This document shows, one piece after another, positions 1 to 64,000 of a stretch of DNA of 64,000 nucleotides; the first letter of the stretch is position 1; every line of letters starts with the position of its first letter. The position numbers were made by a program, and so were the translations under genes. Origin of the DNA: Candidatus Poribacteria bacterium (GTDB taxonomy: Bacteria > Poribacteria > WGA-4E > WGA-3G); contig JAPOZO010000034.1 of assembly GCA_026706025.1 (NCBI GenBank), positions 1-64,000 on the forward strand, in the 5' to 3' direction. The notes beneath the pieces are model-generated. The model was not told where the DNA came from, searched no databases, and saw only the letters and a program-made list of their open reading frames with translations.

Positions 1-321
1 GGTTTCGCCAGTAGCTGGATCAACTTTGAAGACCTCACCTGTCTCGGCATCAGTATCCCGGATAGGACGCCAGCGTTCGCCAGAACCGTTTGCAGCCAGC
101 CAGAGCGCGCCATCTCCATACGTCATCCCGCTTGTGTTGGAGCATTCGCTCGGAATGTCGCGGATAAGTTTCGGCACGGTATAGTCCGGGTCTGATGTGA
201 TTTCAACTAAGGCGACTCTATCGGTAATCTGGTCAACGATCCATAAACCGTCGTCTGTAACTTGTAAACCGTTCGGCACGGCATAGGGGGATCGGAAGGC
301 TTTTTCAATTTTTGTTATCAT
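1..321 (-). CDS. SMP-30/NHL-type beta-propeller protein, 5' part only
   Basis: Reading frame open from an ATG at 321 to the window edge, 107 codons, so the C-terminus is missing. The translation begins MITKIEKAFRSPYAVPNGLQ and continues with propeller-like strands such as DDGLWIVDQITDRVALVEI and a GALWLAANGSGERWRP stretch, ending in the typical blade connector TGEVFKVDPATGET. This pattern fits the SMP-30/gluconolactonase or NHL beta-propeller superfamily (lactone hydrolases or sugar-binding propellers). No signal peptide is visible, so it is probably cytoplasmic. It lies 22 bases downstream of the selenoprotein-like gene and could be cotranscribed with it. The exact substrate cannot be named from a fragment. 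Confidence 0.7.
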   Translation of the reverse strand, partial: MITKIEKAFRSPYAVPNGLQVTDDGLWIVDQITDRVALVEITSDPDYTVPKLIRDIPSECSNTSGMTYGDGALWLAANGSGERWRPIRDTDAETGEVFKVDPATGET

Positions 322-342
322 ATTCAGGCTCCTTTTGAGTGT

Positions 343-1551
343 CTATCTCCCTACTTGCGCTAAAGATGACTTTAGCCACGTTAGATATTGGGATTTCCGT
401 TCTTTAGCGATTGGAACGGACTTGATAAACTCGTTTGTCGGTAGATTCTGGATAAACGCTAATTCCGGTGTTAGAATCATGGGATCAACAGGATAAACAA
501 AGTGTTCTTGGAGTTTTGTGGCTAAGGCAGCTGCAGCAGCTCCTTTGGCACCGTCCTGAAGATCCGGTAATTCTTTGAGTAAAACCCATGTATTCACAAA
601 CTTTGTGTTAAGCAACTTGATAACTCTCGTTGAGGAGAGCGGACCCGCTCTCAAAGTTTTACCTGTCCCTCAGCAGGATTCGTCATCAAGTGTCCCAAAT
701 AAAACTAACGCATGGATGGGACGATTTGTTCCTTTCGCGAGTTCAACGACATCTTCAATCGGTGTCCACTCGATTTCAGCGAATTTGTAGAATGCAGTCG
801 CTAACTTTTTGCGAGTTTCTTCTTCAGTAATGGTAGTTTCCCATGCTATCTCGTGTATAGGTGCGTCTGATAAAGCCGAGAGTTCCATGTGAGGAACAAA
901 GACAATGTCTGCTACGCCGAATGCATTAATATCCACATTGCTATTGCGTGAAGGAAGCGAAAGTGAAAACTTATAGAGACGCCGTGTGTTCCGATTAATT
1001 ACCAAGTGTCCAGCAAATTGTGCAGGCATAAAAAGTGCCTCGGGGCCATCTAACATAAACAACGCATGAATTCGGAAAGCGATCTCAATATGTTCGGGCG
1101 AAATTGCTTTTAAACATGCTTTGGCTCCATTTGTGCCTTTTCGGACTTGCCTTTCACGTTTTTTGCTGTAGTACCGAAGTTCCGTTGTTACCCCCAGGTG
1201 AAATTGGCGAAGAAAAGGAAGAATCTCTTCTGAATCTATATCCCAAACATCTCCTATGTCGACGGGTGACGGCGGAAGAAAGACTTGAAAATCTGCTGTG
1301 CTGTAATTTTTCAGTGGGTGCAAGGGTTTGAAATTAAACAACTCTAAGGTGTCTGCCAACTCCATGTTCACTGGTTCTGGCCACCTTGCTTTGAGCCGAT
1401 CAAACTTTTCTTGTGTGGGTTGGTGCAAATTGTATGTCGCATCCGCAATTGGATCCCGATGTGCTTGTACTTGCACCGTTGCTGCACTGCTGAGAGCATC
1501 ACTAAAGTCTACCACGATTTTATCTCCCGTCATCAAAATTCCCCATTTCAA
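343..1551 (-). CDS. Candidate selenoprotein with C-terminal thioredoxin-like domain (in-frame UGA)
   Basis: Two minus-strand ORFs in the same frame (1551-673 and 669-343) are separated only by a TGA at 670-672. Read through, they give one 402-residue protein with selenocysteine at residue 294 in the context LDDESC-U-GTGKTL. Residues about 280-400 look like a thioredoxin fold: a hydrophobic strand (HALVLFG), the C-U pair, a helix, then NTKFVNTWVLL as the next strand and a later DPMILTPEL strand-turn with a cis-Pro-like proline. The N-terminal 280 residues are not recognised. Just 3' of the UGA is a hairpin with a GGUC loop in the right place for a bacterial SECIS. The start may be the second ATG (1533), which has GGGGA in front. 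Alternative: a true stop or a pseudogene, but codon-like sequence continues for 108 residues with no other defect. No sel genes lie in the window. Confidence 0.75.
635..652 (-). promoter_or_regulatory. Bacterial SECIS-like hairpin
   Basis: On the minus strand an 8-bp perfect inverted repeat, GAGAGCGG / CCGCTCTC, closes on GT, or as a 7-bp stem on a GGTC tetraloop. The loop begins 24 bases after the UGA at 670-672, inside the spacing expected for bacterial SECIS elements (roughly 16-37 bases). The GGUC loop resembles the GGU of the E. coli fdhF element, which SelB recognises. The usual bulged U in the stem is not evident, so the match is partial. Confidence 0.65.
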
Positions 1552-1611
1552 ATCAAGATGGCGGAGCTTGAACTTTTTCCGCCACGAAGTAAAAGAACGA
1601 TTGTGTTTCGG

Positions 1612-1866
1612 TTACCGGATCCGCCGCATGTATTCGTCGTGCTAGCCTGCCCAAAACCAGACGAAGGTGTTATTTGCTTTACGTGCTACTGCCCGATAGC
1701 CCTTACAGATTCTAATAGCCCAATGATCTCCAACTTTTTTAAAATGGAGGGAAGGATGTCTTGGATTTTGCCGTAGCAACTCAAATTTCTGAGGGACCCG
1801 TCTCTGAACATCTTGCCGGAGTTTCGCGCAAAACCTCCAAAAATTTTCATTCAGGATGTGTTCCAT
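1612..1866 (-). pseudogene. RelE/ParE-like toxin, cut near its C-terminus by an amber codon
   Basis: The frame from ATG 1866 encodes about 74 residues with features of small RelE/ParE-superfamily mRNA interferases or gyrase toxins: NPRHPSLHFKKV, then HWAIRICKGYRAV and FVWFWAG. Family members usually continue after WFW-G with a His-Asp/Ala-Glu-Tyr segment. Here a TAG at 1642-1644 interrupts, and the same frame then reads HDEYMRRIR followed by TAA at 1612. So the gene looks intact apart from one nonsense codon that removes the last nine residues, including a segment that often holds catalytic residues. An upstream in-frame start at 1896 exists, but the family N-terminus fits 1866 better. It lies downstream of the probable antitoxin with a 167-base gap, longer than usual for such pairs. 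Confidence 0.6.
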
Positions 1867-2033
1867 GTTTGCGTTTATTCCCACAGTTAGCCACAAATTA
1901 AGCAGGGAGTTAATCTCATTTTCCAGTTTTGGTGTTCTTCTCGAAAATATAGCCCCCGTCGTTCAGGCACAATTTTGAACGGAGTCGGAACTTCAGATAG
2001 ACTTTAGAATCTGCATGGAAAACAAACTCTAAT

Positions 2034-2372
2034 CTACTTATTGTTTTTTTCTACCAATTCTTGAAGTTTGTCCAATTCATAATACCTGCCCTCTCGAAAA
2101 TTTTTAAGGGCTTTTTCAGAGAGATAATCCAGATGTCCTGCCTTCACATCCGCCTCAAACTGTTTTTCCCACGCTTCCTGTTCAGCTTCTAAGGCTTCAT
2201 GTAGGTCTTTCACAAGAGTTTTTAGTAATGCTTCTCTCGTGTACTCTTCGCATTCTACTTCGGGGACTTCTGGTATCCATCCTATCCACGCGGCACCGTT
2301 TTTTTGGATGTGGGCAGTGTAGGTCTCTTCGTAGACCGGATCTCGAATTTCAACAACCTGAATTGCTTTCAT
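2034..2372 (-). CDS. Antitoxin-like protein (HicB-like N-terminus)
   Basis: 112 residues. The N-terminal half (AAWIGWIPEVPEVECEEYTR-EALL) resembles the HicB-type partial RNase H fold seen in antitoxins and related small proteins. The C-terminal half is helical and charged, with a segment ADVKAGHLDYLSEKAL like the tails of antitoxins that pair with RelE/ParE toxins (acidic-AG-x-L-D-x-L). It is upstream of the truncated toxin on the same strand, the usual antitoxin-first order, so it probably neutralises that toxin and represses its own promoter. A good AGGAG-type site precedes the ATG (GGAGGCGACAAAT). The pairing is inferred from order and family resemblance only. A stand-alone HicB-like protein is possible. 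Confidence 0.55.
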   Translation of the reverse strand: MKAIQVVEIRDPVYEETYTAHIQKNGAAWIGWIPEVPEVECEEYTREALLKTLVKDLHEALEAEQEAWEKQFEADVKAGHLDYLSEKALKNFREGRYYELDKLQELVEKNNK

Positions 2373-2449
2373 ATTTGTCGCCTCCTTTTCAATTCTTTTC
2401 GAGGTAGACTATTAGAACCTTTCACATTGCTTTTACTCAACATAAATGA

Positions 2450-3523
2450 TTAGTAAACGCCTACGACGACGCTTTCTTGAAGTTCGGTGAGGAGACGGAG
2501 GTTTTCAACGCCGTCCCAGGGGTATTCTGGTATCGGTTCGGCGCGTTCGGCTTCGTCCCGTTCAAGGAAACGAGGGACAAAAAATTCTTTTGTTAGGGTT
2601 GTGAGCATGACGCGCCCAGTTTCACCGTAATCAACAGTTTCCTCTGGGTTTTCTGGGTTAACGAGTTCAATGACAGCACGCGGCGATGGCGGATAATAGA
2701 TAATTGCGTAGTTATCCGCTGGATCAAAAGGTTTGCAGGTAGCTAACCCCATGAGTGTATTGCCGTAGGTCGGGATAAAGTCAATGCCCGGTACGAGTTC
2801 TTCACGTGCGAATCGGTGGAACTGTGCGTCCATCTCGGTGCCACCGCAGAAAATGCCTTTGATACCGGCTTTTGGCAAGGAAATTTTTTCACAGAGTGCC
2901 TCCAGCAGCTTCGGCGTGGTGAAAAGGCATTGAACGTTTTCATGGGCGCGTAGTACGTTGAGTGCCTGCGAGATCACATGGTTTTTATACCCGTCCAACT
3001 CCTCATTTTTCCCGTAACGCACGAGTTGGTTCACCCAGCGCGGGTCGAGATCTACGTGGAAACAGATACCGCCACGATGTTGCGCGAGATGCTCGACAGC
3101 GAGCCGTAACCGGCGCGGTCCGGTTGGACCTAACATGAGCCAATCGCTACCGGGTGGAAAACCTTCGTCAGAGAGGGTTTTACTGAAAATCTCATAATCG
3201 ATATGGAAATCTCGGATGCTAATCCGTGACTTCGGAACACCTGTTGAGCCGCCGGTTTCAAAGACATAGATCGGTTCCTTGGCGTAAGCCTTCGGTACCC
3301 AGCGTCGGACGGGTCCACCGCGGAGCCATTCATCCTGGAAATGTCCGAGGCATTTGAGGTCGGCATAACCGCCTATTTCTTTTCGCGGATCAAAGTCGAG
3401 ATTTTCAGCGTATTCCAACCAGAAAGGAGATCCGGTCTTTGGGCTGAAGTGCCATTTGACGATTTCCCGGACATGTGCATCGAGTGCTTTTTGGTTCTCA
3501 GTAATTTTTCGGGTAAGGTTCAT
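2450..3523 (-). CDS. Adenylate-forming enzyme, PaaK/F390-synthetase-like
   Basis: 357 residues. The key motif is TGGSTGVPKS at residues 90-99, a version of the AMP-binding P-loop (T/S-G-G/T-T/S-G-x-P-K) of acyl-CoA synthetases, phenylacetate-CoA ligases and coenzyme F390 synthetases. Later segments CLFTTPKLLEAL, GIFCGGTEMD and FIPTYGNTLMG fit the A5-type region that binds the acyl-adenylate, and YGETGRVMLTTL fits the hinge-proximal DxGRxxxTxL. The protein is shorter than typical 430-500-residue PaaK proteins, so the mobile C-terminal domain is reduced or missing. It is expected to activate a carboxylate with ATP; the substrate is unknown. Its ATG overlaps the stop of the upstream propeller gene (ATGA at 3520-3523), which implies translational coupling. 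Confidence 0.75.
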   Translation of the reverse strand: MNLTRKITENQKALDAHVREIVKWHFSPKTGSPFWLEYAENLDFDPRKEIGGYADLKCLGHFQDEWLRGGPVRRWVPKAYAKEPIYVFETGGSTGVPKSRISIRDFHIDYEIFSKTLSDEGFPPGSDWLMLGPTGPRRLRLAVEHLAQHRGGICFHVDLDPRWVNQLVRYGKNEELDGYKNHVISQALNVLRAHENVQCLFTTPKLLEALCEKISLPKAGIKGIFCGGTEMDAQFHRFAREELVPGIDFIPTYGNTLMGLATCKPFDPADNYAIIYYPPSPRAVIELVNPENPEETVDYGETGRVMLTTLTKEFFVPRFLERDEAERAEPIPEYPWDGVENLRLLTELQESVVVGVY

Positions 3524-4974
3524 TTCTTCTCTTCTATCGCGATGAGCATATTCCGGGTTACGATGTAAAGCACACCATTTTTTGCCATAGGTGTCGTATA
3601 AACTGCACTGCCCATATTCATTTCAAACAGGAACTGTTCCGTTTTACCTGCCTTTAGGACGACAACATCGCCATCTTCGTCGCCGAGGTAGACCTTGCCG
3701 TCTACAACATAGGGTGAGCCCCAAATAGCGGCAAAGGTATCGTACTTCCAGTAGAGATCACCGGTGTTGACATCTAAGCAGTAGAGAAATCCGCTGAGGT
3801 CTGCGATGTAGAGAAGTTCATCGGCAATGGCGACAGTGGACATCGTGCGATTGAACTGCTCATCCCCGAAGTGCCATATTCCAGCGGTCTCGGTAATATC
3901 ACCGGTTTGGGAGGCATCGATGCACCAGAGGTGTCCTACACCTTCACCGTGCTCGGGGTCTTGTCCAACAGCGATAAAGACCTTATCGTCATAAACGACA
4001 GGCGTTGAGATGATGTTATTGCGTGTGCCGCGTCCACCGAGTTCCCAGACAGAAGCTTTCGGGTTACAGTCAAACTTCCAGATAATGTCGCCGGTTTCTG
4101 GTGCAAACGCATAGACCCAGCCGTCTCCGCCGGGGATGATAACCTGTGGCACACCTTTGATAACGCCATAAGCGGGGTTTGACCACTGCCCGTGTAGTAT
4201 ACCTTCACCGGGAGAAGCATCTTCCCAGACGAGTTCCCCAGTGTTTTTATTCAACGCAATGAAGGATGGGGCATCAGGAGAAGGGATGTGGATATGCCCT
4301 TCATCAACACCGTTACTTGTTTCAAGAAAAAGGAGATCACCGACAACGAGTGGTGAACAGGTGGCGAGATTATGCGGAAAAACATCCAATTCATCCATCA
4401 TATCATAACTCCAGATGATATCGCCATCAATCTCGCTTGTTTCGGTTTCGTTGGTAAAGGGACCGTCGTTTTCACCATCAAGGAAACCTTCAGTGTCAAC
4501 ACAGACGACTTCACAACGGTTAGAGATATAGTAGAGTCGGTCGCCCTCAATAAACGGTGTGGAACAAATTCCTTGTAGGGGCCAGTCGTTGACTCTACCA
4601 GAGGTGAGTTTGGTGTGGGTTGACTGCCATAGGAATTTGCCATCGGATTCGCGAAATGCCATGAGATTCCCGCGGTCGCCGGTGAGTTTCGGGTTGTAGA
4701 GTGCTTTGTTATTTGTTCCAACAAAGACCTTTCCGCCAATGACGAGGGGCCCTGCGTAACTCTGCGAACCGAGTTCTGCGGTCCATTTGATATTTTCACC
4801 GGTTTCGAGATCCCAACTTGCTGGGATATTCTTTTCGTCAGAGACCATGTTCCGGCTTAACGTTCCACCCCATAAAGCGATTTCTTTTTCAGCAGAGGCG
4901 GTGGATACAGCAAAAGCAAGAAATACTGCAAGTTTTATGAGGTAGATAGATCGTAATTTCCAAAGCGGTTTCAA
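3520..4974 (-). CDS. Secreted PQQ-like beta-propeller protein
   Basis: 484 residues with a clear N-terminal signal peptide (hydrophobic AVFLAFAVSTASA, predicted cleavage about residue 28). The mature part is an eight-bladed PQQ/BamB-type propeller: repeated blade signatures such as GKVFVGTNNKALY, GDRLYYISNRCEVVCVD, GWVYAFAPETGDIIWKFD, YIADLSGFLYCLDVNTGDLYWKYD and GKVYLGDEDGDVVVL. It resembles the outer-membrane assembly factor BamB only in fold. It carries no lipobox and may be a periplasmic ligand-binding propeller or a quinoprotein-like scaffold without the full dehydrogenase catalytic region. It is the third gene of a four-gene operon and overlaps the adenylating enzyme downstream by four bases. 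Confidence 0.8.
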   Translation of the reverse strand: MKPLWKLRSIYLIKLAVFLAFAVSTASAEKEIALWGGTLSRNMVSDEKNIPASWDLETGENIKWTAELGSQSYAGPLVIGGKVFVGTNNKALYNPKLTGDRGNLMAFRESDGKFLWQSTHTKLTSGRVNDWPLQGICSTPFIEGDRLYYISNRCEVVCVDTEGFLDGENDGPFTNETETSEIDGDIIWSYDMMDELDVFPHNLATCSPLVVGDLLFLETSNGVDEGHIHIPSPDAPSFIALNKNTGELVWEDASPGEGILHGQWSNPAYGVIKGVPQVIIPGGDGWVYAFAPETGDIIWKFDCNPKASVWELGGRGTRNNIISTPVVYDDKVFIAVGQDPEHGEGVGHLWCIDASQTGDITETAGIWHFGDEQFNRTMSTVAIADELLYIADLSGFLYCLDVNTGDLYWKYDTFAAIWGSPYVVDGKVYLGDEDGDVVVLKAGKTEQFLFEMNMGSAVYTTPMAKNGVLYIVTRNMLIAIEEKK

Positions 4975-5014
4975 TTGAACGACTCCTTATGATTTGATAT
5001 TATTCGTGGTTCGT

Positions 5015-5935
5015 TTACCATACTTTTAGATTGTCGTAGTAGATAACAGTTGCGGAGTAACCGTAGATGCCGGGGCTTCCCTCGCGATTCGGTAGTGGGT
5101 CTTCAGCAGTGATTGTCCATTCTGCAGGCTCAGGTTCACCGGTTCGCCATACCTTTCCTCGAATCAGGGCTTTATCGTTTATCACCTCTACCATCATCTT
5201 CATGGTGTACCAGACATCCGTCTCCCATTCAAAGTCAATAGTTTTCGCCATGCGTAAGTCTGATGCCCACGAACGGATTTGCAGGCGTTGGTGTCTGCCC
5301 TGCATATCCAATGTGTAGCGGTTGGCGATTAAGCCCATGTCTGGCAGTCTGCGTTTATCTTTGGTGCCCATTAGGTCAACTTGAATTTGATAGTTTTTCA
5401 TTGTTGAGGGACCGAGATAGACATTAGAGCGGTTTAAGCCGCGTTGGACTGGTGTTTTGACTAAAACTTTACCGCCATCCTTCTCACGGACAAAGAATTT
5501 GCCGGTCGCGCCAATCCAATGTGTTGGTATCTTTTCGAGTTCAATCGTCTCAAAATCCTCTGTCCACGGGAGCGATGGTATAACGCGGACGCGAGCCATC
5601 GCTTTCATATCACCGGATTGCACGGCGACAGTGCCAGCATGCGCCCCTGCACTTTTATCGGGTGTGAATGTGTTGTTTTGTAGTGTCCCTGTTAATCCAG
5701 TTTTCATCCACTCTATAGCGCCGACTGCGCTCGTCTGTTTTCCGTTTGCATCGAACCCGATGACCCTGAATTCAATAGGATCGCCTGATGTGAGTTTTTC
5801 AGCGGGCGTAAGCAACAATGAGACAGCTGGAGCAGTGTTCATCTCAAGAGGTTTAGGCACCATCTCTTTGCTGGCACAACCAGCGGCAAGTAGACAGACA
5901 ATCAGTATAGCGGACATTGAAATAGAAATTCTCAT
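5015..5935 (-). CDS. Lipoprotein with jelly-roll-like C-terminal domain
   Basis: 306 residues. Begins with a lipoprotein signal ending LLAAGC (lipidated Cys about residue 19), so it is membrane anchored. After a short linker, residues 35-120 resemble a bacterial Ig-like domain (LTPAEKLTSGDPIEFRVIGF then AGTVAVQSGDMKAMARVRV). Residues about 125-306 (PWTEDFETIELEKIPTHWIG, later NYQIQVDLMGTKDKRRLPD and the closing IYYDNLKVW) fit a concanavalin/jelly-roll fold like the 3-keto-disaccharide hydrolase (DUF1080) group. It may bind or cut a carbohydrate. Its ATG overlaps the stop of the upstream propeller gene by one base (TAATG), and 40 bases separate it from the downstream one, so all three are likely cotranscribed. 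Confidence 0.65.
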   Translation of the reverse strand: MRISISMSAILIVCLLAAGCASKEMVPKPLEMNTAPAVSLLLTPAEKLTSGDPIEFRVIGFDANGKQTSAVGAIEWMKTGLTGTLQNNTFTPDKSAGAHAGTVAVQSGDMKAMARVRVIPSLPWTEDFETIELEKIPTHWIGATGKFFVREKDGGKVLVKTPVQRGLNRSNVYLGPSTMKNYQIQVDLMGTKDKRRLPDMGLIANRYTLDMQGRHQRLQIRSWASDLRMAKTIDFEWETDVWYTMKMMVEVINDKALIRGKVWRTGEPEPAEWTITAEDPLPNREGSPGIYGYSATVIYYDNLKVW

Positions 5936-7254
5936 TATTCATTTCTCCCGATACAGTAAAGGCGTTCTTCTGTAGTGAAATAGATACGTCCATCAGCAAT
6001 AGCGGGTGAACCGTAGATTTCGACGTAGTGATCTTCGTCTGCCCGGCTTATCTCTTGCGTGCTTAATGTCTCACACTTATCTTCGCCGGGTTGAAGGATG
6101 ACAAATCCGCCGTTGACTTCCGTGACATAGAGTTTTCCATCTGCCCAAGCCGGTGAACCTTTACCAACTTTACCGATATTGTGCATCCAGAGTAACTCAC
6201 CCGTATCCGCATTAACAGCATGAACATTAGCGGAGTTATCCACGACATAGAGGTGTCCGCCGTGAATTGTAGGGGATGCGTATCCGACGTTAACGGCATC
6301 GTACCGCCAGAGTTCGTGGGTTTTGGTGACATCACCAGAACCAGTTGCATCGATACAGACAACACGTCCCATTTCGGTACTATCTATATTCTCTTCACTA
6401 TGCGAGGTGTAGACCTTCGTGCCTGAAACGACGACGGATGTATTGATCCCGCGTTGACTTAATTTAAATCCCCAGACCATCTCTCCGGTACTCTGTTTCA
6501 TAGCGTAGATACCGCCATCGGCATTACCACCGATGATGAGTTGTTGTCCATTGATATTGGCAACGACGGGTGTAGAGTAAGTCGTGTCTAAAGGTCTACC
6601 ACCGGGGGTCGAAATCCAAATCAGTTCACCGGTCCCTTTGTCGAAAGCGAAGTAGCGGTGGCGTGTCGCGGCGTGCGCGCCCCATCCTGAGTTAAGATAA
6701 CTGATAACGACAAGGTCGCCTGCGATAATAGGCGTATGTACACGTCCACCGTAACCGGATATCCGTCCATACTCCTCCGTGAGTGAGCGGGACCAGACGA
6801 TATTTCCGTCTTTGTCAAAGCAGAAGAAGAGCCCTTGGACACCGTGTGCATAGATATTCCCGGTTTCGGGGTCGCCAGCGAGGCTTGTCCAGCCGACACG
6901 GTTGAAGGAGATCGTGGTGTGAAAGACGTTAAATTGATAATTCCAAATCAGTTCGCCGGTTTCTGCGTCGAAACAGGCGATGCGTTCCTGTTCGGTGATG
7001 TCTTTGCCGACACGCCCGATGACATAGACTCTGTCGTTAAGAACGATCGGTGTGGAACGCCCGATAAATTCTGCTTCCCAAAGTAGGTTTTCACCTTCGA
7101 CCGACCAATTTGAGATTAACCCAGTTTCAGGAGAGGTGCCGTTTTGATTCGGTCCTCGCCACGTTGGCCAATCACCAGCCACAACGGACATAGGAACGGC
7201 AACTAAAAGAAAACAAATGAATAACCGACAACAGATCGGTTTCTGATAACGCAA
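5935..7254 (-). CDS. Secreted PQQ-like beta-propeller protein (TTG start)
   Basis: Second PQQ-type propeller of the operon, about 439 residues. The frame extends to 7293, but only TTG codons are available there. The TTG at 7254 has AGGAGG eight bases upstream, so I place the start there (MRYQKPICCRLF...). A signal peptide follows (LFICFLLVAVPMSVVAG), then the mature start DWPTWRGPNQNGTSPETGL, a motif very common at the start of secreted PQQ-repeat proteins of Planctomycetes-like bacteria. Blade connectors include AETGELIWNYQF, GTGELIWISTPGG, STGEMVWGFKLS and DTGELLWMHNIG. It is likely periplasmic or surface-associated. It is the first gene of the operon; a TATAAT box lies at 7298-7303 on the minus strand but with a poor -35. 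Confidence 0.8.
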   Translation of the reverse strand: MRYQKPICCRLFICFLLVAVPMSVVAGDWPTWRGPNQNGTSPETGLISNWSVEGENLLWEAEFIGRSTPIVLNDRVYVIGRVGKDITEQERIACFDAETGELIWNYQFNVFHTTISFNRVGWTSLAGDPETGNIYAHGVQGLFFCFDKDGNIVWSRSLTEEYGRISGYGGRVHTPIIAGDLVVISYLNSGWGAHAATRHRYFAFDKGTGELIWISTPGGRPLDTTYSTPVVANINGQQLIIGGNADGGIYAMKQSTGEMVWGFKLSQRGINTSVVVSGTKVYTSHSEENIDSTEMGRVVCIDATGSGDVTKTHELWRYDAVNVGYASPTIHGGHLYVVDNSANVHAVNADTGELLWMHNIGKVGKGSPAWADGKLYVTEVNGGFVILQPGEDKCETLSTQEISRADEDHYVEIYGSPAIADGRIYFTTEERLYCIGRNE

Positions 7255-7293
7255 ATTTCTGTTCCTCCTCGTGTATGTTACGTGTATCTGCAA

Positions 7294-7773
7294 TCTTATT
7301 ATAGTAGATTTCGTAATTACTTATACACTCGTATCGTCGTGTGAACTTTGAAGTTATATGCTACAGGAACAGTTTCCTATGCTACAAGGAAACCCAAACT
7401 AAAAGTTTAGGCTACAAGTGTAAACTTATTTTCGGATTTTACTATAAGACGCTGAAAAAGGTCTTAATGTTTAACTCGGCACGCCTATTAGAGTGCCTTA
7501 TGGTACAGCATTCATAAATCTGACAGCGCACCAGATGGTTTTGTTCTGAATATCTTTTGATATATTATTATATCACTTCTGGTGTTTTTGAGAAAGGATT
7601 TAAATTGAGGAATAGTTGTCAACAGATAGCCATAGGTTTCTATGAGCAGGCAGCGGTCAAGGTGCCTCTGAAAACAGATAGATTTAGCGTTTTGTAGGTG
7701 GGCCTTAAAGGAAAGGATACGTAGTGTGATAGAACCGTTTTCAAGCGGATCAAGTTTCTTGGGAACTCCGTGT
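7294..7773. other. Intergenic region with short repeats, no gene seen
   Basis: 480 bases with no convincing frame. It holds the minus-strand TATAAT (7298-7303) ahead of the propeller operon, an inverted repeat GTTTCC / GGAAAC with a 10-base loop at 7372-7393, and one copy of a 29-base interspersed repeat (7418-7446). The rest is AT-rich and unremarkable. Confidence 0.5.
7418..7446 (-). repeat. 29-base interspersed repeat, copy 1
   Basis: Exact reverse complement of 16901-16929. It contains TTTTACTATA at one end and GTGTAAACTTATT at the other. A shorter TTTACTATAA core recurs elsewhere between genes (for example near 23452 and 17000). Confidence 0.8.
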
Positions 7774-8328
7774 TCATTTTTTCTCTACTACTGCCGCAAT
7801 CTTGGCTTCAATCTTTCGGGCAATGTTCTGGGCGAAATGGAGTTGATTTGACGATGGCCTGCTTGTCATGACAAGCACCCCGACATTGTCCTTCACGAAC
7901 AAGAGAGGACTGCTCATTTTGACAGTGTGCTGATTGAGATGGCACCATGTGGCATCTCCGATGACAGCATCGGGACTCAGCTGGGGGTAAAAGTACAACT
8001 CGGCGGCAATAGTGCCACTCAATGCGTCTACCCCTCTTTTCGCAGTGTACGCGGAGTCAAATAACCAATATCGAATAACCAATTGACTTTCATTCCACCG
8101 CTGCTCGAATCCTACGATAATAGATAATTTCGAGTTTCCAGGGAGGCGGTCACTCGATGTGAGTCGCATCATACGGAGATCGTCCTGTGTGAGAATAACC
8201 GGATCAAGTCTCATGACGCGATTGATATTAAAGAGAATTCCGCACCCAATTAGGGTTATTGTCACGAGCAGCAGAAAACCGATGCTGCTTACTGGCATAC
8301 TCTGTCTTGAGAGAATCTGTGTTTTCAT
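7774..8328 (-). CDS. Lipoprotein of a local paralogous family (copy 1)
   Basis: 184 residues: a lipoprotein signal (FLLLVTITLIGC, Cys about 29), then a small domain with no family I recognise. It shares with two neighbours (10412-10993 and 10990-11532) the elements DPVILTQDDL, GFEQRWNESQLVIRYWLF, the core DAVIGDATW, and a C-terminal amphipathic helix ARKIEAKIAAVVEKK. The central line PQLSPDAVIGDATW corresponds to HPEL-PEDVIGDATW in the others. It is probably anchored to a membrane facing the periplasm. Its ATG overlaps by four bases (ATGA) the stop of a decayed fourth paralog, which shows the genes arose as a tightly packed tandem array. Confidence 0.65.
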   Translation of the reverse strand: MKTQILSRQSMPVSSIGFLLLVTITLIGCGILFNINRVMRLDPVILTQDDLRMMRLTSSDRLPGNSKLSIIVGFEQRWNESQLVIRYWLFDSAYTAKRGVDALSGTIAAELYFYPQLSPDAVIGDATWCHLNQHTVKMSSPLLFVKDNVGVLVMTSRPSSNQLHFAQNIARKIEAKIAAVVEKK

Positions 8329-8420
8329 TTTTTCTCCAATACTGACTCAATTTTGGATTCAATCTTTCGGTTGATGGATCTCGTCAGGGTGTGCTGGAAA
8401 CTTAGACCCGAAATCCAATA
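8325..8420 (-). pseudogene. C-terminal remnant of a fourth lipoprotein paralog
   Basis: In the frame ending at TGA 8325-8327 the DNA encodes about 31 residues ending SINRKIESKIESVLEKK, matching the C-termini of the three intact paralogs (ARKIEAKIAAVLEEK). Upstream, the frame hits a TAG. The matching N-terminal remnant lies on the other side of the WD40 gene at 10381-10416. Confidence 0.7.
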
Positions 8421-8439
8421 CTATAGGTGTGAGGAATTA

Positions 8440-10359
8440 TCATTTAACCGAGGACGTGTCCCATAGGAGAATTGTTCCATCCACACTGCCACTGACGAGC
8501 GTTTTGCCGTCAGGTGAAAAACTCACACCCTCAACACTACCCATATGCCCCATGAGGGTTTTCAATAAGTTACCTGTCTCGACATCCCAGAGCCGAACCG
8601 AACCATCCGAATTCCCACTCGCAAGGGTCTTGCCATTCGGGAAAAAACTCACACTTTTAACCTCACCTGTATAGGTTGAGAAGGATTTCAATAGTTTGCC
8701 CGTCTCAACATCCCATAAACGCACCGAACTGTCCACACTGCTACTGCCGAGTACCGTGCCGTCTGGAGAGAAACTCACACTCAAAACACTCCCCATATGC
8801 CCCGTAAGGGTTTTCAACAAGTCCCCTGTCTCAGTATCCCAGCACCGAACCGAACCGTCCGTACCCGCACTGGCGATCATCTTGCCATCCGGCGAAAAAC
8901 TCACACTCAAAACCGCCCCCGTATGCTCTGTGAGAGATTTCAATAGGTTACCCGTTTCGGCATCCCACAAACGAACTGTTCTGCCCACATCGCCAATAAC
9001 GATCTTTTCCGCGACACCGCCACTGACAATCACCTCGCCATCCGGCGAAAAACTCACACTTGAAACCCGCCACTTACGCCCTTTGTGGGTTTTCAATAGG
9101 TTGCCTGTCTCGGCATCCCATAAACGAACCGTCTTGTCCTGACTTACACTGAGGACCCTCTTGCCATCTGGAGAGAAATCGACACGCGTAACCTCGCTTT
9201 TATGTTCCGTGAGTGATTTCAATAGGTTGCCTGTCTCGGCATCCCATAAACGAACCGTCCTGTCCGAACTCCCACTGACGATCCTCTTGCCGTCAGGTGA
9301 AAAACTCACGCTCTTAACATTACTCACATGCCCGGTGAGGGATTTGGATTTCAATAGGTTGCCTGTCTCAACATCCCACAAACGAACTGTCCTGTCCAGA
9401 CTCGCACTGGTGAGCGTCTTACCGTCAGGTGAAAACCTCACATTTAAAACACTACCTGTATGCCCCGTGAGGGTTCTCAAGTGCCTGCCTGTCTCAACAT
9501 TCCATAAACGAACCTTAGCATTCACACTTGCACTGGCGAGCGTCTTGCCATCGGGAGAAAAACTGGCACTCAAAACACGATGCCTATGCCGCTTGAGTGA
9601 TTTCAATAGGTTGCCCGTCTCAACATCCCAAAACCGAATGGTCCCGTTGCTACTTGCACTGGCGAGCGTCTTGCCGTCAGGCGAAAAACCCACATTTAAA
9701 ACACCGCCTATATGCCCCGTGAGGGTTCTCAAGTGCTTGCCCGTCTCAACATCCCACAAACGAATTGTCTTGTCCCAACTTCCAGTAACGAGCATCTTAC
9801 CGTCAGGAGAGAAACCGGCACTTGAAATACTATGAACAGGCATGTAGCCAGCATGTCTATGCGCCGTGAGTGATTTCAATAGGTTGCCTGTCTCAACATC
9901 CCAAAACCGAATCGAACCGACTACACCACCACTGACAAGTAACTTACCATCCGGCGAAAAACTCACATTTAAAACACTACCTGTATGCCCCGTGAGAGTT
10001 TTCAAGAGATTCCGCGTCTCGACATCCCAGAGCCGAACCGAACCGTCCGCGTTCCCACTAACGAGCACCTTGCCATCCGGCGAAAAACTCACACTCTTAA
10101 TACTACCGGTATGCGCTGCGGATAAGTCAATTTCTTTTCCCGTCTGTATATCATAGAGCCAAATGCCGATAGACGTTGTTACAGCAAGCCGGGTGTCATC
10201 TGGTGAAAATTGAATTTCCTTTATAGTACCTTTCCCAAGTCGGAGTTTTGCCCCTGCCGGTAAACGCCATTTGATGTAGTTTTGGGCAGATGTACTTGGG
10301 ATAGAGGTCATTAAAACCAGAATCAACGTTAAAAAAATGGGAGATTGTTTAATAGACAT
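8440..10359 (-). CDS. Secreted WD40 protein, 14 repeats
   Basis: 639 residues with a signal peptide (LTLILVLMTSIPSTSAQ) and 14 WD40 repeats, counted from the FSPDG-type strand found at intervals of about 40 residues. This is enough for two seven-bladed propellers. Typical repeat text is GHTGSVLNVSFSPDGKLL then SVRLWDVETGNLLKSLT. Repeats are nearly identical at DNA level (the antisense text of LRLWDVETGNLL recurs almost unchanged), so the array has expanded recently or is being homogenised. One repeat carries a short insert around SGGVAEKIVIGDVGRTVRLW. It is presumably an exported protein-binding scaffold. The gene replaces the middle of a lipoprotein paralog whose ends flank it. AAAGGAAC precedes the ATG. 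Confidence 0.9.
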   Translation of the reverse strand: MSIKQSPIFLTLILVLMTSIPSTSAQNYIKWRLPAGAKLRLGKGTIKEIQFSPDDTRLAVTTSIGIWLYDIQTGKEIDLSAAHTGSIKSVSFSPDGKVLVSGNADGSVRLWDVETRNLLKTLTGHTGSVLNVSFSPDGKLLVSGGVVGSIRFWDVETGNLLKSLTAHRHAGYMPVHSISSAGFSPDGKMLVTGSWDKTIRLWDVETGKHLRTLTGHIGGVLNVGFSPDGKTLASASSNGTIRFWDVETGNLLKSLKRHRHRVLSASFSPDGKTLASASVNAKVRLWNVETGRHLRTLTGHTGSVLNVRFSPDGKTLTSASLDRTVRLWDVETGNLLKSKSLTGHVSNVKSVSFSPDGKRIVSGSSDRTVRLWDAETGNLLKSLTEHKSEVTRVDFSPDGKRVLSVSQDKTVRLWDAETGNLLKTHKGRKWRVSSVSFSPDGEVIVSGGVAEKIVIGDVGRTVRLWDAETGNLLKSLTEHTGAVLSVSFSPDGKMIASAGTDGSVRCWDTETGDLLKTLTGHMGSVLSVSFSPDGTVLGSSSVDSSVRLWDVETGKLLKSFSTYTGEVKSVSFFPNGKTLASGNSDGSVRLWDVETGNLLKTLMGHMGSVEGVSFSPDGKTLVSGSVDGTILLWDTSSVK

Positions 10360-10380
10360 TTGCAGTTCCTTTTAGCATGT

Positions 10381-10416
10381 CGGCACATTCCGCTTTGAGA
10401 GCGTCTGTGTTTTATT
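10381..10416 (-). pseudogene. N-terminal remnant of the interrupted lipoprotein paralog
   Basis: On the minus strand this DNA aligns by eye with the first codons of the adjacent paralog (start at 10993). Both share GGAAAAAT, AAAACACAGA, CTCTCAA and GCGGAAT in order, with one base lost in the start codon. It overlaps the stop of the 10412 gene and runs up to the ribosome site of the WD40 gene. Confidence 0.6.
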
Positions 10417-10993
10417 TTTCCTTCAATACTGCCGCAATTTGGGTTTCAATATGTCGGGCAATGTCCCTGGCGTCCTGTAGTCGATTCGATGGGGGTCCGT
10501 TTGTCCTGACGCTGACAAAGAGATTGTGTTTCACGAAATATATGTCAGTAGGTCCCCTTTCGCATTCCTCCCAACTCCTGTGGATGTTGCGCCATGTCGC
10601 ATCCCCAATGACATCCTCGGGATTTAGCTCGGGGTGAAAGTTCGGCACCGCGGCAAAAAGCCATGTCCATTCTGCTTCCGCCGCTTTTTTCGCAGTAGAC
10701 GAGGAATGAAATAACCAATATTGAATATTCAGATCTCCTCCACTCCATCCCTGCTCGAATCCTGCGATAACAGGTAATTTCTTTATAGATGAGAGATCAT
10801 TTAGGTTTCTACTGGTACGTCCACTCTTCCTTAATCCCATCTTATGGAGATCGTCCAGTGTGAGGAGAACGGTATCGGATTCTATGACACGATTGACGAA
10901 TCCCCTACATCCGAGCAGCGTTATTATCACGAGCAGAAGAGAACCGATGAGGCTTAGCGGAGTATTCCGCCTTGAGAGACTCTGTGTTTTCAT
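10412..10993 (-). CDS. Lipoprotein of a local paralogous family (copy 2)
   Basis: 193 residues. Lipoprotein signal (SLLLVIITLLGC), followed by the family pattern: DTVLLTLDDLHKMGL, IAGFEQGWSGGDLNIQYWLF, FHPELNPEDVIGDATW and the terminal helix ARHIETQIAAVLKEK. It differs from copy 1 by a basic insert (RKSGRTSRNLNDLSSIKK). Function unknown. Its ATG overlaps the stop of copy 3 by four bases (10990-10993), so the two are translationally coupled. The family is not one I recognise; the conserved GDATW segment and the local triplication suggest a surface or periplasmic role that benefits from sequence variation. Confidence 0.65.
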   Translation of the reverse strand: MKTQSLSRRNTPLSLIGSLLLVIITLLGCRGFVNRVIESDTVLLTLDDLHKMGLRKSGRTSRNLNDLSSIKKLPVIAGFEQGWSGGDLNIQYWLFHSSSTAKKAAEAEWTWLFAAVPNFHPELNPEDVIGDATWRNIHRSWEECERGPTDIYFVKHNLFVSVRTNGPPSNRLQDARDIARHIETQIAAVLKEK

Positions 10994-11532
10994 TTTTCCT
11001 CCAATACTGCCGCAATTTTGGCTTCAATTTTCCGGGCAACGTCCCGAGCGAACTGGCGTTGATTTTTTGCCATGACGAGGACGGCGACATTGTTTTTCAC
11101 GAACAAAATTTCAATATCGTTTATCTTTTCCGTCTGTCTCTTGGGGATGTAGTGCCATGTCGCATCCCCAATGACATCCTCGGGATGTAGCTCGGGATGA
11201 AACTTCGCCGGGCGGGCAACGCGGTATCCCCACGCATTCTTCCACACTTTTTGGGCAGTGTCCTCGGAGGGAAATAAATAATATCGAACAATCAGTTGAT
11301 TTACATTCCACCGCTGTTCACATCCTACGATAATAGATGATTCCTCTGGAAATCCATAAAGGCGGAGATTCTCCATGAGTCGCATTGTCGGGAGATCATC
11401 CTGTATGAGGATAACAGGATCAAGTCTCATGACGCGATTGACATTGCGATTGACATTAAAGAGAATCCCGCACCCGATTAGAGATGTTGTCACGAGCAGA
11501 AGAAAACCGATGAAGTGTAATCGATACATCAT
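10990..11532 (-). CDS. Lipoprotein of a local paralogous family (copy 3)
   Basis: About 180 residues from the ATG at 11532 (preceded by AGAGG, 10 bases away; a TTG six bases further upstream is less likely). Lipoprotein signal FLLLVTTSLIGC, then a near copy of the copy 1 text (GILFNVNRNVNRVMRLDPVIL, more than 20 residues alike apart from a short duplication of N-V-N-R), IIVGCEQRWNVNQLIVRYYLF, FHPELHPEDVIGDATW and the helix ARKIEAKIAAVLEEK. First gene of the lipoprotein array. The 205 bases upstream (11539-11743) are AT-rich and must hold its promoter, but I see no clear -35/-10 pair. Confidence 0.65.
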   Translation of the reverse strand: MMYRLHFIGFLLLVTTSLIGCGILFNVNRNVNRVMRLDPVILIQDDLPTMRLMENLRLYGFPEESSIIVGCEQRWNVNQLIVRYYLFPSEDTAQKVWKNAWGYRVARPAKFHPELHPEDVIGDATWHYIPKRQTEKINDIEILFVKNNVAVLVMAKNQRQFARDVARKIEAKIAAVLEEK

Positions 11533-11743
11533 AAACAAAAACCTCTTTTTTACTTGATGTTGGTTACCAATGCATTTGAATCCGAGATGAATTCTCCACT
11601 TTCAGAACGGAACATACCTTTCCTGCTGTTAAAGACACAATTTTGCGGTAGAAAACGTGCATTTTGTGAAAAAAGCAGATAAATTTGTATTTTTTAGAGA
11701 CTGTTTAGCAAGTATCAAATTTCAAAGCACAATAAGCCGCTGC

Positions 11744-12508
11744 TTACTGATTTGATCTGGACTCGGTTTTCTTTTTAACGCGGATCAATGGAATTTGATG
11801 TGGAGAGGCATCCTCATAGCGTTCGGTTGAATCTCCATCGAAATGGTATAAACCGAGTGTGTCATCGTCTGGAGTAAATGTGCCAATGGGCGTGTTATAC
11901 ACCCCTTCGTCATAACGCACAACACGGCTGATTCTCAGTTCGTCTATATACATGCCAGATGCAGGCACCGCTTTCAGACCACTCTCCTTTAGAACAGGAA
12001 CACCACCAATCAGAAGAGGTTCACTCATAGATGCGAGATGACTCCCAGGGACGAGTCCAGCAATAGAACCGCCACATCCGACAGTAGAGCTGCCGTCAAT
12101 TATCGCCACGTAATAGACCCACCGCCCGGTAGGTTGTGTCCCTCATATTATTCCGGATCCACCCTCAACGCCTCTTGTGACAATGGCGGGACTCGCTTTA
12201 TACCCATCACCAACAATGGCACAGGTAAAGCGGTTTGTCTGACCTACTATGGAGAAGGCAGCACGGGCCCCAGCAGTTAGTGATCGGATATCTCGAACGC
12301 TCGGCGGTCTGTCTATGTATACCCATGCCTCAATCGTTAACGGACCTGGATAATCAGGAAACCAAGGTTTTTCAGTTTGCACGCGTCGGAGTTCGGGATT
12401 TAGTTCAAGCCAACCGCCTCCAGCCGGAGAGGGTTCATGTGGTGCTGCAAGGAGTGTCACAGGCAACATCAAGATGATTAGCAAACATGTTTCTTTTAGG
12501 TATTTCAT
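11744..12508 (-). pseudogene. Secreted LamG-like protein interrupted by an in-frame UGA
   Basis: Two same-frame ORFs (12508-12146 and 12142-11744) are split by TGA at 12143-12145. Joined, they give 254 residues: a signal peptide (CLLIILMLPVTLLAA), a LamG/concanavalin-type domain (LTIEAWVYIDRPPSVRDI, then after the stop GTQPTGRWVYYVAIIDGSS) and a tail with SGMYIDELRISRVVRYDEG and LGLYHFDGD, typical of LamG proteins that close with a YIDELRISR strand. Nothing in the LamG fold calls for selenocysteine at the interruption, and CGA to TGA is a single transition, so a nonsense mutation is the simplest reading. A weaker hairpin follows the UGA (CCTACC / GGTGGG, loop GGGC, 15 bases on), so recoding is not excluded. 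Confidence 0.65.
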
Positions 12509-12526
12509 GAGGGGCCTCTGTCAACA

Positions 12527-15500
12527 TTAATTGTAGGGTTGGTTAAGTTGTAAGCGGAGTACACCGCGGTGCCGCGTGCCGATATAGAAAATGCCACGAT
12601 CAACAGCAAAAGCGGTTATTTTGTATGGAACTTTAGATGAAATCCGAATCAATGTATCTGTCTCCGCGTCTATCCGATAAACGCCTCGGTTAGTTACACC
12701 GTAGACCTGATCACCATCTACGGCTATCCGAGCAATCAGGGGACGGTTGCCCTCTGTATCGGTGAGTGCGTGCCAATTGATACCGTCGTGCGAATCCATA
12801 ACCCCCTGATCTGTTACGACATAAACCGTAGCAGCCGCAAAAATTATCTCTTGAAAATATGCGAAACGGAAGGGTAAATCTGCGGTAATCTCTTTCCAAC
12901 TCTCTCCGCTGTCAAACGATTGAAATAGCGAACCATCGCGTTTACCGACATAGACGACATTCTGCGAAGCCGCGAGGGTGAGACCTTTAGATGTATCTGC
13001 CCCCGGGGCGCGTTTGGTGGTATCTTCAATACCGGTATTGAACCATTGCGCTTCACCTTTTCGCCATCTGAAGAGTTTATGCCGGAATTCCATGTAGACC
13101 GTTCCATCTGCTATTGTAAACCGACCATTTGTGAGCTGCTCTTCAATGATATTAGGAATATCTATTCTCATTTGGTAACCCAATTCACTACGGCGACGTC
13201 CAGCAGGCGCATTATTGATCTGTTTCATCCATTCAACTTGTAGCGTACTTTCAGCAAATGCGGGCACTCCTTGGACAGCCATTAGCATACCTCCATCAGC
13301 AGAAAGGTGGTAAAAACCGACATTATTAGATGTACTGTTGCTTACGTAAAGTGAATCGTTAGCTGTCGCGATTTTTGCGTAACTCAGCAAATCTGGAGCT
13401 GCTTGTTTCTTTTGAAGTTTACCTGCTGCCACAACAATGTCATGAACATTTACGCCAATGGATATCCACGATTCCCCGAGATCCGTTGATTTGACCATAC
13501 CTTCAGGCGTGAGGGCACAAAGTGCATTTTTAAGGGGAACCAGACTTTGAACGTGTGAGTTTACTATTCCAGTAAGGAAGGGATGCCACGATCTACCTGC
13601 GTCTGTTGACCGAGCAACCCCAGAGATATCCGAGGTATAAAAGTTATTTTCGTCCAGCGCGACAACGGGGAAGATACTCTGACTCAAGGCATTCTTGCCA
13701 ATGCTGATATCCTTTCCGACATCTGTCCATGTATCACCACTATCAGACGAATGTAGTAAAACGCGTGTCCCCATCACTACGAGCCTCTCGCCAACTGCAG
13801 CTAACTGGATACCACTGAACATTTGGAGTCGGAAACCGTCATCTGTTGGTGGTAACTCCATCCATAATCTACCGCCTGTGCCTTTCCCCTCTACCGGTGA
13901 AATATCAATCCAAGTATTGCCCAGATCGGTAGAGCGGAAAATTCTCGGTGGAAACTCTAATATCTCAGTTGAAAGATTTAAGTCTTGATATTCAAACCTT
14001 GTAGGTTTTGTAAAATCGGGACCCGCTACAACATAGAGTTTACTCTCCGTGGCTATCAACGCATTAATAAATTGAGGACCGTAGAGCGGCAATAACTCCC
14101 AATCATCTGTGGTAACACGATAAAGCCCTCGGTTTGTCCCGACGAATACGCTGTTGTCAAGTGCAACAGCGTCCGAAACTGAGATGTCAGGTTTGCCATT
14201 CATCTTCATAATATAGGCGTGCAAATCTGGCATCATCGGTATCCAACTTTTACCGGCATCGTCAGACCGAAAGATATGTTTTTCAAAAACGAGGTAAAAC
14301 ATTTCATCCGTGATGAGCAATTCAAAAGCCCGTCCTTCTGGTCGAGGACCGACGGTATCCCACGTTTCACCGGCATCGGTTGAGGCTAATAATTCATCAT
14401 CGGTCAAAATATAGAGTATATCGTTCCGCTCTGCCATCGGCGTTTGGAACTGACGGGTCGGGGTACTTTCACAGATCAACGTCCAAGCCTTTTCATCTTC
14501 TGTCAAGCGGTAGATTCCTCTCGCTGCAACAGCGTAGAGGGTTCGGTTGGATGTCGCAAATAGACCGACTCTGCCCCCTGAAGTGCCTTCTGGACCGCCC
14601 ATCGGCATCCACCGCGATTTGATTATAGTAGGTTTCTCAGGTTGGTCAGATCGATCTGCGATGACTTGAAATGCTGTCGTTTCGCGGTTCGCGTTTCCGT
14701 TATGCGTGCCCGGTGTATCGGTGTTTCCGATCTGATTTCTCGGACTCAGTTTCTGCTTTGAAGCATTAACAACGGGCGCGTCAACGAGCTCAACGGTCAT
14801 CTCCGCTGTTGCGTCGAAACTATAAGGTTGCTGAAAGCGAGGTAGGTATTGCGTGCCGTTGCCCATTAGCAGTATTACCAAGGCAGCCGTTGAAGCGGCG
14901 ACCGCCCACGGCATCCACGGCTTACTGCCTGATGGTGGTGCTGGTTTGATACGGACGATTTCTTTCAAAACATTTTCGGTTAAAGTCGTGGTAAACTGGA
15001 AACCGCCCAAATTTTCGTGGATGATATGTTCTGCCTTCTTCAATCGCTTACGAGCGCGATGCAGCCGACTCTTGACCGTGTTCGGCGATACACCTAAAAA
15101 CTTACTAATATCTTCGCATGTCATATCGCCGAGGTAGTGGAGCGTGACGACGGTGCGTTCACTCTCCGGTAACTTTTGAAGGAGACGTTTGACGACCTCG
15201 CGTTTCCCTTCACTGACGAATTCTTTTTGTTGTTCAACTTGGTATTGCGCACAAGCCAATTCCTCCAATTCCTCTGTTGACATCGCATCGAGCGATTTCA
15301 TTGGAATCCGCTTCTTTTTGCACCAAGCGTAACATCGGCGAGCTGCAATTACGTAAAGCCATCCCGCAAACCTATTCGGATTTTTCAGCGCCTGGAGCTT
15401 TTTGTAAACTTTGAGGAATATATCTTGCGTGATTTCTTCAGCGATATGGAAGTCCCCAATTTTCCGCCATACGAGCGCGTGGACCGGCTTTTGGTATCTT

Positions 15501-15574
15501 CGCACGAGCGCGCTGAAAGCGGACTGGTCGCCTGCCAAAGTCCGTTGAACCAATTGCGCATCGTTATTTTTCAT
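12527..15574 (-). CDS. ECF sigma factor fused to a membrane-anchored beta-propeller
   Basis: 1015 residues. Residues 1-90 are sigma-70 region 2 (ALVRRYQKPVHALVWR, AEEITQDIFLKVYKKL, NRFAGWLYVIAARRCYAW). Residues 130-180 are region 4 with a helix-turn-helix (LPESERTVVTLHYLGD, EDISKFLGVSPNTVKSRLHR). A transmembrane segment follows at about 221-238 (WMPWAVAASTAALVILLMG). The remaining 750 residues are BNR/Ycf48-type propeller blades with repeated S-x-D-x-G-x-S/T-W turns (STDLGNTWIDIS, SSDSGDTWTDVG, STDAGRSWHPFL, SFDSGESWKEIT). The design suggests a transcription factor tethered to the membrane with an outward sensor, perhaps released by proteolysis. Such fusions are known in Planctomycetes/Poribacteria-like genomes. 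No separate anti-sigma gene is next to it. GAGGTGA precedes the ATG. Confidence 0.85.
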   Translation of the reverse strand: MKNNDAQLVQRTLAGDQSAFSALVRRYQKPVHALVWRKIGDFHIAEEITQDIFLKVYKKLQALKNPNRFAGWLYVIAARRCYAWCKKKRIPMKSLDAMSTEELEELACAQYQVEQQKEFVSEGKREVVKRLLQKLPESERTVVTLHYLGDMTCEDISKFLGVSPNTVKSRLHRARKRLKKAEHIIHENLGGFQFTTTLTENVLKEIVRIKPAPPSGSKPWMPWAVAASTAALVILLMGNGTQYLPRFQQPYSFDATAEMTVELVDAPVVNASKQKLSPRNQIGNTDTPGTHNGNANRETTAFQVIADRSDQPEKPTIIKSRWMPMGGPEGTSGGRVGLFATSNRTLYAVAARGIYRLTEDEKAWTLICESTPTRQFQTPMAERNDILYILTDDELLASTDAGETWDTVGPRPEGRAFELLITDEMFYLVFEKHIFRSDDAGKSWIPMMPDLHAYIMKMNGKPDISVSDAVALDNSVFVGTNRGLYRVTTDDWELLPLYGPQFINALIATESKLYVVAGPDFTKPTRFEYQDLNLSTEILEFPPRIFRSTDLGNTWIDISPVEGKGTGGRLWMELPPTDDGFRLQMFSGIQLAAVGERLVVMGTRVLLHSSDSGDTWTDVGKDISIGKNALSQSIFPVVALDENNFYTSDISGVARSTDAGRSWHPFLTGIVNSHVQSLVPLKNALCALTPEGMVKSTDLGESWISIGVNVHDIVVAAGKLQKKQAAPDLLSYAKIATANDSLYVSNSTSNNVGFYHLSADGGMLMAVQGVPAFAESTLQVEWMKQINNAPAGRRRSELGYQMRIDIPNIIEEQLTNGRFTIADGTVYMEFRHKLFRWRKGEAQWFNTGIEDTTKRAPGADTSKGLTLAASQNVVYVGKRDGSLFQSFDSGESWKEITADLPFRFAYFQEIIFAAATVYVVTDQGVMDSHDGINWHALTDTEGNRPLIARIAVDGDQVYGVTNRGVYRIDAETDTLIRISSKVPYKITAFAVDRGIFYIGTRHRGVLRLQLNQPYN

Positions 15575-15607
15575 ACGTCACCTCTAAAAACAGGTTGTCT
15601 CTCATAA

Positions 15608-15969
15608 TGTTAAGAGAGGTGTGAGCGGTGGAAAGGTTGCATAAAACGCAAGATTTAATGAAAATTTGAAACGGAAGATCGCGAGCGACAAGAAATCCGC
15701 AGAAATCCGCAGAAACACCCTATCAATACGCAGAAATACCCAAGCAAAAACACCCCAAGCAAAAACACTCGCTCCTACAGATCGTGAACACAGCTTGTTT
15801 CCACAGATCGCGAGCCTAGCTCGCTCCTACAAAGAGAGGATGATAACACAAGTTTAGGTTCGATGACTAAGAGATCGTGATGGTTTTCCCGTTGACTGTT
15901 GTGCGTCCTGCCATATCAACGGTTGCGGCGCGAAGGCGGTAACTTCCGGCGTGTCTGCATCGTAGTGCC
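15608..15969. other. Intergenic region with degenerate repeats and a possible gene remnant
   Basis: About 360 bases. 15690-15770 holds short direct repeats (AATCCGCAGAAA, CCAAGCAAAAACACC twice). 15768-15833 holds two CTCGCTCCTACA units with inverted CAGATCG-type spacing. On the minus strand 15972-15868 one frame reads HAGSYRLRAATVDMAGRTTV and ends at TAG, which could be the tail of a lost secreted protein. Another frame is also open there, so this is weak. Confidence 0.35.
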
Positions 15970-16755
15970 TCAGCGTGCCTCTAATTCGCTTAGAATCCGT
16001 TCTACGACCTGTTTCCGTTGCCCCTGAACCGCGGGCTGTTCCAATTCATAGATCTCATCCGAAATCAGGTGTTTATGGCTTTCAATGGGCAGGGAATTGT
16101 GTGATGCATTATCAATATAGCGGTTAAAAATAGTGTATCGGGGATAGGATTCTGTCCAACGTCTTCCGCCGTGATAGAGTGCTTCTGTAAAGATGACACA
16201 ATCGCCAGCGTTGACAGGAACGTTGATAACCGTTGGGGGTCCATCGTAAATTGAGAGGTCGTCGGGTGGCTCAAAGTTACGCTTATGGCTTCCGGGCAGA
16301 CAGACGAATCCTGTTTCCGGTGGGACATCCACCAAGGAGGTGCCAGCGTTGAGGAAACCTGCCCGAGGTCCAGATTCGTCTATACTGTAATCTTGACCGG
16401 CGGCATGGAAGTGGATGTCATCGGAGGTTTTGTAGTTCTTGGTTAAGGCACAATCAACAAGACAAGGCGTTCCGCGCGTCAGGGCAATAATGACACGCAT
16501 AATCTCCCGGTTGAGGACAAGCCGTTGGAACACTGGATCCCCGTATTGGATATGATTGATCCAATGCGCAATTGTCGGGGAATGATCACCGGTTCGGGAT
16601 GTAGAGGTAAGCGGTGCGGGCAGCTCATCCAAGGACGTATCGTGCCACTGGTTACCGAGTTCAATCATCCGTTCGATATCTTCAGGTGGCACGACTTTGC
16701 GGAGGATAATGAATCCGTGGTGATCAAAGAACCATTTTTCGTGTGGTGTTAGCAT
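15970..16755 (-). CDS. Phytanoyl-CoA dioxygenase (PhyH) family protein
   Basis: 261 residues, the usual length for bacterial PhyH proteins, Fe(II)/2-oxoglutarate enzymes with a cupin-like double-stranded helix. Visible elements are the N-terminal FFDHHGFIILRKVVPPEDIE, the region HFHAAGQD (residues 115-122) where the first metal-binding His lies, GFVCLPGSHKRNF, and ALYHGGRRW with the second metal His, followed by R in PRYTIFNRY, which would bind 2-oxoglutarate. The usual H-x-D is not obvious: after H117 come Ala-Ala, so the carboxylate ligand may come from elsewhere or be absent. Substrate unknown. It is preceded by a 26-base leader that also precedes the Rieske gene at 50394. Confidence 0.8.
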   Translation of the reverse strand: MLTPHEKWFFDHHGFIILRKVVPPEDIERMIELGNQWHDTSLDELPAPLTSTSRTGDHSPTIAHWINHIQYGDPVFQRLVLNREIMRVIIALTRGTPCLVDCALTKNYKTSDDIHFHAAGQDYSIDESGPRAGFLNAGTSLVDVPPETGFVCLPGSHKRNFEPPDDLSIYDGPPTVINVPVNAGDCVIFTEALYHGGRRWTESYPRYTIFNRYIDNASHNSLPIESHKHLISDEIYELEQPAVQGQRKQVVERILSELEAR

Positions 16756-16781
16756 ATTTTTAATTTACCTTGCGGAGAAAT
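16756..16781 (-). promoter_or_regulatory. Shared 5' leader, copy upstream of PhyH gene
   Basis: 26 bases directly before the ATG at 16755, identical to 50395-50420 before the Rieske gene; 20 of them also precede the dehydrogenase at 63938. On the message strand it runs ATTTCTCCGCAAGG then TAAATTAAAAAT, with AAGG as the likely ribosome site 12 bases from the ATG. Confidence 0.75.
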
Positions 16782-16854
16782 AACCTGCGTCTAAACTATT
16801 GGATGCGTTCCCGAAATCCGCCCTCCAAATGTAAAGCATTCTCACTGCGAAGCA

Positions 16855-16880
16855 AAATTATGCCATTTAAGGCATAATTT
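16855..16880. repeat. Perfect 10-bp inverted repeat
   Basis: AAATTATGCC and GGCATAATTT around the loop ATTTAA. It lies about 100 bases upstream of the PhyH start in the non-coding stretch. It could be a terminator stem or operator, but no T-run follows on either strand. Confidence 0.5.
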
Positions 16881-16900
16881 CATTACGGGCTACGGGTTTT

Positions 16901-16929
16901 TATAGTAAAATCCGAAAATAAGTTTACAC
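16901..16929 (+). repeat. 29-base interspersed repeat, copy 2
   Basis: Exact inverted copy of 7418-7446, starting TATAGTAAAATCC. It directly abuts a GGGTT/AACCC palindrome at 16939. Confidence 0.8.
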
Positions 16930-16938
16930 TTTTCGCTC

Positions 16939-16965
16939 GTAGGGGTTGGGTTACCCAACCCCTAT
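16939..16965. repeat. Palindromic repeat of the GTAGG...CCTA(C) class
   Basis: GTAGGGGTTGGGTT, then ACCCAACCCCTA: long inverted arms around a TTA centre. A near copy sits inside the giant TPR gene at 30154-30180. Related palindromes with different arm sequence are at 23477-23498 and 56727-56747. Confidence 0.7.
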
Positions 16966-17002
16966 GGTCTCTCCAGTGTGCAAATAATTACGGGTTCTAC
17001 TA

Positions 17003-17040
17003 TAATTTATCTTGCGGAGAGACAACGTGTGTCTGAACTA
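17003..17040 (-). repeat. Diverged orphan copy of the shared leader
   Basis: TAATTTATCTTGCGGAGAGA followed by a stretch like the sequence next to the 16761 copy (CGTGTGTCTGAACTA against CTGCGTCTAAACTA). No gene starts beside it, so part of the leader region has been duplicated. Confidence 0.55.
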
Positions 17041-17125
17041 TAACAGATTCCAGCGTTATCATAATCTTCAGCGTCAAAACTCCGTCCTCGTAGGTCGGAG
17101 ATGTAGACGCTGCCTATATTTTTTC

Positions 17126-17154
17126 TTGACAAAGATTGCCAAAAATGTTAAAAT
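17126..17154 (+). promoter_or_regulatory. Near-consensus sigma-70 promoter on the plus strand
   Basis: TTGACA at 17126-17131, a 17-base spacer, and TAAAAT at 17149-17154. It is the best promoter match in the window and points into about 330 bases with no ORF, toward the structured region and hairpin ending near 17480. Confidence 0.7.
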
Positions 17155-17159
17155 GTTCA

Positions 17160-17486
17160 TCGTGTTCGGCATTGGTTGTGACTGATGCATTGGTATATTG
17201 CTTGATATTTCAGACAATCACGTAAAAGCCTCACACGACTGAAAAATATCTAAAATATGCTTGTCAGTCGTTAGTTGGGAAAGATTGCTTAAAAGCACAT
17301 CCCATTTGAAATCAACGACTCAAAACTTTTCGTAAGGTGCTTTACAGCACGCAGTTAGGGCATTACCTGTTGCAGGAGGCTACAGAAGACTTGTCTATCG
17401 CAAGCAGTGGTCGTTGATAGCACGATCTGCCCCGCTCAGGGTGTTTCTAAGAATCCCCCTGCTTTAGCGGGGGGAGTATGTCAAAG
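17160..17486 (+). ncRNA. Candidate structured RNA / IS200-IS605-type element remnant
   Basis: No frame of useful length on either strand. Nested stems are visible: AGTCGTT (17266) with AACGACT (17314), enclosing TGGGA (17276) with TCCCA (17300), enclosing TGCTT / AAGCA. An alternative 8-bp stem pairs ACGACTGA (17235) with TCAGTCGT (17264), mutually exclusive with the first. Further small hairpins are GTGCT/AGCAC (near 17337-17350) and CCTG/CAGG (near 17367). It ends with a 9-bp hairpin at 17454-17475 around TTTA followed by GAGTATGTCAA. The AATCCCC-CTTTAG-GGGGAGTATGTCAA pattern is the kind of right end seen in IS200/IS605 elements carrying tnpB, whose right ends form guide (omega) RNA. No tnpA or tnpB frame remains. 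Read as a decayed or non-autonomous element, or a free-standing RNA. It converges with the LamG gene. Confidence 0.5.
17454..17475. mobile_element. IS200/IS605-like right-end hairpin
   Basis: Stem TCCCCCTGC / GCGGGGGGA (one T-G wobble) with loop TTTA, followed by GTATGTCAA. It matches from memory the subterminal hairpins at IS605-family right ends. It may also serve as a terminator for the convergent LamG gene ending at 17501, though no T-run follows. Confidence 0.5.
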
Positions 17487-17500
17487 AGATATTTTGTCCA

Positions 17501-18346
17501 TCATTTTAAGGTTGTTTTGAGGGTGGCCCACACAATAGGCAGTTTCTCGGATGCCTGAACGGACAACCCGATTTTCGATTTAAAGTTTCGGGTCACTTCG
17601 CGAGCGGTTAGGGGTCGATCATAAATGCGGACTTCATCAATGACACCGGGGAAATGCCTGCTGACAGCACCGCGATTGTTCCCCGCGCCGATAAAGATGG
17701 GTTGTACAAATGGAACAAAATTGTCGAGTTCCTTTGCGTCGCCGGCGATGATCTCTTGTGGCTCACCGTCCATATAAATACTGACTTCGGCTTTACCAGC
17801 GTCTACGATTGCGAAAACGATATGGTGCCATTGCCCATCGGAGATCGGAAATTCAATTTCAACAGGGATAGCATTGCAGCCTGCCGCCGATTTTTGACGG
17901 ACATAAAAGTGAATGACCCCTTCAGCAAACGGGAATCCTGCTAATGCGCTCCGGTTGGGTTCAATTGCCCATGCCATGTTACAACCTTCGTCGAGAACTT
18001 TGAAAAGGGTTGTCCAGTTATCTTTAAAACTGGTTTTCATCCAAACCTCAAAGGTAGATGTACCGATTTTCTCTCCAAAATCGCCGAGGTTTGTCAAGTT
18101 GACATAGTCGTTAGCACCGTCAAATTCGAGTGCTTCTCCGACTTGTCCGTCAACGATTTTCGGGTTACCGACGATTCTACCATCATTTTCACCCCAGATA
18201 TCCTTAGCTGTAAAACCATCAATGTCTTGTTCGTCAAACGTCCAATAACTGACGAGTCCATCTGTTACGATGGGTTGTGCATGCCCGTTTTGGAAAGACA
18301 TGGTAATAATTAGCGTGATTGCGAGGAGATAAATTAGGCTTTTCAT
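17501..18346 (-). CDS. Secreted LamG-domain protein (tandem copy A)
   Basis: 281 residues from the ATG at 18346, which has AAAGGAG nine bases upstream; the longer frame to 18379 is less likely. Signal peptide (LIYLLAITLIITMSFQNGHAQ), then a LamG/concanavalin A-like domain: DGLVSYWTFDEQDIDGF, GEALEFDGANDYVNLTNLGD, STFEVWMKTSFK, QWHHIVFAIVDAGKAEVSIY and the closing PGVIDEVRIYDRPLTAREV. Such domains bind sugars or proteins at the cell surface. The last 30 residues (KIGLSVQASEKLPIVWATLK) resemble a short conserved tail seen again in copy B and in the LamG gene at 48997. Tandem duplicate of 18484-19326, about three quarters identical by eye. Confidence 0.85.
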   Translation of the reverse strand: MKSLIYLLAITLIITMSFQNGHAQPIVTDGLVSYWTFDEQDIDGFTAKDIWGENDGRIVGNPKIVDGQVGEALEFDGANDYVNLTNLGDFGEKIGTSTFEVWMKTSFKDNWTTLFKVLDEGCNMAWAIEPNRSALAGFPFAEGVIHFYVRQKSAAGCNAIPVEIEFPISDGQWHHIVFAIVDAGKAEVSIYMDGEPQEIIAGDAKELDNFVPFVQPIFIGAGNNRGAVSRHFPGVIDEVRIYDRPLTAREVTRNFKSKIGLSVQASEKLPIVWATLKTTLK

Positions 18347-18415
18347 AAGTAACCGCTCCTTTAGGTGTGCGAAAGTCACGCAGTGAAGTCCTGCCTATAC
18401 ATCCCGTATTTTTAA

Positions 18416-18456
18416 CCCCCTAAATCCCCCTTATCAGGGGGACTTTAAGAGGGAAT
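18416..18456. repeat. Interspersed repeat CCCCCTAAATCCCCCTTAT...
   Basis: Core CCCCCTAAATCCCCCTTAT, then CAGGGGGACTTTAAGAGG, with CCCCCTTAT/AGGGGG forming a hairpin. Two further copies are at 37413-37443 and 37467-37503. The following GAAATGCGTAAGT-like text is also shared. Confidence 0.75.
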
Positions 18457-18483
18457 GCGTAAGTCCTACCCTTATTTTTTCTC

Positions 18484-19326
18484 CTATAATTCTGTCTTTA
18501 GGTTCCCCCAGACGATAGGTAACTTCTCGGCTGCTTGAACAGACAGTCCAATCTTCGACTTAAAATTTCGGGTCACTTCATCTGCGGTGAGCGGACGGTC
18601 ATAAATACGGACTTCATCAATGATACCGGGGAAATGTCGCTCAACGTTGCCGCGATTGTTCGCCGCGCCTATGTAGACAGGTTCCACAAACGGAATAAAG
18701 GTGTCAAGTTTCTTGGCATCACCGACGATAATCTCCTGTGGCTCACCGTCCATATAGATGCTGACATCGGACTTACCCGGGTCTACAATTCCGAAAACGA
18801 TGTGGTGCCATTTGCCATCGGAGAGTGCAAACTCAATTTCAACGACGATGGCATTGCAGCCCGCCGCCGATTTCTGACGGACGTAGTAGTGAACGATGTC
18901 CTCAGCGAGCGGGAATCCGGCTTTCGCACTCCGGTTGACATCAATCGCCCACGCCATATTACACCCTTGGTCAAGGACTTTGAAAAGCGTTGTCCAGTCT
19001 TTCTTGAAACTGGTCTTGACCCATGCTTCAAACGTAGATGCTCCGACTTTCTCACCAAAATCGCCGAGGTTCGTCAAGTTCACATAATCGTCAGAGCCGT
19101 CAAATTCAAGGGCTTCTCCGACTTGTCCATCAACGACTTTCGGATCTCCAACAATCTTACCATCATTTTCACCCCAGACATCTTTGACTGTACCGCCAGC
19201 AATGTCTTGTTTGTCAAACGTCCAATAACTCACGAGACCATCTGTGACTATCGGCTCCGTGTATCCGTTATGAATAAACATCGTGAGCGTTAGTGTGAAC
19301 ATTAAGAAAAAGAGTAACATTTTCAT
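18484..19326 (-). CDS. Secreted LamG-domain protein (tandem copy B)
   Basis: 280 residues. Signal peptide (LLFFLMFTLTLTMFIHNGYTE), then the same LamG architecture as copy A: DGLVSYWTFDKQDIAGGTV, VVDGQVGEALEFDGSDDY, STFEAWVKTSFKKDWTTLFK, HHIVFGIVDPGKSDVSIYMD and PGIIDEVRIYDRPLTADEV. Copies differ mainly in the signal peptide and scattered residues, so the duplication is not very recent. This copy has its own strong minus-strand promoter (19418-19447) and an untranslated leader of about 85 bases containing a GCGGAA/TTCCGC hairpin, while copy A lies downstream and may be partly cotranscribed. AAGGAG precedes the ATG. Expected location is the periplasm or surface; ligand unknown. Confidence 0.85.
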   Translation of the reverse strand: MKMLLFFLMFTLTLTMFIHNGYTEPIVTDGLVSYWTFDKQDIAGGTVKDVWGENDGKIVGDPKVVDGQVGEALEFDGSDDYVNLTNLGDFGEKVGASTFEAWVKTSFKKDWTTLFKVLDQGCNMAWAIDVNRSAKAGFPLAEDIVHYYVRQKSAAGCNAIVVEIEFALSDGKWHHIVFGIVDPGKSDVSIYMDGEPQEIIVGDAKKLDTFIPFVEPVYIGAANNRGNVERHFPGIIDEVRIYDRPLTADEVTRNFKSKIGLSVQAAEKLPIVWGNLKTEL

Positions 19327-19417
19327 TGTGCGTTGCTCCTTGCGGAAGACGTTTCCGCAGCTATGAAAATCCTTGGTTTAGTTCTGAGGTCTATAGGTTT
19401 GCGAAAATGGTAAAGCC

Positions 19418-19447
19418 ATTATAACATCTTTGGCGATTTCTTATCAA
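19418..19447 (-). promoter_or_regulatory. Sigma-70 promoter of LamG copy B
   Basis: On the minus strand TTGATA (19447-19442), an 18-base spacer and a perfect TATAAT (19423-19418). The start point would be about 85 bases before the ATG at 19326. Confidence 0.7.
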
Positions 19448-19471
19448 ATTTATTTGATCTCAAGTTGATAC

Positions 19472-19533
19472 TTGTAAGTTACGCCGAAAATTGGTAAAAT
19501 GGACTTCATATCGTGATGTAAGTTACGTCGAAA
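19472..19533 (+). promoter_or_regulatory. Promoter with paired 17-base direct repeats
   Basis: TGTAAGTTACG-C/T-CGAAA occurs at 19473-19489 and 19517-19533, starts 44 bases apart, about four helical turns. The first overlaps a plausible -35 (TTGTAA, 19472-19477) 17 bases before TAAAAT (19495-19500); the second lies just downstream of the start point. This layout suggests a dimeric regulator binding one DNA face. Confidence 0.5.
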
Positions 19534-19551
19534 CAACGAGGAGAAGAATTT

Positions 19552-21225
19552 ATGCCGAAAATGACGGGTGCTCGATTTATTGCTGAAACTGTTCACGGTT
19601 ATGGGATTACGCACGTTTTTTTTATGCCCTACATCGGACCACGGGCTTTAATGGAGATGGAAAATCTTGGGATTAAGCGGGTTCAGACGCACGGCGAGAA
19701 AGCGGCAGCGTATATGGCGGATGCCTACGCGCGTGTGAACCGCGCGCCGAGCCTGTGTATGGCACAATCGGTGGGGGCAGTTAACCTTGCAGCGGGATTA
19801 CAAGACGCTTATCTTGCCTGTTCACCAGTGGTCGCGCTGACTGGGAAAGAAAACCAAATCAACCAACAGCGACATGCCTACCAAGAAGTGGATCACGTCA
19901 ATCCGTTTTCCGCTGTTACGAAATATAGTGCTTATGTTGCGACACCAGAGCAGCTTCCCTTCTATCTACGTCAAGCCTTCCGTTCCGCGACAACAGGGAC
20001 ACCGGGACCTGCTCACCTCGACTTTGAAGGTATCGCAGGGTCGTCGGTTATTGATCGGGAAGGTGAACTTGAGGTAATCATTGAAGAGGCATTTGCCCAA
20101 TTACCACCCTTCCGACCAGAAGCAGAGGCAGAGAAGGTAGCGGAAGCCATCAGACTTCTCACGGAAGCGAAACGCCCTATCATTGTGGCAGGTGGCGGTG
20201 TAACGGCTTCAGACGCACGCGCAGAACTTGTTGCGTTCGCTGAGAAACTTTCAATCCCGGTGGCAACCTCCTTGAATGCGAAGGCGATGTTTCCGAGTGA
20301 CCATCCTCTGGCGGTAGGCACCCCTGGTTCATATTCGCGGGCGTGTGCGAACCAAGCGGTTTGCGAGGCTGATCTCGTCTTCTTTATCGGTAGCCATACC
20401 GGTGGACAGGTGACCAGTGGCTATAAAATTCCACCACAAGGCACACCGATTGTACAACTCGATATTAATCCTGATGAACTCGGACGGAATTATCCGATTC
20501 AGTTGGGGATGCAGGGAGATGTGCGGAATACACTGCGCCGGATGCTTGCAGCGGTAAACACCACAACACAACGGACAGAATGGGTTAGCAGCGTGCAGGA
20601 ATTGGTGAAGAACTGGAAAGAGAGTGTTAGCGAAAAAGTGAATTCGGAGCGGTTACCGATGTTACCGGAACGTCTCTGTCGTGAACTGACAGATTACCTT
20701 CCGTCAGATGCGATTCTTGTGTCCGATACGGGACATTCTGGCATCTGGACTGGGACAATGATTGACTTTAAACATCCGGATCAGAGTTTCATACGGTGTT
20801 CTGGTTCGCTGGGATGGGGAGTCCCGGCGGCGATGGGTGCGAAGTGCGCGCAACCTGATCGACCCGTACTCTGTTTCACAGGTGATGGCGGTATCTGGTA
20901 TCACATGACGGAATTGGATACAGCAATGAAGTGCGGGATTAACGCTGTTATTGTTGTGAATAATAATCACTCGTTGAATCAGGAGCAGGGTGGCGTTGAG
21001 TCGGTTTATGGTGGACGGACATCGGGTTCCGATGAACTCTGGTTGTTCCCAGAAGCAGATTTTGCGAAGATGGCGGCGTCGATGGGATGCTTCGGGATTA
21101 CGGTGAACAAGCCAAGTGAACTTGCGGGTGCGTTGGATCAGGCGTTTGCTTCGGGTCAGCCTGCGGTTGTGGATGTGAAAACGCATGTGGAAGGGATAGC
21201 ACCACGGACGTGGATGCCTTCGTAA
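19552..21225 (+). CDS. Thiamine-diphosphate enzyme, acetolactate synthase-like
   Basis: 557 residues, the size of acetolactate synthase large subunits and related decarboxylases. E49 in THGEKAAAYMADAYAR is the glutamate that activates the cofactor; the TPP/Mg motif runs GDGG (444-447) to NNN (470-472). The central domain (PIIVAGGGVTASDARAELV) is the usual TPP-enzyme middle domain. The family includes acetolactate synthases, sulfopyruvate and benzoylformate decarboxylases and glyoxylate carboligase; no small regulatory subunit (ilvH) follows, and the FFMPYIGPRALM start is unlike classical IlvB, so the substrate is open. GAGGAGAAG precedes the ATG. One of few plus-strand genes, with its own repeat-bearing promoter and a HIT gene 96 bases downstream. 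Confidence 0.8.
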   Translation: MPKMTGARFIAETVHGYGITHVFFMPYIGPRALMEMENLGIKRVQTHGEKAAAYMADAYARVNRAPSLCMAQSVGAVNLAAGLQDAYLACSPVVALTGKENQINQQRHAYQEVDHVNPFSAVTKYSAYVATPEQLPFYLRQAFRSATTGTPGPAHLDFEGIAGSSVIDREGELEVIIEEAFAQLPPFRPEAEAEKVAEAIRLLTEAKRPIIVAGGGVTASDARAELVAFAEKLSIPVATSLNAKAMFPSDHPLAVGTPGSYSRACANQAVCEADLVFFIGSHTGGQVTSGYKIPPQGTPIVQLDINPDELGRNYPIQLGMQGDVRNTLRRMLAAVNTTTQRTEWVSSVQELVKNWKESVSEKVNSERLPMLPERLCRELTDYLPSDAILVSDTGHSGIWTGTMIDFKHPDQSFIRCSGSLGWGVPAAMGAKCAQPDRPVLCFTGDGGIWYHMTELDTAMKCGINAVIVVNNNHSLNQEQGGVESVYGGRTSGSDELWLFPEADFAKMAASMGCFGITVNKPSELAGALDQAFASGQPAVVDVKTHVEGIAPRTWMPS

Positions 21226-21320
21226 GAGAGAATTATGCGGTAGTGCGAGGTTCACCACGCCTCGCACACCCACCTATCTCGTAGTCGTGCAGCGGAAACG
21301 CTTGTTAGGAGATCGATATT

Positions 21321-21701
21321 GTGAGTTGTCCCTTCTGCCCACCAAAAGTCAATGACAATGCTGTTCTACTTGAAAATGAGTTGAGCCTTTTTATTGATCT
21401 AAAACATCCGATTCTGGAAGGTTCTGGGATTATTGTGCCAAGAGCCCATCGGCAATCAGCATTTGACCTCACCACAGAAGAAATTACCTCCACATTTTCA
21501 CTTCTTACGGAGGTTAAGGCACTGCTTGATACTGAATACAATCCTCAAGGTTACAATCTCGGTTGGAATTGCGGTGCTGTAGCTGGACAAACAGTCCTCC
21601 ACGCGCATTTGCATGTTATTCCACGTCATGCGTCCGAGCCTTATGCCGGCAAAGGGATTCGTTACTGGCTAAAACAGGAATCCAATCGTCGTAATATCTA
21701 A
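21321..21701 (+). CDS. HIT-family nucleotide hydrolase/transferase
   Basis: 126 residues starting at GTG 21321, with AGGAG eight to nine bases upstream. It carries the histidine triad HAHLHVIPRH at residues 94-103, in which the middle His of H-x-H-x-H forms the nucleotidyl intermediate. The N-terminal CPFC pair (residues 3-6) resembles the zinc site of several HIT proteins. The rest is the usual small alpha/beta HIT fold (DLKHPILEGSGIIVPRAH, QGYNLGWNCGAVAGQ). It probably hydrolyses AMP- or dinucleoside-polyphosphate-type substrates. Its partner, if any, is unclear; it follows the TPP enzyme on the same strand. Confidence 0.85.
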   Translation: MSCPFCPPKVNDNAVLLENELSLFIDLKHPILEGSGIIVPRAHRQSAFDLTTEEITSTFSLLTEVKALLDTEYNPQGYNLGWNCGAVAGQTVLHAHLHVIPRHASEPYAGKGIRYWLKQESNRRNI

Positions 21702-21757
21702 CAAGTCATTATTATTGACAGCAAGGATCTCGTTACGACTTGAGTTCTCCTCGTTGT

Positions 21758-22117
21758 TCAGGTTGGCGGATAGTTGAACTTTCCCTGTCGCCATTCTTTG
21801 TAGATGAGAAACGCACCGAGTAGGTACAAATTGACGTATAATATGGATTTTACACCCTCAACTATTATGAAGATATCCAATCTTCGTAGCAATTTCACGC
21901 CCCTTATGTCTTGACTCGGTTCCCATTTCCCCATATATGCGTTGAGGACTGCGCCGAGCGCTGCATCGAAAATCGGACTCAGAAACCTGAATCCGATGAA
22001 GACCGCGGTGATGAAGATCACACCTTTTGACCGCGTTTGGAGGCATAAAAACACCAAAAATCCTGCCAGTACCACGTCTGAAATATAGGTTAGACCAGTA
22101 AGAACATTCTCAAACAT
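21758..22117 (-). CDS. Small membrane protein, local paralogous family (copy 1)
   Basis: 119 residues, with about three hydrophobic segments: VVLAGFLVFLCL near the N-terminus, VIFITAVFIGFRF, and SILYVNLYLLGAFLIYKEW at the end. It shares with 22166-22513 and 23548-23919 the start of the first loop (FLCxxT-RSKG) and the C-terminal signature LxxLGxFLIYKEWRQGKF. AGGAG precedes the ATG. Function unknown; the conserved basic WRQGKF end should face the cytoplasm. Confidence 0.6.
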   Translation of the reverse strand: MFENVLTGLTYISDVVLAGFLVFLCLQTRSKGVIFITAVFIGFRFLSPIFDAALGAVLNAYMGKWEPSQDIRGVKLLRRLDIFIIVEGVKSILYVNLYLLGAFLIYKEWRQGKFNYPPT

Positions 22118-22165
22118 GCTTAAAGGCTCCTGTGAATCTAAAATTTGATTGTCATCCTATCAGAT

Positions 22166-22513
22166 TTAGGCAGATGGTTGGTTAAACTTTCCCTGTCGCC
22201 ATTCCTTATAGATTAGAAAAACACCGAGTAAACATAAACCTTTGAACACTAAAGGTGTTAGCATAGCGACTGTCAATAAAAACTCCACGTCACTCATACC
22301 GAGTATTCCATCGTCCATCACTTTACCCGGCTCCCATCGCCACCAATCTGACTTAACAACTTGTTCAAAAATGGAATCAAAGATCTGAAATATAAGAAGT
22401 GTCGCACTAATGAGTACCAACCCTTTTGATTTCGTCCGGAAACATAAAAATACCAATAGCCCTATAAGAGCCAAGTGTGTGGCAAGATTTAGACTATAAA
22501 GCACATAAGCCAT
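22166..22513 (-). CDS. Small membrane protein, local paralogous family (copy 2)
   Basis: 115 residues with hydrophobic segments LALIGLLVFLCF, LVLISATLLIFQIF, VEFLLTVAMLTPLVF and GLCLLGVFLIYKEW. Nearly identical to copy 1 and copy 3 in FLCFRTKSKG and in the C-terminal FLIYKEWRQGKFNQP; the middle (KSDWWRWEPGKVMDDGILGM) is divergent and would lie outside or between membrane segments. AAGGAGG precedes the ATG. No known function. It is 48 bases upstream of copy 1 on the same strand, and the peptidase-like gene is upstream again, so the three may be cotranscribed. Confidence 0.6.
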   Translation of the reverse strand: MAYVLYSLNLATHLALIGLLVFLCFRTKSKGLVLISATLLIFQIFDSIFEQVVKSDWWRWEPGKVMDDGILGMSDVEFLLTVAMLTPLVFKGLCLLGVFLIYKEWRQGKFNQPSA

Positions 22514-22563
22514 GCCAGACCTCCTTCAGATGTAAGTTTGATTGTAATCCTATGAATACTTTT

Positions 22564-23286
22564 CTAATCCTCTTCCAACGCTGTTCCCAAGTATCGCTGT
22601 AAAACCGGAGATATATCCGTTTCTTCTCGACTGCGTTGTTGACGGAAACACGCAGCTAAATCTTTACAGAAATCGAAGAACTTCTTTGGGGCATCAATGT
22701 GCATTTGGTCGAAAAAGAGTTTATATCTGGCGATGGTTGTGTGTGGTGGGATTGCATTATCTATGATTTGTTGACTCTTGATCCGCCCGCGAATGCGTAG
22801 GTCTTCACTGCACCATCCCAAGTGGACAAGCGTCCAATCCGTCATATACTGGGTAATGGCTTCAACGATCAGTCCACCATCGGTGGATACCTCTCCACCA
22901 ACCCAGCAGTGAAAAAGTTCATGGGCAAAAAAGTGGTATGCGAGATCCCGTTCCTGCTCGGTGTTCCCATAATTCTGCGGAAATTCACAGATAAACTTGA
23001 CCTCTATGGTGTAATCTTGAGCGGAATGTATCTGTTTGTTTATCTCGGCGCGCGCACCTAAGTTATTGGGTTCACAGATTCGGTCTTCGACTTCAATCAC
23101 AATCCCCAATCCTGGTCCCATGAGCCTTTCAAACGCTTGATGTGCCTGTTCCAATAGTTCAAGAATCTTCTCAGGTTTCCATGGGCGGTTTGTTTCTGCT
23201 TTATAGGTAAAACGTTCTAAGGTCGCGCTTGCGGCCCAGTTGGTAGGATTCGCCTGTGATTGGATATTTTTCTGGTAATTCGCCAT
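22564..23286 (-). CDS. Zinc metallopeptidase-like protein (HELFH)
   Basis: 240 residues. HELFH at 122-126 is a zinc-binding HExxH, followed 15 residues later by E142 in VEAITQYM, a gluzincin-like third ligand. The spacing is shorter than the 18 residues of M1 aminopeptidases, although the local context (HELFHCWVGGEVS, then EAITQY) resembles M1/M61 proteins, where W and the loop after the motif shape the active site. There is no signal peptide and no transmembrane segment, so a cytoplasmic role is expected. It lies between members of the small membrane family. Substrate unknown; a degenerate or specialised peptidase is possible. Confidence 0.6.
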   Translation of the reverse strand: MANYQKNIQSQANPTNWAASATLERFTYKAETNRPWKPEKILELLEQAHQAFERLMGPGLGIVIEVEDRICEPNNLGARAEINKQIHSAQDYTIEVKFICEFPQNYGNTEQERDLAYHFFAHELFHCWVGGEVSTDGGLIVEAITQYMTDWTLVHLGWCSEDLRIRGRIKSQQIIDNAIPPHTTIARYKLFFDQMHIDAPKKFFDFCKDLAACFRQQRSREETDISPVLQRYLGTALEED

Positions 23287-23376
23287 TCAGTTTATTCAAA
23301 TTCAATCGGTTCGGTTACATGAAGGTTAACAATTTAGAGTGAAACCTAAAAATATATGGGCACTTCTTGACACGAC

Positions 23377-23403
23377 GGGCAATGAATTGCCCTACTACGA
23401 ACG
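23377..23403. repeat. GGGCAAT...TGCCCTACTACGAAC repeat, short form
   Basis: GGGCAATGAATTGCCCTACT then ACGAACGG; GGGCAAT and ATTGCCC are inverted. Related copies are 24091-24150 and 36059-36117 (long forms with a 30-base insert) and 36127-36150 and 41706-41728 (short forms). Confidence 0.75.
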
Positions 23404-23476
23404 GATATTTGTTAACGGATAAGTGTCTATATAATTTTAAGTTTTACTATAATTCGGTAATTTCTTGCCGAAGCCC

Positions 23477-23498
23477 GGTTCGGTTAGGAAACCGAACC
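23477..23498. repeat. GGTTCGGTT / AACCGAACC palindrome
   Basis: 9-base inverted arms around AGGA, followed by TACC. Same layout as the palindromes at 16939, 30154 and 56727, but with a different arm sequence. It lies in the non-coding gap 23287-23547. Confidence 0.65.
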
Positions 23499-23547
23499 TA
23501 CCGGACCTGGGGAAAAGGGAATTCCGTATTTATGAAACAGGCTATGG

Positions 23548-23919
23548 TTATACCGCGAGTTCTTTTTGGTGTTCAAGTTGCGGAAGGCGAAATTTTCCCT
23601 GTCGCCATTCTCTATAGATTAGAAAGACACCGAGCACAAATAAAGAGTTGTACAGGAAGGATTTTATATAGGCAACTGTCAATACGAATTCTCCGAGAGT
23701 CATGCTTTGCGTCAACCAATTACTGATCTCACCTGCTATCCATTGATCCATATATGGGTCAAAAAAGTGTTTAAAAATTGAACTGAAAACCCCATTGGTA
23801 AGAAGTATAGCACTAATAAGTATCACACCCTTTGACTTCGTCCGAAAACACAAAAACAGCAGTAGTCCTACAAGAGCTAAGTGGGCAACAATACTCAAAC
23901 CGGCAATAACGTTAAACAT
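23548..23919 (-). CDS. Small membrane protein, local paralogous family (copy 3)
   Basis: 123 residues from the ATG at 23919, which has AAGGAGG eight bases upstream; the frame extends to 23937 but that start is weaker. Hydrophobic segments: VAHLALVGLLLFLCF, GVILISAILLTNGVF and FLYNSLFVLGVFLIYREW. It shares FLCFRTKSKGVILISA and LGVFLIYREWRQGKF with the two copies at 21758 and 22166, and ends in a longer basic tail (RLPQLEHQKELAV). Family function unknown. The gene is separated from the others by the peptidase-like gene and a repeat-bearing gap. Confidence 0.6.
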   Translation of the reverse strand: MFNVIAGLSIVAHLALVGLLLFLCFRTKSKGVILISAILLTNGVFSSIFKHFFDPYMDQWIAGEISNWLTQSMTLGEFVLTVAYIKSFLYNSLFVLGVFLIYREWRQGKFRLPQLEHQKELAV

Positions 23920-24090
23920 CGCTTGAACCTCCTTCAAACGCGAGTTGGGTTGTCATCTTATTTTTTTTGAGAAAATTATACCATAAGTCTGTTGACCATA
24001 CCAGTTTAATCAGGTTTTCATTTCGGTATTCAGTTTTCGGTTTCCATCAGCATTCAGTTATCAGCGGTCAGTAAGTGGTAGGTGCGGGAC

Positions 24091-24150
24091 GGGCAATAAT
24101 GCACGTCGCATTTGGGCGAATACGCCGCAGAATTGCCCTACTACGAACGG
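24091..24150. repeat. GGGCAAT...TGCCCTACTACGAACGG repeat, long form
   Basis: Same ends as the short form, with an insert reading TGCACGTCGCATTTGGGCGA and then ATACGCCGCAG. It is about 93% alike by eye to 36059-36117. The gap 23938-24252 holds nothing else I can name beyond AT-rich text with TCAGTTATCAGCGGTCAG-type microsatellite-like runs. Confidence 0.75.
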
Positions 24151-24252
24151 TTCTGCTTGTAGTAGTGCGATTTATCGCACGTTCGGAATTACCGATTTAA
24201 GTAATTAATCTTCATGAAACCACACCTACCGCGTTTAGAAGACAGATTATCA

Positions 24253-27200
24253 CTAACGGGGTTCAGGGTCAGGACTGCCGATTTTCAGATCTGTAAACGG
24301 TTTTCCGTCTGGGTCGGTAATCCGTAGATAGAATTCCCAATTGACTTCTTCATTGCAGACCTTGACGAGGATGCTATTTTCGCCGGGCTTGAGCGTCACA
24401 GGAATCGTATAACGGTCAATTCTGACACTATGGGCACCGGTATTTGTGAACACCTCTTCGCCGTTTAGAAAGACTGTCCCTTGGTCGTCGCTATCAAAAC
24501 GGATTTGTGCTTCGCGTTCATCAGGCGAGGTAACGGTCACAAACGCATAAGCGACACGCCAATTGACATCCTGTCCGAGGTCAATGAAGCCGTTGAGTGT
24601 GTCATCGGTGCTTCTTTGCCAACTGATCTGTCCGTCTACACCATCGTATTTTGCGGTTGTGTCGATCTGTGTTGCCTCTTCTGCGATGTACGCCGTGTCG
24701 TAACCAACACCTTTGGTGTTGTCAAAGGGACCGAGGATTAACCATGAATCTTCAGCGATAACGCCTGTTTTTTGAACATACGTTTTCGCTTTTTCTGGCA
24801 TAGCGTTTTCACGGCAGAACTCCGCCAACTTAAGATTAATATCTAATTGAATACCCAGATTGCCAGACATGGTATCCATTAATTCATCCAACATTTCAAC
24901 GTAACGTCCTTTGTCGGTAGCGTTCTTACCTGCCCGAGCAATCCATGAAGACAACCAGCGTCCAAACGCCTCCTGTTCCATGGTGTTTAGGCGTTGTTTG
25001 AGCTGTACTAAAGCCTCATCATACCGGTCATTAGCGACATACGCCTGCGCCAACGTTTCGGTGTAGCTTGCCCCGGACCCCATTTGCGATGCGCGTTCAG
25101 CGTATTCCAATCCTTTTTCCGGCATGATACCTTTGTCAAGAATCTGCCTTGCAAGATTGCGATAACCAGCGGGACTTTGTCGCCGGTTTGCGTTTTTCTG
25201 TTGGATCGTTAGCCACTCGGTGTATGCCACATCTGCTTTTTCAGCATCGCCTGCTGCTTTGTAGGCATCGCCTAACAATTCCAGTAAAGAAACACTTGTT
25301 CCCATTTTCGGTCTTAATTCCTCAAGAACAGCAATTCCTTTATCTTTCTGATCTTTGTCGGCGTAAAGCTTCCAGATGCTCCGGACTACGGCATTGTGTT
25401 CGCTCTCTTCAAGGGAAGCATCTAATGCCTGACGATACACCGTTTCCGCTTCTGACAACCGGTCTGCTTTCTCGTGGGTTTGTGCCAATAGGTTGTACAG
25501 TTCATAAGAGGTCGGTTCAAGTTGAATCGCTTTTTGATATGCTGCAGCTGCTTGCGTCAACTGTTCTGCGTCTACCACAGCTACGATCTGACGGGTATAA
25601 GGCTCCAGTTTAGCCTCCCCGACCAGTCTACCGTTGTTTTTGTTAGGTGACGCGTCAGGGATATGCCCTTCCATTTCTCCGTCAAATTCCCAGTAAGCGA
25701 CTAAGCCGGGTTCGTCCCCTTTCAATCGAGTGTTCATATTTGAACGGATCTCATCCGCTGTTAGTGCGACATCCCAGACAGCGACCCGATCAATTTGCCC
25801 TATAAATGAAGCATGCGTTACCCACTCTTCTTCATGAGAACCGCCGATTCGGACGGGCAGGTTGCTCTCATAAATGTTCTGATTCCCTCTAAAGTCTCGG
25901 GTCCCGACTTCAGCCCCATCAATAAACAGTTTAATGAAATTCCTTGGGGCATCAATGACCCCAGCGACGTGGTACCACTTGTTGAGTGTAACCGATCCTG
26001 GCGGTGAATATACACCTCTCTCCGCCTCACCACTTGGCGATGCAGCGAATTGGACTGTACCATCATTCCGTAGCCAGAGTGTGTAGCTTCGGTTGCTGAT
26101 TTCGGGTGTCCGCTCATCCCCCTTATAAAGAATGGGGGTATACCTGTTAGGGTATTCGATCGGTTTGATCCATGCGGTCAGGGTTACCTGCTGGCTAATA
26201 TTGTTCAGCGCAGCACTATCGGTAATCTCCACGAAACTTCCGTTTCCAGCCAAATCCAGTGCCGTATCTTCAACAATTTTCTCCGTCTGACGGTGCTTTT
26301 GATAGAGATCACCAATCTTTTTGTGCCATTGTGCATCATCAGGTTGAAGTTCACTGATTTTTTGGTATTGGGCGATTGCCTCGTCAACCTTATCGCCTAA
26401 TTCGTAACTTTCAGCAAGTGCGAAATGTGCGTCAAGGTCATCAGGGTTTTCCTTGATCTTCTGTAACTGCTCGGGAATCTGCTTTTCATAGAGTTTCCCT
26501 TCAGTGTAAGCCTGACGTATTGCCGCCTCTGCTCTTTCCCGCCCTTGGTCAAATCTGGCAATGTTCGCCATCTGTTTATAAGCGTCAACGGCTTCTTCAT
26601 ACCGTTTCGCGCCGAGGTAACTCTGCCCGAGGATTTCGTATACATACTCGTTCAGCGAAGAGAGCCCCCCGCCCATCCGTGAGCTTGCAGCCACAGCGTC
26701 CTCAGCAAACTTGACTGCCGAGTCGTACAACTCACCCTCAGCACAGATAGAGGCAAGTGTCATGAGTAAAAAGATATCGAATGGCGCGCGCGGATTGGTT
26801 GAAACCGCGGTCTCACCTTGACTGATCAACTTTTCTGCGAGTTCTGGTTGGTTGCTTTTTTGCAGCGCGGCAGCGGCATAGAAAAAACTATTGAGGTTAC
26901 TGGGTTGTGCTTTGCAAAGTGCCTGATATGCTTCTGCCGCCTTTTCATAATCGCGTGCATTCCGGTAAATTTCAGCAACCATTTCAAGAACCGCTGGATT
27001 CTGTGCGTCCTTTTCGAGTTTGTCGTTAAAGATGGTTTCCAATTGACCAAGTTTCCCTTGATTTTTATAGGCATTAATCAAGGTTTCGCGCGCCTCATCT
27101 CCAGCAGTCATAATTTTGAAACCGGACGAACTGGAACTAATAGAGAAACTACCCATTGGACCGGACTGAGACTGATTCTCATAGAGTTCTACCGCCAAAT

Positions 27201-30200
27201 CGTTATCGCCAACTTGGACGTATAGTTTCAGTAACTCGTTGGTGATGTTCCCGCGTTCATAACTTTGCGTGGTCATATCCAAGGCTTTCTTATAAGCCTC
27301 AATTGCTTTCTGAAATTCACCGGCGTTCCGGTAGTCTTGTGCGCGGTTTCGCTGCATCTCAAGCGTTATCGTGCCAGCCTCTTCCGCCTGCTTTAGCATC
27401 TCTTCTAATTTGCCCTGACGCTTGTAGACGGTCATGAGCTGCCGTTCTATACTCCGACGTTCCCACTCTTGTCCTGTGTATTGGATGGCATCCTTGAATG
27501 CCTTCTCTGCGGCATCCAGATCATCCTTCCGAAGGTAGAGTTGTGCCAATTGACGATAGACGCGCCCGTCACCGGGATTACGTTCAACGGCTTTTTTATA
27601 TGCCTCAATGGCATCGTCAACGCGGTCTTCGGCAGCATAAAGTTTCGCGAGCCGCGCATAGTGAACACCGTTCTCTGTATCCGCCTCAATGTATTGCTGT
27701 GCGAGTTCAAGTGCTTCGGGGGTTTTGTCAGCAGCTTGGTAAGAATCAACGAGTCCGTCCTGATACTTCGTGTTTTCGGGATCTTCGTCAAGTAAGGCGT
27801 TCCAAGTATCTACCGCCCTATCGTGCTTATTTTGACGTGAATAGAGATTTGCGAGTTGTGCGCGTGATTCGAGATCATCCGGCATCACCTCTGCGAGTTT
27901 CTCGTAAATTTCTACCGCCTTTTTGACCTCGTTCTGTTGGACGTACTGTTGTGCTAACGTTCTTTGCATCCCGACATCAAACTTTTCCGTTTTCTCAGGC
28001 GTACGGGTTGTCTTCGCCAACCCATCACGTCGCTGCTTGATTTGCATCAACTGTCGTTGCGCCTGTTCACGGGTCCACTGTTGTGTTGAGAAGTCATTAA
28101 TGATCTCGGTAAAGAGTGCCTCAGCATCGTCCCACATTTCGTGTTGCAGGTACGTGTTCGCGATTTGCTCTTTCTCATAGGAGCCATGCCTCTGAAGTAG
28201 GCGGAGGGTCCCCATCTTACGGAATGTATCTTGCGCTTTCTCTTTCTCACCCTTCTTGGCATAAGCCGTGCCAAGTTTTTGATAGGTTTCCGTAAGATGC
28301 CGTGTATCTTGATGATTGATTTTTGCGATTGTAGACTCCAGCAAACGCAGTTCCCGATCTCTGTCATTCGCGCTTCGGTAAGCGTCGGCGAGATTGTTTA
28401 ACCAGTGTGTATCCACAAGTGTTGAATCATCAAGGAGTTTGTCAACGAGCGCGTCTGCTCCTTCAAGGTCGTCCGCTGTAATCTTCATAGAAGCGACGAG
28501 ATAAGTTAGCAACGCGTCGTCGGGTTTCTCATCGAGTTTTGCTTCATATTCGGTTAGCAATTCCGCTATCTGCTCTGATGCTTTGTAGAACTCAGTCAGT
28601 TTTGATACGATCTCTACCTGTGCGTGTGGATCTCGCGAGAGTGTCGTATCTTTTGCGTTGAGTTTTTCGCGTAGGAGCTGGATCGCCTTTTCACGATCAC
28701 CTGCGGCGACATAAGCGGCAGCCAATGCGGTATAGGAAGAAGCGTTGTTTGGCTGCAGGGCAATAATTTTTTCGTAGAGTTCAATAGCGGCTTTAGGATT
28801 ATTGTTTTCAAGGGACTGACGTGCCACGCCTTCTGCGAAAAAGTTGCTATAGTTCAGTCCGACAGATGGAACGATCATATCTTTCGCGAGCGAAACGAGT
28901 TCATCAACTTTGCCTGCGGAAAAGAAAGTCTGCATGACCTGATAATAGTTGTAGCTGAGTGCGTTCGGATTCTCTTTGAGGAGTATCAGGTATTGCGTTA
29001 CAGCCTCCTTCGCCTTGCCGCGGCGCTCTAACATCTGCGCGTATCGCTGTCGTGTCATAGTGTCTTGAGGACGCAGGGCAAGTGCTGCGTCAAATGCTTC
29101 GGCTGCTTTTTGCACCTGATTTGTCTGTTCATAGAACGTCGCCAATCTGACGCGTGCCTGAAACGAATTAGGGTCTTTCTGGGTAGCTGCAACGAGCAGA
29201 GGTTCGCGTTCTCGCAACCCTTTTGCACGCCCGGCGGTCTGTACGGCGCGTCGAAAGTCCCACGAATACAATGTGCGTCCGTATCGGTCGCGCTGGTTGA
29301 CGAACTGCATTGCGCGCGCGGCGATCCGTGCGGCATCCTGTCCTCGCCCTAAGTCATCCAAATGTTGGCTTAAATCTACAAGGAAGTTCGGATCACGTTC
29401 ACCCATTGCCAAGGTCATCGCTTTTTTGGCAATAGCGATTGCGTATTGCGTGAGTCCGTTCTGTTGGAGGATTCGCGAGAATTGATAAAGTTCACGAGTC
29501 CCACTCGGTGAATTGAGTACCTTCGTCACCAATTCGCGTACAGCAACGGTATCGCCTGTCTGCACGGCAAGCTGGAGTGTGAGTTCATGGTACTGTTTGC
29601 GGTTTCTTGGATCCGCCTCAGCGAGTCCGGTAATTAATTTGAATGCTGCGGCGTGTTGTCCTGCTTGGATAGAGGCAAAAATCGTGTTTAGTTTAAGGGT
29701 GAGATCCTCAGGGAATTCCTTTTGAAGCGCGGAGAGCACCTCTTGGGCATCGTCACGCTGCCCTGCCCACCAATAGCAATAACTGAGTGCTAAACTCGGG
29801 TAGATCCGGTCTCTCCCTGTCGCACTCTCCAATTCAGTCTGCAATTTTTTGTATAATGCCTCCTGCTGATTGCGGGACCACAATTGACTGAAAACCCGCT
29901 GGAGGAACTGTAAACGGTTTTGATCGTAGTAAGTCGTCGGCGATGGATAGTTTGTCTGTAGGGATGTGTAACCGGCGTAAGAGCGATTTGCGTATGCTAA
30001 GGTTGCGACGCGCCGTGCGTTTGTCGCTTGCGGTTTGGTTCGTTCAAAGAAGTTCCAGAACAGCGCAATCCCTTTGTCGGTCTGTCCTTCACGAATATAA
30101 GCAGTGGCGAGATTTTGATAAATATCCCGATACTGACGCCATTGCTGTGATGCGTAGGGATTGGGGAACCCAACCCCTACGCCGCTTGCTGGCAGTTGCG

Positions 30201-33200
30201 TATTTTGTGCTGACTGACGTTGCGGCGTTGAAAGCCCTGGTACCTGAATCTGTGTAAGGATTTTTTCGGCAGCGTCTGTTTTCCCCATCCGTGCGAGCGT
30301 ACTCACAATCGTCGCGCCTGTATTAAGGTCAGACACTTCTGCATCTACAAGTTCTACCACCAGTTTCTCGGTATCTTCTTTCCGTCCGTGCCGATAGAAG
30401 TTACTTGCATATCGTGCGATATACCAGAGCCGTGCGTCAGGGGCTAAAGCGGTTATTTCATCAAGATATTTTTTCAGCGTTTCATAGCTGATGCCTTGTC
30501 CGATTAATCGAGTCAAGCGCGTTCCGTGATAGACAGGGTCGTTGGGTGATACGGCAATTAGCCGTTCAAGTGTTTCATTCGTTTTGTCGGTATTGCCGGT
30601 TAAGATATAGATTTGTGTTAACGTTTCGAGGCCCTTTATGTTTTTCGGATCGGCATCCACTTGTGCTTCAACCTGATTGATGAGTTCTCCCAATTTTCGT
30701 TGTTGTTGCGCGATTGTGGTTATCTGTACGAGCGCGCCCGCTTGCGCCTCTTCAAAGTTCCTCGGTATCCACTGGGTTTGCCGTCCCCCCTGAATCTGAA
30801 ATGCGGATCGCTGAATTCGAGAGGTGAGCGTTCGCGGCAAATCAAATCTATCTGTCCTGATTCCGGGAGGTCCAGATGTCGCGTGAGGTGTATTTGTGAT
30901 TAGGTTCTGTGTTGCATGCTGCGTCGGTTCAGGCATGTCAAGCACCTTTTGAAACAGCGGACGTGCCCGGTCATATTCGTTCATTTCGACGAAGGCATCA
31001 CCCAGTTGATACAATTCAAGATGCGCGTTTGGACCTGTTACCTTTTCTGCTGCCCGATCAAGCACAGAAATCGCCTCATCTAACAATCCGTGCTGAATCA
31101 GTAAAGTCGCGAGTTTAATCTCTGCGTCAAACGGTTGATTTTTGGTATGGAGAAGTTTAGTCCACGCCTGAATCGCCTCTTGTTCCCGCCCGACATCAAA
31201 TAGTAATTCACCGAGCCGTTGCCTATGCATAGGATTCGGTTGTGCCTTGACGAGTCGCTGTTGATAGGTGAGTGCATCCTGTGTATCACCGAGATCAAGG
31301 CTGATTTTGACGAGTTGTGCCAAGAGATCCGGGTTATCGCGTTCCCGATCCAAAGCACGCGCCAGCTGGAAATGTGCGTTAGGCAAGTCGCCCTCCATCT
31401 GATAGAGGTTCGCCAATGCGACGACGGAACCTACATCAGATGTGTTGGTTTTCGACATCTGTTTCAATCTTTCTTCCAACTCGCCGCGTCGTCCCAAGTC
31501 GTAATATACCTCAGAAAGCGGTTTGACAAAAGCGAGCTTATCACTGATGCTTCCACTCAATTCCCAACACCGCCAGTACTGTTCAAGTGCCTGTCGAGGG
31601 TTTCCTGAAAGTTTATAAATTTCAGCAAGTTCGGAACGGATGTTAGTAGATTCTGGTCGAAGCCGAATCGCCTGCTTGAAGCTATCAATAGCCGTCTGGT
31701 AGTTTCCCGCCTGCTTCGCGATGAGTGCGAGCATCTGATGCCCTTCAGGGTTGCGCGGGCTGTGGGCAATTGCTTGCTTCGCTGCATCCGTAGCGGCATC
31801 AAAATCCATGACTTCGAGATAGGAATGCGCGATGTTTGTATAGTATTCGCGGGCATTTGCGCTGTCAACTTCAATCAGGTGGGTATAGATAGCGTTGGCA
31901 TCATCACGCCGTCCCTGCAAAGTGTATACTTCCGCGATCCAACGGTTAACAAGAACGTCATTGGATTCAAGAGCCTTTGCTTTCATAAGGACTTCAAGTG
32001 CATAGGTGGTATTGCCGAGTTTAAGGTACATCTTAGCGAGCTGCTTGTATTGGTTGAAAGCATCCGCAGCCGCAATGTCTGGTTTTTCAAGTGCCGTTTC
32101 CAGCGCACTAATTTTTTCAACAAGCGTCCCTTGTCGCCGATAAATTTCGATGCGTTGGTTATCCATCTGTTCAGCGAAAAATTCGTTCGGTGCGAGTTTC
32201 GCGGCTTCAGTGTATTCCGTTAGTGCTTCGTCATAATCTCTGTTCTCCACAAGTCGCTTCGCCAATGCCTCACGATAACGGTATACATCGGGTGCTAACT
32301 CAGCGGCTTTTCGGCTTGCAGCGATAGCTTCGGTGCCGCTGTTTAGGACGCGTGCTTTGCTATCAAGGAGCTTCGCGAGACGGTCATAATTTTCGGCGAC
32401 TGCCTTATCACCAGCAACCATTCTGTTCCATGTCTCCAAAGTTTTTGCCCGATCTCCTTCTCGGAAGTAAAATTCGCCGAAATATTCGATGTAATCAAGG
32501 TTCCCGGGTGCCAGTGAAATCGCCTTTTGATATGCTGTGACGGCATCATCCATCCATTCATGATTGGCGTAAATCTCGGCAAGGATAAGGTGCGTGCTTG
32601 CGTTATCGGGATCGCGTTCGAGCATCCGTTGATAGGTTGCTCTTGCTTTGTCTTCGTCATCTAATTGTAAATACAACTCACCGAGTTCGCGGTAGAGACC
32701 GAAATCGTCGGGTTGTTGCTCGCTGAGGGATTCGTAAGCTGCAGCCGCTGCTTCAAACTGTTCAGCGTTGCGGAGTGCAGCGATTAGGTTCAAGCGGAGC
32801 GTAGTGTCTGTCGGTGCGAGTTCAAGTGCCTTCTGATAAGCATCAATGCCCTCGTCTAACTGCTGGTTTTCAATATGTGCCTCGGCGAGCAAACCGATGA
32901 GTTCTGGATCGTTTGGTGTATTTTCAAGTTTTTCTTTATAGTGTGTGATTAAGCCTTCCCAGTTTCCGTCAGCGGCGTAAATGCCGATGATGCGATGCTG
33001 AAGGTCTTTGCGTAACCAGTTTCCGGGTGCCGTCAACGCCAATGCGGCTTCGTAGGTTTGAATGGCAGCCTCGTAATCACTCTTTTCCTCGTGTATATTC
33101 CCGATCTCCCGACGACTCAAGCAGACGCGATATGGATCGTCGGTTTTAAGTGCGATAATCGCTTCATGTTGCGCGATGGCTTGTTCGTAGAGTTGTTGTT

Positions 33201-33813
33201 CTCGGAAGAGGTCTGCGAGTTCAATGCGGGAAAAAATGTTTTCTGGATCCAGTTCAGAGATTTTTGTCCATGCCGAAATTGCTTCGTCTACGCGGTCTCG
33301 GCTGAAATAGGCGCGTCCGAGTGCCTTGTAAATCGTCATCAATTCTTCAGGAGATGCGGTCTGTGTCTGTTCTGATAATTCTGCGGCTTTCGTTAACTCG
33401 CGGATTGCGTCCTCATGCCGACGCAGGGTTGCGTACATCTGCCCTAATGCGAAATGGGGATAATAACCGTTTGGTGCCAGTTCAACGGCACGTTGATATG
33501 CAGCAAGTGTCTCGGCATCTTTTCCGAGGCGTTTATGGATATGACCCAAGATAAGTTGGAGGTTTGAATCGTTAGGTTTGGCTTGTGCTTCCGCTTGATA
33601 ATCGGCAACCATAGCATCTAAGCCATCACCTTCAAGATAGAATTGGTAGAGTCGGTCGAACGTACTTCCCTCTTTTGGGTTGCGACTGAGCATTAATTTG
33701 TAGCGCTCGACAACTTTTTCGTCTTGGGCGAGGGTGATTGCGGGATAGTAGAGAGTGCAGGATAGTAGATAAAGCACACACGCGACGCTTAAGCATTTTT
33801 CTCTTGTGAACAT
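24253..33813 (-). CDS. Giant secreted TPR protein with embedded LamG and C-terminal sugar-binding-like domain
   Basis: 3186 residues, signal peptide at the N-terminus (LSVACVLYLLSCTLYYPAITLAQ). Most of the chain is tetratricopeptide repeats of about 34 residues (NLQLILGHIHKRLGKDAETL, YYPHFALGQMYATLRRHEDA and many more), several dozen in all, forming a very long superhelix for protein binding. A LamG domain is inserted at about 2510-2740 (TALDLAGNGSFVEITDSAAL, WYHVAGVIDAPRNFIKLFID). The last 165 residues (DSWLILGPFDNTKG to the end) resemble a glycoside-hydrolase galactose-binding-like jelly roll with FLNGEEVFTN. One stretch at about 1212-1222 (VGVGFPNPYAS) is encoded by an intergenic-type palindrome. 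AAGGAG precedes the ATG. Location is presumably periplasm or surface; role unknown but likely a scaffold. Confidence 0.9.
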   Translation of the reverse strand: MFTREKCLSVACVLYLLSCTLYYPAITLAQDEKVVERYKLMLSRNPKEGSTFDRLYQFYLEGDGLDAMVADYQAEAQAKPNDSNLQLILGHIHKRLGKDAETLAAYQRAVELAPNGYYPHFALGQMYATLRRHEDAIRELTKAAELSEQTQTASPEELMTIYKALGRAYFSRDRVDEAISAWTKISELDPENIFSRIELADLFREQQLYEQAIAQHEAIIALKTDDPYRVCLSRREIGNIHEEKSDYEAAIQTYEAALALTAPGNWLRKDLQHRIIGIYAADGNWEGLITHYKEKLENTPNDPELIGLLAEAHIENQQLDEGIDAYQKALELAPTDTTLRLNLIAALRNAEQFEAAAAAYESLSEQQPDDFGLYRELGELYLQLDDEDKARATYQRMLERDPDNASTHLILAEIYANHEWMDDAVTAYQKAISLAPGNLDYIEYFGEFYFREGDRAKTLETWNRMVAGDKAVAENYDRLAKLLDSKARVLNSGTEAIAASRKAAELAPDVYRYREALAKRLVENRDYDEALTEYTEAAKLAPNEFFAEQMDNQRIEIYRRQGTLVEKISALETALEKPDIAAADAFNQYKQLAKMYLKLGNTTYALEVLMKAKALESNDVLVNRWIAEVYTLQGRRDDANAIYTHLIEVDSANAREYYTNIAHSYLEVMDFDAATDAAKQAIAHSPRNPEGHQMLALIAKQAGNYQTAIDSFKQAIRLRPESTNIRSELAEIYKLSGNPRQALEQYWRCWELSGSISDKLAFVKPLSEVYYDLGRRGELEERLKQMSKTNTSDVGSVVALANLYQMEGDLPNAHFQLARALDRERDNPDLLAQLVKISLDLGDTQDALTYQQRLVKAQPNPMHRQRLGELLFDVGREQEAIQAWTKLLHTKNQPFDAEIKLATLLIQHGLLDEAISVLDRAAEKVTGPNAHLELYQLGDAFVEMNEYDRARPLFQKVLDMPEPTQHATQNLITNTPHATSGPPGIRTDRFDLPRTLTSRIQRSAFQIQGGRQTQWIPRNFEEAQAGALVQITTIAQQQRKLGELINQVEAQVDADPKNIKGLETLTQIYILTGNTDKTNETLERLIAVSPNDPVYHGTRLTRLIGQGISYETLKKYLDEITALAPDARLWYIARYASNFYRHGRKEDTEKLVVELVDAEVSDLNTGATIVSTLARMGKTDAAEKILTQIQVPGLSTPQRQSAQNTQLPASGVGVGFPNPYASQQWRQYRDIYQNLATAYIREGQTDKGIALFWNFFERTKPQATNARRVATLAYANRSYAGYTSLQTNYPSPTTYYDQNRLQFLQRVFSQLWSRNQQEALYKKLQTELESATGRDRIYPSLALSYCYWWAGQRDDAQEVLSALQKEFPEDLTLKLNTIFASIQAGQHAAAFKLITGLAEADPRNRKQYHELTLQLAVQTGDTVAVRELVTKVLNSPSGTRELYQFSRILQQNGLTQYAIAIAKKAMTLAMGERDPNFLVDLSQHLDDLGRGQDAARIAARAMQFVNQRDRYGRTLYSWDFRRAVQTAGRAKGLREREPLLVAATQKDPNSFQARVRLATFYEQTNQVQKAAEAFDAALALRPQDTMTRQRYAQMLERRGKAKEAVTQYLILLKENPNALSYNYYQVMQTFFSAGKVDELVSLAKDMIVPSVGLNYSNFFAEGVARQSLENNNPKAAIELYEKIIALQPNNASSYTALAAAYVAAGDREKAIQLLREKLNAKDTTLSRDPHAQVEIVSKLTEFYKASEQIAELLTEYEAKLDEKPDDALLTYLVASMKITADDLEGADALVDKLLDDSTLVDTHWLNNLADAYRSANDRDRELRLLESTIAKINHQDTRHLTETYQKLGTAYAKKGEKEKAQDTFRKMGTLRLLQRHGSYEKEQIANTYLQHEMWDDAEALFTEIINDFSTQQWTREQAQRQLMQIKQRRDGLAKTTRTPEKTEKFDVGMQRTLAQQYVQQNEVKKAVEIYEKLAEVMPDDLESRAQLANLYSRQNKHDRAVDTWNALLDEDPENTKYQDGLVDSYQAADKTPEALELAQQYIEADTENGVHYARLAKLYAAEDRVDDAIEAYKKAVERNPGDGRVYRQLAQLYLRKDDLDAAEKAFKDAIQYTGQEWERRSIERQLMTVYKRQGKLEEMLKQAEEAGTITLEMQRNRAQDYRNAGEFQKAIEAYKKALDMTTQSYERGNITNELLKLYVQVGDNDLAVELYENQSQSGPMGSFSISSSSSGFKIMTAGDEARETLINAYKNQGKLGQLETIFNDKLEKDAQNPAVLEMVAEIYRNARDYEKAAEAYQALCKAQPSNLNSFFYAAAALQKSNQPELAEKLISQGETAVSTNPRAPFDIFLLMTLASICAEGELYDSAVKFAEDAVAASSRMGGGLSSLNEYVYEILGQSYLGAKRYEEAVDAYKQMANIARFDQGRERAEAAIRQAYTEGKLYEKQIPEQLQKIKENPDDLDAHFALAESYELGDKVDEAIAQYQKISELQPDDAQWHKKIGDLYQKHRQTEKIVEDTALDLAGNGSFVEITDSAALNNISQQVTLTAWIKPIEYPNRYTPILYKGDERTPEISNRSYTLWLRNDGTVQFAASPSGEAERGVYSPPGSVTLNKWYHVAGVIDAPRNFIKLFIDGAEVGTRDFRGNQNIYESNLPVRIGGSHEEEWVTHASFIGQIDRVAVWDVALTADEIRSNMNTRLKGDEPGLVAYWEFDGEMEGHIPDASPNKNNGRLVGEAKLEPYTRQIVAVVDAEQLTQAAAAYQKAIQLEPTSYELYNLLAQTHEKADRLSEAETVYRQALDASLEESEHNAVVRSIWKLYADKDQKDKGIAVLEELRPKMGTSVSLLELLGDAYKAAGDAEKADVAYTEWLTIQQKNANRRQSPAGYRNLARQILDKGIMPEKGLEYAERASQMGSGASYTETLAQAYVANDRYDEALVQLKQRLNTMEQEAFGRWLSSWIARAGKNATDKGRYVEMLDELMDTMSGNLGIQLDINLKLAEFCRENAMPEKAKTYVQKTGVIAEDSWLILGPFDNTKGVGYDTAYIAEEATQIDTTAKYDGVDGQISWQRSTDDTLNGFIDLGQDVNWRVAYAFVTVTSPDEREAQIRFDSDDQGTVFLNGEEVFTNTGAHSVRIDRYTIPVTLKPGENSILVKVCNEEVNWEFYLRITDPDGKPFTDLKIGSPDPEPR
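30154..30180. repeat. Intergenic palindrome inside the TPR gene
   Basis: GTAGGGATTGGGGAACCCAA then CCCCTAC, near copy of 16939-16965. It is translated in frame as part of VGVGFPNPYA between two ordinary TPR stretches. Confidence 0.7.
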
Positions 33814-34117
33814 GAAGATCTCCTTGAGGAAATGTTTGGCGTTGGAAAGCCTAAAAATTTTTGAGACTTTTAAATCAATTTCCCAAAATAGATAACGATT
33901 TTAATATTTGTGGGTTTGCTATAAACATACCGTTCCTACGGAACTCAGGAGCGAACATTCACCTCACAGTTTATATCTGATATGCAAAGGTTTCGGTTTC
34001 GGAAGGCTTTCTGAGTGCAGGAAACACGCCTTTTTTCTAAAATTGACACTTATGGTTCACTTATAGTGACACACTTTAAGGGCAAAAAAGGTGCATAATT
34101 TTATGCAAAAATCGATT
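33814..34117. other. Upstream region of the giant TPR gene
   Basis: 304 bases, AT-rich, no ORF. It should hold the TPR promoter but no clear -35/-10 pair stands out. A CCTACGGAACTCAGGAGCGAA stretch near 33946 loosely matches the CTCGCTCCTAC repeats at 15768. Confidence 0.35.
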
Positions 34118-34528
34118 TTAATCAGACTCGCTAAAAACTTCCATTCCGGCGGAACCGTCAGCGACCTTACGAATTTGCTTCTCAAAACCGGGGGGTGAGA
34201 GCGTCCACGTAATCCAGAGCGGTTCGTCGCCTGTGTTGACAAATCGGTGTTCAACATTCGGTGGAAGATAGATGACTGTGCCGGGTTTCAGGTCGGCAAC
34301 TTCATCACCAACATACGCTTTGCCTTGTCCACCATAGACGAAAATAATCTCTTCGGCTTCGCTGTGGGAATGGATAGGAATTTCACTATTCGGGTCAATC
34401 TCCTCTAAGCCCATTGCGAAATGTTCGGTATTCGCTGTATTTGGCTGGATGAGTGTGTAGAGTGTTCGCGGTGCCTCACCTTCAACGCGGACGACTTCTG
34501 CATCTTCTTTGTGGTAGATATGTTTCAT
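34118..34528 (-). CDS. Cupin-2 domain protein
   Basis: 136 residues. A single cupin beta-barrel with both metal motifs: IPIHSHSEAEEIIFVYGGQG (H-x-H and E) and LPPNVEHRFVNTG (H). The N-terminal part YTLIQPNTANTEHFAMGLEE and the end GTVIYLPPNVEHRF are typical of small cupins that bind or convert sugars, dicarboxylates or thiols. It lies just downstream of the glycosidase-like propeller gene, 27 bases apart, on the same strand, and is probably cotranscribed with it. No more exact function can be assigned. AGGAG precedes the ATG. The 304-base gap downstream separates it from the TPR gene. Confidence 0.8.
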   Translation of the reverse strand: MKHIYHKEDAEVVRVEGEAPRTLYTLIQPNTANTEHFAMGLEEIDPNSEIPIHSHSEAEEIIFVYGGQGKAYVGDEVADLKPGTVIYLPPNVEHRFVNTGDEPLWITWTLSPPGFEKQIRKVADGSAGMEVFSESD

Positions 34529-34555
34529 CTTTTGCTCCTTAAGGATGGATGGTAG

Positions 34556-35947
34556 TTAAACAAACCAGTAGGAATATAGACTTGCATTTCTGAGTTGAAA
34601 ACGTAGGCGTATCTCTTTGCCTTTGAGTGCTTCTAACGGACTGTTGAATTTAACCGGTGCATCCAACGGATCGCCAACGATTTGCTGAGAGGTGTAATTC
34701 TTCAAAGGGGTCCCAATATCATCGGTGACCGAGACGATGACATAGCCTTGACTTGCATCAAGGTTGAGGTGTAATTCTCCGCCATCAATTGTCAAAGGCT
34801 TTGTCAGCATGTATCCTTGCGTCTCACCTGCATCAAGGGAGACGAATCCGTCCCGTCGTAAAGTCGCCAAGCCGAGCATGGACTTGTGCTTCCGTTCGAC
34901 CTGTTTGAATTTTCTGCCAGTATGGGGTCCGTTCACGCCGCCGTAATAAAAATAGATTTGGTCGTTATGTGTGATGAAATTTTGGCTAATCCGCGTCATG
35001 CCGTCTTCCCAACTGCCCGGTTGCCCGAGCGTCAGGAAAGTCTGTCGGTCCAAGACGCGTTGCCAGTTGATACCATCACGACTTGTTGCGAGCGACGTGT
35101 CAATTGTGCCATCAACGCCTTCGCGATAGACCCAGATCATGCCGAGATAGATGCCTTCGTAGATGTTGATCGGCATGCCGTAAATTTGCGTCCCTTCTTC
35201 ATCAACTTCATCACATTCAAAGACGCGTTCGGGTCGGCTGAAGTTGATTGCGTCGGGACTCTCGGCACGAGCGATTTTACGTCCACCTGCCCCGAATCTT
35301 CCAAAGACGACATACTTCTGTATTTTCGGGTCCCACACCAAGGATTGGGTCGTGTCGCTATCAATCGGAATAACGGGATTGGTTTCACAGTTCGTCCAGT
35401 GGACCCCATCGGGTGAAAAGGACATCCACATACCGTCCCCTTCACCACGTCCCCAGATCGTACGCCCTTCGTATTCAATGAAGGTGTCAATCCCTCCGTG
35501 TTCCCAATAGAAGCCTTTGTAACGACGCGCGGGGTCGGTTTCACGTTCATCGTAGATGATAGCTGCGCCTTCGCAGTTTGTGCGTCCGATGTCAACGAGA
35601 TTGTTTTCGACACTGCCTTCAAAATCGACTTGGTTTAGGATAGGTTTCTCCCAGTGCACCCCATCGGTTGAAGTGGCATAAGCGAGGAGTGTTATATTGC
35701 CGAGCGCACTTCGTTGACGGACCTGTACGATTCCGTCCACATAAGGTCCTGTGAGATACCACATTTTGAACAATGAATTCTCTGGATCGTAAAGCACTGT
35801 ACCATAGAGCGATGCGACACTCTCCCATGGATTTTCGCCGCGCAGAACAGGGTTATTGGGATGCCGTTGCGGCTGGTGTATCCGGCGATACAACCCTTCG
35901 ATCCGGGTGATGTGATGCAGATCAAGGAAAAGATAGCGGTGTTCCAT
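34556..35947 (-). CDS. Five-bladed propeller protein, GH32/43-like
   Basis: 463 residues, no signal peptide. Blades contain the glycosidase-like S-x-D-G-x-x-W pattern: ATSTDGVHWEKP, FSPDGVHWTN, TSRDGINWQRV. Elements such as DPENSLFKMWY, DPARRYKGFYW and KSMLGLATLRRDGFVSLDAG occur in predicted GH43/GH32-superfamily hydrolases and phosphorylases. A C-terminal beta-sandwich follows (YVIVSVTDDIGTPL, LKGKEIRLRFQLRNASLYSY). A second gene of the same type, 44277-45773, shares the plan and the tail (RLRFSILEAEIYAFWF). Catalytic acids cannot be fixed by eye, so it may be a hydrolase or phosphorylase of unknown specificity. Cupin directly downstream. Confidence 0.6.
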   Translation of the reverse strand: MEHRYLFLDLHHITRIEGLYRRIHQPQRHPNNPVLRGENPWESVASLYGTVLYDPENSLFKMWYLTGPYVDGIVQVRQRSALGNITLLAYATSTDGVHWEKPILNQVDFEGSVENNLVDIGRTNCEGAAIIYDERETDPARRYKGFYWEHGGIDTFIEYEGRTIWGRGEGDGMWMSFSPDGVHWTNCETNPVIPIDSDTTQSLVWDPKIQKYVVFGRFGAGGRKIARAESPDAINFSRPERVFECDEVDEEGTQIYGMPINIYEGIYLGMIWVYREGVDGTIDTSLATSRDGINWQRVLDRQTFLTLGQPGSWEDGMTRISQNFITHNDQIYFYYGGVNGPHTGRKFKQVERKHKSMLGLATLRRDGFVSLDAGETQGYMLTKPLTIDGGELHLNLDASQGYVIVSVTDDIGTPLKNYTSQQIVGDPLDAPVKFNSPLEALKGKEIRLRFQLRNASLYSYWFV

Positions 35948-36058
35948 GCATCGGTTCCTTAGATATTCTGTGTCCTTCGTGCAGCCATGTTATCATAAAT
36001 GCGAACGTAAGTCAATCACAATGGCCGTGTTTCATTTTATCGCACTGCCTTGCTGAAC

Positions 36059-36150
36059 GGGCAATAATGCACTTCGCATTTGGGCGAGTACGCCGCAGAA
36101 TTGCCCTACTACGAACTGCACTGAACGGGCAATGATGCCCTACTACGAAC
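36059..36150. repeat. Two adjacent GGGCAAT...TGCCCTACTACGAAC repeats
   Basis: A long form (36059-36117) and a short form (36127-36150) in tandem, separated by TGCACTGAAC. They fill much of the 255-base gap between 35947 and 36203. Confidence 0.75.
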
Positions 36151-36202
36151 TGAATTTACCTTTAATTTGAAAATGGACAAAGCACTAAACTTACCTATTA
36201 AG

Positions 36203-37339
36203 TTACAGCACGCGCAACTCTTCAAATAGAGCCAACTGTTGACGGTAATTTGTCGGGAGTGGACGAATTTCTTGATAACCCTCAAAGAAAATTGTCTGTT
36301 CCTCTTCACTGAAATGGCGTGAAAGCGTCAGAATATCTGAGAGATAATAACCAAATCCAAACTCCATCACGTCAATTGGAGAAGGTTGTCCATCGGAGAT
36401 AATGATATTATGGGGTTCCAGATCCGAGTGAATCAGTCCAAAAACGTTTCGTTCTTCACCGTGTTCCGTGACAAATTGTGAGAAGCGCGAAGAGAGAGCG
36501 GTAAGTTTCGCAAGTTCCGCCGCCGAGGTGTCCGTATCGCTTCCAAGTGCTGCTTCAATTTTCGCTGTAATCCAGTCTGTATCGTACCGCGGGCGGGTGA
36601 ACCAGTTCGGTAATTCTAATGTTTCTGACACGGAGTGCATGCGCCCCACCATGATCCCAAGCTCCCGAATCAGTTCCGGTGTTTTTTCTGCTGCGGAGAG
36701 TCCGTGAAGCGTCTCACCGGGGATCCAATCGTATACAGTCGCATAGCGCAGCGGTAGGTCGTTTGGTGAGGCACACTGAATCATTTCGCCATCACGTCCG
36801 GGCACGGGAGAGAGGGTTTTGATGCTCGCTTCGTTCCAAAGTGCTTGTAACCAATAGATTTCAGATTGAATTTTATCAATAGAAGTTCCAGCCTGATAGA
36901 TTCTCAGTGTGAATCGAGTATCCTCAGTGTGCAAGAAAAACAACATATTCGCAAAATCAAATCCGACACCACTGATTTGGAATGAAACGTTATTCAACGC
37001 ATACAACATAACAGCCGCTTTTGCATAGTGCCAATCGGTGACAAGGTATTGTAAAATATTTTTGTTATAAACTATCAAAATACCACTGTCACACGCGTGT
37101 CGTGTTGATTCGGAGATAAAGGTTCGCTGTTCATTATTGCGTGAATCCAAGAAGGCAAGGATGGCGGGATCAATCTGCGGGTGCGGATCAGAGATTGCTT
37201 CAAGCCAATACTGTCTACACTTATCATGACAATCGATTCGGTAGACGGGTAAGGACGGATCGCGGTACCAATCCGGTGAATTTCCGATAGCGTATTCAAC
37301 TTGGGTCCTACAAAATGGGCACGACATCTTCTCTGCCAT
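36203..37339 (-). CDS. Aminoglycoside phosphotransferase-fold kinase with N-terminal zinc-binding segment
   Basis: 378 residues from the ATG at 37339, set by AGGAGG nine bases upstream; the frame runs on to 37381 without a better start. Residues 6-9 are CPFC, and later C-H-D-K-C in YRIDCHDKCRQYW suggests a small zinc site of about 45 residues. The rest is the APH/choline kinase fold: a poor N-lobe, RYATVYDWIPGETLHGL, the catalytic loop LIHSDLEPHNII (Asp as base) and DVMEFGFG in place of the metal-binding D-F-G. It would phosphorylate a small molecule or a protein; specificity unknown. No close functional neighbours beyond the sugar-related genes on the same strand. Confidence 0.7.
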   Translation of the reverse strand: MAEKMSCPFCRTQVEYAIGNSPDWYRDPSLPVYRIDCHDKCRQYWLEAISDPHPQIDPAILAFLDSRNNEQRTFISESTRHACDSGILIVYNKNILQYLVTDWHYAKAAVMLYALNNVSFQISGVGFDFANMLFFLHTEDTRFTLRIYQAGTSIDKIQSEIYWLQALWNEASIKTLSPVPGRDGEMIQCASPNDLPLRYATVYDWIPGETLHGLSAAEKTPELIRELGIMVGRMHSVSETLELPNWFTRPRYDTDWITAKIEAALGSDTDTSAAELAKLTALSSRFSQFVTEHGEERNVFGLIHSDLEPHNIIISDGQPSPIDVMEFGFGYYLSDILTLSRHFSEEEQTIFFEGYQEIRPLPTNYRQQLALFEELRVL

Positions 37340-37412
37340 GATGGTGTTCCTCCTATTCACATTGGTTTTATATGAATACAATTATTTAGTTTTCGTTTTT
37401 TTGTCTGAAAGA

Positions 37413-37503
37413 CCCCCTAAATCCCTCTTATCAAGGGAACTTTCTGCATCTTCTTGTCTGGAAAAACCCCCTAAATCCCCCTTATGAGGGGGACTTTAAG
37501 AGG
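37413..37503. repeat. Two copies of the CCCCCTAAATCCC(C)CTTAT repeat
   Basis: Copies at 37413-37443 and 37467-37503, spaced by TTCTGCATCTTCTTGTCTGG. The second ends with the same GGACTTTAAGAGG and then GAAATACGCAAG seen after 18416. Confidence 0.75.
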
Positions 37504-37540
37504 AAATACGCAAGTTTTAAATGTAATAGAACGCCGATTC

Positions 37541-38815
37541 TTAGGCACTTTGGCTAAATCGCGGTTCAGCCAATCGGAAGGTTAGTAAAAATCCTACCAA
37601 AACAAGCACACCGCCGCCGATAAAAACCGGTTCAAAAGCGAATTCTTCGATTAACGCGCCAATTAGCGGGGAAACGAACAGCGGGATTGCTTGAAAAAGA
37701 CTCATCACGCCGAGATATTGCGGGTGTTTCTCCTGTGGCGCGATTTCAAGCGTGTAATTCGTGACGATGCGGGCTGAGACGGGTGTAAATCCCATAAGGG
37801 CAAAGATAATCCAATAAAACTGGGCACCGGTTGGCATCCGACTAATGCCGACTGCTAACAACGGCATACAGGCACTGATGAATATCAGGATACGCAAGAC
37901 AAATCGGTTCCCTGAACGGTCTGCGATGTTGCCCATGATACCGGCACCGATAGCGTTGGACGCGTTTTGTGCAATTATCAACGTGACGAAACCAGAAGGG
38001 ACGAGTCCTAATGTCCGCGTCCCGAAAACGGTATAGTGTGGGAAAAGGGGCCAGATCGAGTAAAATAACAGGATAACGATTGCAAATCGCCGAAAATTTC
38101 TGTCGTACCGCAGCGATAGGAGTGCATCACCGAGAAATCTGAAAAAAGGGGCCGTCCCTTCTGGCTGTGAAGGGAGTTCTCTAAACCCAAAACTGACCGC
38201 CGCTGCGATCCCGAAGAAGAGAGCCGTTGCCCCAAAGAGCACAGCATAACGCGGTGGACTCACAGAAAACCAACGCGGTAGGAGGTAAAAAGCGACTCCG
38301 ATCGCAAGTGTACAACCGATGATATTGGAATAGGCGAGTAGCCTGCCCCGTTTTTCAGGGCTGATAAGTTTCCCCTGCAGCGTTCCGTTCGCCAGATGAT
38401 TGCAACCGACAGCGAGCCAGTGCAGGGTACACAGCGCGAGAAAAACAGCGACAATGACATTCCCTGACCAACGCGTTAAGCTTAATGTTGCGGACAATAT
38501 GAACCACGGAATCGCAAAACCGAGACCGGTGAAAACAAAGAACCCACGTTTTGTGGGCATCCGAGCGACACGTTGTGCCACCAGAAACTGGGGTAGACTT
38601 TGCCCGATTCGTAGAATGAGGGGTAGCAACCCGCGGATAGTTCCAGACGAGGTATAGACATCAATAAAGGCTGGAATGACCACAGACTCGGATTTGAACA
38701 TCCAACCGAGACGCATCAGAATCTGATTGAGCGCGAATACAATTAAATTGCGCTTTTCATGCGGATAAGACTCTTTTGAACGATCATTCGTCTGATCTGG
38801 TGCGCTTTTATCCAT
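37541..38815 (-). CDS. Major facilitator superfamily transporter
   Basis: 424 residues with 10-12 hydrophobic segments in the MFS pattern (GLLPLILRIGQSLPQFLVAQ, FVFTGLGFAIPWFILSATLS, VIVAVFLALCTLHWLAVGC, IVILLFYSIWPLFPHY, FVLRILIFISACMPLLAVGI, FQAIPLFVSPLIGALIEEF). The loop RVARMPTKRG resembles the basic inter-helix motif A. The N-terminal 25 residues are charged and cytoplasmic. Substrate unknown; the neighbouring GH32, cupin and propeller genes make a sugar or its derivative plausible. No recognisable partner protein overlaps it. The gap of 124 bases to the aldo/keto reductase leaves cotranscription open. Confidence 0.8.
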   Translation of the reverse strand: MDKSAPDQTNDRSKESYPHEKRNLIVFALNQILMRLGWMFKSESVVIPAFIDVYTSSGTIRGLLPLILRIGQSLPQFLVAQRVARMPTKRGFFVFTGLGFAIPWFILSATLSLTRWSGNVIVAVFLALCTLHWLAVGCNHLANGTLQGKLISPEKRGRLLAYSNIIGCTLAIGVAFYLLPRWFSVSPPRYAVLFGATALFFGIAAAVSFGFRELPSQPEGTAPFFRFLGDALLSLRYDRNFRRFAIVILLFYSIWPLFPHYTVFGTRTLGLVPSGFVTLIIAQNASNAIGAGIMGNIADRSGNRFVLRILIFISACMPLLAVGISRMPTGAQFYWIIFALMGFTPVSARIVTNYTLEIAPQEKHPQYLGVMSLFQAIPLFVSPLIGALIEEFAFEPVFIGGGVLVLVGFLLTFRLAEPRFSQSA

Positions 38816-38939
38816 TGAAATTCCAGTCGTTTGTCATAGTAAAACCCTCAATTATCTATACGCGTGAGAAAGCGGGGTTTATAGAGGAAAACCCAAGCAA
38901 AACACACCGCCAGCGAAGGAGGGCGTTTTAGCATCGGAT

Positions 38940-39749
38940 TTACGGTGTCAAGGCACCTGCTTCGAGCCGCTGTGCGCCATATTTTTCCAAGTCGGCTTGT
39001 TCCTCTGATGTCAAGGTCTCTTGCTTGGAGAGTGCCTCTGCAATCCGATGGAAGCGCTCAACGTCTCTCAATCCCATAATGGTTAGATGGACACTTTTAT
39101 GGCTGAGCACATAACGGTAGAATTGTTCTGGCGATGGCGCGTCAGCGTCTCCAAAAAGTCTGTCGTTACGTGAGGCGTTCATAATGACGACACCGGTATT
39201 GTGTTTGTCAGCTGCAGGGAAAACTGTATCTTCCGGTGTTTTCATTGCGCAATTATACCAACAGAGGACGGTGTCGAAAAATCCAGTGGCGACAGCGTGC
39301 TGAATCTGTACCCAATCGTGTCCGGTAACACCGATAAAGCGAATAAGCCCTTCATCTTGTGCTTTTTGCGCCATCTCCAATGCGCCACCGGGTGCTAATG
39401 CTTGGTCTCGTTCTTCTTGCGTGTTCAGGTGATGTAGTTGGTAAACGTCAATGTAATCAACGCCAAGCATTTGTAGAGATGTTTCAAGCTCTGTCCGTGC
39501 CCCTTTTGCATCGCGCTGAGCGGTTTTCGTTGCAAGAATGAGTTTATCGCGTTGTCCTTTTATAGCGGCTCCGATGACCTTTTCATCCTCGCCATCTCTG
39601 TAGGCTCGTGCCGTATCCATATAATTGATACCGGCATCAATCGCTTTCCGGTAACCGTTAACGGATTCACAATACGCGCCCCCACTACCGAGTCGGGTAA
39701 CCGTCAAACCTGTGCGCCCTAAAACTGTTTTCGGGATTTCATAAGCCAT
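38940..39749 (-). CDS. Aldo/keto reductase
   Basis: 269 residues from the ATG at 39749 (GAGG eight to nine bases upstream; an upstream in-frame ATG at 39776 has none). TIM-barrel NAD(P)H enzyme: VLGRTGLTVTRLGSGGAY at the start, D and Y in INYMDTARAYRDGEDEKVIG, K in ILATKTAQRD, H in QLHHLNTQEE, making the D-Y-K-H tetrad. It resembles the group annotated as aryl-alcohol or general aldo/keto reductases, which act on sugars, aldehydes or ketones. It lacks the C-terminal extension of 330-residue relatives such as the one at 61356. Neighbours suggest carbohydrate conversion. Confidence 0.8.
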   Translation of the reverse strand: MAYEIPKTVLGRTGLTVTRLGSGGAYCESVNGYRKAIDAGINYMDTARAYRDGEDEKVIGAAIKGQRDKLILATKTAQRDAKGARTELETSLQMLGVDYIDVYQLHHLNTQEERDQALAPGGALEMAQKAQDEGLIRFIGVTGHDWVQIQHAVATGFFDTVLCWYNCAMKTPEDTVFPAADKHNTGVVIMNASRNDRLFGDADAPSPEQFYRYVLSHKSVHLTIMGLRDVERFHRIAEALSKQETLTSEEQADLEKYGAQRLEAGALTP

Positions 39750-39776
39750 TATGTTTACCTCTATGGCTATCAGCAA

Positions 39777-40124
39777 GAATAGCCATCAGCAGTCAGGGTG
39801 GATTTTTTCAAAAAATTCTTTCAGCAGTCAATAGGAAAGATCATCCTTTAAGAACACCTCTTTGCTGATTACTGATTACCGATTGCTGATTGCTAATTTA
39901 TTCTTGAATGTTAGCAAGAGTATATGCTATTTCGCTGTAAAAGTCAACCTTGTCTCAAAATGCAGATGTGTTAATATTTGTAACGCGACAATCGTTTTCT
40001 ATAGACATAGCACCCCTCTCGGGTGAGGAAAGTGCCTGAAAGCCCTCCTTGAAACGTCCAAAACTTGAGAGTAGCAACTTGGGTTAGATATAGCGCACCG
40101 CTGGAGTGCCGGAACCATCCACCA
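39777..40124. other. Intergenic region with two repeat types
   Basis: 348 bases. The first part holds TCAGCAGTCA- and GATTGCTGATT-type runs that recur before many genes here. From 39999 to about 40092 is the CTATAGACATAGCACCCCT...TAGCAACTTGGGTTA repeat, shared with 57651-57800. No ORF of note. Confidence 0.5.
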
Positions 40125-41648
40125 TCAAAATGCGGGTGCCATCTCCCACGCCTGAACGGATCGGAAACGTGCCTGTCCACCTCGGTTCACTAATCTTACA
40201 CCGGTGCTGTCGACTCGCGTTGGGTAGACACGTTGCGTAATACACTGTCTACCGTTTGCAAACACTTCAACCACAGATTTATCGACATAGATGCGGAGCT
40301 GAAGTGTTTCGTTGTCCTTCAGCGTAAACGGGGCACATTGTGAGTCAACGAACTGCTCTGATTCTGGCAATCTTGCAGTGCCGCCTGCGTCTCGGTAGTG
40401 TGGATAGCGAATGGCTTCGTTTAAGGTAGAACGGCTGATGTCTATTTTTAATGTTTCTTCCGCTGGAACATACAGAACCCCGGTGCATTCAGCCTGATCT
40501 GGTGAGCAGAGTACTTGGACACCGACTTCGGCTGCATTGCTGGGATCAATTTCGACAACCAATTCGAGGCAGTTTCCCTGAACCTCTTCTAAGTTCATCT
40601 CATCATCGGCATTCAAGATGATATTTTCACGCGCCTTCGGGTTCATTCGCAGACATTCCAACTCCGGCACGGGTTCAATCTGTAAACTACCGTCGGTTGC
40701 GAGGGACAGGATTCGTGGTACAGTCATGACACCTGACCAACCGGCAGCGCGTTCCTGTTCAACGCCTTGGATTTCGCGGATCCAATCGAAAAAGATACGG
40801 CGACCTTGCGCGTCTAACAGTGAGCGAGGTCCACCGAGCAGTCCACCCTCCCAACTCATCCGTCCATAGTTTTCAACGTGATATTGCTCATTTTCAAATC
40901 TACCGAGATAATACTGCGTGCCTTGCCAATGGCTACAAAAGAGTAACATGTGCTTATCGCCCAACGGATAGAAATCAGGGACCGCGCAGTCTTCTTCTGG
41001 GTCTGTCCACTGGCGCCGTGATTCATAAAAGGAGCGCACGAATTCCCAGTCTACGAGATTAGACGACTTAAACAGCGCAGTGCCATCTCCGATTTGTCCC
41101 GGTATCGTGTTTCCGATGAGGGCGTAATATGTATCACCTTCCACCCAAGCGCACGGGTCAAATACAATATATTCGCCGTGTCCTTTTTCACCGGGTTTTG
41201 GTACTGGGATCACTGGGTTGGCGGGATGCTTATCCCACGTAATGAGCAGGTCATCATCGCTTGTTGCGATACACGTGCCATCAGGAATTCCGTGATAGAT
41301 GAACGTCGGAATGCCCTCCCGATTTACGAGTGCCCCACCACTAAAACATCCGCCCCGGTCGGGTCCGTTAAGGTCCGGTGTTAAAGCGATCGGATGATGC
41401 ACCCAATGCACGAGATCGACGCTCGATGCGTGTCCCCATTGCATCCATTTCCAATAGCCACCTTCGGGATTGTGTTGATAGAAGATGTGGTAGCGTCCCT
41501 TCCAAAAGATGGAGCCGTTAATATCGTTCATCCAGCCAAATGGCGGGGTGAAGTGATAGCGCGGTCGATATGGATCGTCTTCGTACATTGCATCCAGTAC
41601 TCGTGTGGAATGTATAAGTGCTTCTGTCTTTTCGATGGTTGTATTCAT
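40125..41648 (-). CDS. Glycoside hydrolase family 32 enzyme (beta-fructosidase type)
   Basis: 507 residues, no signal peptide. All three GH32 acid motifs are present: WMNDING at 39-45 (Asp nucleophile; usual form WMNDPNG), FDPCAW (about 165-170; transition-state stabiliser, usually R-D-P) and EEDCAVPDFYP (Glu acid/base of the E-C motif). FSGGAL and HWVHHPIALTPDLN also fit. Residues about 340-507 are the C-terminal beta-sandwich (VYVDKSVVEVFANGRQCITQ, reading R-I-Y-V). It should cut fructosides such as sucrose, levan or fructooligosaccharides; without a signal peptide an intracellular sucrose-type role is likely. The replacement of R by F before D-P is unusual. Two GH-like propeller genes flank it at a distance. 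Confidence 0.85.
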   Translation of the reverse strand: MNTTIEKTEALIHSTRVLDAMYEDDPYRPRYHFTPPFGWMNDINGSIFWKGRYHIFYQHNPEGGYWKWMQWGHASSVDLVHWVHHPIALTPDLNGPDRGGCFSGGALVNREGIPTFIYHGIPDGTCIATSDDDLLITWDKHPANPVIPVPKPGEKGHGEYIVFDPCAWVEGDTYYALIGNTIPGQIGDGTALFKSSNLVDWEFVRSFYESRRQWTDPEEDCAVPDFYPLGDKHMLLFCSHWQGTQYYLGRFENEQYHVENYGRMSWEGGLLGGPRSLLDAQGRRIFFDWIREIQGVEQERAAGWSGVMTVPRILSLATDGSLQIEPVPELECLRMNPKARENIILNADDEMNLEEVQGNCLELVVEIDPSNAAEVGVQVLCSPDQAECTGVLYVPAEETLKIDISRSTLNEAIRYPHYRDAGGTARLPESEQFVDSQCAPFTLKDNETLQLRIYVDKSVVEVFANGRQCITQRVYPTRVDSTGVRLVNRGGQARFRSVQAWEMAPAF

Positions 41649-41705
41649 AGTTCTATTGTTCCTTATAGAGAATCGAAAGGCTCGTTATCTACAAACAGCC
41701 CGTTT

Positions 41706-41728
41706 GTAGTAGGGCACTTCATTGCCCG
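41706..41728. repeat. GGGCAAT repeat, short form, inverted
   Basis: GTAGTAGGGCACTTCATTGC then CCG; reverse complement of the short form at 36127. It lies in the 263-base gap between 41649 and 41911, which also contains TCAACTTGCTGG-type text with no gene. Confidence 0.7.
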
Positions 41729-41911
41729 TCAGTCATGTCATGGATACCTATCATTTCTCCGCCGCTGGAAGGTCTCCAAACTTGCTGGTCTTCCTGTCTC
41801 ACAATGTATCACATAGAAAATCCACTAACGTGAGTTCGATATAAAAAGACAGAGCATTTTAACCCAAATCTGAAAAATTATGAGACATCAAAGCATCTGA
41901 GAAGCGGATTC

Positions 41912-44161
41912 TTACCTCGTTTTCAAATCCACCCATATTGTCGTGAGTTTCCCACTCGCGGATACCAATCCCCTCATACGAACTGTGGCTAACTGCTTGC
42001 GAACACCGGCATGAGAGACATCCTCTATTCGATAATAGTAAACGACATTCGGTTTAGCGGTGGTGTCCGTCCACATATAGGTGTGGCGTTCACCGGTTGT
42101 GCCTGCGCCCGGAATGAGTGTCGGATTGACGACTTTGAATTCACCGTTTCTTGCTTGACTACGGTAGACATAGAAGCCTGCGTTGTCTATTTCTGATTCG
42201 GTAATCCATTTGAGAACAACGCCAGCGGGTGTCCGTTCTGCTCGGAAATGGGACAGTGTTACCGGCAGCGGTTCGCCCCCTTCTTTGAGATAAATTTTCA
42301 TATCTGGCTTCTTTTTTAGAAGCGTAAGGAGTCGTGCATGGTTCTTAATCGGGTTGCCTTCGAGGCGTAACACCTCTAAGTTCGTGAGATTTATCAATGG
42401 CGTGATGTTGCTGACGTTGTTATGAGAAAGGTTTAAATAATCCAAATTCGTCAGGTTTTCCAGAGGCATTAGATCAGAAACTTGATTCCTACTGAGATTC
42501 AAGTGTTTTAATTGCGTCAGATTTTTCAGGGGCGTGAGGTCGCTGACATTGCCAATGAAGGACAGGTTTAAATGCTCTAAGTCCGTGAGATTTTTCAGGG
42601 ATGTGATGTCCCTGACATTGTTAGAAGAGACGGTCAAAACCTTCAACTTCGTCATATTTCTCAGTGGTGTAATGTCGCTCACATTGTTCACCACATAAAG
42701 AGACAAGCGCACTAAATTAGTGAGATTTTTCAGGGGCGTGAGGTCAGAAACAGGATTCCTACCGAGCTTCAACTCTCTTAATTGCGTCAGATTTTTCAGG
42801 GGCGTGAGGTCGCTGACATTGTTCAAGAAGAGACTTAAGTCATCTAATTCTGTCAGATTTTTTAGCGGCGTGAGGTCACTAACATTATTATCGCCAAGCC
42901 ATAACTGTTTTAATTTCGTCAGATTTTTCAGGGGCGTGAGGTCGCTGACATTGTTATTGTTAGCATCGTTACCATCAAAATCCCCCAGATACAAGTACCT
43001 CAATTGCGTCGCATGCTCTAACCCGGAGAGGTTCTTTATCTGTCTATCTCTGGCATTCAAGTTTTTGAGGCCTAGCAGTGCTCGTTGAGAGATAGGATCA
43101 TTTTTATTTAGTCCCAACGCTTCTCGTATAGATGCTTCCAAATTCGGATCGAGTATTGACACGATTTTAGGAGGCGGCAGTATATTGGAAATATCAATCG
43201 GAAATGTTTGTGATGTTATACCACCACCTTTATCAATCATACGTAACTCGACTTTATCATGAGTTTCAATAATTAATTCAGTGCTGACAAATTCAATCGT
43301 CTTACTTTCATTTTCAAAAAAGTGGCACCCATTCAACTCAAAGTCTGAGTTTGGATCCGTCGGGTCTACTCGGATTATCAGCTGTACTTGGTGCAAACCC
43401 CTTGGGTCATTGGTTTTAAAACGCAGACGGATTGCGTCAGGTGATGCTAAAGTTGGGGGCAACATCTGCATTGTCCGGTCTGTATTATTGACTTGTGGCG
43501 TGCGGACGTTGAAGTAGGAATGGACATCCAAAAACCCGGCAGCACATTTAGAGAGTGTGTCGGGTCTCCCTCCGTAAGACATGATATACGCATCGTTGCG
43601 AAAATCGTGATATAATCCAAAGCAATGTCCAAGTTCGTGTGCTGTCATAATGAATTGGTAGCCAGCCTCCTGCCAATTAAGCTCATTAAAATCTCCCCGC
43701 GGCGTTGTGAGTGCGTACCCTTGAAACGCGTACCCGCCGAGTGACTGACCGAGATCTGCCACAATCAAATAGGTGTTACTTGATGTATCATACCGCTGCT
43801 TTATCTCTGGGATAACTGTTTCAACAGCAACACTTATACTATTATTATAACGCGAGCTGGAGGACTTCCCCTTGACATGATGTATCACCACCTGTCCCGT
43901 CTTACCTGTTTCAAGTCTAAACGTTTTTCTCCCGAAGCCGTGTCGTTCCATCTCGTCGGCGTAGAAAGTCTGTATATTTTTTACTAAAGCATCGAGATTT
44001 GTATCAATGCCTGCTTGGGGTTGGCGGTCTTTGGGTAAAAAGTAAATGACACGGACACTGTTATGTGGTAAATTCTCTATAATTTGTGCAGAACTGTGAG
44101 GTAAAGTGATCTGTCCAAAAAAGGTAAGAAGTGTAATCAGGCAATACAGTGTTGTTTTCAT
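41912..44161 (-). CDS. Secreted metzincin-like protease with leucine-rich repeats
   Basis: 749 residues. Signal peptide (CLITLLTFFGQITLPHSSAQ), then a protease-like domain with HELGHCFGLYHD at 175-186 (three zinc His) and a Met-turn YIMSYGG at 192-198, the metzincin hallmarks. An Ig-like segment follows, then from about 370 to 620 a run of 22-residue leucine-rich repeats of the internalin/bacterial type (VSDLTPLKNLTKLKQLWLGD, many near copies), and a C-terminal fibronectin-III-like domain (VTLSHFRAERTPAGVVLKWI, VYYYRIEDVS). The design suggests a secreted, surface-bound protease whose repeats recognise a partner protein, plausible in host or particle interaction. Repeat DNA is highly similar, so copy number may vary. 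Confidence 0.8.
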   Translation of the reverse strand: MKTTLYCLITLLTFFGQITLPHSSAQIIENLPHNSVRVIYFLPKDRQPQAGIDTNLDALVKNIQTFYADEMERHGFGRKTFRLETGKTGQVVIHHVKGKSSSSRYNNSISVAVETVIPEIKQRYDTSSNTYLIVADLGQSLGGYAFQGYALTTPRGDFNELNWQEAGYQFIMTAHELGHCFGLYHDFRNDAYIMSYGGRPDTLSKCAAGFLDVHSYFNVRTPQVNNTDRTMQMLPPTLASPDAIRLRFKTNDPRGLHQVQLIIRVDPTDPNSDFELNGCHFFENESKTIEFVSTELIIETHDKVELRMIDKGGGITSQTFPIDISNILPPPKIVSILDPNLEASIREALGLNKNDPISQRALLGLKNLNARDRQIKNLSGLEHATQLRYLYLGDFDGNDANNNNVSDLTPLKNLTKLKQLWLGDNNVSDLTPLKNLTELDDLSLFLNNVSDLTPLKNLTQLRELKLGRNPVSDLTPLKNLTNLVRLSLYVVNNVSDITPLRNMTKLKVLTVSSNNVRDITSLKNLTDLEHLNLSFIGNVSDLTPLKNLTQLKHLNLSRNQVSDLMPLENLTNLDYLNLSHNNVSNITPLINLTNLEVLRLEGNPIKNHARLLTLLKKKPDMKIYLKEGGEPLPVTLSHFRAERTPAGVVLKWITESEIDNAGFYVYRSQARNGEFKVVNPTLIPGAGTTGERHTYMWTDTTAKPNVVYYYRIEDVSHAGVRKQLATVRMRGLVSASGKLTTIWVDLKTR

Positions 44162-44276
44162 AAAGTGTTGTCTCCTTTTCGTGTGAATCTACGTTAATTT
44201 GATGTAACCAACGGTTTGCCTTTTAATTTTTAAATACTTATGTGGAACTACGTTACTATAATCCCAGCGTCCCAAA

Positions 44277-45773
44277 TCACTCAGTGAACCAGAAGGCGTA
44301 AATTTCTGCCTCGAGTATAGAAAAGCGGAGGCGCACAGTCCTGCCACGAAGTTCAGCAAGGTTAGCCTTCTCCTTCCAACGTACTGGTTCGTCAATACTA
44401 TCAATCATCGCGGGGATACTTTCGTCGAAGGTGTATCCCGGAACAGGTCGTCCATCATCGGCATTGAGCACCTCTACCTTAACCCGACCACGCCAAGAAT
44501 CGACATTAACGCGCAGTTCGCTACCTTCCACAACTATAGGTTTCGTCAACACCGAACCCCATTCAATGCCGCCCTTAAGCGACACAAAACCGTCAACGCG
44601 AAGTTTGGCGAGTGCCATCGCAAAGTTGTTGAGGTATTTTCTGTTCATTATGTCCGTCAAAGGTTGACTGCGGTGCCGAACACCAAGGTAGTAGAACCAG
44701 AGTTCATTGTTGCGTCTGACAGGTCCGTTGACGACCGAGATCTGCCCTGTATCGTAAGCACTGCCATCCCCTACAGGTGATAACTCGATAAATGGCGTGC
44801 GGTTCGCGACCCGCTCCCACTTTCGCAAATCTCGACTTGAAGATAGTTCCACCGATTTGCGACTGTCTACGTTTTCATAGAGTGGCGGGTGCTTCCCCGT
44901 CCAGTGGTGCATCACAGGTAATCCCAGATACAATCCCTCATAGCGAAACACCGGAAAATTATAAACGTCGGTACGCCATTCTTCAGGTCGGTTGTATATC
45001 GGGGTAAGATAATCGGGATCCTCAATGAATTTACGGATCCGTTCTTCCCCGTTTTCTTGATCAATCTGGTCGGCGTGAAAAATTAGTTCTATCCCGCTCC
45101 AGTTTTCAAAGTCCTCGCTGGTACTCAAACAGAAGCTACGTCCATAAGGCGATCTGCCATCGGGTCCGGCGTGTTTGACGGTTGCGATAAATAGACCGTT
45201 CTCCTCGTCATAACCGAAGTGCGCCTCGTCCGAGCTTGGCACAGGTGGCACATCAAGGTATGTCCAGTGCAGGCAGTCTGGTGAGACTGCTGGTGTCAGC
45301 CCACCGCCTTTTCCCCATCCCATCCCTTTATAGCGACGTTGTTCATCAGGATCATGAGGGTCGTAGATCGGTGCCAGTGGCACGCCCGTGGGTAGGATGT
45401 TGTTGTCTGTGCCAATCGCGGTGCCTCGCCATGTGAGGGCATCATAATCCTGAAGACCCAACGCGGGTTTCTCCCAGTTCACACCGTCTTCCGAGGTTGC
45501 ATAGCAGATAAAACTCCGTCCACCCATCGGCGCGCCGGTTACATCGAGTTTGACCTCTGGATCATCTCCTTCTGCACTGGCGTAGTAAAGCACCTTGAAA
45601 ACCGCTTCATCGGGTATCCATGCGGGGGTTGTCCACATCATAATACCGCAGTTTTCCCAGCGATGTTCAGGTCGAAGCATAGCGTTCTTTTCAAACTTTT
45701 GCAGTGGATGCAGTTTCCGGGCGAGATTGTCGATTTCGTCAATATCATGGTCATCAATGAATAGCGTTTTCAT
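44277..45773 (-). CDS. Propeller protein, GH32/43-like (second of two)
   Basis: 498 residues, no signal peptide. Repeated S-x-D-G/x-x-x-W turns (YATSEDGVNWEKP, VSPDCLHWTYLD, LSTSEDFENWSGI, SSSRDLRKWERV) mark a five-bladed propeller like that at 34556-35947. The C-terminal domain ends RGRTVRLRFSILEAEIYAFW, matching RLRFQLRNASLYSYWF of the other. It may be a glycosidase or phosphorylase on plant or algal oligosaccharides; catalytic residues are not placed with confidence. GAAAAATG-type ribosome site is weak. It lies next to the leucine-rich metzincin gene, 115 bases apart. Confidence 0.6.
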   Translation of the reverse strand: MKTLFIDDHDIDEIDNLARKLHPLQKFEKNAMLRPEHRWENCGIMMWTTPAWIPDEAVFKVLYYASAEGDDPEVKLDVTGAPMGGRSFICYATSEDGVNWEKPALGLQDYDALTWRGTAIGTDNNILPTGVPLAPIYDPHDPDEQRRYKGMGWGKGGGLTPAVSPDCLHWTYLDVPPVPSSDEAHFGYDEENGLFIATVKHAGPDGRSPYGRSFCLSTSEDFENWSGIELIFHADQIDQENGEERIRKFIEDPDYLTPIYNRPEEWRTDVYNFPVFRYEGLYLGLPVMHHWTGKHPPLYENVDSRKSVELSSSRDLRKWERVANRTPFIELSPVGDGSAYDTGQISVVNGPVRRNNELWFYYLGVRHRSQPLTDIMNRKYLNNFAMALAKLRVDGFVSLKGGIEWGSVLTKPIVVEGSELRVNVDSWRGRVKVEVLNADDGRPVPGYTFDESIPAMIDSIDEPVRWKEKANLAELRGRTVRLRFSILEAEIYAFWFTE

Positions 45774-45942
45774 TTGATTAGTTATTAGTTATCGGTTGTC
45801 AGTTGTCAGTTAAGAATCGGGAATCGGAGTTTCCTCTTACAAGTAATATTTTGACAAAAGGCATAAGTCCTACTTAATATTAATGGTGATTCTATTATGT
45901 TCCGAAAATTGTAAAAGCGGAAATTCACCAAGCCTCCTACTC

Positions 45943-46317
45943 TTAAGTTATCCAAAAGAGGTAGACGAATATAAGTACTATCCAAACCCATGCAACTGTT
46001 TTTATCACAACGCTTTTCCATCCTTTTGTCGTGAGAGAATAGGCAATGTAGTTGAATAAAAGCATTAAGGCGATCATGAGGTTGCCGTATTGGTCATAAC
46101 CAAAATTTCGCCACTTTAGTAGGTGCATCACGTTAAAGACAAGGAGGCAAAGAATGAGCGCAAGGAAACCGTATCTCCAAAGAAGATTGAATGTGAATTC
46201 GACTTCTGTCGATACCGCTGGGCGGTTCGGGTTCATCCGAAGCGTTCGTTGGCGTTCTCGTTCGTCTTTAATTTTCGCCTCAAACTCCTGTTTTTCGGTA
46301 TCGGTTAATTGCTTCAC
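45943..46317 (-). CDS. Small membrane protein, paralog of 48075-48479
   Basis: 124 residues starting at GTG 46317, with GAGGTAA upstream. An N-terminal charged, coiled-coil-like stretch (KQLTDTEKQEFEAKIKDERE) is followed by three membrane segments (YGFLALILCLLVFNVMHLL, LMIALMLLFNYIAYSL, VVIKTVAWVWIVLIFVYLFW). The leader and the first ten codons (TAAYTTTCGTGAAGCARTT) are almost identical to those of 48075-48479. Function unknown. Last gene of the 49.8-45.9 kb operon-like run. Confidence 0.65.
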   Translation of the reverse strand: MKQLTDTEKQEFEAKIKDERERQRTLRMNPNRPAVSTEVEFTFNLLWRYGFLALILCLLVFNVMHLLKWRNFGYDQYGNLMIALMLLFNYIAYSLTTKGWKSVVIKTVAWVWIVLIFVYLFWIT

Positions 46318-46341
46318 GAAAATTACCTCTTCATTTGGTTG

Positions 46342-47079
46342 TCAACTACAGCAATTCTTATTCTGTATACTTCCCACGCAGGACAAGACCTCGTGCAGAC
46401 TTGAGACTGTGTAATCTGGTTGTTCATCTGTTGATTCCGGTATCAACACCTCTGATTTTCGGTTGATGAAAATGCTTGTCATGCCGGCACGGTTGGCACC
46501 AACGATGTCATTTTGAACAGAATCCCCGACGTATACTGCCTCTTTCGGTAAGACATCAGCGCGTTCACAAGCGACTTTGAAGATTTCGAGATTCGGTTTC
46601 CTGACACCGATTTCACCGGAAATTGTTAGCGACCGAGTACGTGCGCTGAGTCCAAGATGTTTCACTTTAGAAAGTTGGCTGTCGGCATGCTCATCGTGTG
46701 CGCCGTTTGTAATGATGCCGACATGGTATGTGCGTAGTTTCTCAAGGACCGTGACATCTTCGTAAAGCCGTAAACTTGTGAGGTAACGCGCACAGAAGAA
46801 GTCGCTGAGTTCTTCCATGACTTTATCTGCGGGTAAACCCAATTCTTCAAATAGGCACTGGAACCGTGCGTCTCTCACTTCTGCCATAGAAAGTTTCCCC
46901 GCGCCGAGTTGTTGGAAGAGCCTCTGGTGAACTGTTCTCCATGCGTTTGTAGCAGTCTCTTCCGAAACATCTGGATACTGCTTGCATAAGCGTTGAAACA
47001 TTTCTTTTTGCGCGATGCTCCATGCTGTATCGGAGTCGCAGAGTGTGCCATCAAGGTCAAAGAGGACTGCTTTAATCAT
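46342..47079 (-). CDS. HAD-family hydrolase (subfamily IA)
   Basis: 245 residues. Motif I is FDLDGTLCDSD (Asp8 nucleophile, Asp10), motif II ITNGAHD with Thr, motif III around GVRKPNLEIF (Lys), motif IV VYVGDSVQNDIVGANRAGM. The four-helix cap between motif I and II (residues 15-90) fits HAD-IA phosphatases and dehalogenases such as phosphoglycolate phosphatase-like enzymes. It should hydrolyse a small phosphorylated metabolite. Its ATG overlaps the stop of the esterase gene by four bases (47076-47079), so the two are coupled. The last residues SIQNKNCCS are unusual in carrying two cysteines at the end. Confidence 0.85.
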   Translation of the reverse strand: MIKAVLFDLDGTLCDSDTAWSIAQKEMFQRLCKQYPDVSEETATNAWRTVHQRLFQQLGAGKLSMAEVRDARFQCLFEELGLPADKVMEELSDFFCARYLTSLRLYEDVTVLEKLRTYHVGIITNGAHDEHADSQLSKVKHLGLSARTRSLTISGEIGVRKPNLEIFKVACERADVLPKEAVYVGDSVQNDIVGANRAGMTSIFINRKSEVLIPESTDEQPDYTVSSLHEVLSCVGSIQNKNCCS

Positions 47080-47999
47080 TGTGTTTCTCTCTCGCCGTTG
47101 TCTTCCAAGAATTCGATCAGAATTTCCTCGCTGATTGCCCGCGATGCGCCATGCCCTTCGTTGACGACCTTGTAGTGAATCACGTCACCGTTGAGGTAGC
47201 TGAAGATTTCCAGATTGCCATCAATTCTGCTGGGCTTGGACAACTTCTCTCCATCGTAGCCCATCTGTTTCGCCCAGAGAAAAATTGATTCTTCAGCGTC
47301 AACGAAGCCCAATTTGCCGCTTTTGGCAGGAATGTGTTTTGAAGGACCGCCGTGATAAGGTACCAGCTCATCGGTGGTGCCCGAAATATTCATTAGACGC
47401 TTGCCGGTCATCGGTGTGGCAACAGCTTGATAGTTGTTGTCGGCACCTTTGGCTTTGAAATTTTTCCCATCGTGCTGATACACATTCAACGGGCTGACTG
47501 CGCTCACATAATTCCGAAGGTTCGGTAGTTTGCTTTCGATTGCCAACTGGTTCACCAAAGCGGCACCATTTGAATTCCCCATGACGCTGAAATTGTCGCT
47601 CTGAATGTTGTTGTACGCGGATAATTTCTTAACGATTGCTTCGATGAATCCGAGATCGTCTGCTTGGGAACGCTCCGACACGATGTTCCAACTCGCCTTG
47701 TATCCGTCAGCAAACACCATGACGTATCTGCTCGCTATCGTTGGGTGCCGCTTCATGAATCCATTCATCGCATCCTTCGCATTTCCACCATTGCCGTGTA
47801 AAAAAATGAAGACTGGAAATTTTTGCTGATCCGCACCTTCGGGGACACTGACGTAATACGGACGCTTGAACGCTGCCTCCTGTGCCCACGACTGCGTGAT
47901 ATAATATACTCCAGATTTTAGTTGCGCTGCTGCATCCGCGAACGGAACAGTGCCAGTTATCAAGACAGTGGTTAATATTAACATGAGAGTCTTTACCAT
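47076..47999 (-). CDS. Secreted alpha/beta hydrolase, esterase-like
   Basis: 307 residues from the ATG at 47999, which has GGAGAAG three to seven bases upstream; the frame extends to 48050 with no such site. Signal peptide (LMLILTTVLITGTVPFADAAA). The core has the oxyanion strand FIFLHGNGGNAKDA and the nucleophile elbow GNSNGAAL (G-x-S-x-G), typical of feruloyl esterases, PHB depolymerases and LpqC-like hydrolases. Catalytic His is likely in VNEGHGAS near the end. It would cut an ester in the periplasm or outside. Coupled to the HAD phosphatase and flanked by two small membrane paralogs. Confidence 0.8.
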   Translation of the reverse strand: MVKTLMLILTTVLITGTVPFADAAAQLKSGVYYITQSWAQEAAFKRPYYVSVPEGADQQKFPVFIFLHGNGGNAKDAMNGFMKRHPTIASRYVMVFADGYKASWNIVSERSQADDLGFIEAIVKKLSAYNNIQSDNFSVMGNSNGAALVNQLAIESKLPNLRNYVSAVSPLNVYQHDGKNFKAKGADNNYQAVATPMTGKRLMNISGTTDELVPYHGGPSKHIPAKSGKLGFVDAEESIFLWAKQMGYDGEKLSKPSRIDGNLEIFSYLNGDVIHYKVVNEGHGASRAISEEILIEFLEDNGERETQ

Positions 48000-48074
48000 A
48001 TCTTCTCCAATTGCCCTATTGCCATTGTGTTGGTCTAAGAAGCATAACAACGGTCCGTCAAGTGAAGAGAGCTC

Positions 48075-48479
48075 CTACCTAAATATCCAGAATATGTAAG
48101 CGAATCCAAATGCTATCCATACCCATGCGATCGTTTTCATCACGATGCTTTTCCATCCTTTTGTTGTGAAGTAATAAGCGATGTGATTGAATAGCAGTAT
48201 GAATCCGATCACGAGAGCACCGTATTGGTCATAACCAAAATTGCGCGACCTTAGTAGATTTATTACGCTAAAGGCAAGTAGAGAAAGAATGATGCCGAGG
48301 AAACCGTATTTCCAGAGCCGCCTTGGCACAAACTTCCGGACAATCCCTGTTTTTGCTGATGCCTCTTCAAAGGTCTCAGGTAGGTCGGGATTCGATTCTC
48401 GAAGGGCTTGCTGGCGTTCCTTTTCTTTTTGAATTTTCGTTTCAAGTTCCTGTTTTTCAGCATCGGTTAACTGCTTCAC
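48075..48479 (-). CDS. Small membrane protein, paralog of 45943-46317
   Basis: 134 residues starting at GTG 48479 with AAGGTAA upstream. N-terminal charged segment (KQLTDAEKQELETKIQKEKE), then membrane segments YGFLGIILSLLAFSVINLL, LVIGFILLFNHIAYYF and IVMKTIAWVWIAFGFAYIFW. The NFGYDQYG loop and the TTKGWKS loop are shared with its paralog. It has a longer basic segment before the first membrane helix (KTGIVRKFVPRRLWK). Function unknown. Confidence 0.65.
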   Translation of the reverse strand: MKQLTDAEKQELETKIQKEKERQQALRESNPDLPETFEEASAKTGIVRKFVPRRLWKYGFLGIILSLLAFSVINLLRSRNFGYDQYGALVIGFILLFNHIAYYFTTKGWKSIVMKTIAWVWIAFGFAYIFWIFR

Positions 48480-48484
48480 GAAAG

Positions 48485-48988
48485 TTACCTTCTTTCTGGC
48501 GATTTAAGAGGCATGACAAACGCTAAACATTTTTCGTCACGTTCCATCGGTTCTACGGCAAACCCCATAGAGAGTTTGAGAGAATGGTTCTCAGGGTGAT
48601 TCTCGCCGCTGACGGATCGCACTTGATAGCAGCCGAACATCTTCGCTTGTTTGATAGTATACTCTTGAAGTGCCGTGCCGATGCCTTGTCGCCGATAGCC
48701 TTCTTTCACGCCAAAGGCAAGAATTTTCGCCTCTCTAAGTGTTTTTCCATCTATCTGAATAGGTGGATGATCGCGATCATTGGGACCGATGTTCCACACA
48801 ACAAACATGAGGAATCCGACGATAACCCCATCCTGTTTTGCCGCTAAAAAATAGCGTGAAAACTGCTCAAAATAGGGATTGAATGCCCAATCTGCTTGGT
48901 TTAAGTCGTTGACGAGCGCGATAAACTCCTGCCAATCTGGATGGTCGGGTGTGAGTTCTTCAATGGAAAAGTGTTGTTGCTCATTCAT
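48485..48988 (-). CDS. GNAT-family N-acetyltransferase
   Basis: 167 residues from the ATG at 48988. The frame opens at 49024 but that start would overlap the LamG gene by 28 bases, while 48988 is eight bases past its stop. Acetyl-CoA motif: KEGYRRQGIGTALQEYTIKQ (R-R-Q-x-G-x-G/A), preceded by EAKILAFGV. Typical GNAT domain: the sheet FSRYFLAAKQDGVIVGFLMF is motif C-like. Substrate unknown; acts on an amine in the cytoplasm. It is second in an operon-like run from 49770. Confidence 0.8.
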   Translation of the reverse strand: MNEQQHFSIEELTPDHPDWQEFIALVNDLNQADWAFNPYFEQFSRYFLAAKQDGVIVGFLMFVVWNIGPNDRDHPPIQIDGKTLREAKILAFGVKEGYRRQGIGTALQEYTIKQAKMFGCYQVRSVSGENHPENHSLKLSMGFAVEPMERDEKCLAFVMPLKSPERR

Positions 48989-48996
48989 CGAACGTC

Positions 48997-49770
48997 TTAC
49001 TTTGAAGCTTTTATCATTCCCCAAGTGAGTGCTAATTTTTGGGTCGGTTCAACAGCGAGTCCTACCGCGTCAAGATTATTCTCAATCTCTTCTTGCGTTA
49101 GACCGCGGTTGTAGAGGCGCAGTTCGTCAAGGAGACCGTTGAAAGGCAGCCCATCCGATTTTCTGGCACCCATCCAAAAATTTTCGCCATTGTGTTTGAT
49201 AGCACCCTCGAATTTTTTCTCACTATCAAATTCACCATTAATATAAATTATGGCTTTGGAACCGTCGTAAACACCAGCGACGTGATGCCATTTATTCACA
49301 TCGGGCTGTGCTATGCTGTGGAAGGGCCACGTCTCTAAGGCACCGTTCCAGAGATTAAAATCAACCCGGGTTTGGTCTGACCATGCAATCACATAAGAAT
49401 TATTTCCTGACCTTGATATGCCTGCGATAATCGCCCAGCCAGGTTTTTCAGGCTTTATCCACATCTCCAACGTAAGTTGATCGCCAATATCGGTTAGGCT
49501 CTTATCCGATCCACAATCAACATGTCCACCGCTAAACTTGAGTGCCTCACCGACTTTACCCTTAACCACCTCAACGTTTCCATCCATGGTTCCATCGTTA
49601 GCACTAAAAACGTCTTTAACCGTTTTGCCTTCAACCGCTGCTTTGTTAAAGGACCAGTAACTCACCAGCCCATCGGTAATCGCTTGACGCGCGTGTGCTA
49701 TGTTTGTAGCCATTAAAACAGTTGCTATAACGACTAAAACAAGCATTTGTCTCAGAGTTCTGTTAATCAT
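48997..49770 (-). CDS. Secreted LamG-domain protein
   Basis: 257 residues. Signal peptide (MLVLVVIATVLMATNIAHAR), then a LamG domain: ITDGLVSYWSFNKAAVEGKT, GEALKFSGGHVDCGSDKSL, LTLEMWIKPEKPGWAIIAG, WHHVAGVYDGSKAIIYINGE and LLDELRLYNRGLTQEEIENN. The tail (AVGLAVEPTQKLALTWGMIK) matches the tails of the tandem LamG pair at 17501 and 18484, so all three form one family. A His-Val-Asp-Cys segment is notable. Probably a surface or periplasmic sugar- or protein-binding protein. Confidence 0.85.
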   Translation of the reverse strand: MINRTLRQMLVLVVIATVLMATNIAHARQAITDGLVSYWSFNKAAVEGKTVKDVFSANDGTMDGNVEVVKGKVGEALKFSGGHVDCGSDKSLTDIGDQLTLEMWIKPEKPGWAIIAGISRSGNNSYVIAWSDQTRVDFNLWNGALETWPFHSIAQPDVNKWHHVAGVYDGSKAIIYINGEFDSEKKFEGAIKHNGENFWMGARKSDGLPFNGLLDELRLYNRGLTQEEIENNLDAVGLAVEPTQKLALTWGMIKASK

Positions 49771-50016
49771 TTGGTCCCCCTATTTCGGAATATTGGGTGC
49801 TTTTTGGCACAGTTAAGTTTCCTAATTTACCTAAGTTGCTACCTATTCGAGAAAAACCGAGTTTTCAGTCTCCACTTCAGGGTATCAACTCGGGTTTCAA
49901 TTGACCAAAGAAATCTCTATAGACATATAGGTACTACGGACCTAAAAACCTGCGTGAATCTATTAACAGTATCCTTTCCATCTTTATTTTATTATCCAAA
50001 ACTTATTTCAATGAAC

Positions 50017-50394
50017 TTAGTCATCATATTCTACAACGACATCATCACCATCAACTCTGACAGGGTAAGTCGCTACGCGCAATGATTCATCGACGAGGCA
50101 TTGTCCGGTGGCAATATCAAATGTCCACTGATGCCATGGACAGCGTAGCACTTCACCTAAATCGTCAACAGAGGGCATCGTCCCCTGAATTGAAGGCGGA
50201 GCATTGGCTGCGAACCTACCGGTCAGTTCACCAGTACATAGGGGTCCGCGCTTATGCGGGCAGATGTTGCGCACAGCGTAAAAGGTGCCATCAACATTAA
50301 AGACACCGATGCCTGCCTTGCCACGGAACGGCACGACAATTTTGCGTTTCCCCGGTGGAATCTCTGATACCTTTCCTACAACAACACGTGCCAT
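50017..50394 (-). CDS. Rieske [2Fe-2S] protein, small
   Basis: 125 residues, one Rieske domain: C45-P-H47 in NICPHKRGPLC and C85-P-W-H88 in RCPWHQWTFD, holding a [2Fe-2S] cluster. No other domain and no membrane segment, so it resembles the ferredoxin subunits of ring-hydroxylating dioxygenases or the small nitrite-reductase-type Rieske proteins; an electron carrier for nearby oxidases is likely. Preceded by the identical 26-base leader found before the PhyH gene at 16755. AAGG near the ATG. The amidohydrolase lies 115 bases upstream. Confidence 0.9.
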   Translation of the reverse strand: MARVVVGKVSEIPPGKRKIVVPFRGKAGIGVFNVDGTFYAVRNICPHKRGPLCTGELTGRFAANAPPSIQGTMPSVDDLGEVLRCPWHQWTFDIATGQCLVDESLRVATYPVRVDGDDVVVEYDD

Positions 50395-50420
50395 ATTTTT
50401 AATTTACCTTGCGGAGAAAT
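50395..50420 (-). promoter_or_regulatory. Shared 5' leader, copy upstream of Rieske gene
   Basis: Identical over 26 bases to 16756-16781. See the entry there for content. Confidence 0.75.
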
Positions 50421-50509
50421 GACAGGAGTTTGAAACTTCAACTGCTTTTCTCATGAGTCGCCTGCGCCTGCTTCGGAGTGAGAATGCAGGCTACGGTTTT
50501 GTGTTTCGG

Positions 50510-51706
50510 TTAATTCGCTACTGGATTCGGGGATCCGTTGGCTTCCTCTAAATCCAATCGAAGGATGTCCAGCGCGTTTTGGGCAAAGATGCGATGGTGT
50601 AAATCCTCCGGAAGCCTCGGGAAAACTGTTACTGGGTCGTTCCAGTCGAAATGCGGAAAGTCTGAGCAGAAGATGAGTGTCTCATCCGCATGGAGCATCT
50701 CTAACATCTGGTACATCTGTTCCGGTTTCTCAGGTTCATGCATGGGTTGTGATCCGATTCGGATGTGTTCACGGAAATACTCGCTCGGCAGGCGTTTGAG
50801 CCAGGGTGTCTGGTCTCGGAGTGCTTTCCAATCGGTATCAAGATGCCACATCACTGGCACCGCCCACATCTGTTGTGCTTCAATAAGTGCGAACTTGAGG
50901 TTGGGAAACTTTTCAAAGACACCTTCGCAAATCAGAGATGTCGCATGCGAACTGGCGACATACGGTCGGCTCATCCGAGATTCCATGTAGTAGGTGGGAT
51001 GCCCGACGGGGGTTGGCGTGTTTCGGGTCGCGCCGCCCCCACCGCCGATATGGGATACGATAGGAAGTCCATGCGCTTCACACGCTTCCCAGATCGGATG
51101 ATAGAAACGGTTGCCAAAAGGACGACTGGTTCCCATTGGGACCATGACTGCAGCGGTGTCCTTCCGATCTGCAAGTCTGTTGATTTCCTCAACGGCTTGG
51201 GGTGGGTCGGATGGAGAGATGAGAATTGCATTTATGACGCGTTCGTCGCGCTCCAGCCAATGCTCGATTGTCCAATCGTTAAAGGCGCGGCAGAGCGCAG
51301 CCGCCCAATCGGGGTCAGGTAACCCAGAATATCCGTAGAACGGAGGCGGTCCCGTTAGCAGGGCAATATCTATATTCCAGACATCAAGATGCTCCTCTTG
51401 GAGAAACTCTAATGTGAAGTTGAAATCTCTGGGGTCGCCACCGGAGTTCTTCGGCGTCGATTCGACAGCATCTTCGACCCGCCCTTTGAGATCAACGCGG
51501 TTGCTCCGAATGGGGATGTTTGGATACCCACCAAGATGCAAGCCCTGATCAAGGAGATGTTCCTGATAGAATTTTGATAAGTAAGGCAGGAGCTGCGTAG
51601 GGTGACGAAAATTGTGGTGAACATCACAATCAACGATAGCAATACCGTCTTTCGGCTTCGCAGTCCAACCCGGTGCAGTAACAGGCGTTGATCCAATTTG
51701 ACGCAT
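50510..51706 (-). CDS. Amidohydrolase-2 family protein
   Basis: 398 residues from the ATG at 51706, which has AGGAGG eight bases upstream; the longer frame to 51736 lacks one. TIM-barrel metal hydrolase of the amidohydrolase-2/ACMSD-like group: DCDVHHNFRHPTQLLPYL (H-x-H near the start), LPIVSHIGGGGG (His), and SDFPHFDWNDPV with the conserved Asp close to the end. Such enzymes decarboxylate or hydrolyse aromatic acids (ACMS decarboxylase, gamma-resorcylate, 5-carboxyvanillate). In context with the Rieske protein, PhyH enzymes and aminotransferase it suggests degradation of a nitrogen-bearing or aromatic compound, but this is inference. Fully cytoplasmic. Confidence 0.8.
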   Translation of the reverse strand: MRQIGSTPVTAPGWTAKPKDGIAIVDCDVHHNFRHPTQLLPYLSKFYQEHLLDQGLHLGGYPNIPIRSNRVDLKGRVEDAVESTPKNSGGDPRDFNFTLEFLQEEHLDVWNIDIALLTGPPPFYGYSGLPDPDWAAALCRAFNDWTIEHWLERDERVINAILISPSDPPQAVEEINRLADRKDTAAVMVPMGTSRPFGNRFYHPIWEACEAHGLPIVSHIGGGGGATRNTPTPVGHPTYYMESRMSRPYVASSHATSLICEGVFEKFPNLKFALIEAQQMWAVPVMWHLDTDWKALRDQTPWLKRLPSEYFREHIRIGSQPMHEPEKPEQMYQMLEMLHADETLIFCSDFPHFDWNDPVTVFPRLPEDLHHRIFAQNALDILRLDLEEANGSPNPVAN

Positions 51707-51771
51707 ACGAACGCCTCCTATATTAGCCGTCAGCAATCAGCCGTCGGCTATCAGTAAGAATAGTTTTCAGT

Positions 51772-51919
51772 TTGCCTCGCAGTGAGAGTTATCAGTTATC
51801 AGTTAAGAGGTTTCTTGTAGAAGGTTCCCTTTGTTGTGACCGCCACAAGATATTAACTCTCACTGCGAGGCAACCGATAACCGATAACCATCTTTCCAAT
51901 AACTCTCACTGCGAGGCAA
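51772..51919. repeat. AACTCTCACTGCGAGGCAA repeats
   Basis: Three copies in the gap between the amidohydrolase and PhyH twin: 51772-51790 (inverted), 51855-51873 and 51901-51919, mixed with ATCAGTTATCAGT-type runs. A fourth copy lies at 61279-61297, and TTCTCACTGCGAAGCAAAA at 16840 is a diverged one. Confidence 0.8.
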
Positions 51920-51941
51920 ACCGAAAACTGAAAACTATTAA

Positions 51942-52829
51942 CTAATGCCGATACGTTTCGCCGATCAAATTATTGGCGGCACGGACGGGTCGGAAAAGTG
52001 TCTGTCGCTTGGCAGGCATTTCTTCAAGCAGCTTTGGATGCGGATCCCAGTCGTGCCATTTGCTATTGACGGTGTTGTAACAGCTGAAAATCGCGAGGCG
52101 GTCGTTTTCTTCGTTTGTCCACGTGTGGGTGCTATGTGTCAACGCCTCCGTGAAAAAGAGGAGCGAACCGGCGGGACACTCATACGTATCCCAGATAAGC
52201 GAATCTTGGCTTCGGATTGTTTCGGGTGCTGTGTAGACGGCTTTATGGCTCGCCGTAATAAAGAGCGTGCCGCCCTGCCGATATTTGACAGGATTCAGTT
52301 CCCAAACGATGCGGGTTAGCCCGCTATACCCTCTGCCCGGGATGCAGCGATAGAGGTGCGAATCACCGGGAAAACGGAGCATGCCGTTTCCGTTGTGGGG
52401 TCCAAAGTTTCCATCGCCGACAGTGCGGTAGAACAGGCTACAGGATTCCATCCGGAAGCCGTAGCATTCTTGACCTGATAACGCGGGATGTGCGAGGAAT
52501 TCGTTGAGAAAGCCGATGACATTCGGATGATCAGCGAGACGTTGCATGGGACCACCGAGCGGAGAGCGTTCATGCTCTGGAATTGACTCCGGTTCGTGGC
52601 GGAGTTTATAGCCGAATTCCTGCATCTCCGCGAGTTCATCACCCGACAGGACACCGGGAACCAAGAGCCAGCCGCGCATATCAAAAAGATACTTCTGTTC
52701 TTGGGTCGGCGCGACGACAGGCGTACCGTCAGAAGTTGTTTCTGTGAGTTGGGCGTTCTCAATATCGAGTGCTGCGCCGAGATTTTTATCAACAATAAAA
52801 GGTTTTGAGTAATTCGTAGTTTCTGCCAT
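51942..52829 (-). CDS. Phytanoyl-CoA dioxygenase family protein (twin 1)
   Basis: 295 residues. PhyH fold: FDMRGWLLVPGVLSGDELAE, PHNGNGMLRFPGDSHLY (metal region), IVWELNPVKYRQGGTLFITA, EALTHSTHTW (second metal His) and RLAIFSCYNTV (Arg). At the first metal site H145 is followed by N-G, not x-D. A Gly or Ala there is a feature of iron/2-oxoglutarate halogenases such as SyrB2, but the same H-x-G also occurs in a broad marine PhyH group. About 89% identical to twin 2 by hand count (roughly 32 differences in 295). Tandem duplication within a cluster of oxidative enzymes. Substrate unknown. Confidence 0.85.
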   Translation of the reverse strand: MAETTNYSKPFIVDKNLGAALDIENAQLTETTSDGTPVVAPTQEQKYLFDMRGWLLVPGVLSGDELAEMQEFGYKLRHEPESIPEHERSPLGGPMQRLADHPNVIGFLNEFLAHPALSGQECYGFRMESCSLFYRTVGDGNFGPHNGNGMLRFPGDSHLYRCIPGRGYSGLTRIVWELNPVKYRQGGTLFITASHKAVYTAPETIRSQDSLIWDTYECPAGSLLFFTEALTHSTHTWTNEENDRLAIFSCYNTVNSKWHDWDPHPKLLEEMPAKRQTLFRPVRAANNLIGETYRH

Positions 52830-52954
52830 GAGAGAATCCTCTTGGTTGTAGGAAAATTAGGATTTACGCGAGATTCCTTCGTTAACCTGAAAACATTATA
52901 CCATTTCTGAAATTATATTCAGCATTTTACGGTATGAAACCTACCTGAGTTAAT

Positions 52955-53842
52955 TTAATGCCGATAATTATCGCCGATCAAATTATTGGCGGCGCGGACA
53001 GGACGGAAAAGGGTCTGCCGTTTGGCGGGCATCTCCTCAAGCAGTTTCGGATGCGGTCCCCAAGCACTCCACTTGCTATTGACGGTGTTGTAACAACTGA
53101 AAGTAGCGAGGCGATAGTTCTCCTCGTTCGTCCAGGTGTGCGCGCTATGTGTCAACGCCTCGGTGAAAAAGAGGAGCGAACCTGCGGGGCATTCATAAGT
53201 GTCCCAAATCGGTGAATCTTGGCTCCGGATGGTGTCAGGTGCTGTGTAGACGGCTTTATGGCTCGCTGTAATAAAGAGCGTTCCGCCTTGCCGATATTTG
53301 ACAGGGTTCAGTTCCCAGACGACGCGAGTTAAGCCACTGTGTCCTTTTCCGGGGATACACCGATAGAAGTGCGAGTCACCCGGAAAACGGAGCATGCCGT
53401 TTCCGTTGTGGGGATTGAACTTCGCATCGCCGACAGTGCGATAGAACAGGTGACACGATTCCATGCGGAACCCATAGCACTCTTGGCTTGATAACGCGGG
53501 ATGTGCGAGAAACTCGTTAAGGAAACCGACGACGTTTGGATGGTCAGAGAGGCGTTGCAAGCCCCCCCCGAGCGGCGAACGCTCATGCTTCGGAATCGAC
53601 TCCGGTTCGTGGTGGAGTTTATAGGCGAATTCTTGCATCTCCGCGAGTTCATCACCAGACAGGACACCCGGAACCAAGAGCCAACCGCGCATGTCAAAGA
53701 GGTACTTCTGTTCCTGCGTCGGTGGGACAACAGGTGTACCATCGGAGGTGGTTTTTGTTAATTGTGCATTCTCAATGTCGAGTGCTGCGCCGAGGTTTTT
53801 ATCAACGATAAACGGTTTTGTGTGGTTCGTAACCTCTGCCAT
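52955..53842 (-). CDS. Phytanoyl-CoA dioxygenase family protein (twin 2)
   Basis: 295 residues, near copy of 51942-52829 with the same length. It has the same H145-N-G metal-site text (FNPHNGNGMLRFPGDSHFY), IVWELNPVKYRQGG with V for I at 172, EALTHSAHTW and the same tail LFRPVRAANNLIG. Differences cluster in surface-like positions and at residues 85-95 and 137-142, which may lie near the active site. The intergenic gap between twins is 125 bases and shares little with either gene. Both twins are probably expressed from the aminotransferase promoter region. Functional divergence cannot be judged by eye. Confidence 0.85.
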   Translation of the reverse strand: MAEVTNHTKPFIVDKNLGAALDIENAQLTKTTSDGTPVVPPTQEQKYLFDMRGWLLVPGVLSGDELAEMQEFAYKLHHEPESIPKHERSPLGGGLQRLSDHPNVVGFLNEFLAHPALSSQECYGFRMESCHLFYRTVGDAKFNPHNGNGMLRFPGDSHFYRCIPGKGHSGLTRVVWELNPVKYRQGGTLFITASHKAVYTAPDTIRSQDSPIWDTYECPAGSLLFFTEALTHSAHTWTNEENYRLATFSCYNTVNSKWSAWGPHPKLLEEMPAKRQTLFRPVRAANNLIGDNYRH

Positions 53843-53942
53843 AATAGATTTCCTTTGTATTGGCTGTCAGCCATCAGCCGTCAGCGATCAGTTTTAAGAG
53901 GTTTTCGTTTAAGAATAGCCTCTTTTTGCTGATTGCTGACCG

Positions 53943-55148
53943 CTATGCAGCTTTGGCGCGTTTGAGTGCGTCCTCAGAAACGCTGAGTGTCTTCGCAACA
54001 TCTTCATCGGTATGCGACATAGACATGAACCAAATATGTCCTTCTGGTAGATATAAACCACCATCCAAAGTTGCTTCATAGAAGGTTTTGTGGAACCGTT
54101 GTTGTTTTTCGTCATCGCTATCGGTGCTCAAACCGAAGTAGGGCATGGGTCCGATACCACCGATGCGGGCATTGTCAATACCGAGACGTGCTGTCATCTC
54201 TCTGTAGCCATCTAATAACTTCTGTCCCTGTTTCCACATAAAGGCGACACCGTCTTTGGCTTCGAGTTCGTCAATTGTGGCGATTGCAGCGGCAACGAGC
54301 GATACCTCTCCGTGGAAGGTCGCGGCGACCCAGACATCGCCCACTTCATCCATGATTTCTTCTTTTCCAACGACGACAGCCGTTGCAAATCCGTTTGCGA
54401 GTGCTTTGCCGAAGACAGACATATCTGGTGTGACACCGAAGTATTCCTGCGCGCCGCCTAAAGCATAACGGAACCCGGTTTTGACCTCATCAAAAATCAT
54501 CAGTGCGCCGTTGGCATTGACGAGTGCTTTTGCTTCTTCAAGATACCCGTCCTTAGGCAGGTCCTGTCCGGAAGGCTCCATAATCAAGCAGGCGATCTCG
54601 CCGGGGTGCGCTTTAAAGAGGTCGGCGAGTCCTTCAAGATCGTTAAAATCGACGCTGAGTGTGGCGGCAGCAGCACCTGACAAGTGCCCGCGTGCGTGGC
54701 TACACCAATCGTGCCATCCGTGATAACCGGATCGGATCACCTTTTCTCTAACGGTATATGCGCGAGCGAACTTAATCGCACCGGTTGTTGCGTCGGATCC
54801 GCCAACAAAATAAGCGATTCTGTCCGCTGATGGGATAATCTGAACGAGTTTTTCGGCGAGTTCTACTTCAAGCGTATGCCCGAAATTGTAGACATTGCCA
54901 CGTTCAACGAGGTATTTTGTAACCGTGTCAATCACAGTGGGATAGGCGTGCCCAAGTATCATGGGTCCGTATCCCATCAGATAGTCGATATAGTCGTTTC
55001 CATCGGCATCCCAAAAATGCGCGCCTTTCGCGCCTGCGATCATAACCGGTCTTGGTGGCTGGCTCTGTTTATGGGGTTGCCCACCGCCGACGAGTGCGGC
55101 TCTGGCGCGCTTCTGCCACGCGAGCGATTTTTCAAAACTTCGTTCCAT
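53943..55148 (-). CDS. Class III aminotransferase, GSA-aminomutase-like
   Basis: 401 residues, PLP enzyme of fold type I. Motifs: YIDYLMGYGPMILGHAYP, SGYHGWHDWCS, the PLP Asp in IFDEVKTGFR (D220), and the Schiff-base Lys K248 in VFGKALANGF. The N-terminal FWDADGNDYIDY and the lack of the HemL-specific ends suggest a relative of glutamate-1-semialdehyde aminomutase acting on another substrate, as often seen in secondary-metabolite or catabolic clusters. It is first in the leftward run of the cluster, diverging from the PhyH-HEAT gene; 183 bases between them hold both promoters. AATATTGGAGG precedes the ATG. Confidence 0.85.
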   Translation of the reverse strand: MERSFEKSLAWQKRARAALVGGGQPHKQSQPPRPVMIAGAKGAHFWDADGNDYIDYLMGYGPMILGHAYPTVIDTVTKYLVERGNVYNFGHTLEVELAEKLVQIIPSADRIAYFVGGSDATTGAIKFARAYTVREKVIRSGYHGWHDWCSHARGHLSGAAAATLSVDFNDLEGLADLFKAHPGEIACLIMEPSGQDLPKDGYLEEAKALVNANGALMIFDEVKTGFRYALGGAQEYFGVTPDMSVFGKALANGFATAVVVGKEEIMDEVGDVWVAATFHGEVSLVAAAIATIDELEAKDGVAFMWKQGQKLLDGYREMTARLGIDNARIGGIGPMPYFGLSTDSDDEKQQRFHKTFYEATLDGGLYLPEGHIWFMSMSHTDEDVAKTLSVSEDALKRAKAA

Positions 55149-55331
55149 TCTGAAACCTCCAATATTGGTATCCTATGCGTTGAAATCCGCCTTAATTTTA
55201 AATTTTAGCATAATTCGGGATTTGATGGGAGAATTTCTTGAAAAATAGTCCGATTTTATGGAATAATAAAATCACTGGATTGTTGTGAATAGGATTTATA
55301 GCACGTTTGAGAAAAGAGGAAGGAATAAAAA

Positions 55332-56705
55332 ATGGCAGTGAACCTCTTAAGCGACGCGCAGATGCGGCATTTCATCGCGAACGGTTTCGTGACCGTCACA
55401 ACCGAACTGCCTGCGCAATTTCACGATGCAGTCTATGAAAAGACTGTAGACGTCTTCGATAAGGAAGGGAATCCGGGTAACAACCTTTTGCCGAGAATAC
55501 CGGAGATTCAGCAGGTCTTTGACGATCCAAACGTTGAAGGTGCCTTGACGAGTCTGCTGGGTGCTGACCACTATATGCAGCCGCACCGGCATCCGCATTA
55601 CAATCCGCCCGGGAGTAAAGGGCAAGGACTGCACCAAGACGGCGGGAAACGGTGGTCGCACCATACGCGCAGGCTGTTGGTCTTCTATTATCCGCAGGAT
55701 ACTCCTGTTGAACTCGGTCCGACTGGCGTGGTACCGATGAGCCACTACTTTAGTACAAGTGAAGGTTCGGGGGTCTCGCGGGAACAACCTATTATAGGCG
55801 AAGCGGGAACAGTTGCTTTCGCAAACTATGATCTGTGGCACCGTGCCATGCCGAACAGCAGCGAGAAGCGGCGCTATATGATGAAATTCCTCTATGCCCG
55901 GATGTCAGAACCAGAAGTACCGACGTGGGCAAATAAGGAAACAGACTGGGCAAACGGGACTTCCGTGGGACCGGCTGAACATCAAGAGATGTTTCGCCAT
56001 CTCTGGAACTGGCATCGAGGGATTGAAGATAATGGCTCACACGGGACATCAAATGGCGAACCGTTGTCTGATTTGATCAGTGCACTGAATAGTACGTCTG
56101 AATCGACAGGATTGCAAGCGGCTTATGCGTTGTCCCGATTTGCGGAGAAGGCGGTGCCTGCTTTGGTGCGGTGTCTGCAAGAAGAATCGGAGACGACGCG
56201 TCGAAACGCCTGTTATGCGCTCAATGCAGTCGGAACCGCTGCTGTTGAACCCCTACGTGATGCGTTGAAAGATTCGTGTGAACATACGCGGGATAATGCA
56301 GCAGAGGCACTCGGTGACTTGGGGAACAAAGCCCAACCAGCGGTGCCAGCACTGATTGAGACACTCTCTGATGCGTCGGGTCGTGTACGGTCACACACGG
56401 TAGAGGCGTTAGGGACAACGAGTCAAGCGAGTTCACTCGCCGTTCCGGGTCTTATAAAGGCGTTGGAAGATGCGAGTGAGGGAGTCCGCCGAAATGCGGT
56501 GTTCGCGTTAGCGAGAATCGGTGATAACGCTGCGGATGCTGTTGAAGGGTTACAGAATATGCTGTTTGACGCGAACCGCTATATTCGTGGTGATGCTGTG
56601 CATGCGCTTTACCGTATCGGGACACCAGAGGCGAAAGCGGCGCTGCTGCGTCATCTTCAGACGACGCGTTGGTGTCCGATCACCTCAAGCGAAAGTACGT
56701 TTTAG
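55332..56705 (+). CDS. PhyH dioxygenase fused to HEAT repeats
   Basis: 457 residues. Residues 1-210 are a PhyH domain with a classical metal triad: H101-Q-D103 in GLHQDGGK, H170 in DLWHRAMP and an Arg at 180 in SEKRRY. Residues about 245-450 are HEAT/PBS-lyase repeats (QAAYALSRFAEKAVPALVRC, RRNACYALNAVGTAAVEPL, RDNAAEALGDLGNKAQPAV, RSHTVEALGTTSQASSLAVP), a superhelix for protein binding. This fusion is uncommon; it may direct the oxygenase to a protein partner or substrate. GAGGAAGG precedes the ATG. It faces away from the aminotransferase. Other PhyH proteins here are single-domain. Confidence 0.85.
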   Translation: MAVNLLSDAQMRHFIANGFVTVTTELPAQFHDAVYEKTVDVFDKEGNPGNNLLPRIPEIQQVFDDPNVEGALTSLLGADHYMQPHRHPHYNPPGSKGQGLHQDGGKRWSHHTRRLLVFYYPQDTPVELGPTGVVPMSHYFSTSEGSGVSREQPIIGEAGTVAFANYDLWHRAMPNSSEKRRYMMKFLYARMSEPEVPTWANKETDWANGTSVGPAEHQEMFRHLWNWHRGIEDNGSHGTSNGEPLSDLISALNSTSESTGLQAAYALSRFAEKAVPALVRCLQEESETTRRNACYALNAVGTAAVEPLRDALKDSCEHTRDNAAEALGDLGNKAQPAVPALIETLSDASGRVRSHTVEALGTTSQASSLAVPGLIKALEDASEGVRRNAVFALARIGDNAADAVEGLQNMLFDANRYIRGDAVHALYRIGTPEAKAALLRHLQTTRWCPITSSESTF

Positions 56706-56726
56706 GTTAGATTGAGATTCTGTTTC

Positions 56727-56747
56727 GGCGCGGTTACAAACCGCGCC
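56727..56747. repeat. GGCGCGGTT / AACCGCGCC palindrome
   Basis: 9-base arms around ACA, followed by TACCGCG; same layout as the GGTTCGGTT and GTAGGGG palindromes. It lies between the convergent PhyH-HEAT and SDR genes and may terminate one or both. Confidence 0.65.
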
Positions 56748-56786
56748 TACCGCGATGTGGTCCTTACGGTAATGTGATGAGAAAAT

Positions 56787-57503
56787 TTAGGTAAAAAATT
56801 CTTCGTTATGGGGACGGACATCCACCTCAAAAGTCCACGCGCTTCTTTCCTGTTGCACTAATGCCCAATAGGTGTCGGCGATTGCATCGGGTTCGAGGAG
56901 CGGTTCATTTTCACTGAGTTTATAGCGTTGTCGTACACCGGGTGTATCAATAACACCGTCGATAATAACATGGGCGACATGGATGCCGTGCGGACCGACC
57001 TCGCGGGCGAGTGCCGATGCTAAGCCTCGCGTCGCATACTTGGCACTGCTGAACGCCAAAGCCCCTGCCCTACCACGAACAGCGGAGGTTGCCCCTGTAA
57101 AGAGTATGTTCCCGCCACCTTTTTTTAGCATTCCCGGCACGACCTGCTTTGAACAGAGGAACCCACCGAGGGTACAGACGCGCCATGCGCCCTCAAATGC
57201 TTCTGGAGTAAGGTCAGCGAAACTGCCCCAGGCTGCGTTTCCAGCATGATTCACCAAGATATCCGGGTCACCGAGTTCTTCTCGAATACGATCGAAACTT
57301 TGATCTACCTGCTCAGGTTCGGTAATATCTGTCGGGATTGGGATGGCTGTGCGTCCGGATTTTGCCAATCGCGTGGATAGGTTTTTAATGTAGGCAGATG
57401 AGCGCGACAGAAGTGCTACGTTACATCCTTCTTCTACAAATTTACGTGCGAGTGCAGCCCCTAAACCGGGACCGACACCTGCAATAACTGCTATTTTTTC
57501 CAT
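56787..57503 (-). CDS. Short-chain dehydrogenase/reductase, atypical active site
   Basis: 238 residues. Rossmann fold with GVGPGLGAALAR (G-x-x-x-G-x-G), NHAGNAAWGSF (N-A-G) and the helix region ALAFSSAKYATRGLASALAR. In classical SDRs this last stretch reads Y-x-x-x-K; here the Tyr position holds Phe (F-S-S-A-K), as in a subgroup whose members also carry GIHVAHVIIDG. The catalytic role of Tyr is then unclear. It may act on a polar or activated substrate or use another proton donor. It is in the oxidative cluster but convergent with PhyH-HEAT. Confidence 0.8.
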   Translation of the reverse strand: MEKIAVIAGVGPGLGAALARKFVEEGCNVALLSRSSAYIKNLSTRLAKSGRTAIPIPTDITEPEQVDQSFDRIREELGDPDILVNHAGNAAWGSFADLTPEAFEGAWRVCTLGGFLCSKQVVPGMLKKGGGNILFTGATSAVRGRAGALAFSSAKYATRGLASALAREVGPHGIHVAHVIIDGVIDTPGVRQRYKLSENEPLLEPDAIADTYWALVQQERSAWTFEVDVRPHNEEFFT

Positions 57504-57830
57504 AGTGATTCCTTCAGGCCTTATGAAAATTTGGGAGTTGGGTCTGCTTTCAGTTCACCGTGATCTATATAGACTTACGAAAATTTGTAAGTTAGGTTTC
57601 ACTTTCAGTTCAACCCGCCTATATGGTTAACGCAAGTTGTCACCTATGCGAGACATAGCACCCCTACGGGGTGCGGTGCCTTGAATGTCCAATTTTCTAT
57701 AGACATAACACCCCTACGGGGTAAAAAGAGAAAGTTTTCCTTGAAACGTCTATGTTTAAACATCCAAGAGCTATTAGGTAGCAACTTGGGTTATTCTTAG
57801 CGAAAGCGTGCTGCAAAAACCGCCGATATT
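57504..57830. other. Intergenic region with CTATAGACAT...GGGGTG and TAGCAACTTGGG repeats
   Basis: 327 bases. ACATAGCACCCCTACGGGGTG (57653-57673) and CTATAGACATAACACCCCTA plus CGGGG (57697-57721) both form ACCCC/GGGGT hairpins. TAGCAACTTGGGTTA is at 57778-57792. The same set, less regular, is at 39999-40092. No ORF. Confidence 0.6.
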
Positions 57831-59042
57831 TTATTCGTGTCTAAGTGCATCAATCGGATGAAGTTTCGAGGCTTTCCATGCGGGATACGCGCCAAAAAAG
57901 ACCCCTACCAACGCACTGACGATAAACGAGACGACAGCGTACATCACAGAGACTTCGGTTCGCCATCCCCAAATCGATGGCACGCCTTCCGCGCCCAGGA
58001 TCCCAACGCCAATACCGAGGGCACCGCCAACGAGCGCGAGTGTCGTAGATTCAACGAGGAACTGCGCGAGGATATCGATGCGCTGTGCGCCGACAGCCTT
58101 CCTAAGCCCAATCTCTTTCGTCCGCTCCGTTACAGAGACAAGCATAATGTTCATAATGCCGATCCCGCCAACAACGAGCGAGACAACAGCGATCCCCAAA
58201 ATCATATTGGTAAAAGTTTGGCTTGATTCTTCAAGTGTTTCCATGAACTCCGCTTGGTTGCGAATGTGAAAATCAGGCTCCTTATTTATAGGGATTTCGT
58301 GTTCCTTTCGGATGAGTTCAATTAGCTCGGTTTCTGCCGCAGCAATGAGTTTGTCGTTATTCGCTTGTACACTGATACTCGATAGATAGTCATTTCCGAA
58401 AACGCGCTTCATAGCAGTTGAATAGGGGATGAAAACTTGGTCATCGGGGTTGCGCCATCCGCTCGCCCCTTTCTCTTTCATAACACCTACAACGTGGAAA
58501 CCAACATTTTTAATTTTGACTATTTGACCGACGGGTTCTCCGGTTTCAAAGAGATTATCAACAACAGTCTTACCGAGCACACAGACGCGGTCTCGCTTTC
58601 GTATCTCATACTCAGTAAAAAATCGTCCTTTCTCAACGGTAAAATTCGCTGTGACGAGGTATGCTGGAGAGGTACCGACGATGGTTGTGTTCGTATTTTT
58701 ATTACGGAACTTCACCTGTGCGCGGCTGCTCACTTCTGGCGTGACATAACTAAAAGTTTGTCCGCGTTCCTGTAGTGCCTCCATGTCTTCGACAGTGAGG
58801 GTTCTGCGGGCATCAGCAGATCCGCGTCCGCGAAACATACTTTGTCCAGGTCGGACAGCGAGAATGTTCGCGCCTAATGTCTGAATCCGCTCGGTGATAT
58901 CGGCTTTGGCACCTTCACCGATCGAAGTGGTGGTTATAATCGCGCCGACACCGATGATTACGCCTAACATTGTTAATAGAGATCGGAGTTTGTTTGCCAA
59001 TAAGGCGCTCAATGCGTTTGCAAAACTTTCAAGAATACCCAT
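57831..59042 (-). CDS. ABC transporter permease, MacB type, without ATPase domain
   Basis: 403 residues. FtsX/MacB-type permease: a first membrane helix (LLTMLGVIIGVGAIITTTSI) followed by a large periplasmic domain (MacB_PCD) of about 220 residues, then three C-terminal helices (MILGIAVVSLVVGGIGIMNI, STTLALVGGALGIGVGIL, VMYAVVSFIVSALVGVFFG) with the signature TERTKEIGLRKAVGAQ. MacB of E. coli carries an N-terminal ATPase on the same chain; here it is absent and no ATPase gene lies next door. Cotranscribed with the MacA-like gene 66 bases upstream. It would export a lipoprotein, peptide or drug. Confidence 0.85.
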   Translation of the reverse strand: MGILESFANALSALLANKLRSLLTMLGVIIGVGAIITTTSIGEGAKADITERIQTLGANILAVRPGQSMFRGRGSADARRTLTVEDMEALQERGQTFSYVTPEVSSRAQVKFRNKNTNTTIVGTSPAYLVTANFTVEKGRFFTEYEIRKRDRVCVLGKTVVDNLFETGEPVGQIVKIKNVGFHVVGVMKEKGASGWRNPDDQVFIPYSTAMKRVFGNDYLSSISVQANNDKLIAAAETELIELIRKEHEIPINKEPDFHIRNQAEFMETLEESSQTFTNMILGIAVVSLVVGGIGIMNIMLVSVTERTKEIGLRKAVGAQRIDILAQFLVESTTLALVGGALGIGVGILGAEGVPSIWGWRTEVSVMYAVVSFIVSALVGVFFGAYPAWKASKLHPIDALRHE

Positions 59043-59108
59043 AACGTTCGCTCCTACGCCCAGTTCCGTTCATCATAGCTGGGTGTACCTACACGTAAAT
59101 GATAGTGT

Positions 59109-61190
59109 CTATCGTCCGCGGGGTCCGCCACCGCCCCCCATACGTCGCATTGTAGATGCTGGGTTCTGCATCATGCGTCGCCGCCAATCTTCAGCACCGC
59201 TGCCGCGTTCAAAGCCGCCGATAGCGACGACATCACCTTCGGCGAGTCCTGAGATAACCTCAATCTTCTCATAACTGTTAACACCCGTTACAACGGGCTG
59301 TGGTCGTCCGGGTTGTCCGTCTGCATCGACGATCCTCACCATTTTCCTGCCTCGCATATCAAGGACTGCTTCAGTTGGCAAAGTAAGGATACCAGTTTTG
59401 TTAACAGCCGAGATCTGGACGCTGGCGTTCATACCGGGTTTGAGAAACGGCATCTTTGTGTCTTCAGTCGCTGTAGGTTGCGCCTGGGTCGATGGTTCTT
59501 CTGTTGGTGCTTCCTCAAAGAATCCGCCGAAAAGTCCACCCCAATCATCGTCATCAGCCTCTTCTTTTGCCTCCGCTACGTCAGATGCTTCTGATTGCTG
59601 TGCGGGTTGTTGTGGAAGTGGTTCTTGGGGTGTCGGTCTTGATGGGGCTCCATCAGCCTGACCTCCTTCTGCTTGGCGTTGTTGGCGCATTGCGCGGAAA
59701 CGTTCGCGTTGTTCATCGGTCATATTTGCGAAATCTGGTCGGGCACCGCCGCCTCGCCGACCTTCTGCCCCTTGCATCATCCCTTGACGTGATCCAGTAG
59801 CTGCTACATTTTTCAATTCAGAGGTCACTTCAAATGTTGTTACGTTCTGAATGACTTGCCCTTGGGGCGCAATCTTCAAGACTTCACCCTGAAACGGCAT
59901 ATCGGGGTAGGCTTCAACGTTAATCGTCACGGGTTGTCCGATTTGGATTTTGCCGATGTCAGTTTCATCGACCTCAGTCACGACGTAGACGGTATCAAGG
60001 TCTGCCATGGTGACGATTGCCTGCCCTTCAGTTGAGGCGAGTGAAGAGAGGCGCGAAGTAATCAATTGTCCTTCTTCAACCTTTTTCTCAAGGATTGTTC
60101 CAGAGATGGGTGCCTTGATGACTGTATCATCGTACTCAATTTGGCGAAGTTCGAGCTGCGTTTGATTGCGTTTGACGGCCAAACGTGCGGTCTCAATATC
60201 GCGTTCCTTTCGGGTAATTTGTTTCCGATTCGCTTGTGCGAGTTTCAATGACTCTTCAGCCTGTACGATGCGTTGTTCCTGAAGTTTAATATCCATATCT
60301 CGCGAGGCTTCAGCCTCAACGCGCTCCTTGGCAAGGTCGCGGTTGAATTCCGCCTTTTTGATATCTGCCTTCCCCAATTCAAGTTCTGCCTCAGTCGCCG
60401 GTTTCTTTACCAATTTCAGGTTTTCGGCAGATGACCGATGCCGCGCCTCCGCCGATTTAAGCTGTGCCTGTGAAGACTCTAAGGCAGCCTGCGAGATGAG
60501 TTCTTTCTCATAAAGCTTCTTATTGCGTTCATGCTCTGCGGTTACCAGATCCAAGTTTGCCTTGTCCTGTTCCAGGGAGGCTTGTGCGCGCTGTTTATTT
60601 TCTTCCCGGACTTCATCGGAGGTGAGCAATGTATACCGAATGTTAGCGATTTTGAGGCTGTTTTCAGCATCCATGACCCCGCGTTGGTTGGCTATTTTCT
60701 CAAGACGGATATCTTCCTTGAGTTGGATGAGCCGTTGCTGTGCCTCAGCGAGAGATTCCTGTGACTGCCGGATCTGAATGTCGGACTGCTCTCTCTGGAG
60801 CTGGATGTCAATTTCCGCCTGTTCCAAACGCGCTTTAGCAGATTGTAAATCGGCTTGCGCCTGTTCCAAACTGATCTGGACGTAGGTAGTCTCAATCACA
60901 GCAATGATGTCGTCCTTTTGAACATAATCACCTGCGTCAACCTTGAGTTCCAGAATCTTTCCGCTCGCTTTGGAACTGACTTCAACAATATTCAACGGCT
61001 TAATCGTGCCCGTTGCGTCAATCGTGACTGCAATGTTGCCACGTTCAACGGTTGCTGTCTTTATCGCGTGTGCATCGCTGCTGCCGGCTTCATCTTTGGT
61101 TGCGAACACGATGCGCCCGACAACGACCGCGACTGCTACAACGAGCACAACTGCTACAGCAATTGTAATAACTTTCCACTTTCCCATCAT
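59109..61190 (-). CDS. MacA/HlyD-type membrane fusion protein, unusually long
   Basis: 693 residues from the ATG at 61190 (AGGAGGGAG ten bases upstream). A single N-terminal membrane anchor (VITIAVAVVLVVAVAVVVGR), lipoyl-like half (VEVSSKASGKILELKVDAGD), then about 250 residues of alpha-helical hairpin (RLEQAEIDIQLQREQSDIQI and so on), longer than in MacA. A disordered stretch at about 470-590 is rich in Q, P, E and D (MTDEQRERFRAMRQQRQAEG, ADDDDWGGLFGGFF). The C-terminal barrel region follows (VQISAVNKTGILTLPTEAVL), with a Gly-Arg-rich end. Works with the MacB-type permease; the long hairpin should reach an outer-membrane channel. Confidence 0.85.
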   Translation of the reverse strand: MMGKWKVITIAVAVVLVVAVAVVVGRIVFATKDEAGSSDAHAIKTATVERGNIAVTIDATGTIKPLNIVEVSSKASGKILELKVDAGDYVQKDDIIAVIETTYVQISLEQAQADLQSAKARLEQAEIDIQLQREQSDIQIRQSQESLAEAQQRLIQLKEDIRLEKIANQRGVMDAENSLKIANIRYTLLTSDEVREENKQRAQASLEQDKANLDLVTAEHERNKKLYEKELISQAALESSQAQLKSAEARHRSSAENLKLVKKPATEAELELGKADIKKAEFNRDLAKERVEAEASRDMDIKLQEQRIVQAEESLKLAQANRKQITRKERDIETARLAVKRNQTQLELRQIEYDDTVIKAPISGTILEKKVEEGQLITSRLSSLASTEGQAIVTMADLDTVYVVTEVDETDIGKIQIGQPVTINVEAYPDMPFQGEVLKIAPQGQVIQNVTTFEVTSELKNVAATGSRQGMMQGAEGRRGGGARPDFANMTDEQRERFRAMRQQRQAEGGQADGAPSRPTPQEPLPQQPAQQSEASDVAEAKEEADDDDWGGLFGGFFEEAPTEEPSTQAQPTATEDTKMPFLKPGMNASVQISAVNKTGILTLPTEAVLDMRGRKMVRIVDADGQPGRPQPVVTGVNSYEKIEVISGLAEGDVVAIGGFERGSGAEDWRRRMMQNPASTMRRMGGGGGPRGR

Positions 61191-61278
61191 GGATGACTCC
61201 CTCCTGATATAGGTGCCCATTAAGAGAGTTATTGTAAAGAGAGTTATTGTAAAATCTATCTCTTAACTGAAAACTGAT

Positions 61279-61297
61279 AACTCTCACTGCGAGGCAA
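61279..61297. repeat. AACTCTCACTGCGAGGCAA repeat
   Basis: Fourth copy of the family at 51772-51919, here in the gap upstream of the fusion-protein gene, next to AACTGAAAACTGA runs. Confidence 0.75.
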
Positions 61298-61355
61298 ACT
61301 GAAGACTTTTCTATTTAGTCAAATCTGAAAAAGAAAAAGTTCGTTGTTTTTGTTT

Positions 61356-62369
61356 CTACAAACTTGGTATATTAACGGCACTATCGCGTCGCTCGTGCAT
61401 ATTTTTTTCCATCGCTTCAGGATAGCGGTCGGGCAGATGTGAGACTTCGTTGAGTTTTTGGAGTGCGTCCCCCTCCAATCGCCATCCAGCTGCTCCGAGA
61501 TTATCGCGCAGATGCGCAGTATGCCTTGCACCAACGATCACTGAAGTCATTGCCGGTTGTTCCAGGACCCACCGCAGTGCGACTTGTGCGGGGCTATGTC
61601 CAAGTTCTTCAGAAATGTCAAAAAGTGTTTGCAATGTCTCATCGGCGTTGTCAGCGAAATAGCGTTGTGGATATGCCCATCCTTCCTCTGACCGAGTGCC
61701 ACCTTGTGTACGTTCGCCTGGCTTGTATTTTCCAGAAAGAAATCCCCCTGCTAACGGACTCCATACGACTATGCCTAACCCTTTAAGTTCACAGAGCGGC
61801 ACGATTTCTTGCTCTATATCCCGCACAACGAGACTATATTGCGGTTGATAGCAGGCAAACCGTGCCCACTTGTGGACATCGCTGAGCCATAACGCTTCGG
61901 ATAACCGCCACGCTTGGTAGTTGCTACACGCGGTGTAACGGACTTTGCCTTGTTGGATGAGATCATCCAATGCGCGAAGCATCTCCTCTAACGGTGTCTG
62001 TGTATCAACGTGGTGAATATAGTAGATGTCTACGTAATCCATCTGGAGGCGTTTGAGGCTATCGTCGATCGCCTGCATGATATGTGCGCGGGACATCCCA
62101 GAATCATTGGGACCGGTGCCCATCGGGTTGAAAAACTTGGTTGCGATAACGGCATCGCGTCGCCGCCCCTTGAGTGCTTTACCGAGGAGGACTTCGGATT
62201 CGCCATCGGCATAAGAATTTGCGGTATCAAAGAAGTTGACACCGGCATCCAAAGCGAGGTCTACCATTCTGTTTGACTCTGCCTCGTCAGCCCCGTGCCC
62301 AAAGGTCATGGTGCCTAAACAGATTTCTGATACTTTGAGTCCACTTTTTCCCAATCGTCTATATTCCAC
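61356..62369 (-). CDS. Aldo/keto reductase, aryl-alcohol dehydrogenase-like
   Basis: 337 residues. MEYRRLGKSGLKVSEICLGT start, D and Y in NFFDTANSYADGESEVLLG, K in VIATKFFNP, H in IYYIHHVD, completing the D-Y-K-H set; the NADP region is SPLAGGFLSGKYKPGE and SVIVGARHTAHLRDN. This matches the AKR7/AKR11/YajO-like and aryl-alcohol-dehydrogenase-like group, which reduces aldehydes and sugars. Longer than the 269-residue AKR at 38940 and not a close copy. Two bases separate it from the acetyltransferase upstream. Confidence 0.85.
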   Translation of the reverse strand: MEYRRLGKSGLKVSEICLGTMTFGHGADEAESNRMVDLALDAGVNFFDTANSYADGESEVLLGKALKGRRRDAVIATKFFNPMGTGPNDSGMSRAHIMQAIDDSLKRLQMDYVDIYYIHHVDTQTPLEEMLRALDDLIQQGKVRYTACSNYQAWRLSEALWLSDVHKWARFACYQPQYSLVVRDIEQEIVPLCELKGLGIVVWSPLAGGFLSGKYKPGERTQGGTRSEEGWAYPQRYFADNADETLQTLFDISEELGHSPAQVALRWVLEQPAMTSVIVGARHTAHLRDNLGAAGWRLEGDALQKLNEVSHLPDRYPEAMEKNMHERRDSAVNIPSL

Positions 62370-62371
62370 GC

Positions 62372-62863
62372 TTATTCCTCCGTCCAGTTGGCATTATCTT
62401 CTTGAAGAATCAGATACCTTTCACCGGAATCGTCCGTCCTTGATTCATGTTTCCAATCAATGAATCCCAAACTTTCATAAAGTCGCGCGGCAGCCTCATT
62501 TTTCCTATCATGGCTCGTTGCAATCCGCTCGACTTCTGGATGTAATTTCAATCTGCGTACCACTTCAACCATAGCGGCTCTGCCATATCCTCTCCTTTGA
62601 AACTTTTCGTCTATCATCAAGCGTAAGATGAAGCCGCGGGCATTGCTAAGGCCATACATTACAAATCCTACCATAGATGGATTCGCTTGGTAATGGGCAT
62701 CTGCGTCATAGATGCCGCAAGGATGATATGTTGGACTGACAGATGCCTGGGCAAGGGAGTATATATTGGGGGCGACGAATCCCTTTTGATGATTAGCTAC
62801 CTTTAGGGAAATACATTCATCAAGATTCTCGGGCGTAATGGGTCTGAGGGATACTTTTGCCAT
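62372..62863 (-). CDS. GNAT-family N-acetyltransferase, SpeG/Bs-like
   Basis: 163 residues. VSLRPITPENLDECISLKVA start, acetyl-CoA loop RLMIDEKFQRRGYGRAAMVE (Q/R-x-x-G-x-G/A), and the motif B stretch NEAAARLYESLGFID. Resembles spermidine/spermine or diamine acetyltransferases; the substrate may be a polyamine or other amine. Same strand as its neighbours, 28 bases downstream of the dehydrogenase and two upstream of the aldo/keto reductase, so one operon is likely. Confidence 0.85.
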   Translation of the reverse strand: MAKVSLRPITPENLDECISLKVANHQKGFVAPNIYSLAQASVSPTYHPCGIYDADAHYQANPSMVGFVMYGLSNARGFILRLMIDEKFQRRGYGRAAMVEVVRRLKLHPEVERIATSHDRKNEAAARLYESLGFIDWKHESRTDDSGERYLILQEDNANWTEE

Positions 62864-62891
62864 TTAATTTCCTTTTTAACGACTTTAGTTT

Positions 62892-63938
62892 CTACAGAAC
62901 AGCAATGGTTTCACCTTCTGAACGGAGTCCTGCTTCATAGACCTTCATAACTTCAAGGGCGAACTCAAGCGACCCTTGCTCCGCCGGTTTGCCTTCGAGA
63001 ATGCAATCGCAGAAATATCGCATCTCTTGGTAGAAACCTTGGACGAAAAGCCCTTTGTTTTCGAGCGTGCCGAGACTGTATTGCGGTTCCCAGACGACGG
63101 CACCACTCTCAAAACCTTCGGGGACATAACTGGTACTACCGCTATAATTGAAAGGCATGCCGCGCTGCAGGAGTACCCGGTTATTGTTCCGAATTTCGGC
63201 ATGGCATCCGTCACCAAAGAATTGATAGAGTTCAGAAGGTTGCCCGTGCCTTGCACCATCCGCGAGATGGAAGTTTCCGAGTGCGCCGCTCTCGTATTCC
63301 AAGATACACGCGCCACCACCACGCTGTCCTCGACGGACGGTTACAGCGGAAACCTTTCCACCGACTGCCACCATCAACGATAACGGGTGGCAACCGTTTT
63401 GGAGCCAATTCGTATGCTCTTTCTCGCGCAGTACACGTTTCCCTTCGCTCGGAATTGTCATCGGATAAACCGCTAAGAGGCTTCTCAAGGGACCGTATTC
63501 TTCCGTTGCGAAGATTTCAATAATCTTCTGTGTCGCAGGCATGAACGCTTTTTTGAATCCGACAACGACAACGTGATCCTTGCGCTGGCGAATCATTTCC
63601 CGAACTTCATCAGCAAACATTCCGGGCGGTTTTTCCAACCAGACATGCATCCCTGCGTCGAGTGCTTCGCAGGTCAATTCGGGGTGCAGGCGTGGCGGTG
63701 CGCAGAGAAAGATGGCATCCAATTGCTCGTTCCGAAACATCTCCGCCATACTTGGATAACACGCTTTAACACCGTATTGTTCAGCAGTAATGTGGGCGCG
63801 GTCAAGGTCAAGGTCGCAAAACGCCTTCAATCGAATAGGGAGAAATGTTAGCGTCGGTAAGATATTCCGATAGCCGTGTGAACCGACACCAACGACTGCC
63901 ACATTCAACCGCTCTTCAAATTCGCGTTGATAGCTCAT
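62892..63938 (-). CDS. Gfo/Idh/MocA-family oxidoreductase
   Basis: 348 residues. Rossmann start [20 protein letters not shown] (G-x-G-x-x-G), D in [10 protein letters not shown], and the conserved E-K-P in [13 protein letters not shown], all marks of NAD(P)-dependent sugar or inositol dehydrogenases and related enzymes. The C-terminal sheet domain begins near [15 protein letters not shown]. The ATG is preceded by a 20-base copy of the shared leader. It heads the operon with the acetyltransferase and aldo/keto reductase, which points to modification of a sugar or amino-sugar; the substrate is unknown. Confidence 0.85.
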
Positions 63939-63958
63939 GTTTTTAATTTACCTTGCGG
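63939..63958 (-). promoter_or_regulatory. Shared 5' leader, truncated copy
   Basis: 19 of 20 bases match the 16756 and 50395 copies; on the message strand CCGCAAGG then TAAATTAAAAAC directly precedes the ATG. Bases beyond are unrelated. The last 40 bases of the window hold no other feature. Confidence 0.7.
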
Positions 63959-64000
63959 TTAAGACACAGGGGTTGCGGATTTGACATTCCTTCCGAAAAA

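What the first reader, a model, noticed from the sequence alone, without database searches (positions are those of the whole stretch)
343..1551. Probable selenoprotein with C-U dipeptide and thioredoxin-like tail
Two ORFs in one frame are split only by UGA. The protein-like text runs on for 108 residues, and the hairpin 24 bases past the UGA has a GGUC loop like bacterial SECIS elements. The C-U pair followed by G-T-G-K (ESC-U-GTGK) is not the usual C-x-x-U or U-x-x-C redox motif, and the N-terminal 280 residues are unfamiliar, so this may be a little-described selenoprotein family. Seen: frame, UGA, hairpin. Known: SECIS rules. Inferred: Sec insertion.
Basis: partly seen in the sequence, partly recalled or inferred. 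Interest (0 to 1): 0.75.

Follow-up and report, generated by a model that had tools for sequence, protein, structure and literature searches.

The report
Bacterial relatives of muscle selenoprotein N
This bacterial gene reads through a UGA "stop" to insert selenocysteine, and the protein it makes is a relative of selenoprotein N, a human protein whose loss causes muscle disease and which published surveys list only in animals and algae; the bacteria carry up to about 17 copies and could give a simple model for it.

Summary
On the minus strand one frame of 390 codons (1515 to 343, probable GTG start) is broken only by UGA at 672-670. Seventeen bases further on lies a stem-loop that meets the published bacterial SECIS rules. 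The genome has tRNA-Sec(UCA) next to selB, plus selA and selD. Ten family copies in this genome, and nearly all listed matches in 65 of 85 genomes of the phylum, carry a UGA. No Cys form with the motif was found in 84,980 prokaryotic species. Synonymous codons are frozen over the hairpin.

The protein is not of an unknown family: it belongs to selenoprotein N (SELENON/SEPN1). Against 341 C-terminal human residues (recalled from memory, then checked at 11 published variant sites) it is 35% identical over 278 residues. The C-U pair and disease residues R291, G315 and R469 are invariant in 27 bacterial members. The tail is a DsbH-like thioredoxin fold with Sec at the nucleophile position; the N-terminal beta domain has no confident PDB match.

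A 2007 survey called SelN animal-specific, a 2020 survey found it in algae, and a 2026 catalogue of 119 prokaryotic selenoprotein families omits it. Most likely a thiol/selenol reductase; substrate unknown. Direction of any gene transfer is undecided.

The parts
343..1515 (-). SELENON-family selenoprotein CDS, 390 aa, probable GTG start at 1515, TAG stop at 345-343
   Evidence: Translation with TGA=U; start chosen by upstream GGGAGA and comparison with orthologues; 35% identity over 278 aa to the recalled human SELENON stretch.
670..672 (-).
   Evidence: TGA in 52 of 52 extracted homologues, always preceded by TGC Cys.
635..652 (-). Bacterial SECIS stem-loop GAGAGC-GGGUCC-GCUCUC (7 bp with a GGUC loop if G646-C641 pairs)
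   Evidence: Lowest-energy segment of the gene, z about -3.5; synonymous codons frozen; 90% of cells paired in 33 sequences, one two-sided change C-G to U-A in L068; meets published bSECIS rules (PMC13188914).
667..678 (-). S-C-U-G redox motif (residues 280-283)
   Evidence: C281 and U282 invariant in 27 aligned members; same motif as SELENON SCUG.
346..780 (-). C-terminal thioredoxin-like domain (about residues 246-390)
   Evidence: AlphaFold pLDDT 87.9, pTM 0.83; DsbH 2ju5 Z 12.5, Bab1_2064 7tkv Z 12.3, AGR3 3ph9 Z 12.2; profile match to thioredoxin-like proteins of the same genome E 4e-7.
826..1515 (-). N-terminal beta-rich domain (about residues 1-230), shared with SELENON, no confident PDB match
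   Evidence: AlphaFold of this part alone pLDDT 85.2, pTM 0.82; no Foldseek match E<=0.001, best VIA-align Z 4.1; holds residues matching human R291, H293, G315, N340.
1..321 (-). Downstream gene, 5' part only (contig starts here); looks by eye like a SMP-30/NHL-type beta-propeller
   Evidence: The same gene follows in 18 orthologous loci; no Pfam hit on this fragment.
2450..3523 (-). Upstream AMP-binding (acyl/aryl-CoA ligase-like) gene, conserved neighbour
   Evidence: Pfam AMP-binding 29.2 bits, just under its cut-off; same gene upstream in 16 orthologous loci.

Best explanation
The gene encodes a bacterial member of the selenoprotein N (SELENON/SEPN1) family. Shown by sequence: one frame interrupted by UGA, a SECIS hairpin just after it, a complete Sec machinery in the genome, conservation of UGA in the homologues, and homology to SELENON along both domains. 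Inferred from known biology: SelB with Sec-tRNA(UCA) binds the hairpin and inserts selenocysteine at residue 282. The window copy has no signal peptide and is probably cytosolic; sister copies carry lipoprotein-like or Sec-type signal peptides. Inferred mechanism: in the thioredoxin-like tail Sec sits where thioredoxins have the first, attacking Cys of CxxC, the second Cys position is Gly, and the Cys just before Sec (C-U) is the resolving residue. The enzyme would attack a disulfide or oxidised thiol on a partner held by the N-terminal beta domain, form a C-U selenenylsulfide, and be reset by a thioredoxin-like donor. One subfamily carries a donor-like ResA/TlpA domain fused to it. My estimates: Sec protein of the SELENON family about 0.95; reductase mechanism about 0.5; substrate unknown.
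For: UGA in all 52 homologues, after TGC Cys each time. 10 copies in this genome, each with one TGA. About 440 matches in 65 of 85 genomes of the phylum (my sum of the table), up to 17 per genome; of the listed rows only one N-terminal piece lacks TGA. SECIS by energy, codon constraint and pairing and by published rules. tRNA-Sec(UCA) beside SelB, plus SelA and SelD, over curated cut-offs. SelB over cut-off in 76/85 and tRNA-Sec in 75/85 phylum genomes. Recalled human SELENON stretch: blastp E 3e-40 to 3e-23 against all 27 members, profile 200 bits, none of 1000 shuffles reported. The recalled stretch agrees with 11 of 11 published variant positions and with length 590 (PMC8639696, PMC8967691). 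R291, H293, G315, C461, the Sec position, G465, L468, R469 are identical in all 27; N340 in all 25 with a residue there; R466 is Lys. Trx fold. Sec aligned with the first Cys of CxxC. ResA/TlpA fusion in 4 of 27 members.
Against: The human sequence came from my memory, not from a database, though it passed every check available here. No EF-hand was found and the window copy has no membrane anchor, so the calcium-sensor function of vertebrate SELENON need not apply. Pfam and NCBIfam have no model for the core. No biochemical evidence of Sec insertion exists here. The resolving role of the preceding Cys is inferred. In three of the four fused ResA/TlpA domains one Cys of the active site is lost, which weakens the donor reading.
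Confidence: 0.92

Rival explanations
1. A separate bacterial thioredoxin-like selenoprotein family that resembles SELENON only around the C-U motif, by convergence.
For: No curated family model; the human sequence used was recalled, not fetched.
Against: The match covers both domains (35% of 278 residues), with invariant positions in the N-terminal domain far from the active site (R291, H293, G315, P334) and E-values down to 3e-40.
Confidence: 0.04
2. An ordinary stop codon: a 281-residue protein ends at UGA and the rest is a separate or decayed reading frame, or is reached only by occasional read-through.
For: UGA is a normal stop in this genome (9 other long frames in the window); Sec insertion is usually incomplete in bacteria (general knowledge).
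Against: The residues after UGA are strongly conserved (G285, K286, L288, R289, N303 invariant) in many copies with the same UGA, and they complete a thioredoxin fold.
Confidence: 0.02
3. UGA decoded as Trp or Gly through a variant genetic code.
For: Recoded UGA exists in some uncultured bacteria (general knowledge).
Against: The UGA-reading tRNA found next to selB is tRNA-Sec with anticodon UCA, UGA ends ordinary genes, and a SECIS hairpin follows this UGA.
Confidence: 0.01

Closest known systems
Selenoprotein N (SELENON, SEPN1) of animals and some algae
   Same: Same two-domain core over roughly 280-330 residues; SCUG motif; Sec rather than Cys; disease-variant residues R291, G315, R469 invariant and R466 replaced by Lys.
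   Different: SECIS directly after the UGA instead of in the 3' UTR; no EF-hand found; the window copy has no membrane anchor; 1-17 copies per genome; some copies fused to a ResA/TlpA domain.
DsbH / Thioredoxin_7 / AGR2-AGR3 / ERp18 thioredoxin-like domains
   Same: Fold of the tail (Z 12.2-12.5 to DsbH, Bab1_2064, AGR3, ERp18-type 1sen); profile match to thioredoxin-like proteins of the same genome, E 4e-7.
   Different: CxxC is replaced by C-U-x-x-G: Sec aligns with the first Cys, Gly with the second, and an extra Cys precedes Sec.
Mammalian thioredoxin reductase GCUG motif
   Same: Adjacent Cys-Sec pair followed by Gly, able to form a selenenylsulfide (motif comparison made in PMC12839072 and PMC8584023).
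   Different: In TrxR the motif is at the C-terminal end of a flavoprotein; here it is internal, at the active-site position of a thioredoxin fold.
Prokaryotic selenoprotein catalogue, 119 families/subfamilies (PMC13188914, 2026)
   Same: Several listed families are Trx-like or have a CU motif (KCU-star, SaoC, SaoL, HgcA, MbdU).
   Different: No SELENON-like family or SCUG motif appears in the table.

Membership tests
Bacterial selenoprotein gene | In-frame UGA at a position conserved in homologues | tested here: met
   TGA in 52 of 52 extracted members; matches with TGA in 65 genomes.
Bacterial selenoprotein gene | bSECIS: 3-9 nt apical loop, 4-16 bp stem, G in first two loop positions, 16-37 nt from UGA, MFE <= -7.5 (PMC13188914) | tested here: met
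   Loop GGUC or GGGUCC, 6-7 bp, 23-24 nt from UGA, -11.5 kcal/mol.
Bacterial selenoprotein gene | selA, selB, selC, selD in the same genome | tested here: met
   SelA 604 bits, SelB 352.8 bits, tRNA-Sec 78.1 bits with anticodon UCA, SelD 359.8 bits.
Bacterial selenoprotein gene | Sec found in the protein | not testable with these tools
   Needs expression, 75Se labelling or mass spectrometry.
SELENON family (by descent) | SCUG motif | tested here: met
   S280-C281-U282-G283; C and U invariant, S or A before and G or A after in 27 members.
SELENON family (by descent) | Homology over the N-terminal luminal domain as well as the thioredoxin part | tested here: met
   Human residues from about 256 to the C-terminus align; blastp E 3e-40; R291, H293, G315, P334 invariant. 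Human sequence recalled, checked at 11 published positions.
SELENON family (by descent) | Thioredoxin-like fold around Sec | tested here: met
   AlphaFold plus PDB comparison.
Vertebrate SELENON as ER calcium sensor | EF-hand | tested here: not met
   No EF-hand in the Pfam scan of the window protein nor among the 25 families listed for 27 members.
Vertebrate SELENON as ER calcium sensor | Single transmembrane anchor at the N-terminus | tested here: not met
   No hydrophobic N-terminus in the window copy; some sister copies have signal-peptide-like N-termini, judged by eye.
Vertebrate SELENON as ER calcium sensor | Redox control of a calcium pump | not testable with these tools
   Biochemical.

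The most novel reading that the evidence does not exclude
Animal and algal SELENON arose by horizontal transfer from this bacterial lineage, or the bacteria took the gene from a marine eukaryote. The hairpin next to the human UGA (the Sec redefinition element) might then be related to the bacterial SECIS at the same place.
Probability: 0.15. Interest if true: 0.85.

Novelty: new variant of a known kind. Interest (0 to 1): 0.7.

Why it matters
SELENON was the first selenoprotein linked to an inherited human disease, its enzymatic activity is not settled, and a profile of this family finds no chain in the PDB, so no solved structure of this core appears to exist. Bacterial homologues of 390 residues without a membrane anchor, with a SECIS of the bacterial type, could make its chemistry and structure testable. 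They also place the family outside eukaryotes: a 2007 survey called SelN animal-specific (PMC2375036), a 2020 survey found it in algae (PMC7539508), and a 2026 catalogue of prokaryotic selenoproteins omits it (PMC13188914). Up to 17 matches to one Sec-dependent family in one genome is an unusual investment.

Tried and rejected
Pfam, NCBIfam and PDB sequence searches of the protein or its profile gave no family for the core. An Rfam scan gave only sub-threshold hits. A scan for a Cys form, DE[SA]CC[GA]xG[KR]xLR, over 84,980 species gave 3 matches, none homologous; it tests only that motif and spent the one genome scan, so organism names and relatives in other phyla were not obtained. Plasmids and IMG/VR viral contigs: none. 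A profile search of the 20 negative genomes of the phylum found only two weak matches to the accessory C-terminal domain, so within the phylum the family is confined to one order. Covariation of the SECIS is modest (one two-sided change), because two subfamilies pair in registers two bases apart; the support rests mainly on energy and codon constraint. For the N-terminal domain Foldseek and VIA-align found nothing above Z 4.1, which does not prove a new fold. A tree including the recalled human stretch placed it on the branch between two bacterial clades: no direction of transfer can be read from one sequence. IQ-TREE failed on the first try. Paper searches for bacterial SELENON or Poribacteria selenoproteins found no report, but most subscription journals are not held.

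Full report
Observation. Read from 1551 down to 343 with TGA=U, one frame gives 402 residues with a single in-frame UGA at 672-670, followed by 108 residues and a TAG. The first part ends in ESC and the second begins GTGK, as described. Comparison with close orthologues points to GTG at 1515 as the start: GGGAGA lies just upstream, and in L041 the same place reads AGGAGGTaaATG. This makes 390 residues with Sec at 282.

SECIS. After UGA come 17 bases, then GAGAGC-GGGUCC-GCUCUC (652-635). The published bacterial model asks for a 3-9 nt loop, a 4-16 bp stem, G in the first two loop positions, 16-37 nt from UGA, and -7.5 kcal/mol or lower (PMC13188914); all are met. Of 372 windows of 27 bases along the gene, the lowest energies are exactly here (E -11.5, z about -3.5 against synonymous recoding), and over 37 distinct homologous segments the mean z is -2.6. 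Codon choice is most tightly frozen over the stem: Leu+6 TTG/CTG 52 of 52, Arg+7 AGA/AGG only, Gly+9 GGT 43 of 43, Leu+11 CTC 50 of 52; at most other conserved positions synonymous codons vary much more. Pair counts on 33 sequences give 90% standard pairs, with one two-sided change, C-G to U-A. Two subfamilies fold in registers two bases apart (loops GGUC against AGGU/AGUU), which blurs simple covariation counts.

Machinery. The genome (6.27 Mb, 103 contigs, 96% complete) has tRNA-Sec at C84:129927-130016 (78.1 bits; ARAGORN: anticodon tca) next to selB (352.8 bits), selA at C89 (604 bits) and selD at C56 (359.8 bits, itself with an in-frame TGA). UGA is still a normal stop: 9 of 34 other long frames of the window end with it. 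SelB passes its cut-off in 76 of 85 genomes of the phylum and tRNA-Sec in 75.

Family. The genome has 10 copies, each with one TGA, including tandem runs on C56 and C63. In the phylum, 65 of 85 genomes have about 440 matches in total (my sum of the table; some are pieces of split genes), up to 17 in one genome, including single-contig genomes, which argues against a contaminant. Of the listed matches only one lacks TGA, and it covers only residues 10-170. In 52 extracted members the codon is always TGA and the one before always TGC. Alignment A1 of 27 members has 26 invariant columns, including C281, U282, G285, K286, L288, R289. A scan of 84,980 species for the Cys version of the motif found three unrelated matches. 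The family was not found in the other families of the phylum.

Identity. The SCUG motif suggested selenoprotein N. No database copy of SELENON is searchable here, so I wrote the human C-terminal 341 residues from memory and then tested that recollection. With Sec at 462 it gives length 590; all 11 variant sites printed in papers read here carry the expected residue (R262, R268, R291, G315, GYIP at 360-363, R439, W453, Sec462, R466, R469, M525; PMC8639696, PMC8967691); and its three N-glycosylation sequons are spaced 22 and 26 apart, as the published sites 448, 470, 496 are (PMC12839072). This stretch matches every one of the 27 bacterial members (blastp E 3e-40 to 3e-23 at a database size of 2e8; profile 200 bits; no shuffled copy reported). 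Against the window protein it is 35.3% identical over 278 aligned residues. Human R291, H293, G315, Sec462 and R469 are invariant in the bacteria, N340 is present in 25 of 27 with gaps in two, and R466 is Lys. R291, G315, R466 and R469 are patient-variant sites in the papers cited; that H293 and N340 are disease sites too is my own knowledge, and I found no held paper for it.

Structure and mechanism. AlphaFold on A1 gives pLDDT 87.9, pTM 0.83. Residues from about 244 to 390 are a thioredoxin-like domain nearest a Bacteroides Trx-like domain (3f9u, Z 13.4), DsbH, Bab1_2064 and AGR3 (Z 12.2-12.5). Profile alignment with thioredoxin-like proteins of the same genome puts Sec on the first Cys of CxxC, Gly on the second, and the extra Cys just before Sec (hhalign E 4e-7). 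Sec is therefore likely the attacking residue and its neighbour Cys the resolving one, comparable to the GCUG of thioredoxin reductase; this is inference. Four of 27 members carry a C-terminal ResA/TlpA domain, a hint that a thioredoxin-like partner supplies electrons; in three of the four that domain has lost one Cys (WNGFC, WHSFC), so the hint is modest. The N-terminal domain, modelled alone at pLDDT 85, has no confident PDB match. The window copy has no signal peptide; sister copies have lipoprotein-like or Sec-type ones by eye, so the family probably works both in the cytosol and outside it.

Neighbours. In close orthologues the gene sits between an AMP-binding ligase-like gene and a propeller-like gene. 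This does not name a substrate.

What is new. A 2007 survey held SelN to be specific to animals (PMC2375036). Algae were added in 2020, where it is almost only a Sec protein (PMC7539508). A sponge has it (PMC3473315). A 2026 catalogue of 119 prokaryotic families has no SELENON entry (PMC13188914). Within what I could read, a bacterial SELENON family is unreported; UniProt, InterPro and subscription papers could not be checked. With one recalled human sequence the tree does not settle whether genes moved, or which way.

Noticed in passing
L082 (G000:C56:238667-239590): selD itself has an in-frame TGA, so selenophosphate synthetase is probably a selenoprotein too.
   Followed up: no
L089 and L091 (G000:C77:16645-16893, C65:30211-30396): Two more thioredoxin-like genes with in-frame TGA in UxxC position (TUGFC, WUGFC), so the genome probably has further selenoproteins.
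   Followed up: partly
L054 4385-10477 (G000:C56): SelN paralogues alternate with WD40-repeat protein genes in a tandem array.
   Followed up: no
L058 (G000:C40:9345-9479): A 55-residue piece matching only the N-terminus of the family, probably a gene remnant.
   Followed up: partly
window 24253-33900: A single frame of 3215 codons, mostly TPR repeats with a Laminin_G_3 domain.
   Followed up: partly
window 12527-15577: An ECF-like sigma factor (regions 2 and 4) fused to a long tail with BNR/Vps10-like matches.
   Followed up: partly
window 1642-2372: Two small genes between the ligase-like gene and the SelN gene that look by eye like a RelE/HicB-type pair; no Pfam hit.
   Followed up: partly
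SECIS stems of alignment A2: Two SECIS versions in the same codons pair in registers two bases apart, tracking Gly-Pro against Val-Val or Gly-Val in the protein.
   Followed up: partly

Follow-up and report, generated by a model that had tools for sequence, protein, structure and literature searches.

A protein-less IS200/IS605-type element of Candidatus Poribacteria and its probable trans-acting TnpB guide RNA

The element and its insertion sites

We analysed a stretch of 64,000 nt from the sponge-associated bacterium Candidatus Poribacteria (assembly GCA_026706025.1, contig JAPOZO010000034.1, positions 1-64,000 of the forward strand), hereafter called the window. It encodes, at 17060..17484, a non-autonomous IS200/IS605-type element of 425 bp that lacks any ORF. 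All window features described below are on the plus strand. The first-pass annotation had placed the element at 17126-17486; it does lie there, but its left limit is 17060. It is immediately preceded by TTAT (17056..17059), the target site and presumed transposon-associated motif (TAM), and its left end carries an imperfect hairpin of the form CAGCGTC-AAAA-CTCCG...CGGAG-ATGTA-GACGCTG (17069..17112). A separate repeat with the ends TATAGTA...TACTATA is found just upstream (16906-17006). The first 100 bases of this repeat recur at many sites in relatives, with approximately 88-96% identity, and it looks like another miniature element.

The element is repeated in the genome. When positions 17080-17500 were searched against the assembly that contains the window (G000, 6.27 Mb in 103 contigs), nine places matched. 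Besides the window copy they comprise four long copies, three short pieces and one match next to tnpB. The long copies are on other contigs (71-83% identity), which makes five protein-less copies in this assembly, and with a wider query they begin at 17056 or a few bases before it and end around 17485 or shortly after. Most full-length copies in relatives, whose numbers are lower bounds because four candidates were scored per genome, also begin at the same base and finish at a fixed tail: the left boundary in BLAST is TTATC in many copies, and the sequences before it are unrelated. Genomes G015 and G011 hold 97% identical copies within unrelated flanks.

Empty sites delimit the element precisely. 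For each of the five G000 copies the two flanks were fused and used as query against 38 genomes of the genus. Contiguous, element-free matches were found for all five sites, and the junction could be read in four of them (the fifth, that of copy L004, was too diverged). At these junctions TTAT, or a close variant, is joined straight to the right flank, i.e., to the base that follows GTCAA in the occupied site. Empty sites usually lack the C at 17060, which was therefore counted as the first base of the element. None of the read junctions showed a target duplication. Precise insertion at TTAT without duplication is a hallmark of the IS200/IS605 mechanism, as are the subterminal hairpins at both ends (17069-17112 and 17455-17474). 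Both hairpins are shared with tnpB elements (the left one has the same design in L013 and L082-L104), and the left one also occurs in two tnpA elements of other species (L247 and L249). A non-autonomous element, one of the options raised from the sequence alone, is thus supported by the precise insertions and by the empty sites of relatives. One insertion is orthologous between G000 (L003) and G015 (L056): its 150-bp flanks are 100% identical, yet several positions distinguish the two elements, a hint of gene conversion between copies.

The G000 assembly has five matches to Y1 transposases, and none of these loci carries the left end of the element; its present mobility in this genome is thus putative. 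Two other genomes, G006 and G017, encode elements whose left end is of this kind, followed by a TnpA of 155 aa and then by a frame resembling tnpB. They are possible sources of transposase, and we found no element of this kind in G000.

A promoter-driven RNA without a reading frame

Downstream of the left hairpin, TTGACA (17126-17131) and TAAAAT (17149-17154) are separated by 17 bases and match 11 of the 12 consensus positions of a sigma-70-like promoter. The strong promoter reported in the first-pass annotation is therefore present, and its design recurs in relatives. Promoter scores of at least 9/12 were obtained in 34 of 40 element copies, always with a spacer of 17 bases, against 6.6% of 2000 random 80-bp windows taken from the same loci. 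Four of the 40 copies, including two of G000 (L002 and L003), score only 6/12. In locus L048 (G007:C47, minus strand from 1556) a small ORF (MSQATSNQHDPDMLDEYDF...) immediately follows the same left end with a TTGAAA-N17-TATAAT promoter, an arrangement that looks as though a gene had appropriated the promoter of the element, or the promoter had captured a gene.

The predicted transcript has around 325 nt within the element and encodes no protein, as had been proposed: the longest stop-to-stop stretch within 17161-17484 is of 43 codons. Its fold is stable (z = -3.10), and none of 100 shuffled sequences was as stable. In an alignment of 14 full RNAs we found support for 12 helices, with 94.5% of the cells paired, a figure favoured by the fact that the structure was mostly derived from the same alignment. 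Both sides have changed in 33 of the 59 pairs. The covariation score was 0.429, compared with 0.067-0.120 when the partners were slid by 1-3 columns, and it was reached in none of 500 shuffles.

The RNA starts with a 5' domain (17160..17238) closed by a helix between 17160-17165 and 17233-17238. It is followed by a middle stem, AGTCGTT/AACGACT (17266-17272/17314-17320), which encloses two nested stems (17266..17320; helices 4-6), and by the hairpin GTGC...GCAC (17337..17350; helix 7), in which three pairs have changed on both sides. The nested stems seen in the sequence alone are thus real and covarying. So is the terminal hairpin with CTTTAG, CCCCCTGCTTTAGCGGGGGG (17455..17474; helix 12), which recurs in other copies together with the GTATGTCAA end. 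In the window copy the alternative, mutually exclusive stem noticed earlier is present as 9 bp between 17311-17319 and 17410-17418. It is no conserved switch, however: of its nine pairs, three are broken in five or more of the 14 relatives, and one pair only has changed on both sides. In the window copy a single pair is mismatched in stem 1 and another in the inner 5' helix, and given these two mismatches the copy may be starting to decay. No intrinsic terminator was seen at the right end, so the transcript can run into the flanking DNA.

Known RNA families gave little. There was no Rfam match at the gathering threshold in the whole window, nor any tRNA or tmRNA. The sole hint was HgcC (RF00062), an RNA of archaea, with 25.0 bits in the window copy and 32.2 bits in copy L002 for a threshold of 50, and we rejected membership in this family. 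The likeness concerns the right-end hairpin with its CTTTAG loop; the RNA described here differs in being bacterial, longer, and preceded by its own promoter. In T. kodakarensis, three of the five expressed HgcC RNAs are described as coming from transposase genes and two as not doing so (PMC4247193). The combination of IS605 ends with a large structured RNA is also the layout given for IStrons (PMC4227781), and the element might then be a self-splicing or another ribozyme element. We give this explanation very little credence, the least of those considered here, because the RNA begins inside the element, at an internal promoter placed after the left end, and because no group I or group II intron of Rfam was matched, up to E 5 in 16900-17700, E 0.5 at eight other loci and E 0.1 at five more. 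The group I intron that an IStron has on its left side was accordingly not found.

The omega-RNA core and its pseudoknot

The last 134 nt of the RNA (17351..17484) correspond to the 116-nt scaffold of ISDra2, as far as the latter is described in PMC10097598. This core is 75% identical over 131 bp to that of the tnpB locus L013 in BLAST searches. We built a covariance model from 22 cores (R1), which matches the window core with 140.8 bits and also finds the core at the 3' ends of tnpB genes.

The core also has the pseudoknot expected of such an RNA, in which the loop of stem 1 (17359-17363) pairs with the bases just before the guide (17478-17482). This pairing lay outside the structure model that we used. 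In 58 distinct cores retrieved by motif search, GGCAT or GACAT occurs with ATGTC (46 cores), and GATAG or GGTAG with CTATC (12 cores). All 58 pair at five of five positions, a figure to which the motif contributes since it fixes the loop in part; mismatched combinations of loop and tail, which the motif permitted, were never found. A helix of at least five pairs was found in 74 of 78 distinct R1 matches, in some of which the longest helix is in an alternative register, and its mean length of 4.94 over the 78 matches exceeds the maximum of 300 shuffles (4.63). On the evidence of sequence and covariation, the 3' 134 nt of the RNA are a scaffold of the ISDra2 type with its pseudoknot. The right end had been likened to the guide-RNA scaffold of TnpB systems, and the presence of the same end and core on intact tnpB genes, with a pseudoknot that covaries as in ISDra2, bears this out.

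By analogy with ISDra2, the presumed guide is the flanking DNA read past the right end (17485..17504), directly 3' of the element, which resembles the empty site of the relative G027. Such an RNA would be expected to bind TnpB and direct its cleavage beside the TAM. Searches beyond genome assemblies added little: a plasmid collection gave a single partial match of 38 bp, and five pattern matches in IMG/VR, none with an R1 match, were taken as chance.

TnpB genes and tail types

The earlier statement that no tnpA or tnpB remains is true of the locus, but not of the genome: besides the five Y1 transposase matches, the G000 assembly has eight matches to the OrfB zinc-ribbon domain. R1 matches nine places in this assembly, of which five are RNA-only, three overlap or abut tnpB (on contigs C35, C49 and C10), and one is a fragment. 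On C35 the match coincides with the 3' terminus of an intact tnpB gene (C35:29075-30232). The element that contains this gene begins with TTATC like the window copy, and shares with it the promoter, the GTATGTCAA end and the design of the left hairpin. A genome search for intact IS605 elements with the same ends, which had been recommended, was thus successful. The product of this gene (P0001, 386 aa) matches the Pfam OrfB_IS605 and TNB domains, and aligns with the TnpB of ISDra2 (E 1.8e-37) including the Asp, Glu and Asp of the RuvC domain. The C35 gene is an intact, cognate-looking tnpB on another contig of the same assembly. In this genome RNA-only copies outnumber the presumed nuclease five to one.

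R1 matches were found in 35 of the 38 genomes of the genus, 202 altogether (summed from the table). The tnpB loci fetched with P0001 fall into two tail types: those ending in GTATGTCAA (L082-L100) encode proteins 56-100% identical to P0001, and those ending in CTATCAC (L101-L109, and C49 and C10 of G000) proteins 39-43% identical. In either type the core is at the 3' end of the tnpB gene, and both tails occur among the RNA-only copies. The single-contig genomes G005 and G010 encode no TnpB resembling P0001 (best identity 42%). Among their fetched R1 matches, the tail of the 19 classified RNA-only copies is CTATCAC in 18 and CTCTCAC in one, never GTATGTCAA, a tally that omits L280-L282 and L288 (R1 scores of 45-60 bits and no right end recognised by the motif) and the tnpB-associated L283. 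In G000, where both types of TnpB are present, all five RNA-only copies have the GTATGTCAA end. The draft genome G011 counts against a strict rule linking tail and TnpB: it has an RNA-only copy of the GTATGTCAA type, yet no TnpB resembling P0001 (best E 1.7e-71). In one locus (L300/L095, G009:C44) two omega-RNA cores are in tandem around 1.1 kb downstream of tnpB.

A guide RNA acting in trans

We propose, with a probability of about 0.72, that the locus is a protein-less, non-autonomous element of the IS200/IS605 family whose sole product is a promoter-driven omega RNA, acting in trans with TnpB (and TnpA) encoded elsewhere. What can be read from the sequences is the insertion at TTAT, the ends in common with tnpB elements, the covarying RNA with its scaffold and pseudoknot, and the intact tnpB on another contig. 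The orphan omega RNA, listed in the first-pass annotation as an option apart from the non-autonomous element, is thereby supported and is the same thing. Transcription would continue past the right end and add flanking sequence to the RNA as its guide. The RNA would then be bound in trans by the TnpB of another element, so that the present element would supply the guide only. The complex would cut TTAT followed by the guide sequence, i.e., the empty site left after excision, or that of an uninserted sister or incoming allele. Repair from an inserted copy would then restore or spread the element, and TnpA supplied in trans would move it. The ISDra2 TnpB with such an RNA is reported to cut DNA beside the TAM, and cutting of the donor joint has been proposed (PMC8612924). 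A preprint presents TnpB as a gene drive on plasmids (PMC11870625).

The RNA could also have been captured by the host as a guide for gene regulation. Nuclease-dead relatives of TnpB are host-adopted guided gene regulators, the promoter is strong, and the element adjoins a LamG-like gene (named from its sequence), pointing to the 3' end of that gene. Yet P0001 has its catalytic residues and the guide is different in each copy. The guide of the window copy matches seven places of the genome with at most three mismatches, against 12 for a reversed control, and every match other than itself has three mismatches; there is thus no second target in G000 above the control. Considering also that the copies are at unrelated sites and that the family behaves as a repeat, we regard the free-standing regulatory RNA suggested earlier as very improbable.

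The guide RNAs of TnpB are normally cut from the tnpB message. With free-standing, promoter-driven guides in excess of their presumed nuclease, one TnpB would serve many guides, in a CRISPR-like manner. The elements would also permit a direct test of whether protein-less elements persist or spread with a borrowed nuclease.

A 5' module found on three core types

The RNA upstream of the core has no match in tnpB DNA. It constitutes a module of approximately 190 nt that covaries by itself and begins where transcription is predicted to start. Across 58 distinct 5' domains, compensatory changes maintain the helices: the outer one occurs as GTGT/ACAC, TGTAT/ATACA, GCAA/TTGC and TTGTAA/TTACAA, and the inner one as TGTGATTG/CAATCACG, TGTAGTTG/CAACTACG, TGCAGTTG/CAACTGTG and TGGAATTG/CAATTCCG. 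The outer helix scores 4.34 for a maximum of 4.0 in 1000 shuffles, and the inner one 7.24 for a maximum of 6.74 in 300 shuffles.

A pattern search for the module in genome contigs gave 106 stretches. Among the 80 matches listed, 46 are from named Candidatus or uncultured Poribacteria, and 25 of these 46 have an R1 match compared with none of the 34 others, which were taken as chance. We found no TnpB DRDxNAA motif up to 1.8 kb downstream of the module in any of the 46 loci, a result that is firm for 30 of them, the other 16 holding less than 1.6 kb. Fourteen loci that we read (11 from the pattern search and three more) carry the module on a third core type, with a GTACC..TGAC end and another left end; this core also matches the tnpB loci L110, L111 and C63 of G000 (L012). 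The module is thus found in Candidatus Poribacteria on three omega-RNA cores, each of which is also present at the 3' end of a different set of tnpB genes, and this is the surprising part of the finding. Modules have been exchanged: copy L005 combines a core of the window type with 198 initial nt that share 85% identity with the third-type element L183. Another kind of 5' module was seen in 12 loci, on cores of the first two types. Two loci, L044 and L040, have the same left end and promoter, another long interior RNA, and a right end matching the third core type.

The tnpB elements have a structured leader that differs from the module. In L082-L096 (about 1416-1495) it has the form ACATGGTG...CACCATGT, with the variants ACATCATG/CATGATGT and ACATCGTG/CACGATGT, and ends in GTAAAGG ahead of the start codon. 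GTAAAAGCC is likewise the end of the RNA-only module, and a common origin of leader and module is possible.

These data bear on two further explanations. The element could be a passive deletion derivative, similar to a MITE or PATE, that hitchhikes with TnpA by means of its end hairpins and whose RNA is residual. Derivatives consisting only of IS605 ends are described (PMC7290912), the G000 copies are old and diverged (71-83% identity), and the window copy has its two helix mismatches. Still, helices that covary over the whole length between transcript start and guide would not persist if the RNA were unused, and neither would a pseudoknot that agrees with the tail type or a promoter whose spacer is constant. 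The 5' module, moreover, was not found on the tnpB elements examined. We thus consider this explanation unlikely. It is even less probable that the RNA is a decoy, whose 5' extension would let it occupy TnpB without productive cutting and so shield the host or rival elements. All three core types have RNA-only copies, and a binding scaffold retained next to an extra conserved module would fit a decoy, but this needs neither read-through into the flank nor an intact tail, whereas the tail is kept and no terminator was seen. Moreover, in the accounts of ISDra2 the 5' region of the RNA is dispensable (PMC10097598) and TnpB processes the 5' end of its own RNA (PMC10278001), so a long 5' region is not needed there.

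Under the trans-acting guide that we favour, the elements would permit asking what the conserved 5' extension does, given that it is dispensable in ISDra2. As a guess, it stabilises the free-standing transcript or adapts it to use in trans. The broader claim would be that Poribacteria have a class of elements whose sole product is a dedicated trans-acting guide RNA, with a portable 5' module grafted onto the cores of three TnpB subfamilies and absent from protein-coding elements; we advance it tentatively, at slightly below even odds. On this reading the elements would be a natural case of guide RNA and nuclease split into independent, co-evolving genetic units, a separation presumed to have occurred on the route from TnpB to CRISPR-Cas12.

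Relation to known systems and range

The closest known RNA is the omega RNA (reRNA) of ISDra2 in Deinococcus radiodurans. According to PMC8612924 and PMC10097598 it has a similar 3' scaffold with stems 1, 2 and 3 and the right-end hairpin, the pseudoknot between the loop of stem 1 and the bases before the guide, the right flank as guide, and a TAM that is the target site. The ISDra2 RNA comes from the 3' end of tnpB, whereas the Poribacteria element is a separate, promoter-driven and ORF-less gene with a conserved 5' module, and its target is TTAT instead of TTGAT. The PATE and MITE derivatives of IS200/IS605 are likewise protein-less, with end hairpins, and presumably moved by TnpA in trans (PMC7290912). 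They are described there as ends only, which does not suit an element whose interior holds a covarying RNA and its own promoter, and we rejected this class.

Stand-alone omega RNAs of IscB, in which the guide RNA is encoded away from the nuclease, were reportedly found by Altae-Tran et al. in 2021. They are alike in this respect but have the guide at the 5' end, whereas it is at the 3' end in the TnpB type of Poribacteria. In the open-licence literature we found nothing on Poribacteria with TnpB, and no title describing nonautonomous, standalone or trans-acting TnpB guide elements, a silence that is weak evidence for the novelty of protein-less guide-RNA elements. We class the element as a non-autonomous member of the IS605 family that carries a stand-alone omega RNA. 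With R1 at E 1e-4, the core was found in 52 of 84 genomes of the phylum and in six of 21 genera, all of them in the family or order of the window.
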